NCBI GenBank assembly: GCA_021300575.1
Contig: JAJTDM010000038.1
Location: 62,001-126,000, forward strand
Direction of reading: 5' to 3'
Source of the DNA: Rubrivivax sp.
GTDB taxonomy: Bacteria > Pseudomonadota > Gammaproteobacteria > Burkholderiales > Burkholderiaceae_C
Length of the DNA stretch: 64,000 bases
Shown here: piece after piece, positions 1-64,000 of the stretch
Layout of the letters: each line of letters opens with the position of its first letter
How positions within the stretch are numbered: position 1 is the first letter of the stretch
Notes under the pieces: generated by a model
What the model was told of the DNA's origin: nothing
Seen by the model: the letters and a program-made list of their open reading frames with translations, nothing else
The model's database searches: none
Program-made: the position numbers and the translations under genes

Positions 1-1008
1 CTGGAGCGCCCCGACCTGATGCCCCAGCCGCTGCCGCGCATCATCAATATGAGCACCATCGGTGACGATTTGCTGCGCGAGAGCGGGCCGGACTTCGGCC
101 CGCGCATCGAGGCGGTGGTGGTCTACAACAGCAACCCGGTGGCGGTGGCGCCGCAGTCGCGCCGGGTGGTGGCGGGCTTTGCGCGCGATGACCTGTTCAC
201 CGTGGTGCTGGAGCACTTCATGACCGACACCGCCGATCTGGCGGACATCGTGCTGCCGGCCACCACGCAGCTGGAGCACCTGGACGTGCACCGCTCCTAC
301 GGCCACACCTACGCGCTGATCAACCAGCCGGCCATCGCGCCCGTGGGCGAGGCCCGGCCGAACACGGCCGTATTCCGCGCGTTGGCGCAGCGCCTAGGCT
401 TTGACGAGCCCTGTTTCGCCGAAGGCGATGAAGTGCTGGCCCGCCAGGCCTTCCGGCCCGATCAGGTGGATTTCGAGCAGTTGCAGGCCCACGGCTGGGT
501 ACGGCTGCCCGTGCCCGATCGGCCGTTCGCCGAAGGGGGCTTTCCTACGCCCTCGGGCCGGGCGCTGGCCGATCACCCGCAACTCGGTGTGCCAGATCAC
601 ATACCCAACTACGAGAGCGCGGAGTCCGCGCCGGCCCTGGCCGCGCGCTACCCGCTGGCCATGATCTCGCCGCCAGCGCGGCACTTTCTCAACTCCACCT
701 TCGTCAACGTCAAGAGCCTGCGCGACATCGAGGGTGAGCCGCTGCTGGAGATCCACCCCGAGGACGCCGCCGCGCGCGGGTTGGTCGACGGCAGCGTGGT
801 GGAGGTCTTCAACGACCGTGGCGTCTACCGCTGCAAGGCCGCGGTGAACACGCGGGCCCGGCCGGGGGTGGTGAACGGCCTGGGTATCTGGTGGCGCAAG
901 CTGGGGCTGGACGGCACCAATGTCAACGAACTCACGCACCAGCGCCTGACCGACCTGGGCCGCGCGCCGGCCTTCTACGACTGTCTGGTGGAGGTGCGGG
1001 CAGCGTGA
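1..1008 (+). CDS. Molybdopterin-dependent oxidoreductase, C-terminal part (5' end outside window)
   Basis: The reading frame is open from base 1, so only the last 335 residues of a larger protein are visible. The sequence resembles the C-terminal half of the DMSO-reductase/formate-dehydrogenase family: a stretch on stray metabolites or cofactor contacts (DIVLPATTQLEHLD), followed by a molydopterin-dinucleotide-binding domain in about the last 120 residues (LAMISPPARHFLNS, then EIHPEDAAARGLVDG and a closing WWRKLG segment). The iron-sulfur and catalytic N-terminal parts lie outside the window, so the substrate cannot be named. Its stop codon overlaps the GTG start of the next gene, so the two are probably co-transcribed. 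Family assignment is firm; the exact enzyme is not. Confidence 0.85.
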   Translation: MERPDLMPQPLPRIINMSTIGDDLLRESGPDFGPRIEAVVVYNSNPVAVAPQSRRVVAGFARDDLFTVVLEHFMTDTADLADIVLPATTQLEHLDVHRSYGHTYALINQPAIAPVGEARPNTAVFRALAQRLGFDEPCFAEGDEVLARQAFRPDQVDFEQLQAHGWVRLPVPDRPFAEGGFPTPSGRALADHPQLGVPDHIPNYESAESAPALAARYPLAMISPPARHFLNSTFVNVKSLRDIEGEPLLEIHPEDAAARGLVDGSVVEVFNDRGVYRCKAAVNTRARPGVVNGLGIWWRKLGLDGTNVNELTHQRLTDLGRAPAFYDCLVEVRAA

Positions 1009-2081
1009 AGCGCCTGCTGCGCATGCTGGCCGGCCTGGCCTTGGTCGCGGCCTTGGCTACCACCGTGGGGGGCTGCAGCCTGGGCTACTACGCGCAGTCC
1101 GTGGGCGGCCATCTGGACCTGATGCAGCGCGCCCGGCCCGTGGAGCAATGGGTGGCCGACCCCGCCACGCCCGACGCCTTGCGCGAGCGGCTGCGGCTGG
1201 CCCAGCGCCTGCGTGCCTTTGCTTCAGATGAGCTGAAGCTGCCGGACAACGCCAGTTACCGCCGCTTCGCGCAGCTGGACCGCAACGCCGTAGTATGGAA
1301 TGTGGTGGCCACGCCCGAGCTCTCGCTGACGCTGCAGACCTGGTGCTTCCCGGTGCTGGGCTGCGTGGGCTACCGCGGCTACTTCCAGCGCGCGCCGGCC
1401 GACCAGCTGGCGGCCGAGTTGCGTGCGCAGGGGCTGGACGTCAGCGTCTATGGCGTGCCGGCGTACTCCACGCTGGGCTGGACCAATTGGCTGGGCGGTG
1501 ACCCGCTGCTCAGCACCTTCATCCGCTGGCCTGAGTCCGAGCTGGCGCGGCTGCTCTTTCATGAGCTGGCGCACCAGGTGGTGTACGTGGCCGATGACAC
1601 GGCCTTCAACGAGTCTTTCGCCACGGCGGTGGAGCGCCTGGGCCTGCAGCGCTGGCTGGCCGGGTCAGGCGCGGCGGCGCAGCAGGAGGCGTCCGCGCTG
1701 GAGGCCCGGCGCAAGGACTTCCGCCGCATCACGGCGCAGGCGCGGCGCGATCTTCAAGCCTTGTACCGCAGCCGCATGGCCCCGGAGGCCCTCCGCGACC
1801 GCAAGGCCGAGCGTTTGCAGCAGCTTCGCGAGGAGCACGCCCGCCTCAAGGCCGGGCCCTGGCAGGGCTTCACGGGCTACGACGCCTGGTTCGCCCAGGT
1901 CAACAACGCCTCGCTGGCCGTCCAGGGCGCCTACGAAGACCTGGTGCCGGCCTTCGAGGCCCTGTTCGAGCGCCAGGGCCGCGACTTCACACGCTTCTAC
2001 GCCGAGGTGGCCAGGCTGGCCGCCTTGCCGGCGGCGCAGCGGCGGGCTGCCTTGCTTGCGGCCTCCACGGTGAAGCCCTGA
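1005..2081 (+). CDS. Putative zinc aminopeptidase lipoprotein
   Basis: This encodes 358 residues from a GTG that overlaps the preceding stop codon (GTGA). The N-terminus is a lipoprotein signal: a basic start, a hydrophobic run, then a lipobox ending in VGGC at about residue 23, so the protein is probably anchored in a membrane facing the periplasm. A zinc metallopeptidase motif HELAH (His186, Glu187, His190) is followed by an NESFATAVE segment that may give the third metal ligand. This matches the family annotated as predicted aminopeptidase (Pfam Aminopep, PF10023). The C-terminal third is rich in Arg, Ala and Glu and probably helical. No substrate can be read from sequence. Confidence 0.85.
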   Translation: MKRLLRMLAGLALVAALATTVGGCSLGYYAQSVGGHLDLMQRARPVEQWVADPATPDALRERLRLAQRLRAFASDELKLPDNASYRRFAQLDRNAVVWNVVATPELSLTLQTWCFPVLGCVGYRGYFQRAPADQLAAELRAQGLDVSVYGVPAYSTLGWTNWLGGDPLLSTFIRWPESELARLLFHELAHQVVYVADDTAFNESFATAVERLGLQRWLAGSGAAAQQEASALEARRKDFRRITAQARRDLQALYRSRMAPEALRDRKAERLQQLREEHARLKAGPWQGFTGYDAWFAQVNNASLAVQGAYEDLVPAFEALFERQGRDFTRFYAEVARLAALPAAQRRAALLAASTVKP

Positions 2082-2259
2082 GCCTCTGAAGAAGAGGTCG
2101 CGCCGCGCTGAGCGGTTTGGCGCCTGACGAGGGAGACCCTACCGGTCAGTGTCCTGGTATTGGGTGCTCCCTATGTCCGACTGAGTCGCTACGCGGCGGC
2201 GGGTCGGGGACACTCGGCGCCCGGGCTGTACGCCGCCACCTCCCACTCCAGGACTCTCC

Positions 2260-2556
2260 ATGCCCGACATCCACATCCGCCGCGACCATGACCTGGGCCT
2301 GGACGCCGCCCGTGTCGTGGCCCAGCGCTGGATGGATGATGCGCAGGACCGTCTGGGCATGACCTGCGCCTGCACCCCGGGGTCCGAGGGCGACACCATC
2401 CGCTTCGAGCGCGCCGGCGCCAGCGGCACCGTGGAGGTGTCGGGTCACTGCTTCGAACTGCGGGCCCGCCTGGGCTTTCTGCTCGGAGCCTTCAGTGAGC
2501 GCATCGAGCAGGAAATCACCCGCAATCTGGACGCACTGCTCGCGCGGCCGGGTTGA
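2260..2556 (+). CDS. Polyhydroxyalkanoic acid system family protein
   Basis: A 98-residue protein beginning MPDIHIRRDHDLG, matching the small PHA-system family (PF09650) of polyester-storing proteobacteria. Typical members have an N-terminal HxxxLG-like segment, a predicted helix (AARVVAQRWMDDAQ) and a beta-rich half; all are visible here. Its precise role in polyhydroxyalkanoate granule biology is unproven. It stands alone between the aminopeptidase (178 bp upstream) and the ABC exporter (48 bp downstream), and no PHA synthase or phasin gene is in the window. The 178 bp upstream hold no convincing gene. Confidence 0.8.
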   Translation: MPDIHIRRDHDLGLDAARVVAQRWMDDAQDRLGMTCACTPGSEGDTIRFERAGASGTVEVSGHCFELRARLGFLLGAFSERIEQEITRNLDALLARPG

Positions 2557-2604
2557 CCGTCCCGGGCCGGTCCCGGCGGCGGCCCTGCCTACAATCCGCC
2601 GCTC

Positions 2605-3576
2605 ATGCTCAGCAGTGCCGTTGCCATCTCCTTTCGCCACGTCGGCAAGACTTACACCGGATCACGCGGCACGCTCAAAGCGCTGGACGACGTCAGCTTT
2701 GACATCGGGCAGGGCGAGTTCTTCGGCCTGCTGGGCCCCAACGGTGCGGGCAAGACCACGCTGATCAGCATCCTGGCCGGGCTGGCCCGGGCCACCGAGG
2801 GCTCGGTCACCGTGATGGGCCATGACGTGGTGACCGACTACGCCGCCGCGCGCAAGGCCTTGGGCATCGTGCCGCAGGAGCTGGTGTTCGACCCCTTCTT
2901 CAGCGTGCGCGAGACGCTGCGCATCCAGAGCGGCTACTTCGGCGTCAAGGGTAACGAGGCCTGGATCGACGAGGTGCTGGCCGAGCTGGGCCTGACCGAC
3001 AAGGCGCACGCCAACATGCGCCAGCTCTCCGGCGGCATGAAGCGCCGCGTGCTGGTAGCCCAGGCCCTGGTGCACCGCCCGCCCGTCATCGTGCTGGATG
3101 AGCCCACGGCCGGTGTGGACGTGGAACTGCGCCAGATGCTGTGGAAGTTCATCGCGCGCCTGAACCGCGAGGGCCACACGGTGCTGCTGACCACGCACTA
3201 CCTGGAGGAGGCCGAGGCGCTGTGCCACCGCATCGCCATGCTCAAGGCCGGCCGGGTGGTGGCGCTGGACCGCACCTCGGCGCTGCTGGCGGGCACCGCC
3301 AGCACCATGCTGCGCTTCAAGACCGACCAGGCGCTGCCGCCGGCCCTGGCCGCGCAGGCCCGTGTCACCGGCCGCATCGTGCAGCTGAAGGCGCATGACG
3401 CGGCCGAGGTGGAGCAGCACCTGGCGTCCCTGCGCCAGGCCGGCATCGCGCCCGAAGACCTGGAGATCGGCCGCGCCGACCTGGAGGATGTGTTCGTGCA
3501 GATCATGAGCGGGGCGCACCCGGCCTCGGCGCCCGTCCATCCCTCGCCTGCAGTGGGGCAGGGGGTGGTGGCATGA
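2605..3576 (+). CDS. ABC exporter, ATP-binding protein (YadG-like)
   Basis: A 323-residue nucleotide-binding subunit. Walker A is GPNGAGKTT near residue 45, the signature is LSGGMKRR near 140, Walker B runs into DEPTAGVD near 167, and the H-loop is TTHYLEEAE near 195. A C-terminal extension of about 90 residues follows, as in drug or polysaccharide type ABC-2 exporters. Its last four bases overlap the start of the permease gene (ATGA), so the two are translationally coupled. Together they form a two-gene exporter like E. coli YadGH; what is exported is unknown. Confidence 0.9.
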   Translation: MLSSAVAISFRHVGKTYTGSRGTLKALDDVSFDIGQGEFFGLLGPNGAGKTTLISILAGLARATEGSVTVMGHDVVTDYAAARKALGIVPQELVFDPFFSVRETLRIQSGYFGVKGNEAWIDEVLAELGLTDKAHANMRQLSGGMKRRVLVAQALVHRPPVIVLDEPTAGVDVELRQMLWKFIARLNREGHTVLLTTHYLEEAEALCHRIAMLKAGRVVALDRTSALLAGTASTMLRFKTDQALPPALAAQARVTGRIVQLKAHDAAEVEQHLASLRQAGIAPEDLEIGRADLEDVFVQIMSGAHPASAPVHPSPAVGQGVVA

Positions 3577-4343
3577 GCGGCTTCAGGCTCGAGGGCGTGG
3601 GCCCGCTGTTCCGCAAGGAGGTCCTGCGCTTCTGGAAGGTGGCCTTCCAGACCGTGGCGGCGCCTGTACTCACGGCTATGCTGTACCTCCTGATCTTCGG
3701 CCACGTACTGGAAGACCATGTGGAGGTGTTCCCGGGCGTGGGTTACACCAGCTTCCTCGTTCCCGGGCTGGTGATGATGAGCGTGCTGCAGAACAGCTTT
3801 GCCAACAGCAGTTCATCGCTGATCCAGAGCAAGATCACCGGCAACCTGGTGTTCCTGCTGGTCACACCCTTGTCGCCAGCGGCCTGGTACCTGGCCTACG
3901 TGGGGGCCTCCATCGTGCGCGGGCTGTGCGTAGGCACGGGGGTGCTGCTGGTGACGGTGTGGTTCGCACCGCCGGGCATGGTGGAGCCCTGGTGGGCAAT
4001 CGTGTTCGCTGTGCTGGGTGCCGGCATGCTTGGGTCTCTGGGCTTGATTGCCGGGCTGTGGGCCGACAAGTTCGACCAGCTCGCCGCCTTCCAGAACTTC
4101 TTCATCATGCCGATGACCTTCCTGGCCGGCGTCTTCTACTCGGTGCACTCCTTGCCGGCCTTCTGGCAGGGCATCAGCCACCTGAACCCGTTCTTCTACA
4201 TGATTGATGGCTTTCGGCGCGGCTTCTTTGGCGCCAGCGACGCCTCGCCCTGGCTGAGCCTGGCCGTGGTGGGCACGAGCTTCCTGCTGGTGGCCGGCAT
4301 CGCCCTGCGACTGCTGCACACGGGCTACAAGATCCGTTCTTGA
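3573..4343 (+). CDS. ABC-2 type exporter permease (YadH-like)
   Basis: A 256-residue integral membrane protein with about six hydrophobic segments, matching the ABC-2 permease family. The N-terminal cytoplasmic helix (LFRKEVLRFWKVAFQT) and the conserved later stretch FFIMPMTFLAGVFYS followed by NPFFYMIDGFR are characteristic. It overlaps the ATPase gene by four bases and must form the membrane channel of that exporter. The next gene begins shortly after it but belongs to an unrelated family. Confidence 0.9.
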   Translation: MSGFRLEGVGPLFRKEVLRFWKVAFQTVAAPVLTAMLYLLIFGHVLEDHVEVFPGVGYTSFLVPGLVMMSVLQNSFANSSSSLIQSKITGNLVFLLVTPLSPAAWYLAYVGASIVRGLCVGTGVLLVTVWFAPPGMVEPWWAIVFAVLGAGMLGSLGLIAGLWADKFDQLAAFQNFFIMPMTFLAGVFYSVHSLPAFWQGISHLNPFFYMIDGFRRGFFGASDASPWLSLAVVGTSFLLVAGIALRLLHTGYKIRS

Positions 4344-4364
4344 GGAATGAGCACAGGAGGGGCC

Positions 4365-5111
4365 ATGGACCACACCGTGATGACCGAAGAGGAACGTGCC
4401 CTGCGCGTGCAGCTGGCCGCCTGCTACCGGGTGTTCCACCTGCTGGGCTGGACCGAGCTGATCTACAACCACATCACGGTGCGCATTCCGGGCCCGGAGC
4501 GGCACTTCCTCATCAACCCCTTCGGCCTGCACTACAGCGAGGTCAAGGCGTCCAACCTGGTGAAGATCGACCTGGAAGGCCGTGTGATCGGTGACAGCAC
4601 ATGGCCGGTCAACCCCGCCGGCTTCGTGCTGCACTCGGCCATCCACCAGGGCATCGGGGGTGCGCACTGTGTGATGCACACCCACACCACGGCCGGCTGC
4701 GCTGTGGCCAGCAGCCAGGCCGGGTTGTCGATGGACAACTTCTACTCGGCCCAGCTGCATGACCGCGTGGCCTACCACGACTTCGAGGGCATCACCGTCC
4801 ATGCCGACGAGGGGCCGCGCGTCATCCGTTCCATCGGCCAGCGCCCGGCGGTCATCCTGCGCAACCACGGCCTGCTGGCCTGGGGCGACACGCTGCCCTA
4901 CACCTTCGCGGTGCTGTGGACGCTGCAACGCGCCTGCGAGATCCAGGTGGCCGGCGCCGCCCTCGGGCCCACGGTGCCGATTCCGGAGGCGGTGCAACGC
5001 AAGGCCAGCCAGGACGCTCTGCAGTTCGACCCCCGGCGCGGCGGCGGACGCGACGTGTTCGCCGCGTTGGTGCGCATGGTGGACCGCGTGGACCCGTCGT
5101 ACAAGGATTAA
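4365..5111 (+). CDS. Class II aldolase/adducin family protein
   Basis: From the ATG at 4365 the protein has 248 residues. That start is preferred because AGGAGG sits at 4355-4360; an in-frame ATG at 4347 has no usable spacing to a ribosome site. The class II aldolase zinc ligands are visible as HTH (His105 and His107) and NHG (His168). Members include L-fuculose-phosphate and L-ribulose-phosphate type enzymes as well as many of unknown substrate. It stands alone between the ABC exporter and the bolA-murA unit, giving no pathway clue. Confidence 0.85.
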   Translation: MDHTVMTEEERALRVQLAACYRVFHLLGWTELIYNHITVRIPGPERHFLINPFGLHYSEVKASNLVKIDLEGRVIGDSTWPVNPAGFVLHSAIHQGIGGAHCVMHTHTTAGCAVASSQAGLSMDNFYSAQLHDRVAYHDFEGITVHADEGPRVIRSIGQRPAVILRNHGLLAWGDTLPYTFAVLWTLQRACEIQVAGAALGPTVPIPEAVQRKASQDALQFDPRRGGGRDVFAALVRMVDRVDPSYKD

Positions 5112-5164
5112 GGCTGCCTGCGTGAGGGCCCCAGCGTGGCCCCGCTCGCCGGATAATCCAGACC

Positions 5165-5437
5165 ATGGCTGATCCCACCCCTTTCGAAGTGCGTTCCTAC
5201 ATCGCCGCGGGCTTGCCTTGCGAACTGCTGGAGGTGGAGGGCGACGGGCGTCACTTCTTCGCCACCATCGTGAGTGCTCAGTTCGAAGGGCTGTCGCGTG
5301 TGCGCCGTCACCAGCGGGTCTACGCGGTGCTGGGCGATAGAATGCGCGAGCAGATTCACGCGCTTTCCATGAAGACGCTCACCCCCGCCGAACACGCCAG
5401 CCAAGGCGTATCGGCACCCGCCCACCCCCACCACTGA
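5165..5437 (+). CDS. BolA/IbaG family protein
   Basis: A 90-residue BolA-like protein. The family core ([20 protein letters not shown], then [18 protein letters not shown] and [14 protein letters not shown]) is intact, including the conserved RxxRHQxVY segment. BolA-like proteins bind 2Fe-2S clusters with monothiol glutaredoxins and act in iron-sulfur trafficking. Placement just upstream of murA is the same as E. coli ibaG (yrbA), which supports the IbaG branch. The C-terminal tail ends in PAHPHH, a possible extra metal-binding tail, though this is only a compositional remark. Confidence 0.88.
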
Positions 5438-5528
5438 ACGGCCTGCGGCCTGCCGCGGGCGCTGGGTCCTGCGCCGCTGTCGGCGCATGGTGGTCCGGGC
5501 CTGCAGCGGGGCGCTCCCCCTGCAACCC

Positions 5529-6794
<1,266 letters not shown>

Positions 6795-6814
6795 ACTCTG
6801 AACGGGCCGCCACC

Positions 6815-7486
6815 ATGATCACGCTCGCACTGTCCAAGGGCCGCATCTTCGAGGAGACGCTGCCGCTGCTGCGCGCCGCCGGCATCGAGGTGCTGGAAGA
6901 CCCGGAGAAGAGCCGCAAGCTCATCCTGCCCACCAACCGCGAAGACGTGCGCGTGGTGCTGGTGCGCGCCACCGATGTGCCCACCTACGTGCAACACGGT
7001 GGCGCTGATCTCGGCGTGGCCGGCCTGGACACCTTGCTGGAGCACGACGACCACGGCCTGTACCGGCCGCTGGACCTGAAGATCGCGCGTTGCCGCATGA
7101 GCGTGGCGGTGCCCGCAGCCTTCGACTACGCGCGCGCCGTGCGCCAGGGCTCGCGCATCCGCGTCGCCACCAAGTACACCCGCATCGCCCGCCAGCACTT
7201 CAGCGACAAGGGCGTGCACGTGGACCTGATCAAGCTCTACGGCTCCATGGAACTCGCCCCGCTGACCGGCCTGGCCGACGCCATCGTCGACCTGGTGTCC
7301 ACCGGCAGCACGCTCAAGGCCAACCACCTGGTGGAGGTGGAGCACATCATGGACATCAGCGCGCGGCTGGTGGTCAATCAGGCGTCGCTCAAGCTCAAGC
7401 AGGCCCCCATCCGGGCCTTGATCGATGCGTTTTCCCAGGCGGTGTCGCCGGCCGCCAGCCCGGTGGTCGAAGGGAAGACACCGTGA
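6815..7486 (+). CDS. hisG: ATP phosphoribosyltransferase, short form
   Basis: The first step of histidine synthesis: ATP plus PRPP gives phosphoribosyl-ATP. The ATG at 6815 gives 223 residues starting [12 protein letters not shown], the usual N-terminus; a GTG at 6791 overlapping the murA stop would add eight residues and cannot be excluded. The length and lack of the C-terminal regulatory domain make this the short form, which works in complex with the regulatory subunit HisZ; no hisZ is in this window. The PRPP-binding loop is [12 protein letters not shown] near residue 155. It overlaps the hisD start by four bases. Confidence 0.96.
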
Positions 7487-8883
7487 GCGGCACGCCCCCC
7501 CTGGCCCTGCGTAGCCTGTCCACGGCCGACGGCGGCTTCGAGGCCGACTTTCAGCGCGTGCTGCACTGGTCGGCCGAAACCGACACCGCCATCGAGCAAC
7601 GCGTGGCCGCCATCCTGGACGACGTGCGCGCGCGTGGCGACGCTGCCGTGCTGGAGTACACCGCCCGCTTCGACGGCTTGATCGCCACATCGGTGTCGGC
7701 GCTGGAGATCGGGCAGGACGAACTCCAGGCCGCGCTTGCGCGCATCACCCCGGCCCAGCGGCAGGCGCTGCTCGCGGCCGCCGATCGCGTGCGTCGCTAC
7801 CACGAGCGCCAGTTGGAGGCCTGTGGCCGCAGTTGGAGTTACCGCGACGAAGACGGCACTCTGCTGGGCCAGAAGGTCACGCCGCTGGACCGCGTGGGCC
7901 TGTACGTGCCCGGCGGCAAGGCGGCGTACCCCTCCAGCGTGCTGATGAACGCCGTGCCGGCCCATGTGGCTGGCGTGGGCGAGATCATCATGGTGGTGCC
8001 CACGCCCGTGCGTGGCAGCCTGGCCACGGGAGGGGCAGGGGGCCCGGCGGGCGAGGGTGCTGCCACCGCTGCCGCAGGCGAGCGCAATGACCTGGTACTG
8101 GCCGCAGCGGCCGTGGCGGGCGTCACACGCGCCTTCACCATTGGCGGCGCCCAGGCCGTGGCGGCGTTGGCCTGTGGCACCGCCACCATCCCGCGCGTGG
8201 ACAAGATCACCGGCCCGGGCAACGCCTATGTGGCCAGCGCCAAGCGCCGCGTCTTTGGCCAGGTGGGCATCGACATGATCGCGGGCCCCAGCGAGATCCT
8301 GGTGCTGGCCGACGGCAGCACGCCGCCGGACTGGGTGGCCATGGACCTCTTCAGCCAGGCCGAGCATGACGAGCTGGCGCAGAGCATCCTGCTGTGCCCC
8401 GATGCCGCCTACATCGACGCGGTGGCCCAGGCCATCGAGCGGCTGCTGCCCGGCATGCCCAGGCGGGAAGTGATCCGCGCTTCGCTGGAAGGCCGGGGCG
8501 CGCTGATCCACACCCGGTCCATGGACGAGGCCTGCGCCCTCAGCAACCGCATCGCGCCGGAGCATCTGGAGGTCAGCTCGGCCGAACCGCACCGCTGGGA
8601 GCCGCTGCTCAAGCACGCCGGCGCCATCTTCCTGGGCGCCTACACCAGCGAGAGCCTGGGCGACTACTGCGCCGGCCCCAACCACGTGCTGCCCACCAGC
8701 GGCACCGCCCGCTTCTCCTCACCCCTGGGCGTGTACGACTTCCAGAAGCGCAGCAGCCTGATCGAGGTCAGCGAAGCCGGTGCCCAGATGCTGGGCCCGA
8801 TCGCAGCCGAGCTGGCCTACGGCGAGGGCCTGCAGGCGCATGCGCGGGCCGCCGAGATGCGTCTCACCAAGGCAAGCTCTTGA
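7483..8883 (+). CDS. hisD: Histidinol dehydrogenase, with an internal insertion
   Basis: It catalyses the last two oxidations of histidine synthesis, histidinol to histidine, using NAD and zinc. From the GTG at 7483 (overlapping the hisG stop) it has 466 residues, about 25-30 more than usual. The extra length is an Ala/Gly-rich stretch at about residues 177-199, inserted between the conserved VPTP and ERN that normally lie next to each other. Other landmarks are intact: [44 protein letters not shown], and the C-terminal [20 protein letters not shown] block. The insertion is in frame, so the enzyme may still work. Confidence 0.95.
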
Positions 8884-8885
8884 TA

Positions 8886-8914
8886 CACTGAGTTCGTGTT
8901 GCACTGATTTCGTG
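8886..8914 (+). promoter_or_regulatory. Tandem direct repeat, likely antitoxin operator
   Basis: CACTGAGTTCGTG (8886-8898) is repeated as CACTGATTTCGTG (8902-8914) with one mismatch and a 16-base period, ending seven bases before the antitoxin ATG. Ribbon-helix-helix antitoxins commonly bind short repeated sites overlapping their own promoter. The repeat is seen directly; the operator role is inferred. Confidence 0.5.
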
Positions 8915-8920
8915 GTCGAA

Positions 8921-9163
8921 ATGAAAAACGTCACCGTCACCATGGAAGAGAGCGTCGCGGACTGGGCCCGGATGGAGGCTGCGCGGCGCAACACCAGCGT
9001 GTCTCGCCTGATCGGGGAGATGCTGGCCGAGAAGATGCGACACGACGATGCCTATGAGCGGGCCATGCGCGAGGCACTGGAGTTCCGTGACTGGAAGTTT
9101 GCAGACGGCCCGTATCTCACCGACGATGAGATGTATGACCGCTCCAGACATCGCGGACCGTGA
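8921..9163 (+). CDS. Ribbon-helix-helix antitoxin of a PIN toxin pair
   Basis: An 80-residue protein starting MKNVTVTMEESVADWARMEA. The N-terminal strand with alternating V/T, followed by two helices (VADWARMEAARRN, SVSRLIGEMLAEKM), is the classic ribbon-helix-helix DNA-binding fold. The acidic, aromatic C-terminal half (FRDWKFADGPYLTDDEMYD) is the kind of extension that wraps and inhibits a PIN toxin. Three bases separate it from the toxin gene. It begins 37 bases after the hisD stop, inside the histidine operon. A GTG three codons upstream is an alternative start. Confidence 0.8.
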   Translation: MKNVTVTMEESVADWARMEAARRNTSVSRLIGEMLAEKMRHDDAYERAMREALEFRDWKFADGPYLTDDEMYDRSRHRGP

Positions 9164-9166
9164 GCG

Positions 9167-9616
9167 ATGACCCGCCTGGTTTTCGTCGACACGAACGTCA
9201 TCCTCTACACGTTCGACCCCCGGTATCCGCAGAAACAGTCGCGAGCCCGAGAGTGGTTGCGGGCTTGCTGGCTGCAACGCTGCGGGCGCGTCAACAGCCA
9301 GGTGATGAACGAGTTCTATGCCAACGCACGTGGTCGCTTCTCGAGGGCTGTTTCGACTGAGGAGGCCCGGGCTGAGGTTCGCCGCTACCAGCAGTGGAAG
9401 CCCTGGCAGGTGGACCACGCGACGGTCGAGACAGCATGGGCTGTCGAGACCCGCTACCACCTCAGTTATTGGGATGCCTTGATGGTGGCCTCGGCACAGC
9501 ACATGGGATGCGCGTTGCTTCTGACCGAGGACCTGCAACACGGGCAGCAGATGGAACAACTACAAATCATGAACCCCTTCCTTGTGGGCCCCGAAATCCT
9601 GGAGTCAGGCTCATGA
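9167..9616 (+). CDS. PIN-domain ribonuclease toxin
   Basis: A 149-residue PIN-domain protein, probably a magnesium-dependent ribonuclease of a VapC-like toxin. Acidic active-site candidates are Asp8 in FVDTNV, the Glu in SQVMNEFYAN, and Asp in YWDALMVASA and LTEDLQHGQ, which follow the PIN order. The antitoxin gene lies just upstream. Its last four bases overlap the hisC start codon (ATGA), so hisC translation is probably coupled to that of the toxin. The pair interrupts the usual hisD-hisC junction, so it is an insertion relative to the ordinary operon. Confidence 0.85.
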   Translation: MTRLVFVDTNVILYTFDPRYPQKQSRAREWLRACWLQRCGRVNSQVMNEFYANARGRFSRAVSTEEARAEVRRYQQWKPWQVDHATVETAWAVETRYHLSYWDALMVASAQHMGCALLLTEDLQHGQQMEQLQIMNPFLVGPEILESGS

Positions 9617-10704
9617 CTTCCATCTATTTGCCCGACCGCATCCGCCACACTCTGCGCCAGGACGTGCAGTCCATGCACGCCTACGCGGTGCAGCCCAGCG
9701 CTGGTTTCGTCAAGTTGGACGCGATGGAGAACCCCTTCACGCTGCCGCCTGAGTTGCAGCGTGAGCTGGGCGATCGCCTTTCGCGCGTGGCCCTCAACCG
9801 CTATCCCGGGGCCGGCACCGCCGCACTGGCGCAGGAACTGGCCCGCCATGTGGCCTTGCCCGAGGGCTGCGCCCTGACGCTGGGCAATGGCTCCGACGAG
9901 TTGATCGACATGTTGTCGGTGGCCTGCATGAAGCCGGGCGCCAGCGTGCTGGCCCCCTTGCCCGGCTTCGTCATGTACGAGATGAGCGCCAAGCTCCGCG
10001 GTCTGCGCTTTGTGGGCGTGCCCTTGACCGCGGGTTTCGAACTCGACGTCGATGCGATGCTGGCCGCCATCGAGCAGCACCGCCCGGCGCTGACCTACAT
10101 CGCCTACCCCAACAACCCCACGGCCAATCTGTTCGATGACGCGGCGATCGACCGCGTGGTGGCCGCGGTGGGTGCGCAGCAGGGCCTGGTGGTGATGGAC
10201 GAGGCTTACCAGCCCTTCTCCTCGCGCACCTGGATGCAGAAGATGGCCGCCCACCCGCACGTGCTGGTGCTGCGCACGCTGTCGAAGTTCGGTCTCGCCG
10301 GTGTGCGCCTGGGGTACCTGTGCGGCGCCAAGCCGCTGATCGCCGAAATCGACAAGGTGCGTCCGCCCTACAACGTGGGCTCGCTCAACGCCGAGGCGGC
10401 GCGCTTTGCGCTGGAGCACGCGGACGAGTACGAGCGCCAGGCGGCAGTGCTGCGCGCGCAGCGCGAGCGCCTGCAGGCCGCCTTGCGCGAGCTGCCGGGG
10501 GTGACCGCCTTCCCAAGCGAAGCCAACATGATCCTCGTGCGCGTGCCCGATTCGGCGCGGGCCTTCGAGGGCCTGAAAGCGCGCGGTATCCTGGTCAAAC
10601 ACATCGCCGGGCTGCACCCGCTGCTGGCCAACTGTTTGCGCCTGACGGTCGGTGCGCCCGAGGAAAACGACCTCATGCTCGCTGCCTTGAAGGAGAGCCT
10701 GTGA
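9613..10704 (+). CDS. hisC: Histidinol-phosphate aminotransferase
   Basis: A PLP-dependent class I/II aminotransferase converting imidazole-acetol phosphate to histidinol phosphate. The ATG at 9613 overlaps the PIN toxin stop and gives 363 residues. The landmarks are AMENPFTLP near the N-terminus, NGSDELID for cofactor phosphate contact, [18 protein letters not shown], and the PLP-binding lysine in [14 protein letters not shown]. An AAGGAG at its very 3' end serves the next gene. Despite the toxin-antitoxin insertion upstream, the gene is intact. Confidence 0.96.
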
Positions 10705-11309
10705 ACGAGAGCCCCCCCATGAACCGCACCGCCGACGTCACGCGCAACACCAAGGAAACGCAGATCCGCGTGCGCGTGGACCTGGACGGCACAGGCCAGG
10801 CGCAGCTGTCCACCGGCATCGGCTTCTTCGACCACATGCTGGACCAGATCGCCCGCCACGGCCTGATCGACCTGTTGGTTGACGCCAAGGGCGATCTGCA
10901 CATCGACGGCCACCATACGGTAGAGGATGTGGGCATCACGCTGGGCATGGCCGTCGCCCAGGCGGTGGCCGACAAGCGCGGCATCACGCGTTATGGTCAC
11001 GCCTACGTGCCGCTGGACGAAGCGCTGTCGCGTGTGGTGGTGGATTTTTCCGGCCGGCCCGGCCTGCACATGAACGTGCCCTTCAAGGCTGGGGCCATCG
11101 GCGGTTTCGACACCCAGCTGGCCTTCGAGTTCTTCCAGGGTTTTGCCAACCACGCGCTGGTCACCCTGCACATCGACAACCTCAAGGGCGAGAACGCGCA
11201 CCACCAGTGCGAGACCGTGTTCAAGGCCTTCGCCCGTGCCCTGCGCATGGCCTTGACGCCGGACGCCCGCTCGGCCGGCGTCATCCCGTCCACCAAGGGG
11301 ACGCTGTGA
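10701..11309 (+). CDS. hisB: Imidazoleglycerol-phosphate dehydratase
   Basis: A monofunctional dehydratase (no histidinol phosphatase domain). The GTG at 10701 is chosen because AAGGAG lies at 10690-10695, five bases upstream; this gives 202 residues. An ATG at 10719 would give 196. The manganese-binding repeats are visible: [23 protein letters not shown], and in the second half the [15 protein letters not shown] block. It overlaps hisC by four bases. After it comes a 63-base gap before hisH; some relatives carry a marC-type gene here, and this window does not. Confidence 0.96.
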
Positions 11310-11372
11310 CAAGAGCGTGATCGGATGCTTCCATGAGCTCCTGACAGTACGCAAAGAACAAAGAGTCATCTC

Positions 11373-12035
11373 ATGACGCAGACAGTGGCCGTCGTCGATT
11401 ACGGCATGGGCAACCTGCGCTCGGTGTCGCAGGCCGTGGCGCATGTGGCGCGCGAACTGGACGTGCGCGTGATCGTCACGGCCAACCCGGAAGAGGTGCT
11501 GGCGGCCGAGCGCGTGGTGCTGCCGGGCCAGGGTGCGATGCGTGATTGCATGCGCGAGCTGGGCGACTCCGGGCTGCTGGACGCCGTGTTGCACGCTGCA
11601 GCGCACAAGCCCTTGATGGGCGTGTGCGTGGGCATGCAGATGCTGCTGGACCACAGTGAGGAGCAGGACACCCCGGGCCTGGGGCTGATCCCAGGGCGGG
11701 TGGTCCGGTTTCGGCTGGAAGGCCGCCTGCAGCCAGACGGCAGCCGCTACAAGGTGCCGCAGATGGGCTGGAACCAAGTGTTCCAGTCTGCGGCGGCCGG
11801 TATGCCTGTCCACCCGATGTGGGCCGAGGTACCGGACGGGGCCTGGTTCTACTTCGTGCACAGCTACCACGTCGCCCCGTCAGAACCGCGCCACACCGCA
11901 GCGCTGACCGACTACGGCGGCCGCTTTACCTGCGCCGTGGCACGGGATAACATTTTTGCCACACAGTTCCACCCCGAGAAGAGCGCCGCGCACGGCCTCA
12001 CCCTGTACCGCAACTTTCTGCGCTGGACGCCTTGA
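11373..12035 (+). CDS. hisH: Imidazole glycerol phosphate synthase, glutamine amidotransferase subunit
   Basis: A 220-residue class I glutamine amidotransferase that feeds ammonia to HisF. The nucleophile cysteine is in [10 protein letters not shown] at about residue 86, and the catalytic His-Glu pair is in FHPEKS near the C-terminus (about residue 204). [11 protein letters not shown] at the N-terminus is typical. No clear ribosome site precedes the ATG; the 63-base gap upstream has no recognisable terminator. Confidence 0.96.
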
Positions 12036-12112
12036 AGTGCTGCGCAGGCGTTGTGCGCACCCTTTTTCCGCCATTCCTCCCCCTTTGTTCCGTCACGCCG
12101 ACCACCACAGCC

Positions 12113-12856
12113 ATGCTGCTGATCCCTGCCATCGACCTGAAGGACGGCCACTGCGTCCGCCTTCAACAAGGCGACATGAGCGCCTCCACCACCTTTGGCG
12201 AGAACCCGGCGGCCATGGCCCGGCGCTGGCTGGCTGCAGGGGCCCGGCGGCTGCACCTGGTGGACCTGAATGGCGCCTTTGCCGGCAAGCCGGTGAACGA
12301 AGGTGCGGTCAAGGCCATCCTGCGCGAGATGGGCGACGAGATTCCCGTTCAGCTGGGGGGTGGCATCCGTGACCTGGACACCATCGAGCGCTACCTCGAC
12401 GACGGTATCAGCTACATCATCATCGGCACGGCTGCGGTGAAGAACCCCGGCTTCCTGAAAGACGCCTGCAGCGCCTTCGGCGGCCACATCATCGTGGGGC
12501 TGGACGCCAAGGACGGCAAGGTGGCCACCGATGGCTGGAGCAAGCTGACGGGCCACGAGGTGGTGGACCTGGCGCGCAAGTTCGAGGACTACGGCGTCGA
12601 GGGCGTGATCTACACCGACATCGGCCGCGACGGCATGCTCACCGGCATCAACATCGAGGCCACCGTCAAGCTCGCCCAGGCGCTGACCATACCGGTCATC
12701 GCCTCGGGCGGTCTGTCCGACCTTGCCGACATCGAACGTCTGTGCGCGGTGGAGTCTGAAGGCGTGGAGGGCGTCATCTGCGGGCGCTCCATTTACACCG
12801 GAGCGCTGGATTTCGCCGCGGCGCAGGCACGGGCGGACGAACTCGCCGGCGGCTGA
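12113..12856 (+). CDS. hisA: ProFAR isomerase (HisA)
   Basis: A 247-residue (beta/alpha)8 barrel that isomerises ProFAR to PRFAR. The start at 12113 gives [17 protein letters not shown], the canonical N-terminus with the catalytic Asp in AIDLKDG; an upstream in-frame ATG at 12032 adds a non-homologous leader and is rejected. The second half has the catalytic Asp in YTDIGRDGM and the phosphate-binding loops ASGGLSD and [10 protein letters not shown]. It lies between hisH and hisF on the same strand. Confidence 0.96.
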
Positions 12857-12886
12857 GACTCCGAGCTTTTTCAGCCGCCCACCACT

Positions 12887-12910
12887 GCCGCCGGGCTTTG
12901 CGCCGGCGGC
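12887..12910 (+). other. Hairpin between hisA and hisF
   Basis: GCCGCCGG (12887-12894) and CCGGCGGC (12903-12910) form a perfect eight-base stem around an eight-base loop, 27 bases before the hisF start. No T-run follows, so it is not a standard intrinsic terminator; it may pause transcription or be a processing site. The function is inferred. Confidence 0.35.
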
Positions 12911-12937
12911 CCTGTTCCTCCCACCAGAGCCCCGTCC

Positions 12938-13717
12938 ATGCTGGCCAAACGCATCATTCCCTGCCTGGACGTGACCGGTGGCCGCGTGGTCAAGGGCGTG
13001 AACTTCGTCGAACTGCGCGACGCCGGTGATCCGGTGGAAATCGCCGCCCGCTACAACGAGCAGGGTGCTGACGAACTCACCTTCCTGGACATCACGGCCA
13101 CCTCCGACGGACGCGACCTCATCCTGCACATCATCGAGGCCGTGGCCTCGCAGGTCTTCATCCCGCTCACGGTGGGCGGCGGAGTGCGCAGCGTAGAGGA
13201 CGTGCGCCGCCTCCTCAACGCCGGGGCCGACAAGGTCAGTTTCAACTCCGCTGCCGTGGCGCAGCCCCAGGTCATCCGTGATGCCTCGGACCGCTACGGT
13301 GCCCAGTGCATCGTGGTGGCCATCGACGCCAAGCGCCGTCAGGCTGTCGATGTGACGGCGCGCGGGCCGGGCTGGGATGTCTACACCCATGGCGGGCGCA
13401 AGAACACCGGGCTGGATGCCGTGGCCTGGGCTGCCCAGATGGCCGCCTTCGGGGCCGGCGAAATCCTGCTGACCAGCATGGACCGTGACGGCACCAAGTC
13501 CGGTTTCGATCTCGAACTGACGCGCGCCGTCAGCGACGCCGTGCCCGTGCCGGTCATCGCCTCCGGTGGGGTGGGCGCGCTGGAGCACCTGTCAGAGGGC
13601 ATCCGCATCGGCGGTGCGGACGCCGTGCTGGCCGCCAGCATCTTTCATTACGGCGAGTTCACTGTCGCCCAGGCCAAGGCCTTGCTGGCGCGCGACGGCA
13701 TTGCCGTGCGCTCGTGA
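12938..13717 (+). CDS. hisF: Imidazole glycerol phosphate synthase, cyclase subunit
   Basis: A 259-residue (beta/alpha)8 barrel that, with HisH, makes imidazole glycerol phosphate and AICAR. The N-terminal catalytic Asp is in [15 protein letters not shown] and the second in VVAIDAKRR near residue 130. Further landmarks are [21 protein letters not shown] and [13 protein letters not shown]. Its stop overlaps the GTG of rsmD. The usual next genes in Burkholderiales, hisI and hisE, are not here. Confidence 0.97.
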
Positions 13718-14379
13718 CCTCAGCAGCTTCTCGGCCTGGCTCGCGCCGCCAGGCGGCGCCCGGCAGGTCAGGCAGGTCAGGCACCCCGTCGCCGCGAAAG
13801 CCCCAGGAGGTGCGCATCATCGGTGGCTCGTGGCGGGGTTCGCGCCTGCCGGTGGCCGATGCGCCCGGGCTGCGCCCCACGCCCGACCGCGTGCGCGAGA
13901 CGCTGTTCAATTGGCTGGGCCAGGACCTGACCGGCTGGCGCTGCCTGGATGCCTTCGCCGGCACCGGCGCCCTGGGTTTCGAGGCTGCCTCGCGTGGGGC
14001 GCAGCGGGTGCTGCTGGTCGAGCGCGATGCCCGACTGGCCGAGAGCCTGCGCCGCGTGAAGGCCAGACTGCACGCGGACGCGGTGGAGATCATCTGTGCG
14101 CCAGCGCTGAGCGTGCTGCAGGCCCAGGCGCCGGCCAGCTTCGACCTCGTCTTCCTGGATCCGCCCTATGGCCAGGGACTGCTGGGCCCTGCCCTGGCCG
14201 CCGCCGCGCGCGTGGTGGTGCCCGGCGGATGGCTGTATGCCGAGGATGCTCAGCCCCTGTCCGACCTTCCCGTGCCGTGGCTGATGCACCGTCAGGGCCG
14301 TGCAGGGATGGTTCACCATCATCTGCTGCGCCGTCTGCCAGACCTTCCGGCCGGCGGGCCTACCCACGGGCCAGACTGA
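13714..14379 (+). CDS. rsmD: 16S rRNA (guanine966-N2)-methyltransferase
   Basis: A 221-residue SAM-dependent methyltransferase of the RsmD family that methylates G966 of 16S rRNA. The core [14 protein letters not shown], then [15 protein letters not shown], the SAM motif [18 protein letters not shown], and the catalytic FLDPPYGQG are all present. The first 30 or so residues are a basic, Ser/Pro/Arg-rich leader. The start is the GTG at 13714 overlapping the hisF stop; no better start is evident before the conserved core. coaD follows after 93 bases, the usual rsmD-coaD pairing. Confidence 0.94.
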
Positions 14380-14438
14380 TCTGCACCCGGCCCGGCCGGC
14401 GTTTCCGATCACGGCAGCCTGTGGCTACACTGGTTTGA

Positions 14439-15662
<1,224 letters not shown>

Positions 15663-15666
<4 letters not shown>

Positions 15667-16289
15667 GTGGCGTCTCCTTGGGTCGGGGGGGTGGCAGGCC
15701 GGGGCGGCTTGGGGCGTTCGGGCTTGGCGTGCAACTTCATCACCGCCTGCTGCATGGCGCCGTCAAGCATCAGGTCGAGATGCTTGAGGGATTCCTCGAT
15801 GCTGCGTTCGATGGCCTCACGCTCGCTGGCAGGGGGCTTGCGCAGCACGTAGTCGGCCACCTCGGTCCTGACCCCTGGGTGGCCGATGCCCAGCCGCAGG
15901 CGCCAGTAGTCGGCCGAGCCGAGTTGGGCGTGGATGTCGCGCAGCCCGTTGTGGCCGGCATGGCCGCCACCTTCCTTGAGCTTCAACTGGCCTGGCAGCA
16001 GATCGAGCTCGTCATGCACGACCAGGATCTCCTGCGGGGCGATCTTGAAGAAGCGCGCCAGCGCGGCCACCGACTTGCCGGACAGGTTCATGTAGGTCTG
16101 CGGCTGCAGCAGCCACACCGGCCCGGCCGGCCGGTTCACGCGCCCCACCAGGCCGAAGCAGGCGCGATCGGCTGACAGCCGGCCCCCCAGTTGCTTCGCG
16201 GCGGCATCCACCCACCAGAAGCCCGCGTTATGACGGGTGGCTTCGTATTCAGGGCCGGGGTTTCCCAGGCCGACCAGGAGCTTGATCAT
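15663..16289 (-). CDS. pth: Peptidyl-tRNA hydrolase
   Basis: A 208-residue Pth that releases peptides from prematurely dropped peptidyl-tRNAs. The N-terminus [23 protein letters not shown] contains the catalytic His (about residue 21, in TRHNAGF) and substrate Asn; the Asp is in [13 protein letters not shown], followed by [14 protein letters not shown]. The C-terminal tail is Lys/Pro-rich ([12 protein letters not shown]). It lies in the conserved order prs-rplY-pth, downstream of a terminator that separates it from rplY. Confidence 0.96.
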
Positions 16290-16315
16290 GGGTGGAAATT
16301 ATGCGGAGCGTGAAT

Positions 16316-16347
16316 GAAAAAGGGCCCCACCCGTATGGGGGAGCCCT
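16316..16347 (-). terminator. Intrinsic terminator after rplY
   Basis: Read on the minus strand, AGGGC at 16347-16343 pairs with GCCCT at 16325-16321; the stem continues with a G-U wobble and C-G pairs (about 11 pairs, one mismatch) around an ATACG loop, and ends in five T residues. It lies 75 bases after the rplY stop, just before the pth start, so pth probably has its own promoter or relies on readthrough. Confidence 0.75.
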
Positions 16348-16421
16348 GCGCAGATACCTGCCCTCCTTGGAGGGGTGGTGTGCAAAAAAAGTCGGCAGGC
16401 CGCGGGCGGTCCGCCTCGTTC

Positions 16422-17066
16422 TCACTTCTTGTTCTGCTTCTCGTCCTTCTTCTTGGGAGCGCCCTTGCCAGCCGGGGCCACCACGGGAGCGGCGACCACT
16501 TCTTCCTCTTCCTTGGGCAGCGTGGCCGAGACGATGGCGGGGTTCAGCGTGCCGTGACGCACGGCCTTGATGCCTTCGGGCAGCTTCAGGTCGCTGACGT
16601 GCAGCGACTGGTTCCTCACCAGACCGGACAGGTCGATGGTGACGAACTCGGGCAGCTGCTTGGCCAGGCACTCGATCTCGAGTTCGGTGGCCACATGGCT
16701 GATCACGCACTTGTCGGTCTTGACGGCAGGGGAGACATCTTCACCCGTGAAGTGCAGCGGCACCTTCTTGCGCAGGCGCGTGGTGTCGTCCACGCGCTGG
16801 AAGTCCACGTGCAGCACCTGCTGCTTCCAGGCGTGCATCTGGAAGTCGCGCAGCAGCACCTTCTGGCTCTGCCCTTCCACTTCCATCTCGAGGATGGAGG
16901 AGTGGAAGGCTTCCTTCTTGAGGGCGAAGTACAGGGCGTTGTGATCGAGTTCGATCGTGGCGGGCGTGCCGGCACCGTAGACGATACCGGGCACCTTGCC
17001 GGCGTTGCGCAGGCGGCGGCTCGCTCCGGTCCCCTGCAGCGTACGCGCGTAAGCGGTGAATTTCAT
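16422..17066 (-). CDS. rplY: 50S ribosomal protein L25 (general stress protein Ctc type)
   Basis: A 214-residue long-form L25/Ctc protein that binds 5S rRNA. The start at 17066 ([20 protein letters not shown]) is backed by a TTTGGAG ribosome site a few bases upstream; an earlier in-frame start at 17156 is not. The N-terminal L25 domain covers about residues 1-92, and the C-terminal beta domain ([12 protein letters not shown], then [18 protein letters not shown]) about 95-185. The end is Ala/Lys-rich ([15 protein letters not shown]). It lies between prs and pth and ends with a clear terminator. Confidence 0.95.
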
Positions 17067-17174
17067 TTCAGACTCCAAAGTGAGGCGCCCGCGACCAGGC
17101 GCCGAAAGTTGCGGACCTACGTTTTGTAGAGCCCGCGCTGATGTGCCGGTCGCCATGCGGCGTCCGGCGACAAA

Positions 17175-18161
17175 CTAGAAATTGTTGTTCTGCTCCGAGA
17201 ACAGCGAGGTCACCGATTCGCCGTCAGAGATGCGCCGGATGGTCTCGGCGAACAGGAAGGCCACCGACAACTGGCGGATCTTGCCGCAGGCCTTGGCCGA
17301 GTCGGTCAGCGGGATGGTGTTGGTGATGACGACCTCATCCAGTTGCGAGCCGGCGATGCGCTCGATGGCCGGGCCTGAGAACACCGGATGAGTGCAGTAG
17401 GCGTAGACCTTGCCCGCGCCGCGCTCCTTCAGCACTTCGGCCGCCTTTACCAGCGTGCCGGCGGTGTCGATCATGTCGTCCATGATCACGCAGTTGCGGC
17501 CCTCGATCTCGCCGATGACGTGCATCACCTCGGACACGTTGGCCTTGGGCCGGCGCTTGTCGATGATGGCGAGGTCGCAGCCCAGCTGCTTGGCCAGCGC
17601 GCGGGCGCGCACCACGCCGCCCACGTCGGGCGACACCACCACCAGCTCGGGGTAGTTCTTGTTCTTCAGGTCGGTCAACAGCACCGGCGAGGCGTAGATG
17701 TTGTCCACAGGGATGTCGAAGAAGCCCTGGATCTGGTCGGCGTGCAGGTCCATGGTCAGCACGCGCTCGATGCCCACGGTCTCCATCAGGTTGGCCACCA
17801 CCTTGGCGCTGATGGGCACGCGCGTGGAGCGGGGACGGCGGTCCTGGCGTGCGTAGCCGAAGTAAGGCATCACGGCCGTGATGCGCCGGGCACTGGCCCG
17901 CTTCAGCGCATCCACCATGATGAGCAACTCCATCAGGTTCTCGTTCGTCGGGTTGCAGGTGGACTGCACGACGAAGATGTCCCGGGCCCGCACGTTCTGC
18001 AGCAGTTCGACATCGACCTCGCCGTCGGAGAACCGGCCGACCTTGGCCTTGCCGAGCTCGATGCCCAGATGAGTGGCAATCTCTTGCCCCAACGCCGGAT
18101 TGGCGTTGCCGGAGAACAGCATGGTGTTGAACAGCACGTTCGTCTTCAGCGCAGCGTTCAT
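17175..18161 (-). CDS. prs: Ribose-phosphate pyrophosphokinase
   Basis: A 328-residue PRPP synthase. Landmarks are the [14 protein letters not shown] start of the core, [14 protein letters not shown], the flexible [14 protein letters not shown] loop, the ribose-phosphate site [17 protein letters not shown] and the PRPP-type motif [24 protein letters not shown] feeds histidine, purine, pyrimidine and NAD synthesis, so it is metabolically linked to the his genes upstream although transcribed separately. It follows tRNA-Gln and ispE on the minus strand. Confidence 0.97.
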
Positions 18162-18197
18162 CGGAAGCTGGCGCCGGGCGTCAGCGTGCGGAAGATT

Positions 18198-18274
18198 TGG
18201 CAGGGGAGGAAGGACTCGAACCCTCGCATGTCGGAATCAAAATCCGATGCCTTAACCAACTTGGCGACTCCCCT
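18198..18274 (-). tRNA. tRNA-Gln (anticodon TTG)
   Basis: A complete cloverleaf reads 5' to 3' from 18274. The acceptor stem AGGGGAG pairs with CTCCCCT, the anticodon loop TTTTGAT gives TTG, the T-arm carries GTTCGAGTC, and the CCA end is encoded (18200-18198). It sits between ispE and prs, the usual place in Burkholderiales. Confidence 0.97.
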
Positions 18275-18302
18275 ACACGGGACCCCGCTCGCGCGTGGCC
18301 CT

Positions 18303-19232
18303 TCAACCAATTTCCCGGTCCACCCAGCCCCTCAAGGGGTGCTGTGGCAGGCCCCGACACAAGCGCCCGACCCAGCCGGACGGCAGCGCCTCCGGCCATG
18401 TCGCCTCGGGTGGAACGCCCGTGTCGACCCTTGCGAACACCGCACTGCCCGAACCCGTCATCCGGCTGTTGCCAAACGCCGACTCCAGCAGACGGGCAGC
18501 TTGCGCCACTTCGTCACAGCGAGCCTGCGCGGGAGGCTGAAGGTCGTTCCGTCCGAATGCAGGCGGCGCAGCCGCCCCACCCGAGACCGCAGCCTTCGCC
18601 GGCCCCGCAAGCCAAGCCAATGCTTCGCTCACAAGTGAGCCCTCAAGTATAGCGGATGCAGAGTCGCGCTTGAGCAGCGGGCTGCTGAAGATGTCGGCCG
18701 TGGGCAACGAAGCGGCCGGCTTGACCACGGCGTACAGGTGCGGCGGCACGTCGACGGCGCTGAGTTGCTCCCCGATGCCCTGGACCAGCGCATTGCGGCC
18801 GAAAACAAAGAAGGGCACGTCGGCCCCCAGGGTGGCGGCCAGATGCAACAGGCGTTGCCGCGGCCAGTGCAGGCCCCACAGGCGGTTCAGCGCCAGCAGG
18901 ACGGTGGCCGCGTCGGAACTGCCACCGCCCATGCCCGCGCCCGAGGGCACCTGCTTGAGAACGGAGATGTCGGCCCCCGCGTTGCAGCCGGAGGCGGCCT
19001 TCAGCGCACGCGCCGCGCGCAGGCACAGGTCGTCGGGGGGCAGGGGTTCGCCCAGGTCGTGGCGCCGCAGCACGCCATCTTCGCGGCGCTCGAAGTGCAG
19101 GGTGTCGGCCCAGTCGATCAGCACGAAGACCGATTCCAACAGGTGGTAGCCGTCACTGCGGCGCCCCACCACATGCAGGAACAGGTTTAGCTTGGCCGGC
19201 GCGGGCACATCCAGAAGGGATCGCAGGCTCAT
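18303..19232 (-). CDS. ispE: 4-diphosphocytidyl-2-C-methyl-D-erythritol kinase
   Basis: A 309-residue GHMP kinase of the MEP isoprenoid pathway. It shows PAPAKLNLFLHVVGRRSDGYH at the N-terminus with substrate-binding Lys and Asp, the ATP-binding VPSGAGMGGGSSDAA loop near residue 96, GADVPFFVFG with the catalytic Asp, and the C-terminal MTGSGSAVFA glycine motif. It lies between lolB and tRNA-Gln. The loop around residues 215-235 (AKAAVSGGAAAPPAFGRN) is longer and more Ala-rich than usual. Confidence 0.95.
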   Translation of the reverse strand: MSLRSLLDVPAPAKLNLFLHVVGRRSDGYHLLESVFVLIDWADTLHFERREDGVLRRHDLGEPLPPDDLCLRAARALKAASGCNAGADISVLKQVPSGAGMGGGSSDAATVLLALNRLWGLHWPRQRLLHLAATLGADVPFFVFGRNALVQGIGEQLSAVDVPPHLYAVVKPAASLPTADIFSSPLLKRDSASAILEGSLVSEALAWLAGPAKAAVSGGAAAPPAFGRNDLQPPAQARCDEVAQAARLLESAFGNSRMTGSGSAVFARVDTGVPPEATWPEALPSGWVGRLCRGLPQHPLRGWVDREIG

Positions 19233-19289
19233 GGTGTCAGGGCTGTACGGCCCGCGTTGTGGGGCGCGCGCGCGGTGGGCGGGCGGCCA

Positions 19290-19826
19290 TCACGGCGCCG
19301 TTTCCAGCCGTGCGCGCAGCAGGATGGCCGGGGCCTGGTCGCGCCGGGCCGTGAGGCGGCCTTCCCCCAGGCCGGACAGGTCCACGGCCCAGCCCTGCTG
19401 CACGAAGCCCTGCGCCGTGCGTTCGTGGCTGGTGGCAGGCCAGGGTCGCCCGCGCAGCCAGTCGAACAGGGCCTCCAGCGGCACGTTCTCGCCCAGCAGT
19501 TGTCGGGAAAGTTCACTCAGGTCTGTGAAAGCCCGGCGCTCGCCGCCTTGATGCAGTTCGGCCTGTCCGGGACGCCAGCGCGCCTGCGCTACCGTGGTGC
19601 CCAGCGGGCTGGTCAGCTCCAGTTCCCCGGCCTGTGCCGAACCCCGCAGCTCGAACCCCGCGCTCCACTGCTGCGCGGGCGTGCTGGCCCCGGGGCTGAT
19701 CTGCAGGACCAGTCGGCCTGTCAGGGTATCGCCGCTTTCAGGCGGGGGCACGGTGCTGCAGCCGGCCGCCAGAAGAACAGCCAGGGCGGCGGCGCAGGCC
19801 GCCCGGCGGGCGCGAACGCCTTTCAC
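19290..19826 (-). CDS. lolB: Outer-membrane lipoprotein receptor LolB
   Basis: A 178-residue LolB that accepts lipoproteins from LolA and inserts them in the outer membrane. The GTG at 19826 overlaps the stop of the upstream TPR gene (GTGA), and gives an N-terminus of basic residues, a hydrophobic run and the lipobox LLAAGC. The beta-rich body has ELTSPLGTTVAQARW and the C-terminal helix/strand segment DWLRGRPWPAT. Upstream in-frame ATG starts overlap the TPR gene and lack a signal peptide. TPR gene-lolB-ispE is a conserved order. Confidence 0.88.
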   Translation of the reverse strand: MKGVRARRAACAAALAVLLAAGCSTVPPPESGDTLTGRLVLQISPGASTPAQQWSAGFELRGSAQAGELELTSPLGTTVAQARWRPGQAELHQGGERRAFTDLSELSRQLLGENVPLEALFDWLRGRPWPATSHERTAQGFVQQGWAVDLSGLGEGRLTARRDQAPAILLRARLETAP

Positions 19827-21560
19827 AGGTCTTGCCGCAGCCGGACCAGGGTCTCGCGCAGCACCTCGTTGCCGGCATCGCGTGCACGGCCCTCGCGCCA
19901 GATCGCCCGCGCTTCGTCCTGGCGGCCCAGCACCCACAGCACTTCGCCCAGGTGCGCAGCGATCTCGGTGTCCGGACGCGCCCGGTACGCGTCGCGCAGC
20001 AGCCGCAAGGCCTCCTCATGGCGGCCCAGGCGGAATTCCACCCAGCCCAGGCTGTCGGTGATGAAGGGATCGCCAGGCGCCAGTTCCAGGGCCTTGACGA
20101 TCAGGGCCCGGGCTTCCTCCAGGCGCAGCCCGCGATCGGCCAGCGAGTAGCCCAGCGCGTTGTAGGCGTGTTGATGGTCGGGCTTGAGTTGCATGACGCG
20201 CCGCAGCAGCGTCTCCATCTCGGCCAATCGGTCCATCTTCTCGGCCACCATGGCCTGTTCGTACAACAGGTCCACATCCTGCGGCCATCGCGCCACGGCC
20301 TGATCCCGCCTCGGCGGCGGCGTCGTCGTTTCGCAGTTCAGCCGCCTGCGCCAGCAGCATACGGGCCTGGGCGATGCCGTCGGCCAAGGCGCTGCCGGAG
20401 CCCGCGCTCGTACCGCTCTGTGCGTCGCCGTCATCATCGTCACCATCGTCGTCGCTGGCGGGGCCCGGGGCTGCCGCCGGCTTGGGGGCCTCGGGCCCCG
20501 AGGGCCGTTCCACCAGGGCCAGGTAGCGTGCCAGTGCCTGCTCGGCTGGCTGGGGGTGCTTGAGCTCCACCTGCAGGGCGCCCAGCATCAGCCAGGGCGG
20601 GGCCACGGCAGGTTGCTGGCGAGTCACCACTTCCAGTTCGTTCACCGCATCGCCCAGGCGCTGCGCCTGGATCAGAGCTCGGGCATAGGCCAGGCGCACA
20701 GCGGGTTCTGCCTGCGGCGCGGCCAGGAAGGCCTTGACGATGGATTCGGCCTCGGGTGCCCGGGGCATGAGGTCGAGTGCGGCCAGCACCGGACCGACGG
20801 CCGTGGTGTCCTGCGTGTGCGCCCGACGTACCAGCGTGAGCGCGCGCGGGGCGTCGCCGGCCCGCAGCCAGGCACGGCCGAGCGCCACACCAGCGGCCAC
20901 GCGTGTGGCCTCGGCCTGCAGGTGGGGCTGCAGCACGGGCTCCAGCATGGTGGCCACCGCCTTGGGGTCGGCGGCTTGCTGGAAGAAGCGCGGAATGGAG
21001 GCGATCAACCCGCTGCGCTCACCTTCAGGGCTGCGGGCGAGCAGGAACCTCAGCGGTTCGGCGGCGTCGCCCGGCCGGTTCAGCGCGCTCAGAATCTGCA
21101 ACTGCAGCCTCACGGCCTCCAGCGAATCGGGCACGGCCTGCCGCCAGGCCCGCACCGCCGCCAGCGCCCGGTCACCTGCCCGGGCCTGCAGCGCGACGTC
21201 GGCTGCTCGGCGGAACACCTGTTCTTGACGCGTGCGCCGCGCCGCGTCCATCAGCACCTCGAAGGCCACGGCCGGCTGGCCTTGGCGCAGTTCGATCTCG
21301 CCGATCAGCAACTGGTAGAACAGCAGCGCGTCGAGTGCGGAGCGCGTGGGTGCTGCCGCGGACTCCTGACTTCCTTGCGCAACTTCGGTCGTGCGCGGTG
21401 GTGTTGGCGTCTGGGCCTGTGTTGACGCAGTTGCAAGCGTCAGCGCCGCCGACAGCCCAAGGAGTCCGACGACCTGGCGCAGACCCGCGAGGCCGCCTGC
21501 CGGCGCCGCACTGCCTGCGCGCCAGATCATGGAACTGGCCCGGAAGGCGTGAGCAGACAT
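19823..21560 (-). pseudogene. TPR-repeat envelope protein gene, broken by frame change and probable internal deletion
   Basis: The 5' part (from 21560 to about 20,305) encodes a signal peptide (VVGLLGLSAALTLATASTQAQ) and a helical repeat region, and runs to an acidic linker DDDGDDDDGD and AELRNDDAAAEA. The last third continues in another frame (about 20,320 to 19,823) with clear TPR units: DLLYEQAMVAEKMDRLAEME, YNALGYSLADRG, FITDSLGWVEFRLGRHEEAL. The frames switch near 20,300-20,325. Adding the two parts leaves the protein about 60-70 residues shorter than I recall for the family, so a segment seems missing, not just one base. Either a real null allele or an assembly fault. The 3' part couples to lolB. 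Confidence 0.75.
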
Positions 21561-21747
21561 TTGCTCGGCGCAGGGCTCGAAGGAGGGGAGCACGTCTTGG
21601 AGACTTCGTCGCTGGGGTGACAGGATGTCCAGGGCATTGTGACAAGGAACGGCAGGTCCTGTCCGCATGGCGCGAACCCGCCGGATCGGCCAAGGGCCAG
21701 ACGCTGCCCCGGGGGTTGGCGAGCCAGGCGGCTGCACATAATCCGTG

Positions 21748-22614
21748 ATGCCTGAATTGCCCGAGGTCGAAGTCACGCGACGCAGCATCGAGGCGCCACT
21801 GGCCGGGGCCGTGGTGCAGGCGGTGGTGCTGGGCAAGCCCCTGCGTTGGCCGCTGGGGTGCGCCCCTGGGCAGTTGGCCGGTCGGGCGGTGGGGCCGGTG
21901 TCGCGGCGCGGCAAGTACCTGTGGATGGCGCTCGGCCCGCGTCCGGGCCAGGGGCCTGACGATGCCGGGGGCCTGCTGTTGCACCTGGGCATGTCCGGCT
22001 CGCTGGGCTTCCATGCCCTGGGAAGTACGTCGTCTCCTTCCTCGCCGCCACCCCCCGGCCCTCACGACCACTTCGACCTGGTCACCACGCAGGGCACGCT
22101 GCGCCTGCACGACCCGCGCCGGTTCGGTGCGGTGGTGTGGTCCGCCTCGATGGATCTGCCGCCGGCGGCCCCCTTGCTGGCCCGTCTCGGGCCAGAGCCT
22201 TTCGACGCTGCGCTGACACCTCTGAGCTTTCATGCCCGCCTGCACACGCACCGCACCGCCCTCAAGAACGTGCTGCTGTCGGGCCAGGCCGTGGTGGGGG
22301 CGGGCAACATCTACGCCTGTGAGGCGCTGTTCCAGGCTGGCATCGACCCGCGCATGCGCGCCGACCGTCTGAGCCGGCCCCGCGCAGCTCGCCTGCTGCA
22401 GGCCGTGCGCGACACGCTGGCGCGCGCCACCGCGATGGGCGGCAGCACGCTGCGCGATTTCCGCGATGCGCACGGCATGAATGGCGAGTTCCAGGCCGAG
22501 GCGGCCGTCTACGGGCGCGAGGGCCAGCCCTGCCCACGCTGCGCCACGTCCATCCGGCGCATCGTGCAGGGGCAGCGCGCGACCTACTTCTGTCCCTCAT
22601 GCCAGAAGCGCTGA
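21748..22614 (+). CDS. mutM: Formamidopyrimidine-DNA glycosylase
   Basis: A 288-residue Fpg/MutM that removes 8-oxoguanine. The start at 21748 is fixed by the requirement for Pro2 and Glu3 ([12 protein letters not shown]); a GTG one codon earlier is rejected. It has the helix-two-turn-helix block [21 protein letters not shown] and a C-terminal zinc finger CPRC...CPSC with the [10 protein letters not shown] segment. A Ser/Pro-rich insert (about residues 93-105) is longer than usual. It is divergent from the TPR gene and overlaps mutY by 16 bases, so both oxidised-guanine repair genes are coupled. Confidence 0.95.
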
Positions 22615-23723
22615 GGCTTGACGTCGCTGAGTTCGGCGCAGCCCCTGCGGCCATGCCGGCGCTGCAGGTCGGCCCCACGACCGCTGCCGACCTGGCGGGC
22701 CGGGTGGTCGCGTGGCAGCGCGTGCACGGACGGCACGGACTGCCCTGGCAGGGCACGCGTGACCCGTATCGCGTGTGGCTGTCAGAGGTGATGCTGCAGC
22801 AGACGCAGGTGGCCACCGTGCTGGGCTACTACGGCCGGTTTTTGCAGCGCTTCCCGGACGTGCAGGCCCTGGCTGCGGCCCCGCTGGACGACGTGCTGGC
22901 CCTGTGGAGTGGCCTGGGATACTACAGCCGTGCCCGCAACCTGCACCGCTGTGCCCAGGCCGTGGTGTCGCAGCACGGCGGCCGGTTTCCGGCCAGCAGC
23001 CAGGCGCTGGCCACCTTGCCGGGCATCGGCCCATCCACCGCAGCGGCCATCGCGGCCTTCTGCTTTGGCGAGCGCGCCGCCATCCTGGACGGCAACGTCA
23101 AGCGGGTGCTCACGCGTGCGCTGGGCTTCGACGGTGATCTGGCGCAGCCCGCACAGGAGCGGCGCCTGTGGGAGCAAGCCCGCGCCTTGCTGCCGGCGCA
23201 AGGCGTGGAGGCCTACACCCAAGGGCTGATGGACCTGGGTTCCGGCGTGTGCACCCTGCGCCGTCCGGCCTGCGAGCGCTGCCCTTTGCAAGACACCTGC
23301 GTGGCCAGGCGGCAGGCCCGCCCGCAGGATTTCCCCGTCAAGACCCGGCGCCTGAAGCGGGGCCGGCGCGAACAGGTGCTGCTGTGGCTGTGCCAGGCAG
23401 ACCGCCTGTGGCTGGTGCAGCGTCCCGACACGGGCGTGTGGGCCGGCCTGTGGAGCCTGCCGGAGTGGCCGGCCGATGAAGACCTGCAGCCGCGCGTGGC
23501 CGCATGGCCTGGCCAGGGCGAGGTGTTGCCGGCCGTGGAGCATGCGCTGACCCACTTCGACTGGACCTTGCGCCCTTTGCGCTGGACCTGGCCGCAGGAT
23601 CTTGCTGTTGCCGACCAGCAAGCCCTGGAGGCGGCCCTGCCGCCAGGCCGCTGGATGACGCCAGCGCAAGCCCTGCAACTGGGCCTGCCCGCGCCCGTGC
23701 GCCGGCTGTTCAGTTCCGCCTGA
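22599..23723 (+). CDS. mutY: A/G-specific adenine glycosylase
   Basis: A 374-residue MutY that removes adenine opposite 8-oxoguanine. Visible are the catalytic Glu in [12 protein letters not shown], the helix-hairpin-helix [15 protein letters not shown], the catalytic Asp in [13 protein letters not shown], and the iron-sulfur loop with C-X6-C-X2-C-X5-C spacing. The C-terminal NUDIX-like domain carries the GLWSLPEWP motif. The ATG at 22599 overlaps the mutM 3' end; an ATG at 22653 would remove 18 poorly conserved residues and is equally possible. Confidence 0.94.
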
Positions 23724-23737
23724 CGTTGCTGGGCGAG

Positions 23738-23756
23738 AGGCTTGTGCTGCAAGCCT
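23738..23756. terminator. Possible bidirectional hairpin between convergent genes
   Basis: AGGCTTG (23738-23744) and CAAGCCT (23750-23756) form a perfect seven-base stem with a TGCTG loop, in the 81-base gap between the 3' ends of mutY and the LON-domain gene. There is no T-run on either side, so termination by this hairpin is only a suggestion. Confidence 0.35.
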
Positions 23757-23804
23757 GGGCAGCAGCCACTCAATTGGGGAACGCTGAGCCGCGCCCCGGT
23801 GCCG

Positions 23805-24422
23805 TCAGCTGTTGAGCACTTGCCGGCTGCGCAGGAACTCGTCCACCAGTTGCAGCCGCATCGAGGGCTCCTCCAGCTCCATCAGGCGCTGTTTGGCGGC
23901 CAGTGTGATGGGCAGCAGTTCACACCAGCGGTTGGCCACCCAGCCGGCGTCGCGCCACTGCAGAGGCTCCGCAAAGGGCTTGACGTCCTGGGCCAGCAAG
24001 GCCTCCAGGGCCTGCTGCAGCGCCTCCACGGCCGGCTGCAGTGCCCTCTCGGGCAGGCGAGGCGCATCGTCCTCGATGAGTTCCGCAGGCCCCACCCACA
24101 GGCCATTGGGCTGCTGCACGGGTGCCTCACGCAGGCGAAAACGTGAGCCGCCGACGCAGCGCACCTTGAGAATGCCGGCCTGCTCCGCGTCCACATCGTC
24201 GATGCGCGCCAGCACGCCCACGCGCTCGATGCGCACGCCTTCTGGGTTGTCGCCCGTTTCGGTGCCGCGGCTCATGCACACCACGCCGAAGGGTTCGCCG
24301 CTGCGCAGACAGTGGCCCACCAGGTCCAGGTAGCGGGCCTCGAATACCTTCAGTGGCAGCAGGCCGCCGGGGAACAGCACGGTCTGCAACGGGAACAGCG
24401 GCAGCGGGTCGGGCAGGGTCAT
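23805..24422 (-). CDS. LON substrate-binding-domain protein
   Basis: A 205-residue protein consisting essentially of the N-terminal (substrate-binding) domain of Lon protease, without ATPase or protease parts. The family signature [27 protein letters not shown] opens the protein, followed by a strand-rich core ([23 protein letters not shown]) and a helical end. Stand-alone proteins of this type are common in betaproteobacteria and their role is not settled. Its start overlaps the rapZ stop by four bases. Confidence 0.88.
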
Positions 24423-25294
24423 TCGCCAGTATCCAGTTCGCGGTGGCGGACCAGCGTCGCGTTGCGGTCCTTGAAGCGCTGCGCCAGCAGTTCCACGCCG
24501 TACACCGAGCGGTGCTGGCCGCCCGTGCAGCCCAGCGCCACGGTGAGGTAGCTGCGCTGGTCCGACTCGAACCCCGGGATCCAGCGACGCAGGAAAGTCT
24601 CGATCTGCGTCAGCAGCTCACCCGCCTCGGGCTGCTCTTCCATGAAGCGGGCCACGGCGGCGTCGCGCCCGGTGAGCGGGCGCAAGTCCTTGATGTAGAA
24701 CGGGTTGGGCAGCACACGCAGGTCGAACACGAAGTCGGCGTCCAGCGGCACCCCGTGCTTGAAGGCGAAGGATTCGAACACCAAGGTCAGGCTGGAGGTG
24801 GTCGCGCCGACCAGGTCGCGCACCCAGGCGCGCAGCTGGGCGGGCCGCAACTGGCTGGTGTCCAGCACGGTGGAGACTTCGCGCAGGGCCTCCAGCAGCC
24901 CGCGCTCCTGTTCGATGGCGTCCAGCAGCGCGTGGCCCTGGTCCCGTGCATGGTCGTTCATGGACAAGGGGTGCGGACGACGCGTCTCGGAAAAGCGTCG
25001 CACCAGGGCCGGCGTGCTGGCGTCCAGAAAGATGGGGCGGATCTTCGTGCCCTTGCGCTTCAATTTCTCGATCAACCCGATCAGCGCGGGCAGCGAAGCG
25101 GCCGTGCGCGCATCCACCGCCACCGCCACCTGGCGCCGGTCGTAGCGGTCCAGCTCCAGGCGCACGAAGTCCAGCAGCAGCTCCGGTGGCAGGTTGTCCA
25201 CGCAGAAGTAGCCGGCGTCCTCCAGCGCATGCAGGGCCACCGACTTGCCCGAGCCGGAGATGCCGGTGATCAGTACGACTTCGGCCGCCTTCAT
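24419..25294 (-). CDS. rapZ: RNase adapter / nucleotide-binding protein RapZ
   Basis: A 291-residue RapZ (YvcJ) family protein. In E. coli RapZ guides RNase E to the GlmZ small RNA and so sets glucosamine-6-phosphate synthase. Walker A is GISGSGKS near residue 11, followed by [20 protein letters not shown]; the C-terminal domain holds the family signature [12 protein letters not shown]. Overlaps its neighbours by four bases on both sides (recN upstream, LON-domain gene downstream), giving one transcript nadK-recN-rapZ-LON domain. Whether GlmZ control exists in this organism is unknown. Confidence 0.94.
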
Positions 25295-26848
25295 CGCGAA
25301 GCGCCCAGAAGGGCCTGGGCATGGGCACGGCTGGTGCCGGCCAGCCGTTCACCGCCGAGCATGCGGGCGATCTCGCTGACGCGCGCCTCACCGGCCACAG
25401 GCTGCACGTCGGTCACGGTGCGGCCTTGCGTGCTGGCCTTGGAGACCAGGAAGTGCCCGTCCGCGCAGGCGGCCACCTGCGCCAGGTGGGTGACGGCGAG
25501 CACCTGGGTGTTGGCGCCCAGTTGCTTCATCAGGCGTCCCACGCTGTCGCCCACCGCACCGCCCACGCCGGCATCGATCTCGTCGAAGATCAGCGTGGGC
25601 ACGGCACCCTGTGTGGGCCGCTGGCGTGAGATGGTGGCCGCTGTGGTGCTGATGGCGCCCGTCGCTGTGGTGGCGGCCGTGGCTGCAATCGCCAGGGCCA
25701 GGCGCGAGAGTTCGCCGCCCGAGGCCACCTTGGCCAGCGCACGCGGGCTGGACCCGGCGTGGCCCGCCACCAGGAACTCCACCTGTTCCAGGCCGAAGGA
25801 CTGGGGCTCCTGCACCGGCGTCACCGCCACTTCGAAGCGTCCGCCCTCCATGCCCAGTTGCTGCATGGCCTGCGTGACCGCGGCGGCCAGCCGCGGCGCC
25901 GCAGTCTTGCGTGCACGCGATACCTTCTGGGCCTCGGTGCGCCACGCCTGTTCAGCCTGAACCGCCCGCTGTTCCAGCGCGGCCAGGTCTGCCGAGGCTT
26001 CCAGCGCCTGCAGCTCCTGGCGCCAGCCTTGCAGCAGCGCCGGCAGTTCCGCCGGCTGGCGCCGGTGGCGGCGCGCCGATTGCATCCAGGTGGACAGGCG
26101 CTCGTCCAGTTCCGCCAGCCGGTGCGGGTCCGGCTCCTGCCGCGCCAGATAAGTCTGCAGGCTGTGGGCGGCGTCCTGCAGTTGCGCCTGCGCCGAGCGC
26201 AGCACGTCGGCCACGGACCCCAGGGCGGCGTCGTAGCCTGACACGGCTTCCAGCGCATCTGCCGCGCGGGCGGCCAGGCCATCGGCCGAAGGATCCCCCT
26301 CGGAGGTCCAGCGTGTCACGCTGGCGCCGTGCCTGCTCCAGCGCCTGCAAGGCCTGGCGCCAGTGCCCCCAGGCCGCAGCCAGCGGCGCAAGATCCAACC
26401 CGCCCTGACCGTCCAGCAGCGCGCGCACGGCGGCCGGCCGGGTCAGGCTTTGCCAGGCATGCTGGCCGTGGATCTCCACGAGGTGTTCGCCGGCCTCGCG
26501 CAACTGGCCCACGGTGGCGCTGCCGCCGTTGATCCAGGCCCGGCTCTTGCCCTGCGCGTCGATGGTGCGCCGCAGCAGCAGGGTGCCGCCGGCAGTGTCG
26601 AAGCCGGCGTCCTGCATCCAGCCGGTCAGGGTGTCGGGCAGGTCGAACTCCGCGGCGATTTCCGCGCGCACCGCACCCTCGCGCACCAGGGCGGCGTCGC
26701 CGCGGCTGCCCAAGGCCAGCTGCAGGGCATCGATGAGGATGGACTTGCCGGCGCCGGTTTCGCCCGTGAGCACCGAGAACCCTACGCCGATGTCCAGATC
26801 GAGCGCGTGGACGATGACGAAATCCTGCAGGGCGATGCGCTTGAGCAT
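25291..26848 (-). pseudogene. recN: DNA repair protein RecN gene, broken by frame change and probable internal deletion
   Basis: The N-terminal part starts at 26848 (MLKRIALQDFVIVHALDLD), with Walker A GETGAGKS, QLALGSRGDA and the HGQHAWQSL segment, and is readable to about 26,310 (ALEQARRQRDTLDL). The rest continues in a second frame from about 26,300 to 25,291, with coiled-coil sequence, ASGGELSRLALAIA, the LIFDEIDAGVGG Walker B and AVTHLAQVAA. Combined length is about 515 residues against roughly 550-560 expected, so around 40 residues of the first coiled-coil arm seem lost. The ATPase head also has a low-complexity Ala/Thr insert of about 20 residues before LIFDE. As given, no full RecN can be made. 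Confidence 0.8.
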
Positions 26849-26850
26849 GG

Positions 26851-27726
26851 TTACACCACGCCTTCGTACCACCTGAGCTTGCGCCGCAGCGTGGCGTAGT
26901 AACTCCAGCCCCGCGGGTGCAGGAAGCGCACCTTGTGTTGGGATCGGCGCACGCGGACCTGGTCGCCGTGCAGCAGGCTGGTCAGGCTGTGCATGTCGAA
27001 GTTGGCCGAGGCGTCGCGCCCGGCCACGATCTCGATGCGCACCTCGCCGTGGTCAGGCAGCACGATGGGCCTGTTCGACAGGGTGTGCGAGGCGATGGGC
27101 ACCAGCACCCAGCCGGCAATGCCCGGGTGCAGGATGGGCCCACCGGCCGACAGCGCGTAGGCCGTGGAGCCCGTGGGCGAGGCGATGATCAAGCCGTCAG
27201 CGCGCAGGTTGGCCACGAAGTCGTTGCCGATGTCCACCCGCAACTCCACCATGCCGGCCGTGGCGCCGCGGCTCACCACCACGTCGTTCATCGACAGGCC
27301 TTCGAAGATGCGTTCGCCGTCGCGCCAGACGCTGCCGTCCAGCATGGTCCGGTGCTCTTCTTCGTAGTCGCCGGCGAGCATGGGTGCCAGCGACTCCTTG
27401 AAGCGGTCGATCGGCACGTCGGTGATGAAGCCCAGGCGCCCCTGGTTGATGCCCACCAGTGGCAGGTTGTGGCGGGCCAGTTCGCGGGCAATGCCCAGCA
27501 TGGTGCCGTCGCCGCCCACCACCACGGCCAGATCGCAGCGCTTGCCAATCTCGGCCGTGCTCAACGCCTCGTAGTCGGCCACTCCGGTGGCCGCAGCCGT
27601 GTCGCGGTCGAAGCAGACATCCAGCCCCTGATCGATCAGGAAGTGCGCCACTTCCTCCAGCACCGGCCGGATGCCGCGGGCCTGGTACTTCCCGACGATG
27701 GCCGCGTGGCGAAAGCGCATGGACAT
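26851..27726 (-). CDS. nadK: NAD kinase
   Basis: A 291-residue NAD kinase that makes NADP. Start [18 protein letters not shown] at 27726 (a second Met two codons on, at 27720, is possible). The diagnostic motifs are [13 protein letters not shown] near residue 72, [20 protein letters not shown] and the glycine-rich [17 protein letters not shown]. It is divergent from hrcA with a 143-base gap, and just upstream of recN with two bases between them: nadK-recN is a widely conserved order. Confidence 0.96.
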
Positions 27727-27760
27727 GATGCAAATGATTACACCATAGGGCCCCAGGAAT

Positions 27761-27803
27761 GCACCCCCTCCAACGAGGGGACTCCACGAGGGTGAAGGGG
27801 TGC
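27761..27803. repeat. Imperfect inverted repeat between nadK and hrcA
   Basis: GCACCCC at 27761-27767 matches the inverse GGGGTGC at 27797-27803, with partial pairing inward and a further CCCCTC/GAGGGG pairing inside. It lies in the divergent promoter region of nadK and hrcA. It does not resemble a CIRCE element (HrcA operator). It may be a local hairpin or a short dispersed repeat; no function can be assigned. Confidence 0.45.
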
Positions 27804-27869
27804 CTGCCGCGCGGGAACGGCGGCTCGGCAAGGGCACAGGACACCGGTGCGCTCACTACAATCGGCCGC

Positions 27870-28898
27870 ATGCTGGACCAACGCGCCAAGACGCTGCTCA
27901 AAGCCCTTGTCGAGCGCTACATCGCCGAGGGCCAGCCCGTGGGCTCACGCACCTTGTCCCGCGCCTCAGGGCTGGATCTCTCGCCCGCCACCATCCGCAA
28001 CGTGATGAGCGACCTGGAGGAACTGGGCCTCATCGCCAGCCCCCACACCAGCGCGGGCCGTATCCCCACCGCCCGCGGCTACCGGCTCTTCGTCGACACC
28101 ATGCTGACGGCACGGCCCGTGGATCTGGACCAGGCCTCCCCCGATCTGGCCGCCGCCCGCGGGCAGTTGCACCCTGACCAGCCGCAGCGCGTCATCGCGC
28201 AGGCGGCGCACCTGCTGTCCAGCCTGTCCAGCTTCGTCGGCGTGGTCACGGCCCCGCGCAAGGCCAGCGTGTTCCACCACATCGAGTTCCTGCGCCTGGG
28301 CGAGCGCCGCGTGCTGGTGATCCTGGTGGCGCCCGACGGCGACGTGCAGAACCGCGTCATCTTCACCGCCCGCGACCACACCCAGGCCGAACTGGTGGAG
28401 GCCGCCAACCACCTGAACGCCCACTACGCCGGCCTGACCATCGAAGCCGTGCGCGAGCGGTTGAAGACCGAGATCGAGGCGCTGCGCGGTGAGATCGGCG
28501 TGCTGATGCAGGCGGCGGTGCAGGCCGGCACCCAGGTGATGGAAGAAGCGGTGGACCAGGTGGTGGTCAGCGGCGAGCGCAACCTGCTGGGCGTGCAGGA
28601 CTTCGGCAACGACATGAACTCGCTGCGCAAGCTGTTCGAGGTGTTCGAGCAGAAGACCGAGCTCATGCGTCTGCTGGACGTGTCCAGCCGCGCCGAGGGC
28701 GTGCGCATCTACATCGGCGGCGAAAGCCGCGTGGTCCCCTTCGAGGAACTGTCGGTGGTGACCGCCCCGTACGAGATCGACGGCCAGGTGGTGGGCACCC
28801 TGGGCGTTATCGGCCCCACCCGCATGGCCTACGACCGCATGATCCAGATCGTGGACATCACCTCGCGCCTGGTGGGGCACGCCTTGTCGGTGCGTTGA
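27870..28898 (+). CDS. hrcA: Heat-inducible transcription repressor HrcA
   Basis: A 342-residue HrcA, the CIRCE-binding repressor of groESL/dnaK-type heat shock genes. The N-terminal winged helix reads [21 protein letters not shown] then [39 protein letters not shown] and the C-terminal [25 protein letters not shown] segments are typical. The ATG at 27870 is the family start. No CIRCE-like repeat was seen in front of the gene or elsewhere in the window. Confidence 0.96.
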
Positions 28899-28985
28899 AG
28901 CCGGCGATGCTGCGCCCACGCAAGCGCTTCGGAGTACTCTGCTGATGCCCCGTCGCGCCCTCCTAGAATCCCAGGGTTCGAAAGG

Positions 28986-29062
28986 GGGCCGTTAGCTCAG
29001 TTGGTCAGAGCAGAGGACTCATAATCCTTTGGTCGTTGGTTCAAGTCCAACACGGCCTACCA
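28986..29062 (+). tRNA. tRNA-Met (anticodon CAT, elongator type)
   Basis: A full cloverleaf: acceptor GGGCCGT pairs with ACGGCCT (one G-T pair at the end), D-arm GCTC/GAGC, anticodon loop CTCATAA, T-arm GTTGG/CCAAC, encoded CCA at 29060-29062. The G-T end pair and overall sequence fit elongator Met tRNA. It directly precedes the duplicated, hipBA-bearing segment. Confidence 0.96.
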
Positions 29063-29133
29063 ACACCCTTCGCGCAAGCCTTCCAGGCTCTGCCCGATCA
29101 CGGGCCACCCATGGACCACCGCACCCGGGTCCA

Positions 29134-29358
29134 CCATGACCTCGGCTCCGCCTCATCTCCCCCGGCCGCACCGCCCCGGGGGGTCTGGAGTGGAGTTTGT
29201 GGCGGCGGCTTCCGGCCAGCGCGCTGTGAGTGCTGGGCTTGGCCCTGCTCTGGCACTGGGCACAGTTTCCCGATGCGGCCACCCCGGCCCAGGAGCGCGC
29301 TTACGGGCTGACCGTGTGCCGCCCTGGGCGGTGCGGGGATGCTTCATGTCACTTGTGT
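29134..29358 (+). pseudogene. Decayed 5' copy of the small membrane-protein gene at 31,051
   Basis: This stretch lines up base by base with roughly the first 230 bases of the intact gene at 31,051: both begin ATGACCT, and share GGCCCTGCTCTGGCA, CAGTTTCCCGATGCGGC and AGGAGCGCGC. By eye about 80-85% of bases agree, with several small indels, including about a dozen bases lost in the middle, so no frame is preserved. The match stops near 29,358, immediately before the hipB promoter. It covers most of the otherwise gene-free 29,063-29,414 gap; the bases between the tRNA and 29,134 hold nothing recognisable. Confidence 0.8.
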
Positions 29359-29360
29359 TT

Positions 29361-29413
29361 TGATTTATATGTCAAGTAATGTCCAGTGTGCATGTTTCTT
29401 GATATAAACATCA
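29361..29413 (+). promoter_or_regulatory. AT-rich inverted repeat, likely HipB operator and promoter
   Basis: TGATTTATATGTCAAG (29361-29376) is an imperfect inverse of CTTGATATAAACATCA (29398-29413), ending two bases before the hipB ATG. It is an AT-rich island in GC-rich surroundings. HipB proteins repress their own operon by binding inverted repeats of this sort; that use here is inferred. Confidence 0.55.
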
Positions 29414-29414
29414 A

Positions 29415-29669
29415 ATGCAAACCCTTCAAGAGCTGGGTGAAGCCGTCGCCGCGCGTCGCAAGGCGTTGAACCTGCGTCAGCAGGTGGTGGCCGTGCGCGC
29501 AGGCATCACTCCTGAATCCCTGTCCCGCTTTGAGCGGGGGCGTTGCGCCGAGTTCGGCGCCCGGAAGCTGTTGGCTGTGCTGGCCGTGCTGGGTATGGAA
29601 CTCAACACCATTCCCACCGGCCAGGCTGGCACGCTGGACGAACTGCGCCGTGAGCGCAACCAGGCATGA
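29415..29669 (+). CDS. hipB: HipB-like HTH antitoxin
   Basis: An 84-residue Xre-type helix-turn-helix protein: LGEAVAARRKALNLRQQVVAVRAGITPESLSRFERG is the helix-turn-helix, followed by a helix KLLAVLAVLGMELN and an acidic tail. In type II HipBA systems, HipB binds HipA and the operator. It overlaps hipA by four bases (ATGA). An AT-rich inverted repeat stands directly upstream. Confidence 0.85.
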   Translation: MQTLQELGEAVAARRKALNLRQQVVAVRAGITPESLSRFERGRCAEFGARKLLAVLAVLGMELNTIPTGQAGTLDELRRERNQA

Positions 29670-31006
29670 AGCTCTCGGTGTACGTCATGGGTCGCGAGGT
29701 TGCCGTGCTTGAGCCATCGGGAGACTTCAAGAGTGTCCTGAGCTACCACGCCCACACAGCGCCTGACGACTTTGTCTCCCTCACGATGCCGGTGCGAACC
29801 GAGTCCTACGTGTGGGACGACCAACTGCCGCCCGTGCTGCAGATGAACCTGCCCGAGGGCTACCTCTTGCAGGTGCTGCAAGAGCAGTTCGGCCCGCACA
29901 TGGGCGCAAGTCCGATGGCCTTGCTGTCGGTCATCGGCCGCAACATGGTGGGCCGCATCCAGGTGGCCGCCACAGGCGCAGATCTGAACCAGCCTGCCAA
30001 GCCCATCGAGGTGGCGGCGCTGCTGAAGGGCGACAACTCCGAAGAGTCTTTTGCGAGACTGGTCCGCCAGCACGCCACAAGCGGCGTGTCGGGGGTGGTG
30101 CCCAAATTCCTGGGCGAGGCCGAAGAGACTCAGCGGCCTGGCTCACCACTGGCCGCGCACAAGAAGGTCAGCCTGGTCACGCGGCGGCACATCATCAAGG
30201 GCTCCAGCAAGCAACTGCCATTTGTGGCCTTGAACGAGCACTTGTGCATGCGGGTGGCCGCGAAGGTCATGCCCACAGCCAAGACCGAAGTGTCAGACGA
30301 CGGCCAGGCGCTGGTGGTTCACCGCTTCGATGTGAACCAGCACGGGCAGCCGCACTGGGGCATGGAGGATTTCTGTTCATTGCTTGGCCTGCGCCCTGCA
30401 GCCAAGTACGACACCACCTGGGAGCGCATTGCCAAGGCCGTGCGCGACCACCTGCCCGCCGAGCGCAGGCTTGAGACCTTCAGACAACTGGCCGCCACAT
30501 TGCTGCTGACCTACGCGCTGCGCAATGCGGATTGCCACGCCAAGAACCTGGCGCTGCTGTACACCAGCCGGGCTGACGCGCACCTGTCGCCTGCCTACGA
30601 CATGCTGACCACCAGCGTGTACGCAGGCTTCCAGCACAACCCGCCAGGCATCGAGTTCATGGGCAAGAAGACTTGGACGCCAGGCAAGAACCTGCAGAAG
30701 TTCATCGCTGCCCACTTTGGCGTCCAGCCCAGAGAACAAGCGCTGATGGTGGAGGCGATCAGTGACGCGGTGGCCGAGGTGGGCCCGCAGGTTCGCGAAG
30801 CCATGGCGCAGCACGGCGGGTTCAACGACGTGGGCAAGCGCATGTTGATGGTCTGGACGGAAGGTGTGCACGGCTTACGCGACAAGCGCGTCTATGCGGT
30901 GGGCGACTGGCGCCCAGGAGACGCGTTTGAAGGATTTTCTGTGCCTCCAAAGCTGAAGGGGAACACGAGCAAGGTTGGCCGCTCCCCCTTGTTGGCCAGG
31001 CGCTGA
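29666..31006 (+). CDS. hipA: HipA-family serine/threonine kinase toxin
   Basis: A 446-residue HipA kinase. In E. coli HipA phosphorylates glutamyl-tRNA synthetase and causes growth arrest. The N-subdomain is at residues 1-105 (LPPVLQMNLPEGYLL); the kinase core has the catalytic loop RNADCHAKNLALL near residue 290 and the metal-binding LSPAYDML near 310. The tail is basic. Together with hipB it forms a compact module between tRNA-Met and the intact small membrane gene. The gene is complete, so the toxin is probably functional unless a point mutation cannot be seen by eye. Confidence 0.9.
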   Translation: MKLSVYVMGREVAVLEPSGDFKSVLSYHAHTAPDDFVSLTMPVRTESYVWDDQLPPVLQMNLPEGYLLQVLQEQFGPHMGASPMALLSVIGRNMVGRIQVAATGADLNQPAKPIEVAALLKGDNSEESFARLVRQHATSGVSGVVPKFLGEAEETQRPGSPLAAHKKVSLVTRRHIIKGSSKQLPFVALNEHLCMRVAAKVMPTAKTEVSDDGQALVVHRFDVNQHGQPHWGMEDFCSLLGLRPAAKYDTTWERIAKAVRDHLPAERRLETFRQLAATLLLTYALRNADCHAKNLALLYTSRADAHLSPAYDMLTTSVYAGFQHNPPGIEFMGKKTWTPGKNLQKFIAAHFGVQPREQALMVEAISDAVAEVGPQVREAMAQHGGFNDVGKRMLMVWTEGVHGLRDKRVYAVGDWRPGDAFEGFSVPPKLKGNTSKVGRSPLLARR

Positions 31007-31050
31007 AAAGCTGGAAGACGCAAAGTCATGCCGCTGCAAGCAGTTCCCTC

Positions 31051-31377
31051 ATGACCTGGCTTCGCCGCATCTCCCCTGGCCGCAGCGCCCCGGCGGGCCT
31101 GGAATGGCGCTTGTGGCGGCGGCTGCCGGCCATCACGCTGTGGGGGCTGGGCTTGCTGGGCCTGGCCCTGCTCTGGCAGTGGGCGCAGTTTCCCGATGCG
31201 GCTACCCCCGCACAGGAGCGCGCCTACTGGCTGACCGTGTACCGCCTGGCCGGCGCGGCGGTGCTGCACCTCACGCTGGTGTTCACCGTGGGCGTGGGCT
31301 GCGTGGTGGTGATGATCATGAAGGGACCGGCCTACGAGGCCGACCCGTACCCGCCGGCCGACCGGCCAGGCCCCTGA
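31051..31377 (+). CDS. Small two-helix membrane protein of unknown function
   Basis: A 108-residue protein with two predicted transmembrane segments: ITLWGLGLLGLALLWQW (about 30-46) and AAVLHLTLVFTVGVGCVVVMI (about 69-89). The N-terminus is basic and the C-terminus Pro-rich (YEADPYPPADRPGP). I do not recognise a named family. It is the intact version of the damaged copy at 29,134-29,358, and hipBA lies between the two. Both ends are free of overlap with neighbours. Confidence 0.75.
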   Translation: MTWLRRISPGRSAPAGLEWRLWRRLPAITLWGLGLLGLALLWQWAQFPDAATPAQERAYWLTVYRLAGAAVLHLTLVFTVGVGCVVVMIMKGPAYEADPYPPADRPGP

Positions 31378-31428
31378 GGTCGTGATGCCGTGATGCCCCC
31401 GCGCCTTGCCCACGCCAGGCCCGTGGCC

Positions 31429-32097
31429 TCAGCGGCAGGCCGCCTTCCACGATTCGATGAACTCCATGGCCCGCTGGCCCACGGTCTGGGCGCTGTCACC
31501 CGGCTGATACAGCTGCCCGCCGATGCCAAACCCCGTGGCGCCGGCCGCGGTCCACTGCGCCAGGTTGTCGGCGGCCACGCCACCTACGGGCCACAGCGCG
31601 GTACCCTCGGGCAGCACGGCCTTCAGGGCCTTCAGGCCGCGCGGGCCCCAGACCTCGGCGGGAAAGAGCTTCAGGCCGTGCGCGCCGTGGCGCAGTGCGG
31701 TGAAGGCTTCGCTGGCCGTGCCCACGCCGGGCACGCACCACAGGCCCAGCGCCACGGCCTCGTCAATGACGGCGGGGTCGCAGTGGGGGCAGACGATCAG
31801 GCGCCCGCCGGCTTCGGCCACGGCTTGCACATCCTGCGGGCTCATCACGGTGCCGGCGCCGATGAGGGTGCCTGCCGGGGCCATGGCCGTCAGCGTGGCG
31901 ATGGCCTGCAGGGCGCCGGGCCGGTTCAGCGGTACCTCCACCGCGCGAAAACCCGCTTCGAACAAGGCCGCACCCACTGAAGCCGCATCTTCAGCGGGCA
32001 GGCCGCGCAGGATGGCTACCAGGGGTGGGTCCAGGTGTGGGAGGGCTGCAGGCCGCTGGGTTCTTTCCTGGGGGGAGGAAGCCGATCGGGTGTTCAT
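31429..32097 (-). CDS. dgoA: 2-dehydro-3-deoxy-6-phosphogalactonate aldolase
   Basis: A 222-residue class I KDPG/KDPGal-type aldolase that splits the phosphorylated keto-deoxy sugar acid into pyruvate and glyceraldehyde 3-phosphate. It has LVAILRGLPAEDA with the proton-relay region, the GAGTVMSPQDV loop, and the Schiff-base lysine in HGLKLFPAE. Start at 32097 (MNTRSAS); an earlier frame extension overlaps dgoK and is rejected. It pairs with the 2-dehydro-3-deoxygalactonokinase gene upstream, so the galactonate-type specificity is favoured over KDPG of the Entner-Doudoroff path. Confidence 0.88.
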   Translation of the reverse strand: MNTRSASSPQERTQRPAALPHLDPPLVAILRGLPAEDAASVGAALFEAGFRAVEVPLNRPGALQAIATLTAMAPAGTLIGAGTVMSPQDVQAVAEAGGRLIVCPHCDPAVIDEAVALGLWCVPGVGTASEAFTALRHGAHGLKLFPAEVWGPRGLKALKAVLPEGTALWPVGGVAADNLAQWTAAGATGFGIGGQLYQPGDSAQTVGQRAMEFIESWKAACR

Positions 32098-32168
32098 TGA
32101 AGTCGCCTTCGGAGTGTGGAGTTGGGCCGATTGCGCCGGGCGCTCGAGCACCCGTCTTTGGCCGGGGC

Positions 32169-33095
32169 TCAATCGGTCGTCAACAGATGCCCCAGCGCGA
32201 TCTTGTAAACCTCGGCGGGGTCCAGGTGCTGCAGGGTCACGCCGAAGGCCGCGGCGGCTTCGGCATGGCGGGCTGCCAGGTGCGGTGCGCCGATGACGGT
32301 GACTGTGGTGGGCAGATGCCCGGCGCCGCGGCGGCGCAGTTCGTGCCACTCGGCGCCGATGAGCAGGCCGCTCAGGTAGGACCGCGCCTGCTCGGGCGGC
32401 AGGGCGCCGGTGACCACGCGCGCGCGGCAGCCGAAGAGGGCATGGGACAGGGCCACGTTGGCGCCCGCGCGCAGGCCCTGGCCGAAGGCCTCGGGGTGGT
32501 GCACATCGGCCCCCGCGTGTTCCGCCCCGGCTGCGGCGGCCAGGGTGCCGTGGCGGCCCAGCAGGTCGAACAGTTCGCCTGTCATGAAGGTGGCGAAGTC
32601 GGCCACCCGGCCTTCGGCCATGCGCACCCACTTGCTGTGGGTGCCCGGCAGCAGGAACCAGCCGTCGTCATGGCCCAGCAGCGCAGCGCCCAGCAACTGG
32701 GTTTCTTCGCCGCGCATCACGTCCACGGCGGTGTCTGTCTTCAGCGCGATGCCGGGCACGATGTCCACGCGCCGCGCCGTGCCCGGCACCCGCAGCAGAT
32801 GGTGGCCGAGTTCCCTCAAGCGCACTTCGGGCTCCAGGTAGGGCGCCTGCACCCAGCCGTGAGCACTGCCCACCATGCCGGACATCAGTACCCGCACCTG
32901 CGGGCCGGCGGCGTTCAGGGCCTGCAGCAGGGTTTCCAGCGAGGCCTCGAAGCGGCCACGTGCGGCCAGCATGCCGTCGGTATCCGCGTGCTCGGCCATG
33001 CAGCGGCCGTCGGCGGCCAGGGCGTAGCCGCGGCGGTGGGTGGTGCCCCAGTCCACGCCCACGGCCACGGGGGTGTCAAGGTCGGAAAGGCTCAT
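32169..33095 (-). CDS. dgoK: 2-dehydro-3-deoxygalactonokinase
   Basis: A 308-residue DgoK that phosphorylates 2-keto-3-deoxygalactonate. The N-terminal phosphate loop VGVDWGTTHRRGYAL, the MSGMVGSAHGW block, the GEETQLLGAAL segment with catalytic acid residues, LPGTHSKWV and FMTGELFDLLGRH are all typical. The adjacent aldolase gene completes the lower part of D-galactonate breakdown; the dehydratase (dgoD) and a transporter are not in the window. A GC-rich repeat and an Lrp gene lie upstream. Confidence 0.92.
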   Translation of the reverse strand: MSLSDLDTPVAVGVDWGTTHRRGYALAADGRCMAEHADTDGMLAARGRFEASLETLLQALNAAGPQVRVLMSGMVGSAHGWVQAPYLEPEVRLRELGHHLLRVPGTARRVDIVPGIALKTDTAVDVMRGEETQLLGAALLGHDDGWFLLPGTHSKWVRMAEGRVADFATFMTGELFDLLGRHGTLAAAAGAEHAGADVHHPEAFGQGLRAGANVALSHALFGCRARVVTGALPPEQARSYLSGLLIGAEWHELRRRGAGHLPTTVTVIGAPHLAARHAEAAAAFGVTLQHLDPAEVYKIALGHLLTTD

Positions 33096-33110
33096 GTGGT
33101 GGAGGGTTGG

Positions 33111-33135
33111 GCTTCGACAGGCTCAGCCCGAACGG
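33111..33135. repeat. Dispersed intergenic repeat (cttcgacaggctcagcccga type)
   Basis: The 25 bases contain CTTCGACAGGCTCAGCCCGA followed by ACGG, a sequence I know as a very frequent intergenic repeat in Burkholderiales and other proteobacteria. It sits in the 74-base gap between dgoK and the Lrp regulator. Only one copy was noticed in this window. Confidence 0.6.
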
Positions 33136-33169
33136 GGTGTGGTGGTGGTGAAGGGCTGGCGGGGTGCGC

Positions 33170-33688
33170 TCAGGCGGGACGGAGCCCGGGTGTGGTGGGT
33201 GGCAGGGGGCCGGGCGTGGCGGCGGTGGCAGGCAGCGGCAGCGCCGTCTTGTACCTCACCTGCTTCAGGGCGAAGCTGGAGCGGATCTTCTCGATGCCGG
33301 GAATGGGTGTCAGCTGCTCCAGGATGAAGCGCTCCAGCGCGCCGATGTCGGGCACCGCCACGCGGATGAGGTAGTCGCTGTCCCCTGTCATCAGGTAGCA
33401 CTCCATCACCTGTTCGTGCTCGACGATGCGCCGCTCGAACTCGGCCAGCGACTCCTTGCCCTGCTCCTTCAGGCTGATGCTGATGAAGACGTTCAGCCCC
33501 AGGCCCAGCGCCTTGGCGTTGGCCAGCGCCACATAACGCTCGATGACGCCGGCAGCTTCCAGCGCCTTCACCCGCGTGAGGCAGGGTGAGGGCGAGAGGT
33601 GCACCCGCCGCGCAAGCTCCACGTTGGTGAGCGAGCCGTCGCGCTGAAGATGGTCCAGGATCCGCAGATCGATGCTGTCAAGTTGCAT
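33170..33688 (-). CDS. Lrp/AsnC family transcriptional regulator
   Basis: A 172-residue Lrp-type regulator. The N-terminal helix-turn-helix reads LDHLQRDGSLTNVELARRVHLSPSPCLTRVKAL, then the RAM effector domain FERRIVEHEQVMECYLMTGDSDYLIRV, and a Pro/Ala-rich tail of about 20 residues. It is divergent from the AceE-like E1 gene (104-base gap). In Pseudomonas an Lrp-type protein (MdeR) stands beside mdeB, an AceE-like alpha-ketobutyrate dehydrogenase E1, and the arrangement here is similar, so it may regulate that gene in response to an amino acid. This is inference. Confidence 0.9.
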   Translation of the reverse strand: MQLDSIDLRILDHLQRDGSLTNVELARRVHLSPSPCLTRVKALEAAGVIERYVALANAKALGLGLNVFISISLKEQGKESLAEFERRIVEHEQVMECYLMTGDSDYLIRVAVPDIGALERFILEQLTPIPGIEKIRSSFALKQVRYKTALPLPATAATPGPLPPTTPGLRPA

Positions 33689-33792
33689 GAAGTGCTGCTA
33701 CTGAATATGCTCGCGGCATCTTATGCTGCGTGAGGCCCCGTGTGAGGCTTCTTCGGCAACTCATTTCGAGCTCGCCGGCCTACAGTGTCTAA

Positions 33793-36528
33793 ATGAGTGA
33801 CGCTGGCCTCTCCCGCTTTCTTGCCGCCCCGGCAGCCGTGCCGGCCCTTCACGCTGCGCCCGGGCTGCCTGGCGGCGCGCAGTCCGCAGCGCCGTCCACC
33901 CCGGACCCTGATCCGCAGGAAACGGCCGAGTGGCGTGAGGCTTTCCAGGCGCTGGTGCAGCAGAACGGGCCCGAGCGCGCCCGCTTCGTGCTCGACCAAC
34001 TGGCCCTGCTGGCGCGGGACCCGCGCATCGGCTGGTCGCCCGAACTGGTGACCCCCTACGTCAACACCATCCCGGCGGAGCGCCAACCTCCCTTTCCCGG
34101 CGATCTGGCCCTTGAAGAGAAGCTGGCCTCACTGATGCGCTGGAACGCCCTGGCCATGGTGGTGCGGGCCAACGCGGCGCACGGCGACCTGGGCGGCCAC
34201 ATCGCCAGCTACGCGAGCGCGGCCGATCTCTTCGAGGTGGGCTTCAACCACTTCTTCCGCGCCCGTGGCAATGCAGGCCAGGGCGGAGATCTGGTGTTCT
34301 TCCAGCCCCACAGCGCGCCGGGGGTGTACGCGCGGGCGTTCCTGGAAGGGCGGCTGAGCGAGGCCGATCTGGCGCACTACCGACAGGAGATCACCGGGCC
34401 GCGCCAAGGCGCCCGGGGCCTGTCCAGCTACCCCCACCCCTGGCTGATGCCGGACTTCTGGCAGTTCCCCACCGGGTCCATGGGCCTGGGGCCCATCAGC
34501 TCGATCTACCACGCGCGGTTCATGCGCTACCTCACGCACCGCGGGCTGCTGGACTGCACCGGGCGCAAGGTCTGGGGCGTGTTCGGCGACGGCGAGATGG
34601 ACGAGCCCGAGAGCATGAGCGCCCTGACCCTGGCCTCGCGCGAGCGCCTGGACCAACTGGTGTGGGTGGTGAACTGCAACCTGCAGCGCCTGGACGGCCC
34701 GGTACGCGGCAACGGGCGCGTGGTCGACGAGCTTGAGAAGCTGTTCCGCGGTGCGGGCTGGAACGTGATCAAGCTGCTGTGGGGCAGCGATTGGGACGGC
34801 CTGTTCGCGCGCGACACCACCGGTGCCCTGGTGCGCGCCTTCGCCCACACGGTGGACGGCCAGATGCAGACCTTCGCCGCCAAGGACGGGCGCTTCAACC
34901 GCGACCACTTCTTCGGCCAGAACCCGGAACTCGCCGCCCTGGCCCAGGGCCTGACGGACGAACAGATCGACCGCCTGAAGCGAGGCGGGCACGACCTGGT
35001 GAAGATCCATGCCGCCTACGCGGCTGCCGCCCGCCACACCGGCACGCCCACCGTCATCCTGGCGCACACCAAGAAGGGCTACGGCATGGGCGCGGCCGGT
35101 CAAGGGCGCATGACCACGCACAGCCAGAAGAAGTTCGACGAAGACGACCTCATCGCTTTTCGCAACCGCTTCCACCTGCCCTTGAGTGATGCGCAGGCGC
35201 GCACGCTGGCTTTCGTGAAGCCGGCCGAGGACAGCCCCGAGATGCGCTACCTGCACGCGCGGCGGCAGGCCCTGGGCGGGCCGTTGCCGGCGCGCGACCA
35301 GGCCGCAGGCGCCGGCGCCGAGGTGCCCGTGCCCGCATTGGCCGACTACGCCGGCTTCGCCCTGCAGCCTGGCGGCAAGGAGATGTCCACCACCATGGCC
35401 TTCGTGCGCCTGCTGGGCAGCCTGCTCAAGCAGCCGGATCTCGGGCCGCGCATCGTGCCCATCGTGGCTGACGAGGCGCGCACCTTCGGGATGGCCAACC
35501 TGTTCAAGCAGGTGGGCATCTACTCCAGCGTGGGCCAGCGCTACGAGCCCGAGGACATCGGCTCGGTGCTCAGCTACCGCGAGGCGCTGGACGGGCAGAT
35601 CCTGGAAGAAGGCATCAGCGAGGCCGGGGCGATCGCCAGCTGGACGGCCGCGGCCACCAGCTACAGCGTGCATGGCCTGCCGATGCTGCCCTTCTACATC
35701 TACTACTCGATGTTCGGCTTCCAGCGCGTGGGCGATGCCATCTGGGCCGCCGCCGACCAGCGCGCCCGCGGATTCCTGCTGGGGGCGACCTCCGGGCGCA
35801 CCACCCTGGGCGGCGAGGGCCTGCAGCACCAGGACGGCAGCAGCCACCTGGTGGCCGCCACCATCCCCAACTGCCGCGCCTGGGACCCGGCCTTTGCCGG
35901 CGAGATGGCCCTGATCGTGGACCACGGCATGCGTCGCATGCTGCTGCAGCAGTGCGACGAGTTCTTCTACATCACGCTGATGAACGAGAACTACGCCCAG
36001 CCCGACCTGCCGCCCGGGGCTGCAGAGGGCGTGCTGCGCGGTGGGTACCTCTTCGAACGCGTGGCGGCCGAGGGCGATGCGGTGGGCGAGGTCACGCTGC
36101 TGGGCTCGGGAGCCATCCTGACCGAGGTGCGCAAGGCGGCGCGCCTGCTGGCCGCCGAAGGCATTGCCAGCACCGTGTTCAGCATCACGAGCTGGAGCGA
36201 ACTGGCGCGCCAGGGGCAGGATTGGGAGCGCTTGCGTGACCTCGCGTCGGATGCGGGCGCACCGGCCCCGCAGGCCCTGCCTTACGTCGCCCAACTGCTG
36301 CAGCAGGGCCAGGGCCCTGTGGTGGCTGCCACCGATTACGTTCGCGCCGTGCCCGAAGGCATCCGCGCCTACGTGCCCACGGGCCGCGAGTTCGTGACGC
36401 TGGGCACCGACGGTTTCGGCCGCAGCGACACCCGCTCGGCCCTGCGGGAGTTCTTTGGCGTGGATGCGGCCCACATTGCGCGCGCCGCGCGCGGGGCATG
36501 TCGTCGTTGCGCGGGCTCCGCACCCTGA
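33793..36528 (+). CDS. AceE-like 2-oxoacid dehydrogenase E1 (MdeB type)
   Basis: A 911-residue homodimeric E1, homologous to pyruvate dehydrogenase AceE. Thiamine-diphosphate binding is shown by GDGEMDEPESMSALTLA leading to WVVNCNLQRLDGPVRGN. GRMTTHSQKK and the later SEAGAIASWTAAATSYS and GATSGRTTLGGEGLQHQDG blocks match the family. No E2 (aceF) or E3 gene lies downstream, so this is probably a stand-alone paralogue and not the main PDH E1; an alpha-ketobutyrate role is possible by comparison with MdeB. The C-terminus ends in a short Arg/Cys-rich tail (RGACRRCAGSAP). Confidence 0.88.
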   Translation: MSDAGLSRFLAAPAAVPALHAAPGLPGGAQSAAPSTPDPDPQETAEWREAFQALVQQNGPERARFVLDQLALLARDPRIGWSPELVTPYVNTIPAERQPPFPGDLALEEKLASLMRWNALAMVVRANAAHGDLGGHIASYASAADLFEVGFNHFFRARGNAGQGGDLVFFQPHSAPGVYARAFLEGRLSEADLAHYRQEITGPRQGARGLSSYPHPWLMPDFWQFPTGSMGLGPISSIYHARFMRYLTHRGLLDCTGRKVWGVFGDGEMDEPESMSALTLASRERLDQLVWVVNCNLQRLDGPVRGNGRVVDELEKLFRGAGWNVIKLLWGSDWDGLFARDTTGALVRAFAHTVDGQMQTFAAKDGRFNRDHFFGQNPELAALAQGLTDEQIDRLKRGGHDLVKIHAAYAAAARHTGTPTVILAHTKKGYGMGAAGQGRMTTHSQKKFDEDDLIAFRNRFHLPLSDAQARTLAFVKPAEDSPEMRYLHARRQALGGPLPARDQAAGAGAEVPVPALADYAGFALQPGGKEMSTTMAFVRLLGSLLKQPDLGPRIVPIVADEARTFGMANLFKQVGIYSSVGQRYEPEDIGSVLSYREALDGQILEEGISEAGAIASWTAAATSYSVHGLPMLPFYIYYSMFGFQRVGDAIWAAADQRARGFLLGATSGRTTLGGEGLQHQDGSSHLVAATIPNCRAWDPAFAGEMALIVDHGMRRMLLQQCDEFFYITLMNENYAQPDLPPGAAEGVLRGGYLFERVAAEGDAVGEVTLLGSGAILTEVRKAARLLAAEGIASTVFSITSWSELARQGQDWERLRDLASDAGAPAPQALPYVAQLLQQGQGPVVAATDYVRAVPEGIRAYVPTGREFVTLGTDGFGRSDTRSALREFFGVDAAHIARAARGACRRCAGSAP

Positions 36529-36531
36529 ACG

Positions 36532-37353
36532 TCAGGACAGGCCTGGCACCGGCCCGTTCAGGTGGGCCAGCGCACCCTTGAGGCTCTCGGAAGGGCCGCG
36601 CGAGGGGCCGGCGGGTCTTGGCCACTGGCGTCGTTCAGCCCGTTGGCGCCTTTCAATGATTTCCCCCGTGGCGACTGAAGCGTAGCGCCCGGCGCCGGTT
36701 TGCGCCCCCATCCCCACCCCCAACTGGGCCGGTACATGGTCGCGAAACCACTGCGCGGCCAGCAAGGCCACGCGGTCCAGTGCGCCGGGTTCTTCGAAGA
36801 GATGGCTCGCGCCCGGAATGATCTTCAGCCGCACCGGGGCCCGCATGCGGGCGATGGCCTGCTGGTTCAGGTCCACCACATCCAGGTCGGCGCCGCCCAC
36901 GATCATCAGCGTGGGCGCAGTCACCACCGGCAGCGCAGAGGCTGCGAGGTCGGGCCGCCCCCCGCGGCAAACCACGGCGTGGACGCGTCCCGGCCGCAGT
37001 GCACTGGCCACCAGCGCCGCAGCCGCACCCGTGCTGGCGCCGAACAGACCCAGGGGCAGGTGGGCCAGCGCCTGCTGACGCCCGGCCCAATCCACGGCGT
37101 CGGCCAGGCGGCGCGCCAGCAGGGTGATGTTGAAGACGTTGCGGCGGTCCTGGCCCTCTTGCGCATCCAGCAGGTCGAACAGCAGCGTGGCAAGACCCTG
37201 GGCCTGGAGCACGGCGGCCACGTGCTGGTTGCGCGGGCTGTGACGGCTGCTGCCACTGCCGTGGGCGAACACGACCAGGCCTCGCGCCTGTGTCGGCACG
37301 CTCAGCACGCCGGGCAGTTGCGCGCTGCCGATCAGCACGGGGGCTTGTTGCAT
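36532..37353 (-). CDS. Dienelactone-hydrolase-like alpha/beta hydrolase
   Basis: A 273-residue alpha/beta hydrolase with VVFAHGSGSSRHSPRN, the nucleophile elbow LFGASTGAAAAL (Ser), TLMIVGGADLDV with the acid, and GASHLFEEPG with the catalytic His. The start at 37353 begins MQQAPVLIGSAQLPG. The C-terminal 40 residues are Arg/Pro-rich and extend beyond the usual fold. Related hydrolases are often encoded next to a phosphoribosyltransferase, sometimes fused to it, as seen here with the divergent neighbour. It converges with the E1 gene, with three bases between the stops. Confidence 0.85.
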   Translation of the reverse strand: MQQAPVLIGSAQLPGVLSVPTQARGLVVFAHGSGSSRHSPRNQHVAAVLQAQGLATLLFDLLDAQEGQDRRNVFNITLLARRLADAVDWAGRQQALAHLPLGLFGASTGAAAALVASALRPGRVHAVVCRGGRPDLAASALPVVTAPTLMIVGGADLDVVDLNQQAIARMRAPVRLKIIPGASHLFEEPGALDRVALLAAQWFRDHVPAQLGVGMGAQTGAGRYASVATGEIIERRQRAERRQWPRPAGPSRGPSESLKGALAHLNGPVPGLS

Positions 37354-37601
37354 GGCGGGAACCTCGTGGAGTGACACCTGGGCTTCAGTGAAGATGGGCC
37401 CGCCATCCTGGCGTTGTCTGCTGGGCAGGCGTTGATCGTGGTCACCCACGGGTGTCCGGGTTCGCATGACAGTGCGGACGATGCTGCGACTCGGAAGCTC
37501 AGACCGTCAGGCGCTGTGCATGTGTATTTGCCCGTGCATGTGCCTGCGCATGTGCCCATGGACCTGCCTGTGCGGGTGTCCCGGGCCGGGGAGGCCCACC
37601 C

Positions 37602-38504
37602 ATGCTTGACGACGAACCCGAGCACACCAACAGACCCCGCGGCCCCACAAGCCCCATAAGTCCCACAAGCCCCATAAGTCCCATAAGCGCCACAAGCCAC
37701 AGGAGCCCCATCAGCCGCGAGAGCGCCGCACCGCCGCCCGTGCTGTACCGCCAGCGCTTTGCCAACCGGCGGGAAGCCGGCCAGGTCCTGGCGCAGGTGC
37801 TGCAGGCCCTGGGCTTGCAGCACCCCACCGTGCTGGCCCTGCCGCGCGGCGGCGTGCCGGTGGCGGCCGAGGTGGCGCGCGTGCTGGGTGCCCCGCTGGA
37901 CTTGCTGATGGTGCGCAAGATCGGTGCGCCCGGGCAGCCGGAACTGGCGGTGGCGGCGATGGCCGCCCTGGGTACGGGTGCTACGGACTCGGGTGATGAG
38001 CAGAGCGGGCCGCCCGCCCAGACCTTCGTGGACCCCGCCCTCATGGCCGCCACGGGTGCTGACCAGGCCCATGTGGACCGGGGCGTCGCACGCGAAGGGG
38101 CCGAACTGGCGCGCCGCCGCCGGCTCTATCTGCGCGGACGGCGCCCGATGTCGCTGGACGGGTGCACGGTCATCGTGGTGGATGACGGCATCGCCACCGG
38201 CACCACCTTGCGCGCAGCCCTGAAGGCGCTGAAGGCGCTTCGGGCGCCTGCCACCGACTTGGCCGCCGTGCAGGGCCTGCCGGACACTGACCGCCGCCAA
38301 GCCAGCGCCGGGGGTGGCCCGTTGGCTGTCGTGCTGGCCGTGCCCGTCGCCCCCGCGCAGGTGCTGGTGGATCTGGCGGGCGAGGTGGACGCCACCGTGT
38401 GCCTGTGGACCCCGGAACCCTTCGTGGCGGTGGGCGCGCATTACCGGGACTTTCGGCAGGTGTCGGACGAAGAGGTGGTGGCGGCGCTGGCCAGCAGCCC
38501 CTGA
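37602..38504 (+). CDS. Phosphoribosyltransferase-domain protein with repetitive N-terminus
   Basis: A 300-residue protein. Residues 1-45 are a low-complexity leader built from TSPIS-like repeats; the corresponding DNA (about 37,640-37,705) is a run of near-identical nine-base units. The start at 37602 is supported by GGGGAGG a few bases upstream. From residue 47 the phosphoribosyltransferase fold begins (VLYRQRFANRREAGQVLAQ), with ALPRGGVPVAAEVA and the PRPP loop VIVVDDGIATGTTLRAAL. Such proteins usually accompany dienelactone-hydrolase genes; the substrate is unknown. Residues about 126-140 contain another short Gly/Ser-rich insert. Confidence 0.85.
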   Translation: MLDDEPEHTNRPRGPTSPISPTSPISPISATSHRSPISRESAAPPPVLYRQRFANRREAGQVLAQVLQALGLQHPTVLALPRGGVPVAAEVARVLGAPLDLLMVRKIGAPGQPELAVAAMAALGTGATDSGDEQSGPPAQTFVDPALMAATGADQAHVDRGVAREGAELARRRRLYLRGRRPMSLDGCTVIVVDDGIATGTTLRAALKALKALRAPATDLAAVQGLPDTDRRQASAGGGPLAVVLAVPVAPAQVLVDLAGEVDATVCLWTPEPFVAVGAHYRDFRQVSDEEVVAALASSP

Positions 38505-38536
38505 GGGGCCTGCCGACCGCTCACCCGCTCACCCGC

Positions 38537-39415
38537 TCAGGCGTGCAGCCGGGCTGCTGCTGCCCCGACGAAACTGGATGCCATCGCGCCGGGTACGCCC
38601 AAAGGCAGTGCAGGAGATGTCCCACCCGTCAGCCCGCCCTGGCGCAGCGCTCCCTTCCAGGTGCCCCGCGTGACGCGCTGGATCTCCTGCAACAGCTTGG
38701 CGTCGACGATCTCGATGTCACGATAGGTCACCACGATGCCGCCCACCTGCTGCAGCGCGGTCAGCGCCCGGCTGACGGTCTCGTGCGCCACGCCCAAGTG
38801 GCTGGCGATGTCGCGCCGCGTCATGCGCAGGCGGATGCGGCGGTCGGAGTAGCCCAGTGCGTTCTGCCGCTTGGCGAAGTGCAGCAGGAAGCGGGCGACG
38901 CGCACCTCCGAACTGGCGGCGGACATCAGGTACTGCGTGTCACTGCGGCGCAGCAACTCAGCGCCTATGGCGCGCTGGATCAGCCGCTCGATGGCGGGCA
39001 TGCGGCGCGAGGCGCTCATCACGTCTGCAAAGGGCAGGGCGGCCACGGTGGAGTCTTCCAGGGCCACGGCGCCGCTGGCGTGCCGGCCCCGGCTCATGCC
39101 GTCCAGTCCGATCATGTCCGCGTGCAGCGCAAAGCCCAGCACCTGCTCGTAGCCCTCGGCGTCCACCTGCACGCACTTGAAGCTGCCGGCGCACACGAAG
39201 TACAGGTACTCGAAGGGGTTGCCCTCGTGTATCAGGGCGGTGTCGGCGCGCACCCGCCGCGTGGCGTAAGGCATGCGGTCGGTCTGGTCGCTGACCTGGT
39301 CGCCCAGGCCGGCCCAGCGCAGCAGGTCCGAGGCCGTGCAACGGGCCGTGCCGACGGCGGAGTTCTTCGCATTTGCGAGGTCAGAGGTGCTGGCGGTTTG
39401 GGTGACGAGCGTCAT
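38537..39415 (-). CDS. Crp/Fnr family transcriptional regulator without an N-terminal cluster
   Basis: A 292-residue Crp/Fnr-type regulator. The cyclic-nucleotide-like domain spans about residues 50-165 (FVCAGSFKCVQVDAEGYEQVLGF, GLDGMSRGRHASGAVALEDS), and the recognition helix is in MTRRDIASHLGVAHETVSRAL near residue 200. Fnr senses oxygen with a cluster of N-terminal cysteines; here only one cysteine is seen before residue 70, so an Fnr cluster is unlikely. The C-terminal 50 residues are non-conserved. It is divergent from a NarL-type response regulator across a 357-base gap holding a Fnr/Dnr-like palindrome. Confidence 0.9.
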   Translation of the reverse strand: MTLVTQTASTSDLANAKNSAVGTARCTASDLLRWAGLGDQVSDQTDRMPYATRRVRADTALIHEGNPFEYLYFVCAGSFKCVQVDAEGYEQVLGFALHADMIGLDGMSRGRHASGAVALEDSTVAALPFADVMSASRRMPAIERLIQRAIGAELLRRSDTQYLMSAASSEVRVARFLLHFAKRQNALGYSDRRIRLRMTRRDIASHLGVAHETVSRALTALQQVGGIVVTYRDIEIVDAKLLQEIQRVTRGTWKGALRQGGLTGGTSPALPLGVPGAMASSFVGAAAARLHA

Positions 39416-39616
39416 GATTTTTCCCTGAGCAGATGCTGTTGTTGAACGAGCCGCCAGCTTCCCTCAAGTTGCGTCTGCGCGGTATCGGCGCGTGGACGAA
39501 GCTGGTTTCGGACTCCGGGTCCCGGTCGGGCGCGCAGGCCGATCCCACTGTCGGAAAACTCCGATGCCGTACAGGGAACGCCCTCGGGCGGTGTTCCGCC
39601 CCAGACGGCCTTTGCT

Positions 39617-39630
39617 TTGACTTGGGTCAG
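39617..39630. promoter_or_regulatory. Fnr/Dnr-like palindrome TTGAC-N4-GTCAG
   Basis: TTGAC (39617-39621), TTGG and GTCAG (39626-39630) resemble the Crp/Fnr-family site TTGAT-N4-ATCAA with two central changes. It is in the 39,416-39,772 gap between the Crp/Fnr gene and the response-regulator gene, 143 bases upstream of the latter. It is a candidate target of the neighbouring regulator. The rest of this 357-base gap shows no gene. Confidence 0.4.
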
Positions 39631-39772
39631 CAGCGGTATCGATGAAGGCGCCAAGATCGCCAACAGTTTCACGGCAGGCTGTGCAAGAGCAGGCTTCGTG
39701 ACAGCTTTGTGTCTGACAATGACAAAGGCGGTTGAGCGCTACACCGCCGCGAGCAAGGACAGGGAGGAAGTC

Positions 39773-40498
39773 TTGAGCAATCCGATCACCGGTGCACACA
39801 CCGTGGTGCTGGCCGACGACCATCAAATGCTGCGCGAGGGTCTTCGCCGCTTGCTCGCATCGGAATTCGACATCGAGGTGGTGGCCGAGGCCGGTACCGG
39901 TAACGAGGTGCTGGACGCCTTGCGCGGCCATCAGACCGATGTGGTGGTGCTGGACTTGTCCATGCCTGGGGTGCCGGGCATGGACCTGATCAAGCGCATC
40001 CGCGCTGATTTCCCCTCCACCAAGGTGCTGGTGCTGACCATGCACACCTCGGACCAGTTCGCCGTGCGCGCCTTCCGCTCAGGCGCCAGCGGGTTTCTCA
40101 CCAAGGACAGCGCAGCCGATCAACTGGTGCATGCCATTCGCAAGATTGCCGCAGGCGGCGCCTACGTGCCGGCTGAGCTGGCCGAACGCATGGCGGTGGG
40201 CCTCAAGGACCTGGACGACGCTCCAGCGCACCAGCAGCTGAGCAACCGCGAGTTCGAGGTGTACCGGCACATCATGGCAGGCAAGCGCCTGACCGACATC
40301 GCCGGCGAACTGCACCTGTCCATCAAGACGGTCAGCACCCACAAGTCCCACATCATGGAAAAGCTGGGCGTGGCGGGCACTGCGTCACTGGTGCGTTACG
40401 GCCTGCAGCACCACCTGTTCGAGGAACACGCCGCGCAGGCGGCTCTCTTGCTGGAGGAGGCGGCGGCTGCCGACATGCGCAGCCCGCTGTCCCCGTAA
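39773..40498 (+). CDS. NarL/FixJ-family response regulator
   Basis: From the TTG at 39773 the protein has 241 residues. This start is chosen because AGGGAGG lies at 39761-39767, five bases upstream, and the sequence then enters the receiver domain directly (VVLADDHQML); in-frame ATGs further upstream add an unconserved leader. Receiver: acidic pair Asp15-Asp16, phospho-acceptor Asp61, Lys111. The LuxR-type helix-turn-helix is LSNREFEVYRHIMAGKRLTDI with SIKTVSTHKSHIMEKLGV. No histidine kinase gene is adjacent, so it is an orphan here. It is divergent from the Crp/Fnr regulator. Confidence 0.9.
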   Translation: MSNPITGAHTVVLADDHQMLREGLRRLLASEFDIEVVAEAGTGNEVLDALRGHQTDVVVLDLSMPGVPGMDLIKRIRADFPSTKVLVLTMHTSDQFAVRAFRSGASGFLTKDSAADQLVHAIRKIAAGGAYVPAELAERMAVGLKDLDDAPAHQQLSNREFEVYRHIMAGKRLTDIAGELHLSIKTVSTHKSHIMEKLGVAGTASLVRYGLQHHLFEEHAAQAALLLEEAAAADMRSPLSP

Positions 40499-40522
40499 CC
40501 AGTCTTTCAGCTTCCCGCCTTT

Positions 40523-41023
40523 TCAGCTCCGCTGTGCGGGAGCGCCCGCAGGCGTGGCCGGCACCACGGCCGGCGCACGCGTGACGCGGACCTTGCCGCC
40601 GGTGGTGACGATGATCACCGGGTCGCCCGCACGCAGTTCTTCCGTGCCCTTGGCCTGCACGATGGCGCGGCGTTCGCCGTTGCGCAACTGCACCATCACC
40701 TCCAACGCTTCTTCCTTGGTGGCAGAGCGCTCGATGGCGTTGCCCACCACCGCGCCGGCCACCGCCCCCAGCACACTGCCCACGGTGCTGTCTCGCTTGC
40801 CGCTGCCCATGGAACTTCCGGCGACGGCCCCCACCACGCCACCGGCCGCGCCGCCCACGCCGCTTTGCTGGCCCTCCACTGTCACCGGCCGCACGGACAG
40901 CACCACGGCATCGGTCACGGTGGACATGCGGTTGGCATCTTCCCGGCGCACCACATCGGGGCTGGTGGTGGTGCAGGCGGCCAGAGTGGCGGCCAGGGCC
41001 AGGGCGGCGAGATGGGCATTCAT
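40523..41023 (-). CDS. Glycine-zipper outer-membrane lipoprotein (SlyB/Pcp-like)
   Basis: A 166-residue lipoprotein. The start at 41023 gives a signal peptide with lipobox AATLAAC. The middle has a double glycine zipper, GVGGAAGGVVGAVAGSSMGSG and GSVLGAVAGAVVGNAIE, typical of SlyB/Pcp/YcfJ proteins of the outer membrane. The second half reads as beta strands (VMVQLRNGERRAIVQ, DPVIIVTTGGKVRV) and ends in Pro/Ala repeats. Not in an operon with its neighbours. Confidence 0.88.
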   Translation of the reverse strand: MNAHLAALALAATLAACTTTSPDVVRREDANRMSTVTDAVVLSVRPVTVEGQQSGVGGAAGGVVGAVAGSSMGSGKRDSTVGSVLGAVAGAVVGNAIERSATKEEALEVMVQLRNGERRAIVQAKGTEELRAGDPVIIVTTGGKVRVTRAPAVVPATPAGAPAQRS

Positions 41024-41182
41024 CGTGGTGGCTCCTCGGTCAAGGGTGATGCAAGGTGGGGCCTGCGCCCCGAGGGCGCGATGATGCCCGCTGAATGTGA
41101 AGAAGCCTTTCTGTCGGCCGCGGTGGCGGTTGCGGCGGCGGCGCATGGGCCGCCGGGCCCGGGCCGGTGCAGACCATGCGCT

Positions 41183-41740
41183 TCAGCTGTGCAGGCGCGA
41201 ATGCCGGGGCACGCTGGCCAGCAGGAACTCCATCTGGTCGTTGAGGATGCGGCGGCCGCGCAGGATCATGTCCTCGTGCAGGCTGGGCACATAGGGCAGG
41301 TAGTGAAGGCTCATGCGCGCCTCTTCAGGCAGGCGGTTTGCCTTGTGGCCGTTGCAACTGCGGCAGGCGGTGATGCAGTTCATCCAGGTGTCGTGGCCGC
41401 CGCGTGAGACAGGCACGATGTGCTCGCGCGTGAGTTCCTCGAACCGGAAGGCGCGCCCGCAGTAGGCGCACAGGTGGCGGTCGCGGGTGAACAGCTTGGG
41501 GTTGCTCAGTGCCGGCTCGGTGCGCCAAGCCCTGGTGGGTACGGCGCCCTTGACGGCGACGATGGGGTGGACTTCGATGCGCGATTGCTGACCCGTGGCG
41601 CGCTGGATGCCGCCGCGCAGCACCTGCACCGCCTCACCCAGCGTCCAGCCCACCGTGTTGCTGGCGTAAAGCGTGGCGGCCTCCTGGGCCGAAATCCAGG
41701 CCTGGGGCCTGCCGGAAACGTCGAGCTGAAGTACTTCCAT
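41183..41740 (-). CDS. HNH endonuclease family protein
   Basis: A 185-residue HNH protein with zinc-knuckle cysteines CAYCGRAF and CRSCNGHKANRLPEE around the core ELTREHIVPVSRGGHDTWMNCITA. The start at 41740 begins MEVLQLDVSGRPQAWI. The family (also seen in cyanobacteria and many betaproteobacteria) is usually a chromosomal gene of unknown role; it is not evidently linked to a mobile element or a restriction system here. Confidence 0.88.
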   Translation of the reverse strand: MEVLQLDVSGRPQAWISAQEAATLYASNTVGWTLGEAVQVLRGGIQRATGQQSRIEVHPIVAVKGAVPTRAWRTEPALSNPKLFTRDRHLCAYCGRAFRFEELTREHIVPVSRGGHDTWMNCITACRSCNGHKANRLPEEARMSLHYLPYVPSLHEDMILRGRRILNDQMEFLLASVPRHSRLHS

Positions 41741-41814
41741 GCCGATCCGTCCTCGGACACGGAGGATACCAATGTTCCGTGTCACCACCGTTCGATGGGG
41801 CGTTCTCCTGCCCA

Positions 41815-41870
41815 AGGCCCGAAAGTCCCTGAAGCCCCAAAGCTCCTGAAGCCCCTAAAGCCCCTTCAAT
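41815..41870. repeat. Low-complexity CCTGAAGCCCC-type repeat
   Basis: Between the HNH gene and the TetR gene a short block repeats the units GAAGCCCC, AAAGCTCC and AAAGCCCC about every nine to ten bases. It recalls, but is not identical to, the CCCATAAGT repeats in the phosphoribosyltransferase gene at about 37,640. Probably slipped-strand expansion; no function assigned. Confidence 0.5.
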
Positions 41871-41913
41871 CCGCTGCCTTCGGGGGTGGACAAAGCGCAG
41901 CGGGAATGCAAAA

Positions 41914-41930
41914 TAGCACGATCGTTCGAT
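41914..41930. promoter_or_regulatory. Palindromic candidate operator for the TetR regulator
   Basis: The core ACGATCGT (41918-41925) is a perfect eight-base palindrome within TAGCACGATCGTTCGAT, an island richer in A and T than its surroundings, 92 bases before the TetR-family start. Regulators of this family that control beta-oxidation genes often bind such palindromes. The palindrome is seen; the binding is inferred. Confidence 0.4.
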
Positions 41931-42016
41931 TTTGCGATCTCGCACCTGACGGCACCCGTCTGGAAGACCGCGGTCGCTCACCTGCCTTCCGCAAAGACAA
42001 ACCACGCTACGCGAAG

Positions 42017-42631
42017 ATGGAAACCCTGGCCCCCGCCGAACAGCGACAAGCGCCCAACAAGGGCCGACAAACGCGTGCCGCCATCCTGGACGCCGCCCTC
42101 GGTCTGGCCTCGCACATGGGCCTGGAGGGCCTGTCCATCGGCGCGCTGGCGGAGTTGATGGGCATGAGCAAGTCCGGCGTGTTCGCGCATTTCGGCTCGC
42201 GTGAGGAACTGCAGATCTCGGTGGTGCGCGAGTACCACGCCCGGTTCGAGGCCGAGGTTTTCCAACCCTGCATGAAGGAGCCGCGCGGCCTGCCGCGCCT
42301 GCGCGCTCTGTTCGAGTGTTGGGTGCGCCGCGTGTCGGTGGAGATCGATTCCGGCTGCATCTACATCAGCGGCGCAGTGGAGTTCGACGACCGCCCCGGA
42401 CCCGTGAGAGACGCCCTGGTCGAAATGGTGCGGGCCTGGCATCAGGCCCTGGGCCGGGCCATCGCCATGGCGGTGGAAGAGGGGCATCTGCCCCCCAGCG
42501 CCGACCCGCAGCAGATGTTGTTCGAGATCCACGGCCTGATCCTGGCGCTGCACCACGATGCACGCTTCCTCCGTACCCCCGGCGCTGCGGCGCGCGCGCG
42601 CGCCGGCTTCGAGCGCATCCTGACCCGTTGA
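42017..42631 (+). CDS. TetR-family regulator of the beta-oxidation cluster
   Basis: A 204-residue TetR regulator. Start METLAPAEQRQAP at 42017; an earlier ATG at 41908 would add a leader without homology. The DNA-binding domain is RAAILDAALGLASHMGLEGLS followed by GMSKSGVFAHFGSREELQ. The ligand-binding half ends with QQMLFEIHGLILALHHD. It immediately precedes the acyl-CoA dehydrogenase gene (16 bases) in the same direction, so it probably senses acyl-CoA or a fatty acid and controls the fad-type genes that follow. Confidence 0.9.
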   Translation: METLAPAEQRQAPNKGRQTRAAILDAALGLASHMGLEGLSIGALAELMGMSKSGVFAHFGSREELQISVVREYHARFEAEVFQPCMKEPRGLPRLRALFECWVRRVSVEIDSGCIYISGAVEFDDRPGPVRDALVEMVRAWHQALGRAIAMAVEEGHLPPSADPQQMLFEIHGLILALHHDARFLRTPGAAARARAGFERILTR

Positions 42632-42647
42632 CTTCAAGGAGAACCCC

Positions 42648-44447
<1,800 letters not shown>

Positions 44448-44497
44448 TCTCGCGGACCGAACGTGCTGACAACGCCACTCTCAAGAAAGGCATTCCC

Positions 44498-44944
44498 ATG
44501 AAGATGACATCTGCCGCCTTGCTGGCGGTCACGGCCCTGGCCTGGTCCGTGGGCGCCCTGGCCCAGGCCACGCCCGTGGGCCTGTGGAAGACCATCGACG
44601 ACGAAACCAAGCAGGAGAAGTCGCTGGTGCGCCTTGCCGAAGCCGGCGGCGTGCTGACCGGGCGCATTGAGAAGATCACCGACCCGACCAAGCAGGATGC
44701 CAAGTGCGAGAAGTGCGAGGGTGCCAAGAAGGACCAACGCGTGGTCGGCATGACCATCCTGGAAGGCGTGAAGCGGCACGGCGGGGCCGACCACTGGGAA
44801 GGCGGCACCATCCTGGACCCGAACAACGGCAAGGTCTACAAGGTGCGCCTGACGCCCAAGGAGGACGGCAAGTCGCTGGACGTTCGCGGCTACATCGGTG
44901 CCCCCATGCTGGGGCGTACGCAAACCTGGGTGAGGGTGGAGTGA
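44498..44944 (+). CDS. DUF2147-domain secreted protein
   Basis: A 148-residue protein with a signal peptide (AALLAVTALAWSVGALAQA) and a DUF2147 core: PVGLWKTIDDETKQEKSLVRL, a CxxC pair (KCEKCEGAKKDQ), VVGMTILEGVKR, GGTILDPNNGKVYK and GAPMLGRTQTWVR. It is a beta-rich periplasmic or surface protein of unknown function. It sits between the acyl-CoA dehydrogenase and the beta-oxidation genes, as is common in Comamonadaceae, and is followed by the repeat region. Confidence 0.88.
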   Translation: MKMTSAALLAVTALAWSVGALAQATPVGLWKTIDDETKQEKSLVRLAEAGGVLTGRIEKITDPTKQDAKCEKCEGAKKDQRVVGMTILEGVKRHGGADHWEGGTILDPNNGKVYKVRLTPKEDGKSLDVRGYIGAPMLGRTQTWVRVE

Positions 44945-44997
44945 TGCTGCGGCTTGGTGTTCCCTTTCGGGTCCGTCCCTCGCGGGACGGAAGCATC
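44943..44997. repeat. Hairpin next to the structured inverted repeats
   Basis: GATGCT (44943-44948) pairs with AGCATC (44992-44997), and inside TCCGTCCC (44972-44979) pairs with GGGACGGA (44984-44991) around a TCGC loop. There is no T-run. It may be a terminator-like stop for the DUF2147 transcript or a third, reduced unit of the neighbouring repeat family. Confidence 0.5.
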
Positions 44998-45077
44998 GGG
45001 TGACCCTCTCCGCTCATGTCCCCCGCCAGCAGCCTGCGGCCGCTGGCTCCTCCTTGACTTCGCTGCGAGGGTCACCC
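44998..45077 (+). repeat. Structured repeat, copy 1
   Basis: An 80-base unit bounded by an 11-base perfect inverted repeat, GGGTGACCCTC (44998-45008) and GAGGGTCACCC (45067-45077). Inside is a core (45013-45067) with CTCATGTCC, an inner stem GCCAGC/GCTGGC (45025-45030 and 45042-45047), and CCTTGACTTCGCTGCG. The same core recurs inverted at 45160-45213. The 44,945-45,305 gap has no gene; these repeats fill most of it. Confidence 0.8.
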
Positions 45078-45136
45078 GCCGCTCCCGTCTTACCTGCGTC
45101 TGGGGACGCCGACGCTTGCGTCCTGAATTGCTCCCT

Positions 45137-45241
45137 GGTCGGGAGGATGCGGCGTGTTGCGCAGCGAAGTCAAGGGGGAGCAGCGGGCGCCAGCCCGCTG
45201 CGGAGGACATGAGCGCAGCAATGCGCCGCATCCTCCCGACC
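45137..45241 (-). repeat. Structured repeat, copy 2 (inverted)
   Basis: A 105-base unit bounded by an 18-base perfect inverted repeat: GGTCGGGAGGATGCGGCG (45137-45154) and its complement (45224-45241). The core 45160-45213 is the inverse of copy 1's core, with the same unpaired blocks but a different inner stem, GCAGCGGGC/GCCCGCTGC (45180-45188 and 45193-45201). Stem sequences differ between the copies while pairing is kept. Confidence 0.8.
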
Positions 45242-45305
45242 CCGTGACAACGCTGGCCCGAGATCGGAAGAACCCTGCCACAGGAATCACCATAGAAAGA
45301 CGCAT

Positions 45306-47780
45306 ATGAACACCAACTTCCAAGTTCGCAAGGTCGCCGTCCTCGGCGCCGGGGTGATGGGGGCGCAGATCGCGGCCCATCTGGTCAATGTCAACGTGCC
45401 GGTGGTGCTGTTCGACCTCCCGGCAAAAGAGGGAGCGAAGAACGGCATCGTCACCCGGGCCATCGACAACCTGAAGAAGATCAAGCCCGCGCCGCTGGGC
45501 CTACCGGAGTTGGGCTCGCGCATCGTCGCGGCCAACTACGAGGAGCATCTGGCGCTGCTGACCGAATGCGACCTGGTGATCGAGGCCATCGCCGAGCGCA
45601 TGGACTGGAAGCTGGACCTGTACAACCGGATCGCCCCCGCCTTGGCCCCGCATGCGGTGGTGGCCAGCAACACCTCGGGCCTGTCCATCACCACGCTCTC
45701 CGAGACTTTGCCCGAGGCCGTGCGTTCCCGCTTCTGCGGCATCCACTTCTTCAATCCGCCGCGCTACATGCAGCTGGTGGAGCTGATCGCCACGCCGTCC
45801 ACGGACGCGGGCGTGATGGACAACTTAGAGACCTTCGTCACCTCGGCCCTGGGCAAGAGCGTGGTGCGGGCGAAGGACACGCCCAACTTCATCGCCAACC
45901 GCGTGGGCATCGCCGGCATGCTGGCCACGATGAAGGAGGCGCAGAACTTCGGTCTGTCGTTCGACGTCGTCGATGACCTGACGGGCAAGAAGCTCGGCCG
46001 CGCGTCTTCCGGCACCTTCCGCACCGCCGATGTCGTGGGCCTGGACACCATGGCCCATGTCATCCGCACCATGCAGGACAACCTGGGATCAGGCAAGGCG
46101 GCGGAAGACCCCTTCGAGGCGCTGTACGAGACGCCCGCCGTGCTGGCCGGCCTGCTGGCACAGGGGGCCCTGGGCCAGAAGACTGGGGCGGGCTTCTACA
46201 AGAAGGTGGGCAAGGACATCCAGCGCCTGGATGCGGCCACTGGCGCCTACGTGAGCGCGGGCGGCAAGGCCGACCCCATCGTCGAGCGCATGCTCAAGAA
46301 GCTGCCGGCCGAGCGCCTGAAGCTGTTGCGCGAGAGTTCCAACCCGCAGGCGCAGTTCCTCTGGGCCATCCTGCGTGATGGCTTCCACTACGCTGCGGTG
46401 CACCTGGCGTCCATCGCCGACACGGCGCGCGATGTGGACTTCGCGATGCGCTGGGGCTTCGGCGTGAAGCAAGGGCCGTTCGAGCTGTGGCAGCAGGCCG
46501 GTTGGAAGCAGGTGGCGCAGTGGGTGCAGGAGGACATCGACGCCGGCAAGGCCCTGTGCAACGCGCCGCTGCCCGAATGGGTGTGGGCGGTGGAGGGGGT
46601 GCATGGCCCCGAGGGTTCCTTCAGCCCGGCGCAGTCGAAGATCCGCCTGCACAAGATCGAACAGTCCCTTGGCCCGGTGAAGTTCTCGCTGGATGCCAAC
46701 CTCAGCAGCCTGGAGCATCTGCCGCTGAGTCCCCTGGTCGTGTATGTACGCCAGCCCTTCCGCGAGAACGTGGTGGGTTCCGGCGCGGCCGACCCCTTGC
46801 AGTCTGGCACGGAGCTCTATCGCAACGACGAGATCCGCGTCTGGACGCCCGATGGCGACATCGTCGTGGCCACCATCACGGCCAAGCTGCACCTCATCAG
46901 CCCGGCCGTCACCGAGGGTCTGCTCAAGGCGGTGGAGATCGCCGAAGGCGCCTACCGCGGCGTGGTGATCTGGTCGCCTGACGATGTGTTCTCGGCGGGC
47001 GCCAATCTCGAGTCCTTGATGCCGGTGTTCATGAAGCTGGGCTCCAAGGGCATCGCGCCGGAGGAGAAGAAGCTGCAGGACGCGATGCTGCGCATCCGCT
47101 ACGCCCAGGTGCCGGTGGTGGCCGCCGTGCGCGGCCTGGCGCTGGGCGGTGGCTGCGAACTGGCGGTGCATTGCGCGCGCCGCGTGGCCGGCATGGAGGC
47201 CTACATGGGCCTGGTGGAAGTGGGCGTGGGCCTCGTGCCTGGCGGTGGAGGTTTGGCCTACATCGCCCGCCGCGCCGCGGAGATGGCTGCGGCCGGCAAC
47301 GCGAACGCCGACATCTTCAAGTTCCTGACCGATGGCTTCACCAACGCGGCCATGGCCAAGGTGGGCACCAGTGCGCTGGAGTCGCGCAAGCTGGGCTACC
47401 TGCTCGAGGGCGACGTGATCGTGCCCCACAAGGATGAGCTGCTGTACGTGGCGCTGGTGCAGGCCAAGGCCCTGGCGGAGAGCGGCTGGCGCCCACCCGC
47501 GCGCGTGCCCTTCCCCGTGGCCGGACGCAACGCCAAGGCCACCATCCAGGGTCAACTGGCGAACATGCGCGACGGGGGCTTCATCAGCGCGCACGACTTC
47601 CATCTCGCCTCCTGCATCGCCGACGTGGTGTGCGGCGGCGATGTGGATGCCGGGTCGCTCGTGACCGAGGAGTACCTGATGGCCCTGGAGCGCCAGCATT
47701 TCTGCGCGCTCCTGGACCACCCCAAGACGCAGGAGCGCATCATGGGCATGCTGTCCACCGGCAAGCCGGTGCGCAATTGA
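45306..47780 (+). CDS. 3-hydroxyacyl-CoA dehydrogenase / enoyl-CoA hydratase (FadN-like)
   Basis: An 824-residue bifunctional beta-oxidation enzyme in the order dehydrogenase then hydratase, as in FadN of Bacillus and unlike E. coli FadB. The N-terminal NAD site is VAVLGAGVMGAQIAAHLVN, with IHFFNPPRYMQLVEL holding the catalytic His and NFIANRVGIAGML following. The C-terminal crotonase domain has AVRGLALGGGCELAVHC near residue 610 and VEVGVGLVPGGGGLAY with a catalytic-loop glycine patch. It is followed 30 bases later by the thiolase gene. Confidence 0.93.
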   Translation: MNTNFQVRKVAVLGAGVMGAQIAAHLVNVNVPVVLFDLPAKEGAKNGIVTRAIDNLKKIKPAPLGLPELGSRIVAANYEEHLALLTECDLVIEAIAERMDWKLDLYNRIAPALAPHAVVASNTSGLSITTLSETLPEAVRSRFCGIHFFNPPRYMQLVELIATPSTDAGVMDNLETFVTSALGKSVVRAKDTPNFIANRVGIAGMLATMKEAQNFGLSFDVVDDLTGKKLGRASSGTFRTADVVGLDTMAHVIRTMQDNLGSGKAAEDPFEALYETPAVLAGLLAQGALGQKTGAGFYKKVGKDIQRLDAATGAYVSAGGKADPIVERMLKKLPAERLKLLRESSNPQAQFLWAILRDGFHYAAVHLASIADTARDVDFAMRWGFGVKQGPFELWQQAGWKQVAQWVQEDIDAGKALCNAPLPEWVWAVEGVHGPEGSFSPAQSKIRLHKIEQSLGPVKFSLDANLSSLEHLPLSPLVVYVRQPFRENVVGSGAADPLQSGTELYRNDEIRVWTPDGDIVVATITAKLHLISPAVTEGLLKAVEIAEGAYRGVVIWSPDDVFSAGANLESLMPVFMKLGSKGIAPEEKKLQDAMLRIRYAQVPVVAAVRGLALGGGCELAVHCARRVAGMEAYMGLVEVGVGLVPGGGGLAYIARRAAEMAAAGNANADIFKFLTDGFTNAAMAKVGTSALESRKLGYLLEGDVIVPHKDELLYVALVQAKALAESGWRPPARVPFPVAGRNAKATIQGQLANMRDGGFISAHDFHLASCIADVVCGGDVDAGSLVTEEYLMALERQHFCALLDHPKTQERIMGMLSTGKPVRN

Positions 47781-47810
47781 TCCCGACGAAACCGGCTGGA
47801 GACCCACATC

Positions 47811-49010
47811 ATGAACAAGCAAGTCCAGGACGCCTACATCGTCGCCGCCACCCGCACCCCCATCGGCAAGTCCGGCCGGGGGTACTTCCGCAACACCCGC
47901 CCGGATGACCTGCTGGTGGCCGCCGTGCGCAGCGCGCTGGCCCAGGTGCCCACGCTGGACCCCAAGGCCATCGAGGATGCCATCGTGGGCTGCAGCTTCC
48001 CCGAGGGCGAGCAGGGCATGAACATGGCGCGCGTGGCCATGGTGCTGGCCGGCCTGCCGCACAGCGTGGGCGGTGTCACCATCAACCGCTTCTGCGCCTC
48101 GGGCCTGACGGCGGTGCAGATGGCGGCCGATCGCATCCGCGTGGGTGAGGCCGACGTCATGATCGCCGGCGGCGCCGAGAGCATGAGCCTGGTGCCGATG
48201 ACGGGCAACAAGCCTTCGTTCAACCCCGAGGTCTTCGCCAAGGACGAGAACGTGGGCATCGCCTACGGCATGGGCCTGACGGCCGAGAAGGTGGCCACGC
48301 AGTGGAAGGTCACGCGCGAGCGGCAGGACGCCTTCGCCCTGGCCTCGCACCAGAAGGCGCTGGCGGCGATTGCCGCGGGCGAATTCAAGGCCGAGATGAC
48401 ACCGGTGGAGGTGGTGGAGCGCTTTCCCGATCTGGCCACTGGCCAGCCGGGCATGAAGACCCGTACCGTGAGCATCGACGAGGGCCCGCGCGCCGACACC
48501 TCGCTGGAGGGCTTGGGCAAGCTGCGCACGGTCTTCGCCGCCAAGGGCTCGGTCACGGCGGGCAACAGCAGCCAGACCAGCGACGGCGCGGGAGCGCTCA
48601 TCCTGGCCAGCGAGCGCGCGGTCAAGACTTTCGGCCTGACGCCGCTGGCGCGCTTCGTCAGCTTCTCGGTGCGCGGTGTGGCGCCCGAGATCATGGGCAT
48701 CGGCCCCATCGAGGCCATTCCCGCGGCCCTGAAGGCCGGCGGCCTGAAGCTGGACGATATCGGCTGGATCGAGCTGAACGAGGCATTCGCCGCCCAGGCC
48801 CTGGCCGTGATGGACACCGTGGGGCTGGACCCGTCGCGCGTCAACCCCCTGGGCGGCGCCATTGCGCTGGGCCACCCGCTGGGCGCCACCGGGGCCATCC
48901 GCTCGGCCACCGTGATCCACGCACTGCACCGCCGCCAGCTGAAGTACGGCATGGTGACCATGTGCGTGGGCATGGGCCAGGGCGCGGCCGGCATCTTCGA
49001 GCGCGTCTGA
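47811..49010 (+). CDS. Acetyl-CoA C-acyltransferase (thiolase, FadA-type)
   Basis: A 399-residue degradative thiolase that cleaves 3-ketoacyl-CoA. The acylated cysteine is Cys95 in NRFCASGLTAVQMA; the C-terminal catalytic His is in GGAIALGHPLGATGA and the second Cys in TMCVGMGQGAAGIFE. AGNSSQTSDGAGALILAS and the NEAFAAQAL segment are typical. Together with the FadN-like protein it completes one round of beta-oxidation. It is followed 13 bases later by the single-domain hydratase gene. Confidence 0.95.
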   Translation: MNKQVQDAYIVAATRTPIGKSGRGYFRNTRPDDLLVAAVRSALAQVPTLDPKAIEDAIVGCSFPEGEQGMNMARVAMVLAGLPHSVGGVTINRFCASGLTAVQMAADRIRVGEADVMIAGGAESMSLVPMTGNKPSFNPEVFAKDENVGIAYGMGLTAEKVATQWKVTRERQDAFALASHQKALAAIAAGEFKAEMTPVEVVERFPDLATGQPGMKTRTVSIDEGPRADTSLEGLGKLRTVFAAKGSVTAGNSSQTSDGAGALILASERAVKTFGLTPLARFVSFSVRGVAPEIMGIGPIEAIPAALKAGGLKLDDIGWIELNEAFAAQALAVMDTVGLDPSRVNPLGGAIALGHPLGATGAIRSATVIHALHRRQLKYGMVTMCVGMGQGAAGIFERV

Positions 49011-49023
49011 AGGAGCCGCTGCG

Positions 49024-49806
49024 ATGAGCCAACACATTCGAACCGGCGTCCTCAACGGCGTGGCCACGATCGAGATTGCGCGGCCCGAGAAGAAGAACGC
49101 CCTCACGGCCGAGATGTACACCGCCATGGCCCAGGCGCTGGCCGATGCGCAGGCTGACGGCAACGTGCGCGCGGTACTGATCACCGGCCAGCCCGGCATC
49201 TTCACCTCGGGCAACGACATCGAGGACTTCATGAGCCGGCCACCTGGCCAAGGCAGCGATACGGCCGAAGCCCCCGTGTTCCGCTTCATGAAGGCCCTGG
49301 TGGATTGCCCCAAGCCTGTGGTGGCGGCCGTCACCGGCGCGGCCATCGGCGTGGGCACCACCCTGCTGCTGCACTGCGATTTCGTCTTTGTGAGCGACGA
49401 GGCGCGGCTGGCCATGCCCTTCGTGGGCCTGGGCCTGGTGCCGGAGTACGCCTCCAGCTTGCTGGTGCCGCAGTTGATGGGCCCGCGCCGCGCGGCCGAG
49501 AAGCTGCTGCTGGGCGACCCCTTCACGGGCGAGCAGGCGGTGGACTGCGGTATCGCCAACGCCGTGCTGCCCGCAGGGGAGGTGATGGCCCATGCCCGCC
49601 GCGTGGCCGAGCGCTTCAACCAACTGCCGCCGGGCGCCGTGCGCGACGCCAAGCGCCTGATGCGCGCACCGCAGCGCGAGCTGGTGCTGCAGACCATCAA
49701 GACCGAAGGTGAGATCTTCGGCCAGCGCCTGCGCAGCCCCGAAGCCCGCGAAGCCTTCCAAGCCTTCTTCGAGAAGCGGCGACCTGACTTCAGCCCCTTC
49801 AGCTGA
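49024..49806 (+). CDS. Enoyl-CoA hydratase/isomerase family protein
   Basis: A 260-residue crotonase. The oxyanion-hole segments are FTSGNDIEDFM near residue 62 and AVTGAAIGVGTTLLLHCD near residue 105. At the position where hydratases carry the second catalytic Glu there is PFVGLGLVPEYASSLL, with one Glu left, so it may be an isomerase or a chain-specific hydratase. A good AGGAG lies upstream. It is the last gene of the beta-oxidation run before the DUF4143 ATPase. Confidence 0.92.
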   Translation: MSQHIRTGVLNGVATIEIARPEKKNALTAEMYTAMAQALADAQADGNVRAVLITGQPGIFTSGNDIEDFMSRPPGQGSDTAEAPVFRFMKALVDCPKPVVAAVTGAAIGVGTTLLLHCDFVFVSDEARLAMPFVGLGLVPEYASSLLVPQLMGPRRAAEKLLLGDPFTGEQAVDCGIANAVLPAGEVMAHARRVAERFNQLPPGAVRDAKRLMRAPQRELVLQTIKTEGEIFGQRLRSPEAREAFQAFFEKRRPDFSPFS

Positions 49807-49872
49807 GCGACGCAGTCCGAGGGGCCTCGTGCTTCCCGTATCAAGTGGGGGTTAGAAAGAGACTTTTCATGA

Positions 49873-49896
49873 GGACGTTATGAATCCATAATGTCC
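49873..49896. promoter_or_regulatory. Inverted repeat over the start of the DUF4143 ATPase gene
   Basis: GGACGTTATG (49873-49882) and CATAATGTCC (49887-49896) are inverse to each other except for one base, and the right arm contains the ATG start at 49891. It could be an operator or a translation-blocking hairpin. It lies in an AT-rich stretch unlike the neighbouring genes. Confidence 0.45.
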
Positions 49897-51231
49897 TTTA
49901 TGGAAGACTCTTATCGACCGTTGCTTCGGCAGAAGATCCTGGATGCGCAAGCTGCGCCGCTTCCCCGGCTGACCCCGCGTGATGTGTGGCTGCCGGCCGT
50001 GTCGGGCAAGGCCCTGGCGGTCATCGGCATGCGACGGGCTGGCAAGACCAGCTTCTTGTGGCAGCAACTGGCCAGCCGCCATGCCGGCGGCACCCCTCGC
50101 GAGGGTTTGCTGTACTTCAGCTTCGAGGACGACCGGCTGGCCGGTATGCGCACGGCCGATCTGGACTTGCTGGTGGAGGAGTACTTCAACCTCCATCCGG
50201 AATGGCGCGACGGCCGGCGCAGCACCTTCTTCCTGGACGAAATTCAACTTGTCAGCGGCTGGGAGTTGTTCGTCAGGCGCCTGCTGGACACCGAGAACAT
50301 CGAGCTCTTCGTGTCCGGCTCGTCAGCCAAGCTGTTGTCGCGCGAAGTAGCCACCAGCATGCGGGGCCGCGCGCTGGAGGCCGTGGTCACGCCCTTCAGT
50401 TTCCGCGAGGCCTTGCGGCATGCGGGCCGTGAGCCGACCAAGACCGCAAGCCGCCTGACCAAGGCAGAACACTCGCAACTCGCCCATGCCCTGGTCGAGT
50501 ATCTCAACGTGGGAGGGTTCCCCGAGGCCCAAGGGCTGGACGCGCGCAGCCGCCACGAACTCTTGCGCAATTACGTTGATGTGGTGCTGCTGCGCGATGT
50601 GGTGGAGCGGCACAACCTCAGCCAGCCGCAGATCCTGCGCTGGCTGGTGCAGCAGTTGCTCGGCAACGCCGCGGGCGCCTTCAGCATCCACAAGTTCTTC
50701 AGCGATCTGCGCTCCCGTGGCACGTCGGTGGGCAAGGACACGCTCCACCAGATGCTGGCCCATCTGGAAGATGCGTTCTTGATCAGCACCGTGGGGCTGG
50801 CCACGGATTCGGTGCGGCGCCGACAGGTCAACCCGCGCAAGGTGTACCCGGTGGACACGGGCTTGATGGCACTGTTTGACACTTCGGGCAAGCCCAATGT
50901 GGGCCACGCACTGGAAACGGCCGTCCTCCATGAGCTGCAGCGGCGTGGCGCCGTGGTGGACTACGTGCTCACCTCCGGCGGCTTCGAGGTGGACTTCTGC
51001 GCTCGTTGGCCCGAGGGTCGAGCCTGGCTCGTGCAGGTATGTGCAGACCTGTCGGACGCGGCCACCCTGGCGCGGGAGGTGCGCGCGCTGCAGGACGCCC
51101 GAAGCCTGTGGCCTGGTGCGCGCGCCATGCTCGTGGCCTTGTCTGCACCTGCGGTGGTGAGCCTGCCCGCAGGTATCGAGGTGCACCGTGCCAGCACCTG
51201 GCTGCTGGAGGCGGAGCCGACGATGACTTGA
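49891..51231 (+). CDS. AAA ATPase with DUF4143 nuclease-like C-terminal domain
   Basis: A 446-residue protein of the ATP-binding DUF4143 family. Walker A is VIGMRRAGKTSFL near residue 45, Walker B STFFLDEIQLVSGWELF, sensor region LFVSGSSAKLLSRE with TSMRGRALE. A winged-helix-like middle section leads to the C-terminal domain (PRKVYPVDTGLM, ETAVLHELQRRG, GFEVDFCAR), which resembles a nuclease fold. Family members are widespread and often considered mobile or defence-related, without proven function. Codon use at its start and the AT-rich upstream differ slightly from the flanking fad genes, hinting at later arrival. A second Met at 49900 is possible. Confidence 0.88.
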   Translation: MSFMEDSYRPLLRQKILDAQAAPLPRLTPRDVWLPAVSGKALAVIGMRRAGKTSFLWQQLASRHAGGTPREGLLYFSFEDDRLAGMRTADLDLLVEEYFNLHPEWRDGRRSTFFLDEIQLVSGWELFVRRLLDTENIELFVSGSSAKLLSREVATSMRGRALEAVVTPFSFREALRHAGREPTKTASRLTKAEHSQLAHALVEYLNVGGFPEAQGLDARSRHELLRNYVDVVLLRDVVERHNLSQPQILRWLVQQLLGNAAGAFSIHKFFSDLRSRGTSVGKDTLHQMLAHLEDAFLISTVGLATDSVRRRQVNPRKVYPVDTGLMALFDTSGKPNVGHALETAVLHELQRRGAVVDYVLTSGGFEVDFCARWPEGRAWLVQVCADLSDAATLAREVRALQDARSLWPGARAMLVALSAPAVVSLPAGIEVHRASTWLLEAEPTMT

Positions 51232-51280
51232 ATGGTTCCAGGCGGAGATCTGCCGACCTGTCACCGTCCTCGTACGGCGT

Positions 51281-53356
<2,076 letters not shown>

Positions 53357-53383
53357 TCAGGCTGTCTGGCAAGCTCAGGGCAT

Positions 53384-53407
53384 CGATATATCATTGAAAA
53401 TATAGCG
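53384..53407. promoter_or_regulatory. ModE-type operator before modA
   Basis: CGATATAT (53384-53391) and ATATAGCG (53400-53407) are inverse to each other apart from one base, separated by eight bases, matching the known ModE box (CGnTATAT...ATATnnCG). It lies 83 bases upstream of modA in the fadH-modA divergent gap, and ModE is encoded at the end of the same operon, so repression of modABCE by molybdate-bound ModE is likely. Confidence 0.75.
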
Positions 53408-53490
53408 CTTCAGCACATGTCTGCCGTCCCAGCGGAAAGCGTCAAGCAGGGTCGTTCAAGAGCCAACAGCCTCCCCTCAGCCGGTACGCA

Positions 53491-54345
53491 ATGTCCAGTC
53501 AGATATCACGATGGCTATCCTGCCCTCGACTCCGCCCGTCGGAAGGGTCGTGCCGGCGACCGACCAGCGGCCGGCTGAAGACGGCTGCGGTGACCGCAGG
53601 CTTGTGGCTGCTGCACCTGGGCGTGCAGGCTGCAGACATCACGGTCTCTGCCGCGGCGAGCTTGACCCACGCACTTCGGGACGTGGCCCCGCTGTTCGAG
53701 GCGGCCCATCCCGCCCACAAGCTGCGCTTCAACTTCGGCGCCTCTGGCGGCTTGCTGGCGCAGATGGCCAGGGGCGCGCCGGTGGATGTGTTCATCAGTG
53801 CTGACCAGGAGACCATGGACCAGGCGCAGGCCCAGGGCCTGGTCCGGGCGGCACAACGCCGAAACGTCGCCTCCAACACCCTGGTGGTGGTGGTGCCTAC
53901 CGCCGCCGGCCCGTCCTCCAGCGTGCCCAAGCCGTTGGCCATGCCAACAACCTTGAACGATCTGGCCCGGCCCGCCTTCGCGCGCATTGCCATCGGCCTG
54001 CCGGCCAGCGTGCCTGCGGGCCGTTACGCCCAGGCGGCGCTGGAGGCTGCAGGCCTTTGGGCGGCCATCGCGCCCAAGATGATCGGCGCCCATCACGTGC
54101 GCCAGGCGCTGGACTACGTGGCCCGCGCCGAGGTCGATGCCGGCTTCGTCTACGCCACCGATGCGGCGCTGATGCCCGGCAAGGTCAAGGTCGCCTTCAC
54201 CGTGCCCACGGCCAAGCCCATCCTGTACCCGGCGGCCCCCCTGGCCGCGGCTCCCCGTGCAGCCGAGGGCATGAAGTTCGTCGACTTCCTGCTCACGCCC
54301 GCGGCGCAGGCCGTGCTGGCGAAGCACGGCTTCGGCCGGCCCTGA
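53491..54345 (+). CDS. modA: Molybdate ABC transporter, substrate-binding protein
   Basis: A 284-residue periplasmic molybdate/tungstate-binding protein. The N-terminus is a long, Arg-rich signal region ending in LLHLGVQAADITV, after which the mature fold begins (VSAAASLTHALRDVAPLFEA). FGASGGLLAQMARGAPVDVFISAD is the typical ModA block with oxyanion-binding Ser residues, and YVARAEVDAGFVYATDA comes later. First gene of modABCE. Confidence 0.94.
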   Translation: MSSQISRWLSCPRLRPSEGSCRRPTSGRLKTAAVTAGLWLLHLGVQAADITVSAAASLTHALRDVAPLFEAAHPAHKLRFNFGASGGLLAQMARGAPVDVFISADQETMDQAQAQGLVRAAQRRNVASNTLVVVVPTAAGPSSSVPKPLAMPTTLNDLARPAFARIAIGLPASVPAGRYAQAALEAAGLWAAIAPKMIGAHHVRQALDYVARAEVDAGFVYATDAALMPGKVKVAFTVPTAKPILYPAAPLAAAPRAAEGMKFVDFLLTPAAQAVLAKHGFGRP

Positions 54346-54374
54346 TCAAGCCCTGAACCGGTGGCCGACTGAAC

Positions 54375-55049
54375 ATGGGTGAAGCCTGGACCGCTCTGGC
54401 ATTGACGCTGAAGGTGGCGGGTTGGGCCACGGGGATCAACCTCGTGCTGGGGGTGGGCGTGGGCTATGCGCTCTCGCGCTGGCGGTTCCCGGGGCGCGAT
54501 GTGCTGGATGCCGTGCTGACGCTGCCCATGGTGATGCCGCCTACGGTGCTGGGCTACTACCTGCTGGTGGTGATCGGCAGCCAGGGCGTGGTGGGCGCCT
54601 GGCTGCTGCAGAACTTCGGCATCCGCCTCATCTTCACCTGGCAGGCCGCCGTGATCGCCGCCACCATCGTCGCTTTCCCGCTGGTGTTCAAGGCGGCGCG
54701 GGCGGCGTTCGAGAACGTCGATCCGCAATGCGAGGACGCTGCCCGCACCCTGGGGCTGGGCGAGTGGAGCCTCTTCCTGCGGGTGTCACTGCCGCTGGCC
54801 TGGCGAGGCATCCTGGCGGGGCTTCTGCTGGCCTTCGCCCGGGCGCTGGGCGAGTTCGGCGCCACGCTCATGGTGGCTGGCAGCATTGCCGGCCAGACGC
54901 AGACCTTGTCCATTGCGGTATACGAGGCCGTGCAGGCAGGGCAGGACGACACTGCGAACTTCCTGGTGATGGTGACCTCGCTGGTGTGCATGGCCGTCCT
55001 GCTGAGTGCGGGCCGCCTGGTGCCCGGCCGCGTCGCGGCGCGAAGCTGA
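54375..55049 (+). CDS. modB: Molybdate ABC transporter permease
   Basis: A 224-residue inner-membrane permease with about five membrane segments. The EAA-type loop is DAARTLGLGEWSLFLRVSLPLAWRG near residue 125, and ARALGEFGATLMVAGSIAGQTQTL is the conserved ModB signature. Thirteen bases upstream of modC. Confidence 0.95.
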   Translation: MGEAWTALALTLKVAGWATGINLVLGVGVGYALSRWRFPGRDVLDAVLTLPMVMPPTVLGYYLLVVIGSQGVVGAWLLQNFGIRLIFTWQAAVIAATIVAFPLVFKAARAAFENVDPQCEDAARTLGLGEWSLFLRVSLPLAWRGILAGLLLAFARALGEFGATLMVAGSIAGQTQTLSIAVYEAVQAGQDDTANFLVMVTSLVCMAVLLSAGRLVPGRVAARS

Positions 55050-55061
55050 GGCAGCGCACCC

Positions 55062-55766
55062 ATGTCCGTCTGGGATCTGAGCCTGAAAAAGCAGTTGCGC
55101 CACGGTGCAGGGCCGTTCACGCTGGAGGTGGCTTTTCGCAGCGCGGCGCAGCGTCTGGTGCTGTACGGGCCCTCAGGGGCGGGCAAGACGCAGACGCTGC
55201 GCATGATCTCCGGCATCACGCAGCCTGACAGCGGCTGGGTGCGCGTGGCGGGCCGCGCGCTCTTTGATGGTGCGGCGGGCCTGAATCTCTCCCCCCAGCA
55301 GCGTCAGGTGGGCTATGTGTTCCAGGACTACGCACTCTTCCCGCACTTGACCGTGCGGCAGAACATCGCCTTCGCGCTGCGGCGGGGCTGGCGCAACCCG
55401 CTGCGCCGGGAACCGCTGCCCGAGGCCGACCGGTGGATCGAGCAGTTCGGCCTGCAGGATGTGGCCGCGCAGCTTCCTCATCAAATCTCGGGCGGGCAGC
55501 GCCAGCGCACGGCACTGGCACGCGCGCTGGTGACCCGGCCCACCGCGCTGCTGCTGGACGAACCCTTTGCCGCGCTGGACAAGGCGCTGCGCCACCGCCT
55601 GCGCGAGGAGTTGCTGGAACTGCAGATGTCGCTGCAACTGCCGCTGCTGCTGATCACCCACGACGAAGACGATGTCGACCGCCTGGCGCAGGAAGTGGTG
55701 CACCTGGACGCCGGGCGGGTACGCGGCACCAGCGCTGTGCCCAGCCCCAAGACGATGGAGTCCTGA
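55062..55766 (+). CDS. modC: Molybdate ABC transporter, ATP-binding protein (short form)
   Basis: A 234-residue ATPase: Walker A GPSGAGKT near residue 34, signature SGGQRQRTALARAL, Walker B LLLDEPFAALD, H-loop LITHDEDDV. It stops after the nucleotide-binding domain, lacking the C-terminal regulatory (TOBE/Mop) domain of E. coli ModC (about 350 residues). The missing sensing domain may be compensated by the ModE protein encoded next, which has two Mop domains. One base separates the two genes. Confidence 0.93.
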   Translation: MSVWDLSLKKQLRHGAGPFTLEVAFRSAAQRLVLYGPSGAGKTQTLRMISGITQPDSGWVRVAGRALFDGAAGLNLSPQQRQVGYVFQDYALFPHLTVRQNIAFALRRGWRNPLRREPLPEADRWIEQFGLQDVAAQLPHQISGGQRQRTALARALVTRPTALLLDEPFAALDKALRHRLREELLELQMSLQLPLLLITHDEDDVDRLAQEVVHLDAGRVRGTSAVPSPKTMES

Positions 55767-55767
55767 C

Positions 55768-56655
55768 ATGCCCGCCCGCCCACCGGCCGCAGCCCGGCCC
55801 ACCCCGTCTTCCCCGTCTTCCCCGTCTTCCCGACGACCATCCCGACAGCCGCGCCAACCCGCCCTGCAGGTGCAGGGCTCGCTGTGGATCGAGGCCGGGG
55901 GCCGCTCGCTGGGGGGGCATGGCCGCATGGCCCTGCTGCAGGCCGTGGCCGAGCACGGCTCCATCACGCACGCGGCGCGCGCCTTCGGCATGAGCTACAA
56001 GGCGGCCTGGGACGCCATCGACCTGATGAACACCTTGTCAGGCACACCCCTGGTGGAAAGGGTGACGGGCGGCAAGGGCGGCGGCGGCACACGGCTCACG
56101 GCGCACGGGCAGCGCCTGATCGAACGCTACCGGCAGCTGGACGAGGTGCACCAGTGCTTCGTGCGCCTGCTGACCGAGCAGGGCATGGACCTGTCCCAGG
56201 ACTTCTCCTTGTTGAAGGTGCTGAACGTGAAGACCAGCGCGCGCAATCAGTGGGTGGGGGTGGTCAGTGCCATCCGGGCCGGTGCCGTGAATGACGAGGT
56301 GGAGGTGATGCTGCCTGGCGGGGTGCCGCTGGTGGCCACCATCACGCGCGAGAGCACCGACCACCTGCAACTGCGCCTGCAGCAGACGGTGATCGCCATG
56401 GTGAAGGCGCCGGCCGTGCTGCTGGCCACGGGCCTGGACGGCGCCCGCGTCTCTGCGCGCAACCGGCTGGAGGGCCACGTGCAGGCGGTGCAGCCTGGTG
56501 CGGTGAACGCTGAAGTGACCGTGGGCACCCCCACCGGGCTGGAGGTGGTGGCGGTGGTGACACAAGGCTCGGTGCAGGCGCTGCAGCTTGCCCCGGAACT
56601 GCCCGTCACCGCACTGGTCAAGGCTTCGGACGTGATCCTGGCGACGGTGAACTGA
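55768..56655 (+). CDS. modE: Molybdenum-dependent transcriptional regulator ModE
   Basis: A 295-residue ModE. The first 30 residues are Ser/Pro/Arg-rich and contain three copies of a nine-base DNA unit (about 55,803-55,831) coding for SSPSSPSS. The winged helix is GRMALLQAVAEHGSITHAARAFGMSYKAAWDAID; then two molybdate-binding Mop domains (SARNQWVGVVSAIRAGAVNDEV and SARNRLEGHVQAVQPGAVNAEV). It probably represses the operon at the ModE box before modA. Start at 55768; the upstream frame belongs to an earlier region without homology. Confidence 0.93.
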   Translation: MPARPPAAARPTPSSPSSPSSRRPSRQPRQPALQVQGSLWIEAGGRSLGGHGRMALLQAVAEHGSITHAARAFGMSYKAAWDAIDLMNTLSGTPLVERVTGGKGGGGTRLTAHGQRLIERYRQLDEVHQCFVRLLTEQGMDLSQDFSLLKVLNVKTSARNQWVGVVSAIRAGAVNDEVEVMLPGGVPLVATITRESTDHLQLRLQQTVIAMVKAPAVLLATGLDGARVSARNRLEGHVQAVQPGAVNAEVTVGTPTGLEVVAVVTQGSVQALQLAPELPVTALVKASDVILATVN

Positions 56656-56737
56656 GCGGCTGCCACCCCAGTGGGATGGCCAACTCGTGGATCGGGCAGA
56701 CTTCGCCTCCTGCAGACCCCGCAACGCACCGCACCCG

Positions 56738-58027
56738 ATGAAGACCCCTGACCCGCGCACGTTGCTGCGCGCCATGTTCGACGCCGCCATCGCCCGCGCG
56801 CAGCCGGCGCTGTGCGTTCCCCCGCACCTGCCCGCGCCGGCCTCGCTCAAGGGGCGGCTGGTGGTCATCGGCGCCGGCAAGGCCTCGGCCGCGATGGCGC
56901 AGGCGGTGGAGCAGGCTTGGAGCGGCCCGCCCGACGCGTTGTCGGGCTTCGTGGTCACCCGCTACGGCTACGCCGTGCCCTGCGAGCGCATCGAGATCGC
57001 TGAAGCCGCACACCCCGTGCCGGACGAGGCCGGTCTGCGCGCCGCCCAGCGCATGCTGCAGGTGGTGCAGGGCCTGACGGAAGACGACCTGGTGCTGTGC
57101 CTGATCTCCGGCGGCGGCTCGGCCCTGCTGCCGCTGCCGGCGCCGGGGCTGACGCTGCAGGACAAGCAGGAGGTCAACCGCGCGCTGCTGGCCAGCGGCG
57201 CCACGATTTCCGAGATGAACTGCGTGCGCCGGCACCTTTCGGCCATCAAGGGCGGGCGCCTGGCCGCGGCTTGCCACCCGGCGCGCGTGCTCACGCTGCT
57301 GATCTCCGACGTGCCGGGCGACCGGCCCATCGACATCGCCTCCGGCCCCACCGTGGCCGACCCCACCACCTGCGCCGACGCGCTGGCCATCGTGCGCCGC
57401 TACGGCATCACGCTGGCGCCGGCCGTGCGCGAGGTGCTGGAAAGCGGCCGGGGTGAATCCGTCAAGCCGGCGGATGCGCTCCTGGCGCGCTGCGAGACGC
57501 GCATCATCGCCGCGCCGCAGGCCTCGCTGGAAGCCGCGGCTGCCGTGGCACGCGAGGCCGGCTATGCGGCGCACATCCTGGGCGATGCGCTGGAAGGCGA
57601 GGCCCGTGACGTGGGCAAGGTGCTGGGCGGCATCGCGCTGCAGGTGGCGCAGCGCGGCCAGCCCTTTGCAGCACCCTGCGTGCTGCTGTCGGGCGGCGAG
57701 ACCACGGTGACGGTGCGCGGCAGCGGGCGCGGCGGGCGCAACGTGGAATGCCTGCTGTCCCAGGCCTTGACGCTGCGCGGCCACCCGCAGGTGCACGCGC
57801 TGGCCGGCGACACCGACGGCGTGGACGGCCAGGAAGAGACCGCCGGCGCGCTGCTCGCCCCTGACACCCTGGAGCGCGCCTTCGCCGCCGGCCTGCGCCC
57901 GGCCGACTGCCTGGCCGACAACGACGGCCACGGCTTCTTCGAGGCCCTGGGCGACAGCGTGGTCACCGGGCCGACGCTCACCAACGTCAACGACTTCCGC
58001 GCCATCCTGATCGACGCGGCGCCTTGA
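56738..58027 (+). CDS. Glycerate 2-kinase (GckA/TtuD type)
   Basis: A 429-residue MOFRL-family glycerate kinase. The start at 56738 begins MKTPDPRTLLRAM; an in-frame ATG at 56687 adds a non-homologous leader. Landmarks: VVIGAGKASAAMAQAVE, LCLISGGGSALLPLPAPG, MNCVRRHLSAIKGGRLA, LLISDVPGD, and in the C-terminal MOFRL domain VLLSGGETTVTVRGSGRGGRNVE and GDTDGVDG. It phosphorylates glycerate to 2-phosphoglycerate, probably in tartrate/glyoxylate-linked metabolism. It is convergent with the amidohydrolase gene (15 bases apart). Confidence 0.94.
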   Translation: MKTPDPRTLLRAMFDAAIARAQPALCVPPHLPAPASLKGRLVVIGAGKASAAMAQAVEQAWSGPPDALSGFVVTRYGYAVPCERIEIAEAAHPVPDEAGLRAAQRMLQVVQGLTEDDLVLCLISGGGSALLPLPAPGLTLQDKQEVNRALLASGATISEMNCVRRHLSAIKGGRLAAACHPARVLTLLISDVPGDRPIDIASGPTVADPTTCADALAIVRRYGITLAPAVREVLESGRGESVKPADALLARCETRIIAAPQASLEAAAAVAREAGYAAHILGDALEGEARDVGKVLGGIALQVAQRGQPFAAPCVLLSGGETTVTVRGSGRGGRNVECLLSQALTLRGHPQVHALAGDTDGVDGQEETAGALLAPDTLERAFAAGLRPADCLADNDGHGFFEALGDSVVTGPTLTNVNDFRAILIDAAP

Positions 58028-58042
58028 GGGGCGCGAACGGCC

Positions 58043-59266
58043 TCAGTGGTCCTTCACCACCTTGCCCTCCTGCACGATCATGGCCAGGCCTTCGCCCTGG
58101 CCCAGCAGCACCGAGATGTCTTGAAGCGGGTTCCCGTCCACCAGCAGCAGGTCGGCTGTGGCCCCAGGGGCAACGACGCCCAGGCGCCCGTCCATGCGCA
58201 GCACGTGGGCCGCGTGGATGGTGGCGGCGCGCAGTGTTTCTGCGGCGCCCAGCACGCCAGCGCGGAGCTTGAACTCGTCGGACTGCAGGCGGTGCGATTC
58301 GCCTAGCAGGTCGGTGCCGAAAGCCATGCGCACGCCTGCAGCCGCAAAGATCTCCAGCGAGCGCAGCGCGGCGCTGCGCACGTTCTCGATCTTCGCCACC
58401 GACTCCGGCGGCAGGCCCAGCGCCGCACCTTCGCTGGCCAGGGCCTCGTAGGTCACGATCGTCGGTACGGCGATGGCGCCATGGTCGGCCATCACCTTTG
58501 CGGAATCGGCATCAATCAGATTACCGTGCTCGATGGTGCGCACGCCGCAGCGCACGGCGCGCGAGATTGCCTTGGGCGTGTACGCATGCGCGAGCACGTA
58601 GGTGTCGGCGTTGGAGGCCTCCTCCACCGCGGCGCGAATCTCGTCCTCGCTGAAGCCGAGGTAGTGGATGGGGTCGGTGGGCGAGGCCACGCCGCCCGAG
58701 GCCATGATCTTGATCTGGGTGGCCCCCATCTGGATCTCTTCGCGCACGGCGCGGCGGATGGCATCCACGCCGTCCACCACGCGGCCGATGGCGCCGATCT
58801 TGGGCGTGCAGGGGCAGGGCTCGATGACGTCACTGCGCTCGCGGAAGTCGCCATGGCCGCCGGTCTGAGACAAGGCGCGGCCTGAAGGAAAGATCCTGGG
58901 CCCTTGGACCAACCCGGTGCGCACGGCCTCGGCCAGTGACCAGTCGGCCCCGGCGGCGTCGCGCACGGTGGTGAAGCCGCGCATCAGCATGCCTTGCAGG
59001 ATGGGCACGGCGCGCAGCACGGTCAGCACGTTGGGCAGTTTGGCCAGGCGCCCGGCGTTCAGCATGGAGGCCAGCACGTGCACATGGCAGTCGATCAGGC
59101 CCGGCATCAGCACCTTGCCGCGAGCGTCGATGACGCGGGCGCCGGTGGTGTCCACAGGTTGGTCGGACACCGCGGCGATGGTCGTGCCCTCGACGCGGAC
59201 GAAACGGTCCTTGAGCAGGGTGCCGGCGGCGGCGTCCAGCACGTCGGCGTGTTCGAAGACGATCAT
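58043..59266 (-). CDS. Amidohydrolase family protein (prolidase-like)
   Basis: A 407-residue metal-dependent amidohydrolase. The metal site is built from HVH in LIDCHVHV near residue 60, a candidate carboxylated Lys in IKIMASGG, His in VLAHAYTP, His in TIEHGNLI and Asp in AFGTDLLGE. The family includes Xaa-Pro dipeptidases and imidazolonepropionase-like enzymes; the substrate is not clear. The start at 59266 begins MIVFEHADVL; an earlier start at 59392 overlaps the thioesterase gene and is rejected. Confidence 0.9.
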   Translation of the reverse strand: MIVFEHADVLDAAAGTLLKDRFVRVEGTTIAAVSDQPVDTTGARVIDARGKVLMPGLIDCHVHVLASMLNAGRLAKLPNVLTVLRAVPILQGMLMRGFTTVRDAAGADWSLAEAVRTGLVQGPRIFPSGRALSQTGGHGDFRERSDVIEPCPCTPKIGAIGRVVDGVDAIRRAVREEIQMGATQIKIMASGGVASPTDPIHYLGFSEDEIRAAVEEASNADTYVLAHAYTPKAISRAVRCGVRTIEHGNLIDADSAKVMADHGAIAVPTIVTYEALASEGAALGLPPESVAKIENVRSAALRSLEIFAAAGVRMAFGTDLLGESHRLQSDEFKLRAGVLGAAETLRAATIHAAHVLRMDGRLGVVAPGATADLLLVDGNPLQDISVLLGQGEGLAMIVQEGKVVKDH

Positions 59267-59336
59267 GGTCAGGGGTCTCCTGGCGGGGTGTGGTGGGTCG
59301 GTGTGTGCGGCCGGGGTGGCCTGAAGCCTTGCGGCC

Positions 59337-59777
59337 TCAGGCCTCTGGCCGCGGGACGGCTCGCGGCTTGCCATCCTTGTCGATGGCCACATAGGTGATG
59401 CGCGCCTCGGTCACCTTCACCACCTGCGGGTTCACGGGGTTGCGCTCGGCAAACACCTCCACATGCACGGTGATGGAGGTGTTGCCCACGCGCTCCACGC
59501 GGGCATAGAAGCTCAGCAGGTCCCCGATGGACACAGGCTGCTTGAACAGGAACTCGTTCACCGCCACGGTGGCGATGCGCCCGCGCGCGATGCGGTAGGG
59601 CAGCACGGCACCGGCCATGTCCACCTGCGCCATGAGCCAGCCGCCGAAGATGTCGCCGTTGGCGTTCACGTCCGAGGGCAGCGGCATCACGCGCAGCACC
59701 AGTTCGCGCTGGTCCGGCAGGATTTCAGGTGACAGCAGACGGCCAGCGGCCTCGGGAAGCGTCATGGGGGTGCTCAT
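59337..59777 (-). CDS. Acyl-CoA thioesterase (YciA-like hotdog)
   Basis: A 146-residue single hotdog-domain thioesterase: LPSDVNANGDIFGGWLMAQVDMAGA contains the conserved Asn/Asp and glycine-rich helix of the YciA/BACH group, followed by ARGRIATVAVNEFLFKQPVSIGDLL. It hydrolyses acyl-CoA esters. The start at 59777 is MSTPMTLPEA; an upstream start at 59882 adds an unconserved leader. Upstream of it begins a 532-base gene-poor region. Confidence 0.92.
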   Translation of the reverse strand: MSTPMTLPEAAGRLLSPEILPDQRELVLRVMPLPSDVNANGDIFGGWLMAQVDMAGAVLPYRIARGRIATVAVNEFLFKQPVSIGDLLSFYARVERVGNTSITVHVEVFAERNPVNPQVVKVTEARITYVAIDKDGKPRAVPRPEA

Positions 59778-60309
59778 GCCGGCGATGATAGGGGCGCACC
59801 ACAAGAATTGCGTCGCGAACGTCAGAGATGCTGCGACTCGCCCGGCGCCGCGCCAAAGTTGTTGCCTCGCCCCTGTAGGCACTGCGTGATGCCCAAATCC
59901 ACCTCGGTCTGGAGCCTGCTTCCGACCACCTGTTCATCAGCGGGTGCGGTCACCCGCAGGCTGACGCTCCATGGCGGCTATCGGCCATCAGCTGCCGCTC
60001 ATGACGACTGCGCAAGCGGCAGGAACAGACTGACACTCGACATGAAGGGACGGCCGCTCCTGCGGTGCAATTCTTCAGAACATTCGCTAACGCTCATACA
60101 AGTCCTGCGGCCATACGATGCTTCAGGTACATCAGTAGTGCGATCAGCGGGGATGGCTGCCTACCCGGGGTGGCCGTCCACATCGTCACAATGTGCGTGC
60201 AAAAAATCAGGGACTGCAGCTACCCGACTTTGGCAAGTGCAGGACCGCGCAGCCACTTCGCGCAGGTTGACCCCGACACCAGGACCAGCGCAGCCAACAA
60301 ATTGGCGCG
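59778..60309. other. Gene-free stretch upstream of the thioesterase
   Basis: These 532 bases hold only short frames without recognisable homology, and the base composition is less GC-biased and more irregular than in the genes. The segment ends next to the damaged 3' end of the AMP-ligase gene. It looks like degraded sequence, possibly remains of an inserted element, but no transposase or repeat ends could be identified. Confidence 0.5.
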
Positions 60310-61953
60310 TTAAATGTGTGCCATCAGGTCAAGCGGTTGCTCGGCCGATGTTGCGCTTCGAGGAGATTGGAGGCGGCCCATGTAGGCCAGGTAACGAGGA
60401 ACCTTGAATGCTGCAAGGCTGCCTTCGCAATGGGCCAAGACACGCTCGGGCGGCACGTCGTCGCGGCTCAGACCCTCGCGCAGTTTGAGGTAGGCCTTGA
60501 CCTCCTCGCGCCGCAGCGCATCGGGCACCGCAACCACGGCGGCCTCTTCGATCTCGGGCATGGCGCGCAGCACCGCCTCGACCTCGATGGCGGCGATGTT
60601 TTCGCCCGAGCGCTTGATCATGTCCTTGATGCGCCCGACGATGAAGCAGTAGCCGTTGGCATCGCGCCGGAACAGGTCGCCCGTGCGGAACCATCGGCCT
60701 CGGAAACTCTCGGCGTTGGCCTGCGGGCGCTTGTAGTAACCCCACAGGATGGCTCGGCCAGTCACCCAGAGTTCACCGACCTCGCCTTCGGGCACGTCCT
60801 GGCCTTCAGCGTCGACGATGCGGAACTCGCGGAACGCCGCCGGCAGCCCGCAGCTGCGCGTGTGCGCCATGTGCGTGGCGGCTGCCGGTACGATGCAGCC
60901 GCCGCCGATCTCCGTCATGCCGTAGCCTTCGCGCGCGACGACGCTAAACCGCTGCTCCACCGCCTGGCGAGCCTGCGCCCCCCAGCCGTAGATCGAGATG
61001 TAGCGCAACGAGAGCTGGGCATCCAGCTCAGGCGTCGACAGCTGCTTCAGGGCCGGTTCGGGGTAGATGCACATGTGGATCCGGTACTGGCGCAACCAGC
61101 CGTGCAAGTGGGTCAGGCTCATGCGTCGGGCCACGAACACCGTGCCGCCAAGCCAGACCGTCATCAGGAACTGCCACTGCGCGTCCATGTAGAAGAACGG
61201 CGCCCATATCAGCACGTTCTTCACGTCACCGCCGGCGCCCCGCATCCGCGCCGCGCCGCGGCTGATGAGCATCCAGTAGTCGTGGCTGAGCATGCAGCCC
61301 TTCGGAAAACCGGTCGTGCCCGAGGTGTACTGCAGGTTCAGCAGGTCGCCCGCGCCCACCGGGGTGGGGGCCCTGAAGGGACATGCGCCGTTGCGAGCCA
61401 AGTCGTCCAATGCCAGCATGCCCGCCGGCGCGCTGCCGCCGTGCACAGCCACGTGTTCGTCGGCCAGCATCGCCAGCCGCTGCGGCATGGCGGCCAGGGT
61501 TTCCAGGAAGCTGTGGTCGATGATCAGGAACTGTGCGTCGGCGTCGTCCAGAACGAAATGCACCTCGGGGCCGGTGTAAGCCGTGTTCACCGGCACCATC
61601 ACGGCACCGATGCGGCCCAACGCAACCCAGCTGATGGGAAACGCGGCGACGTTGGGCAGCATCACACCGACATGCGTGCCCTTGCGCACGCCGATGGCCT
61701 GCAGGCTGCTGGCCAGGCGCTCGGCCGCCTCGTCAAGGGCCCGGTAGGTAAGCGTGACGCCGTCTTCGAACCAGTGGCCCAGCAGCGCGTCGGGTTGGGC
61801 CCTGGCGCGCTCACGCACCAGCTCGCCCAGCGTGGTGGGCAGCCCGGTCTCGCCCTCGATGGCTGCGCGCATGCGCAGCATCTCCTGCACGCCGGCGTCG
61901 GTGCTCGCCGGATCGAGCCAGGGCGCGGCGACGGTGTTGGAGGTGTCAGGCAT
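60310..61953 (-). CDS. AMP-dependent acyl-CoA synthetase/ligase, C-terminus altered
   Basis: A 547-residue adenylate-forming enzyme. The A3 loop is YTSGTTGFPKG near residue 213, A5 YGMTEIGGG, A7 FRTGDLFRRD, A8 KDMIKRSGENIAAIEVE, and it continues normally to LAAFKVPRYLAYM. Then the last 25 or so residues (GRLQSPRSATSAEQPLDLMAHI) do not resemble the usual ending with the catalytic A10 lysine (TPSxKIxK type). The gene seems cut and run on into unrelated DNA, so ligase activity is doubtful. Upstream (minus strand) it abuts the permease-ECH fusion; both may belong to one catabolic operon. Confidence 0.8.
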   Translation of the reverse strand: MPDTSNTVAAPWLDPASTDAGVQEMLRMRAAIEGETGLPTTLGELVRERARAQPDALLGHWFEDGVTLTYRALDEAAERLASSLQAIGVRKGTHVGVMLPNVAAFPISWVALGRIGAVMVPVNTAYTGPEVHFVLDDADAQFLIIDHSFLETLAAMPQRLAMLADEHVAVHGGSAPAGMLALDDLARNGACPFRAPTPVGAGDLLNLQYTSGTTGFPKGCMLSHDYWMLISRGAARMRGAGGDVKNVLIWAPFFYMDAQWQFLMTVWLGGTVFVARRMSLTHLHGWLRQYRIHMCIYPEPALKQLSTPELDAQLSLRYISIYGWGAQARQAVEQRFSVVAREGYGMTEIGGGCIVPAAATHMAHTRSCGLPAAFREFRIVDAEGQDVPEGEVGELWVTGRAILWGYYKRPQANAESFRGRWFRTGDLFRRDANGYCFIVGRIKDMIKRSGENIAAIEVEAVLRAMPEIEEAAVVAVPDALRREEVKAYLKLREGLSRDDVPPERVLAHCEGSLAAFKVPRYLAYMGRLQSPRSATSAEQPLDLMAHI

Positions 61954-63412
61954 TTTCAGCGCTCCCTGCCGTCGGCTTGGACAAGGGCGGGCGGGTGTCG
62001 AACGCCACGCGCTGGAGTCGATAGAGGTTGCTGACGTAGGACAGCGCGTGTTCCCTGGACAGATCCTGGGCGCGGTAGCTGGCTTCCATCTCGGTGCGCA
62101 CGGCCAGGGGTGGGTGCCGCGCGATCAACGCGGCCATCTCCAGCGCCCGGCTCATCAAACGCTCGGGTGCGACCACTTCATTCACCAGGTTGTAGCGGAG
62201 CGCGGTCTCGGCATCAAAGGGCTCACCGGTCAGTGCAAGCCACATCGCGGCCACGTGGGGGATCTGCCGCATCAGCCGTGTCGAGCCACCAGCGCCGCCC
62301 ATGCCGTAGGCAATTTCGGGCAGGCCGAAGCGCGCGCTGCTGGACGCCACCCGGATGTCGGTGAGCTGCAGCAGGTAGATCATGCCCTGGCCCACGGCCA
62401 CGCCGTTGACGGCGCCGACGATGGGCTTGAAGCGCTGCATGCCCAGACGCAGCACCTCGTGCTCCCAGCCGGGGTACTCAAGCGATTCGTCGGCATGGCG
62501 GCGACCGAAGTGGCGCTTGACCAGTTCGGCCTGCGTATGCTCGGGGCGCGGCGACTTGACGTCGTCGCCAGCGCTGAAGGCGCGGGTGCGGGTCACGCAG
62601 AGGACGGCTCTTGAAGTGGGGTTGTGCGTATCGGTGCGGCGACGCAGCCACTCCGCCACGCCGAGGGCCAGCAAGGTGACGACGATGAGCAGGGATGACA
62701 CGGCCGAGACGGTCGGGTTGAGCTGCAGCTTCAGGTCGGCCCAGATGCGCATGGGCAGGGTTTCGCGGCCCTGCATCAGGAACTCGGCGATGATGAGTTC
62801 GTCGAAGGACACGAAGAACGAAAAGATTGCCGCAGCGACGATGGCAGGCAGCAGCCCTGGCAGCGTGGCCGTCAGGAAGGCCCTGAACGGCGATGCGCCC
62901 AGCACCCGTGCAGCGCGCTCGAGGGTCGGGTCGATCTGGCGCAGCGCGGCACCCACCATCAGCACGACGAAGGGCAGCGCGATCGTGGCGTGCGCGCAGA
63001 CCAGCGTGACGACGCTGCCTGCCACACCGAAGCGCACGGCCAGCACAAACACGCCTACCGCCAGAAAGATGTGCGGAACGATCATCGGCGCCGTGATCAG
63101 CATCCGCACCGCGCCGGCCGCGGGCACGCGCCGACGTTCCAGCGCCAGCGCCGCCATCGTGCCGCACAGGGTGGCCAACAGGCTGGCTGAGATCGCCACT
63201 TGGAACGACAAGGCTGTGGCGCGCATCCACTGCGGGTCGCCGAAGTAGGCGTCGTACCAGCGCAGGCTCCAGGCTCGAGGCGGAAAGCGCAACAGGTCTT
63301 CGTCCCCGAACGACAGAGGCACCACGACCAGCAGAGGGAACAGCAGGTAGGCAAAGACGATGCCCAGGTACGCCATCGGCAGCCAGCGCCAGGTGCGGTG
63401 CCCGGGGGTCAT
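61946..63412 (-). CDS. ABC permease fused to an N-terminally truncated enoyl-CoA hydratase
   Basis: One frame of 488 residues. Residues 1 to about 263 are an intact PotC-type permease: six membrane segments, and the EAA loop ERAARVLGASPFRAFLTATLPGLLP, ending AEWLRRRTDTH. It then passes directly into a crotonase-family hydratase lacking its first 50 or so residues: RAVLCVTRTRAFSAGDDVKS, then PIVGAVNGVAVGQGMIYLLQL with the oxyanion-hole glycines, and FGLPEIAYGMGGAGGS. Separate genes normally encode these, so a deletion has probably joined them (junction near 62,620). The start (63412) overlaps the amidase stop by four bases. It overlaps the AMP-ligase start by eight bases. Confidence 0.85.
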   Translation of the reverse strand: MTPGHRTWRWLPMAYLGIVFAYLLFPLLVVVPLSFGDEDLLRFPPRAWSLRWYDAYFGDPQWMRATALSFQVAISASLLATLCGTMAALALERRRVPAAGAVRMLITAPMIVPHIFLAVGVFVLAVRFGVAGSVVTLVCAHATIALPFVVLMVGAALRQIDPTLERAARVLGASPFRAFLTATLPGLLPAIVAAAIFSFFVSFDELIIAEFLMQGRETLPMRIWADLKLQLNPTVSAVSSLLIVVTLLALGVAEWLRRRTDTHNPTSRAVLCVTRTRAFSAGDDVKSPRPEHTQAELVKRHFGRRHADESLEYPGWEHEVLRLGMQRFKPIVGAVNGVAVGQGMIYLLQLTDIRVASSSARFGLPEIAYGMGGAGGSTRLMRQIPHVAAMWLALTGEPFDAETALRYNLVNEVVAPERLMSRALEMAALIARHPPLAVRTEMEASYRAQDLSREHALSYVSNLYRLQRVAFDTRPPLSKPTAGSAENA

Positions 63413-64000
63413 GCGGCGTCGCCTGGCCAGGCGTCGGCCCAGGGCAGCAGGTGTTCCAGTAACGCCGCCACGTCGATCAGCTGCTGATCCTGGTGCAGGC
63501 CCGCCATGGCCTGCAGCCCCACCGGCAGCCCGCTGGGCGTGAAGCCCACTGGAATGCTGATGGCTGGGTGTCCGGTCATGTTGGCCACGCTGGCGTAGGG
63601 GTACCAAGCCTCGCGCAAGCTGCCCACGGCCTGCCCGCCTATGAGCAGCGGTTCCGACGAGCGATGACTCAGCGAAATTGGCGGTGCCGCCAGGGTGGGC
63701 GAGACCACCAGGTCGGCGCTTTCGAACAGGTGCTGCACGCGCCGGTACAGCTGAGTGCGTTGCAGCGGCAGCGATGCGCGCTGCTCGGTCGACATCTGCT
63801 GGGTGCCTTCGAGAACCGCCACCAGTTCCGGGTCCAGGCGGTCGCGGTGGATGGCCAGCATGGGTGCCAGGCGGGCCTGCAACATGCCCCGGAGCCATGC
63901 CGTGCTGATGTCGATGCCCCAATCGAAGGGCTCTGCGAACGTTGTGACCTCCACGCCTTGGTCACCCAGGCGATTCAGGGCCCCCTCCACCAGCGCCGCC
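63409..64000 (-). CDS. Amidase family protein, C-terminal part (5' end outside window)
   Basis: The frame is open to the window edge; about 196 residues are visible. It shows the C-terminal part of the amidase-signature family (MTGHPAISIPVGFTPSGLPVGLQ, then HEDQQLIDVAALLE-like helix). The catalytic Ser-cisSer-Lys region is upstream, outside the window. Amidases of this group are frequently encoded beside spermidine/putrescine-type ABC transporters, as here. It overlaps the permease gene by four bases. Confidence 0.88.
   Translation of the reverse strand, partial: AALVEGALNRLGDQGVEVTTFAEPFDWGIDISTAWLRGMLQARLAPMLAIHRDRLDPELVAVLEGTQQMSTEQRASLPLQRTQLYRRVQHLFESADLVVSPTLAAPPISLSHRSSEPLLIGGQAVGSLREAWYPYASVANMTGHPAISIPVGFTPSGLPVGLQAMAGLHQDQQLIDVAALLEHLLPWADAWPGDAA

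Follow-up and report, generated by a model that had tools for sequence, protein, structure and literature searches.

Small mobile elements of soil and water bacteria carry inverted pairs of a structured unit that probably encodes a folded RNA

An inverted pair of structured units lies between a DUF2147 gene (44498-44944) and a beta-oxidation gene starting at 45306 (3-hydroxyacyl-CoA dehydrogenase/enoyl-CoA hydratase by Pfam) in the Rubrivivax sp. window, as the whole 64,000-nucleotide stretch of DNA analyzed is called here. The family to which the pair belongs is a large one of small mobile elements from soil and water bacteria, in which the letters of the stems vary freely and the fold and a short core are fixed. 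Judged from the sequence patterns described below, the product of each copy is probably a folded RNA that has not been described before. With moderate confidence, we explain the pair as a non-autonomous, MITE-like, terminator-homing mobile element carrying two divergent copies of one structured RNA, the term MITE-like being extended to the window pair from the rest of the family. Each unit is about 107 nt long and is made up of an outer stem P1 (~24 bp), a purine-rich conserved internal loop and an inner stem P2 (9-10 bp). The features of the region are listed by position.

44984..45091, minus strand (the folded strand): unit A, covariance-model score 98.6 bits
44985..45008, minus strand: unit A, first arm of P1, an inverted repeat in the register L-7..L-30 with R5..R28
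45009..45024, minus strand: unit A, conserved loop strand with invariant columns, the region reading CCGCTCATGTCCCCC on the plus strand
45025..45047, minus strand: unit A, inner hairpin P2 (arms 45025-45034 and 45038-45047), from the sequence and the P2 covariation of the family
45048..45066, minus strand: unit A, conserved loop strand with invariant columns, the region reading TCCTCCTTGACTTCGCTGCG on the plus strand
45067..45090, minus strand: unit A, second arm of P1, an inverted repeat in the register L-7..L-30 with R5..R28
45092..45135, no strand: spacer between units A and B, the gap between the model matches; both folded strands point away from it
45136..45242, plus strand (the folded strand): unit B, covariance-model score 105.6 bits
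45137..45160, plus strand: unit B, 5' arm of P1, from inverted repeat I3 and covariation
45161..45179, plus strand: unit B, conserved 5' strand of the internal loop (GCAGCGAAGTCAAGGGGGA), invariant columns
45180..45201, plus strand: unit B, inner hairpin P2 (arms 45180-45188 and 45193-45201), from sequence and alignment
45202..45217, plus strand: unit B, conserved 3' strand of the internal loop (GGAGGACATGAGCGCA), invariant columns
45218..45241, plus strand: unit B, 3' arm of P1, from inverted repeat I3 and covariation
45258..45274, minus strand: possible decayed outer end, weak; its complement GGTTCTTCCGATCTCGG resembles the ISL3 end GGTTCTTCGCCGATCTGCG by eye
44945..45305, no strand: stretch absent from the close relative G020, from comparison of the orthologous site

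The preliminary description of this DNA had reported two inverted copies with common unpaired blocks and with self-complementary stems that differ between the copies, and all of these are present in the sequence. Its blocks and stems were correctly drawn, except that the outer stems are longer than it gave: the ungapped arms extend over 28 nt in copy 1 (82% complementary) and over 24 nt in copy 2 (92%). The folding energy of the 318-nt region lies 7.3 standard deviations below that of dinucleotide shuffles, and none of 100 shuffles reached it. When the 64-kb window was searched with the covariance model of the family, units A and B, which are both among the training sequences of the model, were the only matches, with nothing else up to E=1. 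Above the gathering score, Rfam returned just two tRNAs from the 64-kb window, and a search of 44900-45320 at E up to 10 gave only sub-threshold eukaryotic families, the best of them at 26 bits against a cut-off of 168.

The fold was defined on 162 non-redundant units that were picked by their core only and kept from 180 after redundancy and edge filters. P1 was found to be 24 bp in one fixed register (L-7..L-30 with R5..R28) with mutual information of up to 1.44 bits; 3264 of its 3888 cells are Watson-Crick, and most of its positions show all four base-pair types. The covariance model was built from 59 of the 162 units, chosen for low redundancy and for at least 19 of 23 P1 pairs. This selection favors their paired percentage, which is 94.7% of the cells in the 59-unit alignment, and the 162-unit results are free of it. 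Changes on both sides were observed for 32 of the 34 pairs in this alignment. The number of cells changed on both sides was 709, compared with 197 after shuffling and at most 190 in slid registers, and the corresponding covariation values were 0.94, 0.20 and at most 0.16.

Mismatches in the stems are distributed very unevenly between the two strands. Across the 162 units, C.A or A.C mismatches outnumber G.T or T.G mismatches by 301 to 54 in P1 and by 47 to 7 in P2. Because a C.A mismatch corresponds to a G.U pair on the opposite strand, the imbalance is what selection acting on that strand would produce, and it was assigned as the folded strand. The fixed register, this strand bias and the 32 of 34 compensated pairs together lend strong support to the earlier proposal that the units are under selection for structure and are not a passive repeat. 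The grounds on which that proposal was to be given up, a lack of further copies or stems that do not pair, were not encountered, as the 3264 Watson-Crick cells of P1 attest.

On the folded strand the unit reads 5'-P1-GCGAAGUMAAGGRGGA-P2-GGRGGACAUGAGCG-P1'. The loop is the best-conserved part of the unit and is not self-complementary. Columns 26 and 85 form G26.A85 in 134 of the 162 units (Watson-Crick in 18) and columns 28 and 83 form A28.G83 in 139 (Watson-Crick in 7); the columns flanked by these two non-canonical pairs, 27 and 84, are variable and Watson-Crick in 105 of the 162. From this consensus, the P1-side part of the loop is predicted to be a helix of non-canonical pairs that continues into the invariant G29-C82, C30-G81, G31.A80 and A32.G79. 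The two R positions are anti-correlated: read on the other strand, the combinations CCC+TCCTC, TCC+TCCCC, TCC+TCCTC and CCC+TCCCC occur in 120, 26, 3 and 0 of the 162 units, respectively, so that a unit normally carries one GGAGG and one GGGGG strand.

The exact two-block pattern at the right distance was found 12 times in the genome from which the window comes, and the reversed control pattern 0 times. A relaxed pattern was found 18 times in that genome and in 13 of 61 relatives, all within the genus. A search with a covariance model, as proposed in the preliminary description, uncovered many further copies with covarying stems: 20 units in the same genome, and matches in 23 of 41 genomes of the genus (1-85 matches each, with 18 genomes lacking any). 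Across the order, 14 of 250 genomes were positive in a scan that scored at most 15 candidates per genome, and copy numbers there are lower bounds. In named genomes at least 117 stretches match the core pattern, and 15 of the 18 named genomes picked from these pattern matches were confirmed by the covariance model. The numbers of model units were 19 in Hydrogenophaga pseudoflava, 20 in H. flava, 21 in H. taeniospiralis, 25 in Sulfurisoma sediminicola, 2 in Rivibacter, 88 in Luteimonas terricola, 10 in Variovorax ginsengisoli, 3 in V. paradoxus ISL-79, 5 in Variovorax J22R187, 20 in Methylibium Root1272, 2 in Aquabacterium parvum, 12 in Caldimonas mangrovi, 9 in Pseudorhodoferax Leaf265, 50 in Paucibacter Y2R2-4 and 12 in a Xanthomonas MAG. 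The model found nothing in Paenibacillus, Pseudomonas T1-3-2 and Chitinophaga CB10, and their pattern matches are therefore considered to be due to chance. At E 0.01, no relative of the pair in the window turned up in collections of plasmids and phages, and two viral contigs matched the core pattern.

Several variants of the arrangement were seen. Genome G009 (L340, L342) has longer arrays of units in alternating orientation, with P2 flanked by TTTT, not CCCC. An extra module of ~70 nt, comprising a hairpin and a CACRAACAGTCC/GGACTGTTYGTG palindrome, lies between CTCATG and TCCCCC at L206 and L202 and, in G018, at L236, L241 and L251. In G018 stretches such as L240, L243 and L245 the place of the second unit is taken by a different palindrome in which GAGCG/AGCGA recurs and which may be a unit of a third kind.

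Among the stretches fetched, 42 pairs were identified, with a core-to-core distance of 89-156 nt. The C-rich strands of pair mates face each other, and the folded strands consequently diverge. It had been suggested that the two cores could pair into one long hairpin. Such a joint hairpin is indeed the minimum-energy fold of the whole window region, the unit cores being complementary, but the arms show no coupling: the P1 arms of mates scored 10.3 against each other and 10.6 against shuffled mates (P=0.81; 36 pairs, near-identical Luteimonas loci left out). This lack of likeness indicates that the units fold on their own. No obvious promoter was seen by eye in the spacers.

The location of the units relative to genes was determined with a crude gene caller for 100 loci, of which 63 lie between tandem genes, 1 is a tandem locus with a reversed pair, 29 are convergent, 3 are divergent and 4 fall inside a called gene. 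Pairs account for 28 of the tandem, 6 of the convergent and 0 of the divergent loci, plus the one tandem locus with the reversed pair; single units, meaning those whose partner did not match the pattern used, account for 35 tandem, 23 convergent and 3 divergent loci and the 4 within a called gene. Of 129 loci, 112 were kept as non-orthologous for the comparison of flanking genes, in which the scan covered 145 of 169 near and 148 of 181 far genes. Acyl-CoA dehydrogenases show a weak excess (7 of the 145 flanking genes) and are absent from the families with at least two members among the 148 more distant genes. No transposase cluster emerged as a recurrent neighbor of the units. The neighbor clusters that did emerge were ABC transporters, biotin-dependent carboxylases and acyl-CoA enzymes, partly from orthologous loci.

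The strand bias of the stems was the same in every gene context: 92:6 for the 47 units in sense orientation between tandem genes, 81:4 for the 44 in antisense orientation, and 70:10 for the 36 in convergent regions. The equal bias of sense and antisense units runs contrary to a pure mRNA device, unless a difference has been leveled by flipping or by frequent movement, and flips and moves may well be the cause of the equality. Given this equality and the great variety of the flanking genes, the idea of a processing device specific to the beta-oxidation genes was not borne out. As separate observations, biotin-dependent carboxylase and acyl-CoA dehydrogenase genes recur beside units, partly as one locus in several genera, and in the genome of the window trpB and trpA are separated by a unit in its folding orientation (L007, contig C128, about 1400-1600). 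The trpB frame there stays open across the full length of this unit (SEVKEEG...GDMS) and only then reaches its stop, which makes the structured stretch part of the translated sequence too.

Comparison with close relatives revealed that insertions differ from one genome to the next. At the window site the element is absent from G020, whose flanking genes are 96-98% identical; on its contig C1 a single base separates the DUF2147 stop codon from the fadB start codon. The gap comprises the whole 361-bp intergenic stretch, for which excision and deletion look alike. Other congeners have short intergenic stretches at this site, and the G011 contig starts 55 bases ahead of the start codon. Orthologous sites elsewhere have either elements that are 95-97% conserved or a replacement that spans the whole interval from the end of one gene to the start of the next. 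Thirteen chosen locus comparisons between G000 and G011, in which one-unit loci give one row, covered 276 P1 pairs: 191 were the same, 36 had changed on both sides and remained paired, 22 had a tolerated and 23 a broken single change, and 4 were broken by a double change. Among the copies listed from the genome of the window, no two are alike in both stems.

These comparisons bear on the possibility that the units are host-adopted 3'-end elements of the REP/ERIC kind, in which structure is kept locus by locus to stabilize or process the upstream mRNA and mobility is a thing of the past. The 36 compensated double changes among the 85 changed P1 pairs agree with it, as do the placement behind genes with avoidance of divergent regions, and the listed own-genome copies, which are never alike in both stems and have decayed-looking outer ends and stems that still pair. 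Antisense units nevertheless carry the same bias, and in a 97%-identical relative the window site has no element and other sites have replaced or flipped ones, which makes this explanation unlikely in our view.

Individual orthologs provide further detail. In the pair L010+/L202+, 16 of 23 P1 pairs are kept (background mean 8.2, sd 2.9), and the remainder are six compensated double changes and one tolerated single change, within flanks of ~97% identity. This change, faster than that of the flanks, suggests rewriting or exchange of the arms in one step. The pair mate of this unit matches its ortholog no better than it matches other copies. For L198+/L009- the best match is the opposite-strand unit of the ortholog (15 versus 12 for the next), which on sequence comparison reads as an in-place flip. 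L203-/L005+ (score 15) appears to be a second flip and is the weaker case because another copy scores 17. Whole P2 hairpins have also been swapped between orthologous units. Double changes too numerous for the divergence of the flanks, as in L010+/L202+, and the swapped hairpins are what would be expected of passive palindromes that template switching or ectopic exchange between copies keeps matched without selection. Copying of arms produces Watson-Crick pairs, though, and cannot yield a 301:54 strand bias, and the best-conserved part of the unit is a loop that is not self-complementary; we regard passive palindromes as very improbable.

The borders of the element are most readable in Luteimonas terricola, which has near-identical pairs. 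There the element is ~400 bp long with ends GGTTCWTCTCCC, and the unit pair is internal to terminal inverted repeats (TIRs). Of 33 Luteimonas stretches, 17 are distinct and have both ends. An intrinsic terminator (hairpin plus T tract) lies beside 16 of these 17 insertions, compared with 0 of 900 random positions, and 7 of the 17 have an 8-bp duplication with at least 7/8 matches, compared with 1.3 (maximum 5) in 500 shuffles. An ISL3 element carried by a plasmid of Xanthomonas sacchari has ends that agree with the Luteimonas ends at 18-23 of 26 positions, compared with at most 15 when one end was shuffled 2000 times. This element itself lies behind a terminator hairpin with a TTTTTTTT duplication on both sides. 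It was reached by a weak match to one end (E=5, one of six); the link is based on the second end, the duplication and the target, and is firm only for Luteimonas. Six further ISL3 copies were fetched. The five that came from plasmids of Cupriavidus, Pandoraea and Burkholderia have GGTTC at their ends and lie in A/T tracts, with duplications that match at 8/8 positions; no ends were obtained for the sixth, from Klebsiella. ISL3 elements of this group were seen to enter A/T tracts, with a terminator hairpin adjoining L285 and four of L317-L321 by eye.

In G018 the pair is bounded by a different TIR, at 380-540 bp, and the element ends in the genome of the window are decayed or different. Five further families of ends exist besides. 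A scan of 42 pairs for element borders gave no credible target duplication for the window pair and most others. Ends of the GG(C/T)T type occur upstream of P1 in 13 of 47 units from this genome and two relatives (control 9%), and the ends of six strong ISL3 copies from the genus and one named genome showed no convincing TIR plus duplication. Autonomous elements were sought as well. For the TIR of G018 and G027 only short spacings were found among the pairs derivable from a 10-genome list, and in Luteimonas the listed end pairs are 216-392 bp apart with none at 1-3 kb.

The features by which MITEs are recognized are thus distributed over the family: short non-coding elements with TIRs in the Luteimonas and G018 forms, target duplication in Luteimonas (7 of 17) together with presence/absence polymorphism (the window site being empty in G020), and, in the Luteimonas form, the homologous ends and 8-bp duplication of an ISL3-derived MITE. 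A transposition element, one of the alternatives raised initially, fits well with the many copies, the inverted pairs and the insertions that differ between close relatives. A transcribed structured RNA, another of those alternatives, would fit together with it, as a strand-specific fold carried by a mobile element.

A different account of the strand-specific fold is that it forms in single-stranded DNA, as a hairpin that an HUH nuclease or a recombinase would recognize, in the manner of REP/REPIN, IS200/IS605 or attC systems, with the inverted pair as the two ends. Integron attC sites combine variable stems with fixed unpaired bases, and they have RYYYAAC/GTTRRRY boxes at the stem base. The variable stems and fixed unpaired bases of the units recall this logic, G.T is also tolerated in DNA hairpins, the bias is independent of gene orientation, and the inverted-pair layout is REPIN-like. 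In a set of 60 genomes, the Y2 transposase PF04986 was present in all 3 that had model matches and in 8 of the remaining 57; one of the three PF04986 matches is weak, and the numbers are too few to weigh. Against a single-stranded DNA fold, the attC boxes are absent from the 59-unit consensus by eye, and the Luteimonas units are internal to the TIRs of an element of the double-strand (DDE) type. Moreover, Y1_Tnp (PF01797) was detected in 11 of 23 unit-positive and 11 of 18 unit-negative genomes of the genus and is absent from the high-copy genomes G063 (85 units), G012 (52), G018 (51) and G024 (19). We therefore consider this account improbable, and a RAYT-driven REPIN was rejected on the finding that Y1_Tnp presence does not track unit copy number. 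The ISL3 transposase PF01610 was likewise rejected as a presence marker: strong matches are confined to G000, G020, G003, G016, G026 and G297, none was found in the Luteimonas draft, and they do not track copy number. Weak PF01610 matches of ~410-450 aa occur across the genus, and the two that were read (L293, L310) are fatty-acid-desaturase-like, of about 407 aa.

The initial doubt that a simple REP or terminator could account for the units was well placed: by eye, no T tract follows P1 of either window unit on the folded strand, and Y1_Tnp does not track the family. Like REP/BIME/REPIN sequences with RAYT, the units are intergenic, palindromic and present in many copies and in inverted pairs; they differ in their ~107-nt length, in two nested stems without conserved sequence and in the missing association with Y1_Tnp. 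ERIC, BOX and NEMIS/Correia are small, non-autonomous, MITE-like bacterial repeats that share with the present family their intergenic position and transcribable palindromes. Here, in contrast, stems covary between copies, their strand bias is strong, and the element bears two copies in divergent orientation. With ISL3 elements and their MITEs the Luteimonas form has in common both ends, the 8-bp duplication and the T-tract target of the Xanthomonas ISL3 copy, whereas its interior is a structured unit pair and not IS-derived, and other genomes have other ends. Repeats such as ERIC, BOX and NEMIS/Correia are also named in PMC3110155, which describes BRE (Hot et al. 2011), a ~90-bp GC-rich intergenic repeat of Betaproteobacteria, including Comamonadaceae, with mobile features. 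BRE is the nearest described repeat, compared here by description and not by sequence; it forms tandem arrays, and the part of the paper available to us describes no fold or inverted pairs (PMC3110155). The GTAG- and CGTC-tagged REP superfamilies are likewise palindromic genomic repeats, of 20-40 bp according to the abstract of PMC3733652, a size at which the present units show no nested stems with a conserved internal loop. No description of this unit family was found in the open-access literature, and the core strings, among the matches listed, appear in what look like primers in unrelated work.

How a terminator-homing element with two divergent RNA copies might operate can be sketched as follows. 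Copies would be moved in trans by DDE transposases, of the ISL3 type in Luteimonas, and terminator homing would keep their insertion harmless, which would account for the position of copies directly behind genes and for their near absence between divergent promoters. Read-through from either neighbor would then give one unit in folding orientation, so that a divergent pair would work however the element lands or flips. The fold would act as RNA, with the purine-rich internal loop, its tandem G.A pairs and its one GGAGG and one GGGGG strand as a binding or catalytic core. An RNA role is favored because double-strand transposition of the ISL3 type, if it moves the element, would not need the folds as single-stranded DNA ends. 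As to the molecular role of such an RNA, 3'-end protection or protein binding would be our likeliest guess. More tentatively, the units may represent a novel class of bacterial structured RNAs in which a purine-rich core of ~30 nt lies between two sequence-free helices (a topology of small ribozymes and aptamers), carried as divergent twins in terminator-homing transposons of Burkholderiales, Rhodocyclales-labelled genomes and Luteimonas, and with read-through always making one working RNA.

Bacterial MITEs are usually recognized by their conserved sequence. In this family the stem sequence is free and conservation is limited to the fold and a short core, so that such families escape ordinary repeat searches. 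The strand bias of stem mismatches provides a simple test for which strand works, and the targeting of terminator T tracts by this group of ISL3 elements can be tested separately. Should the RNA prove functional, it would represent a class of structured RNA that has its own means of copying and spreading and homes preferentially to transcription terminators, and this class could be tested directly in culturable genera such as Hydrogenophaga, Paucibacter and Luteimonas.
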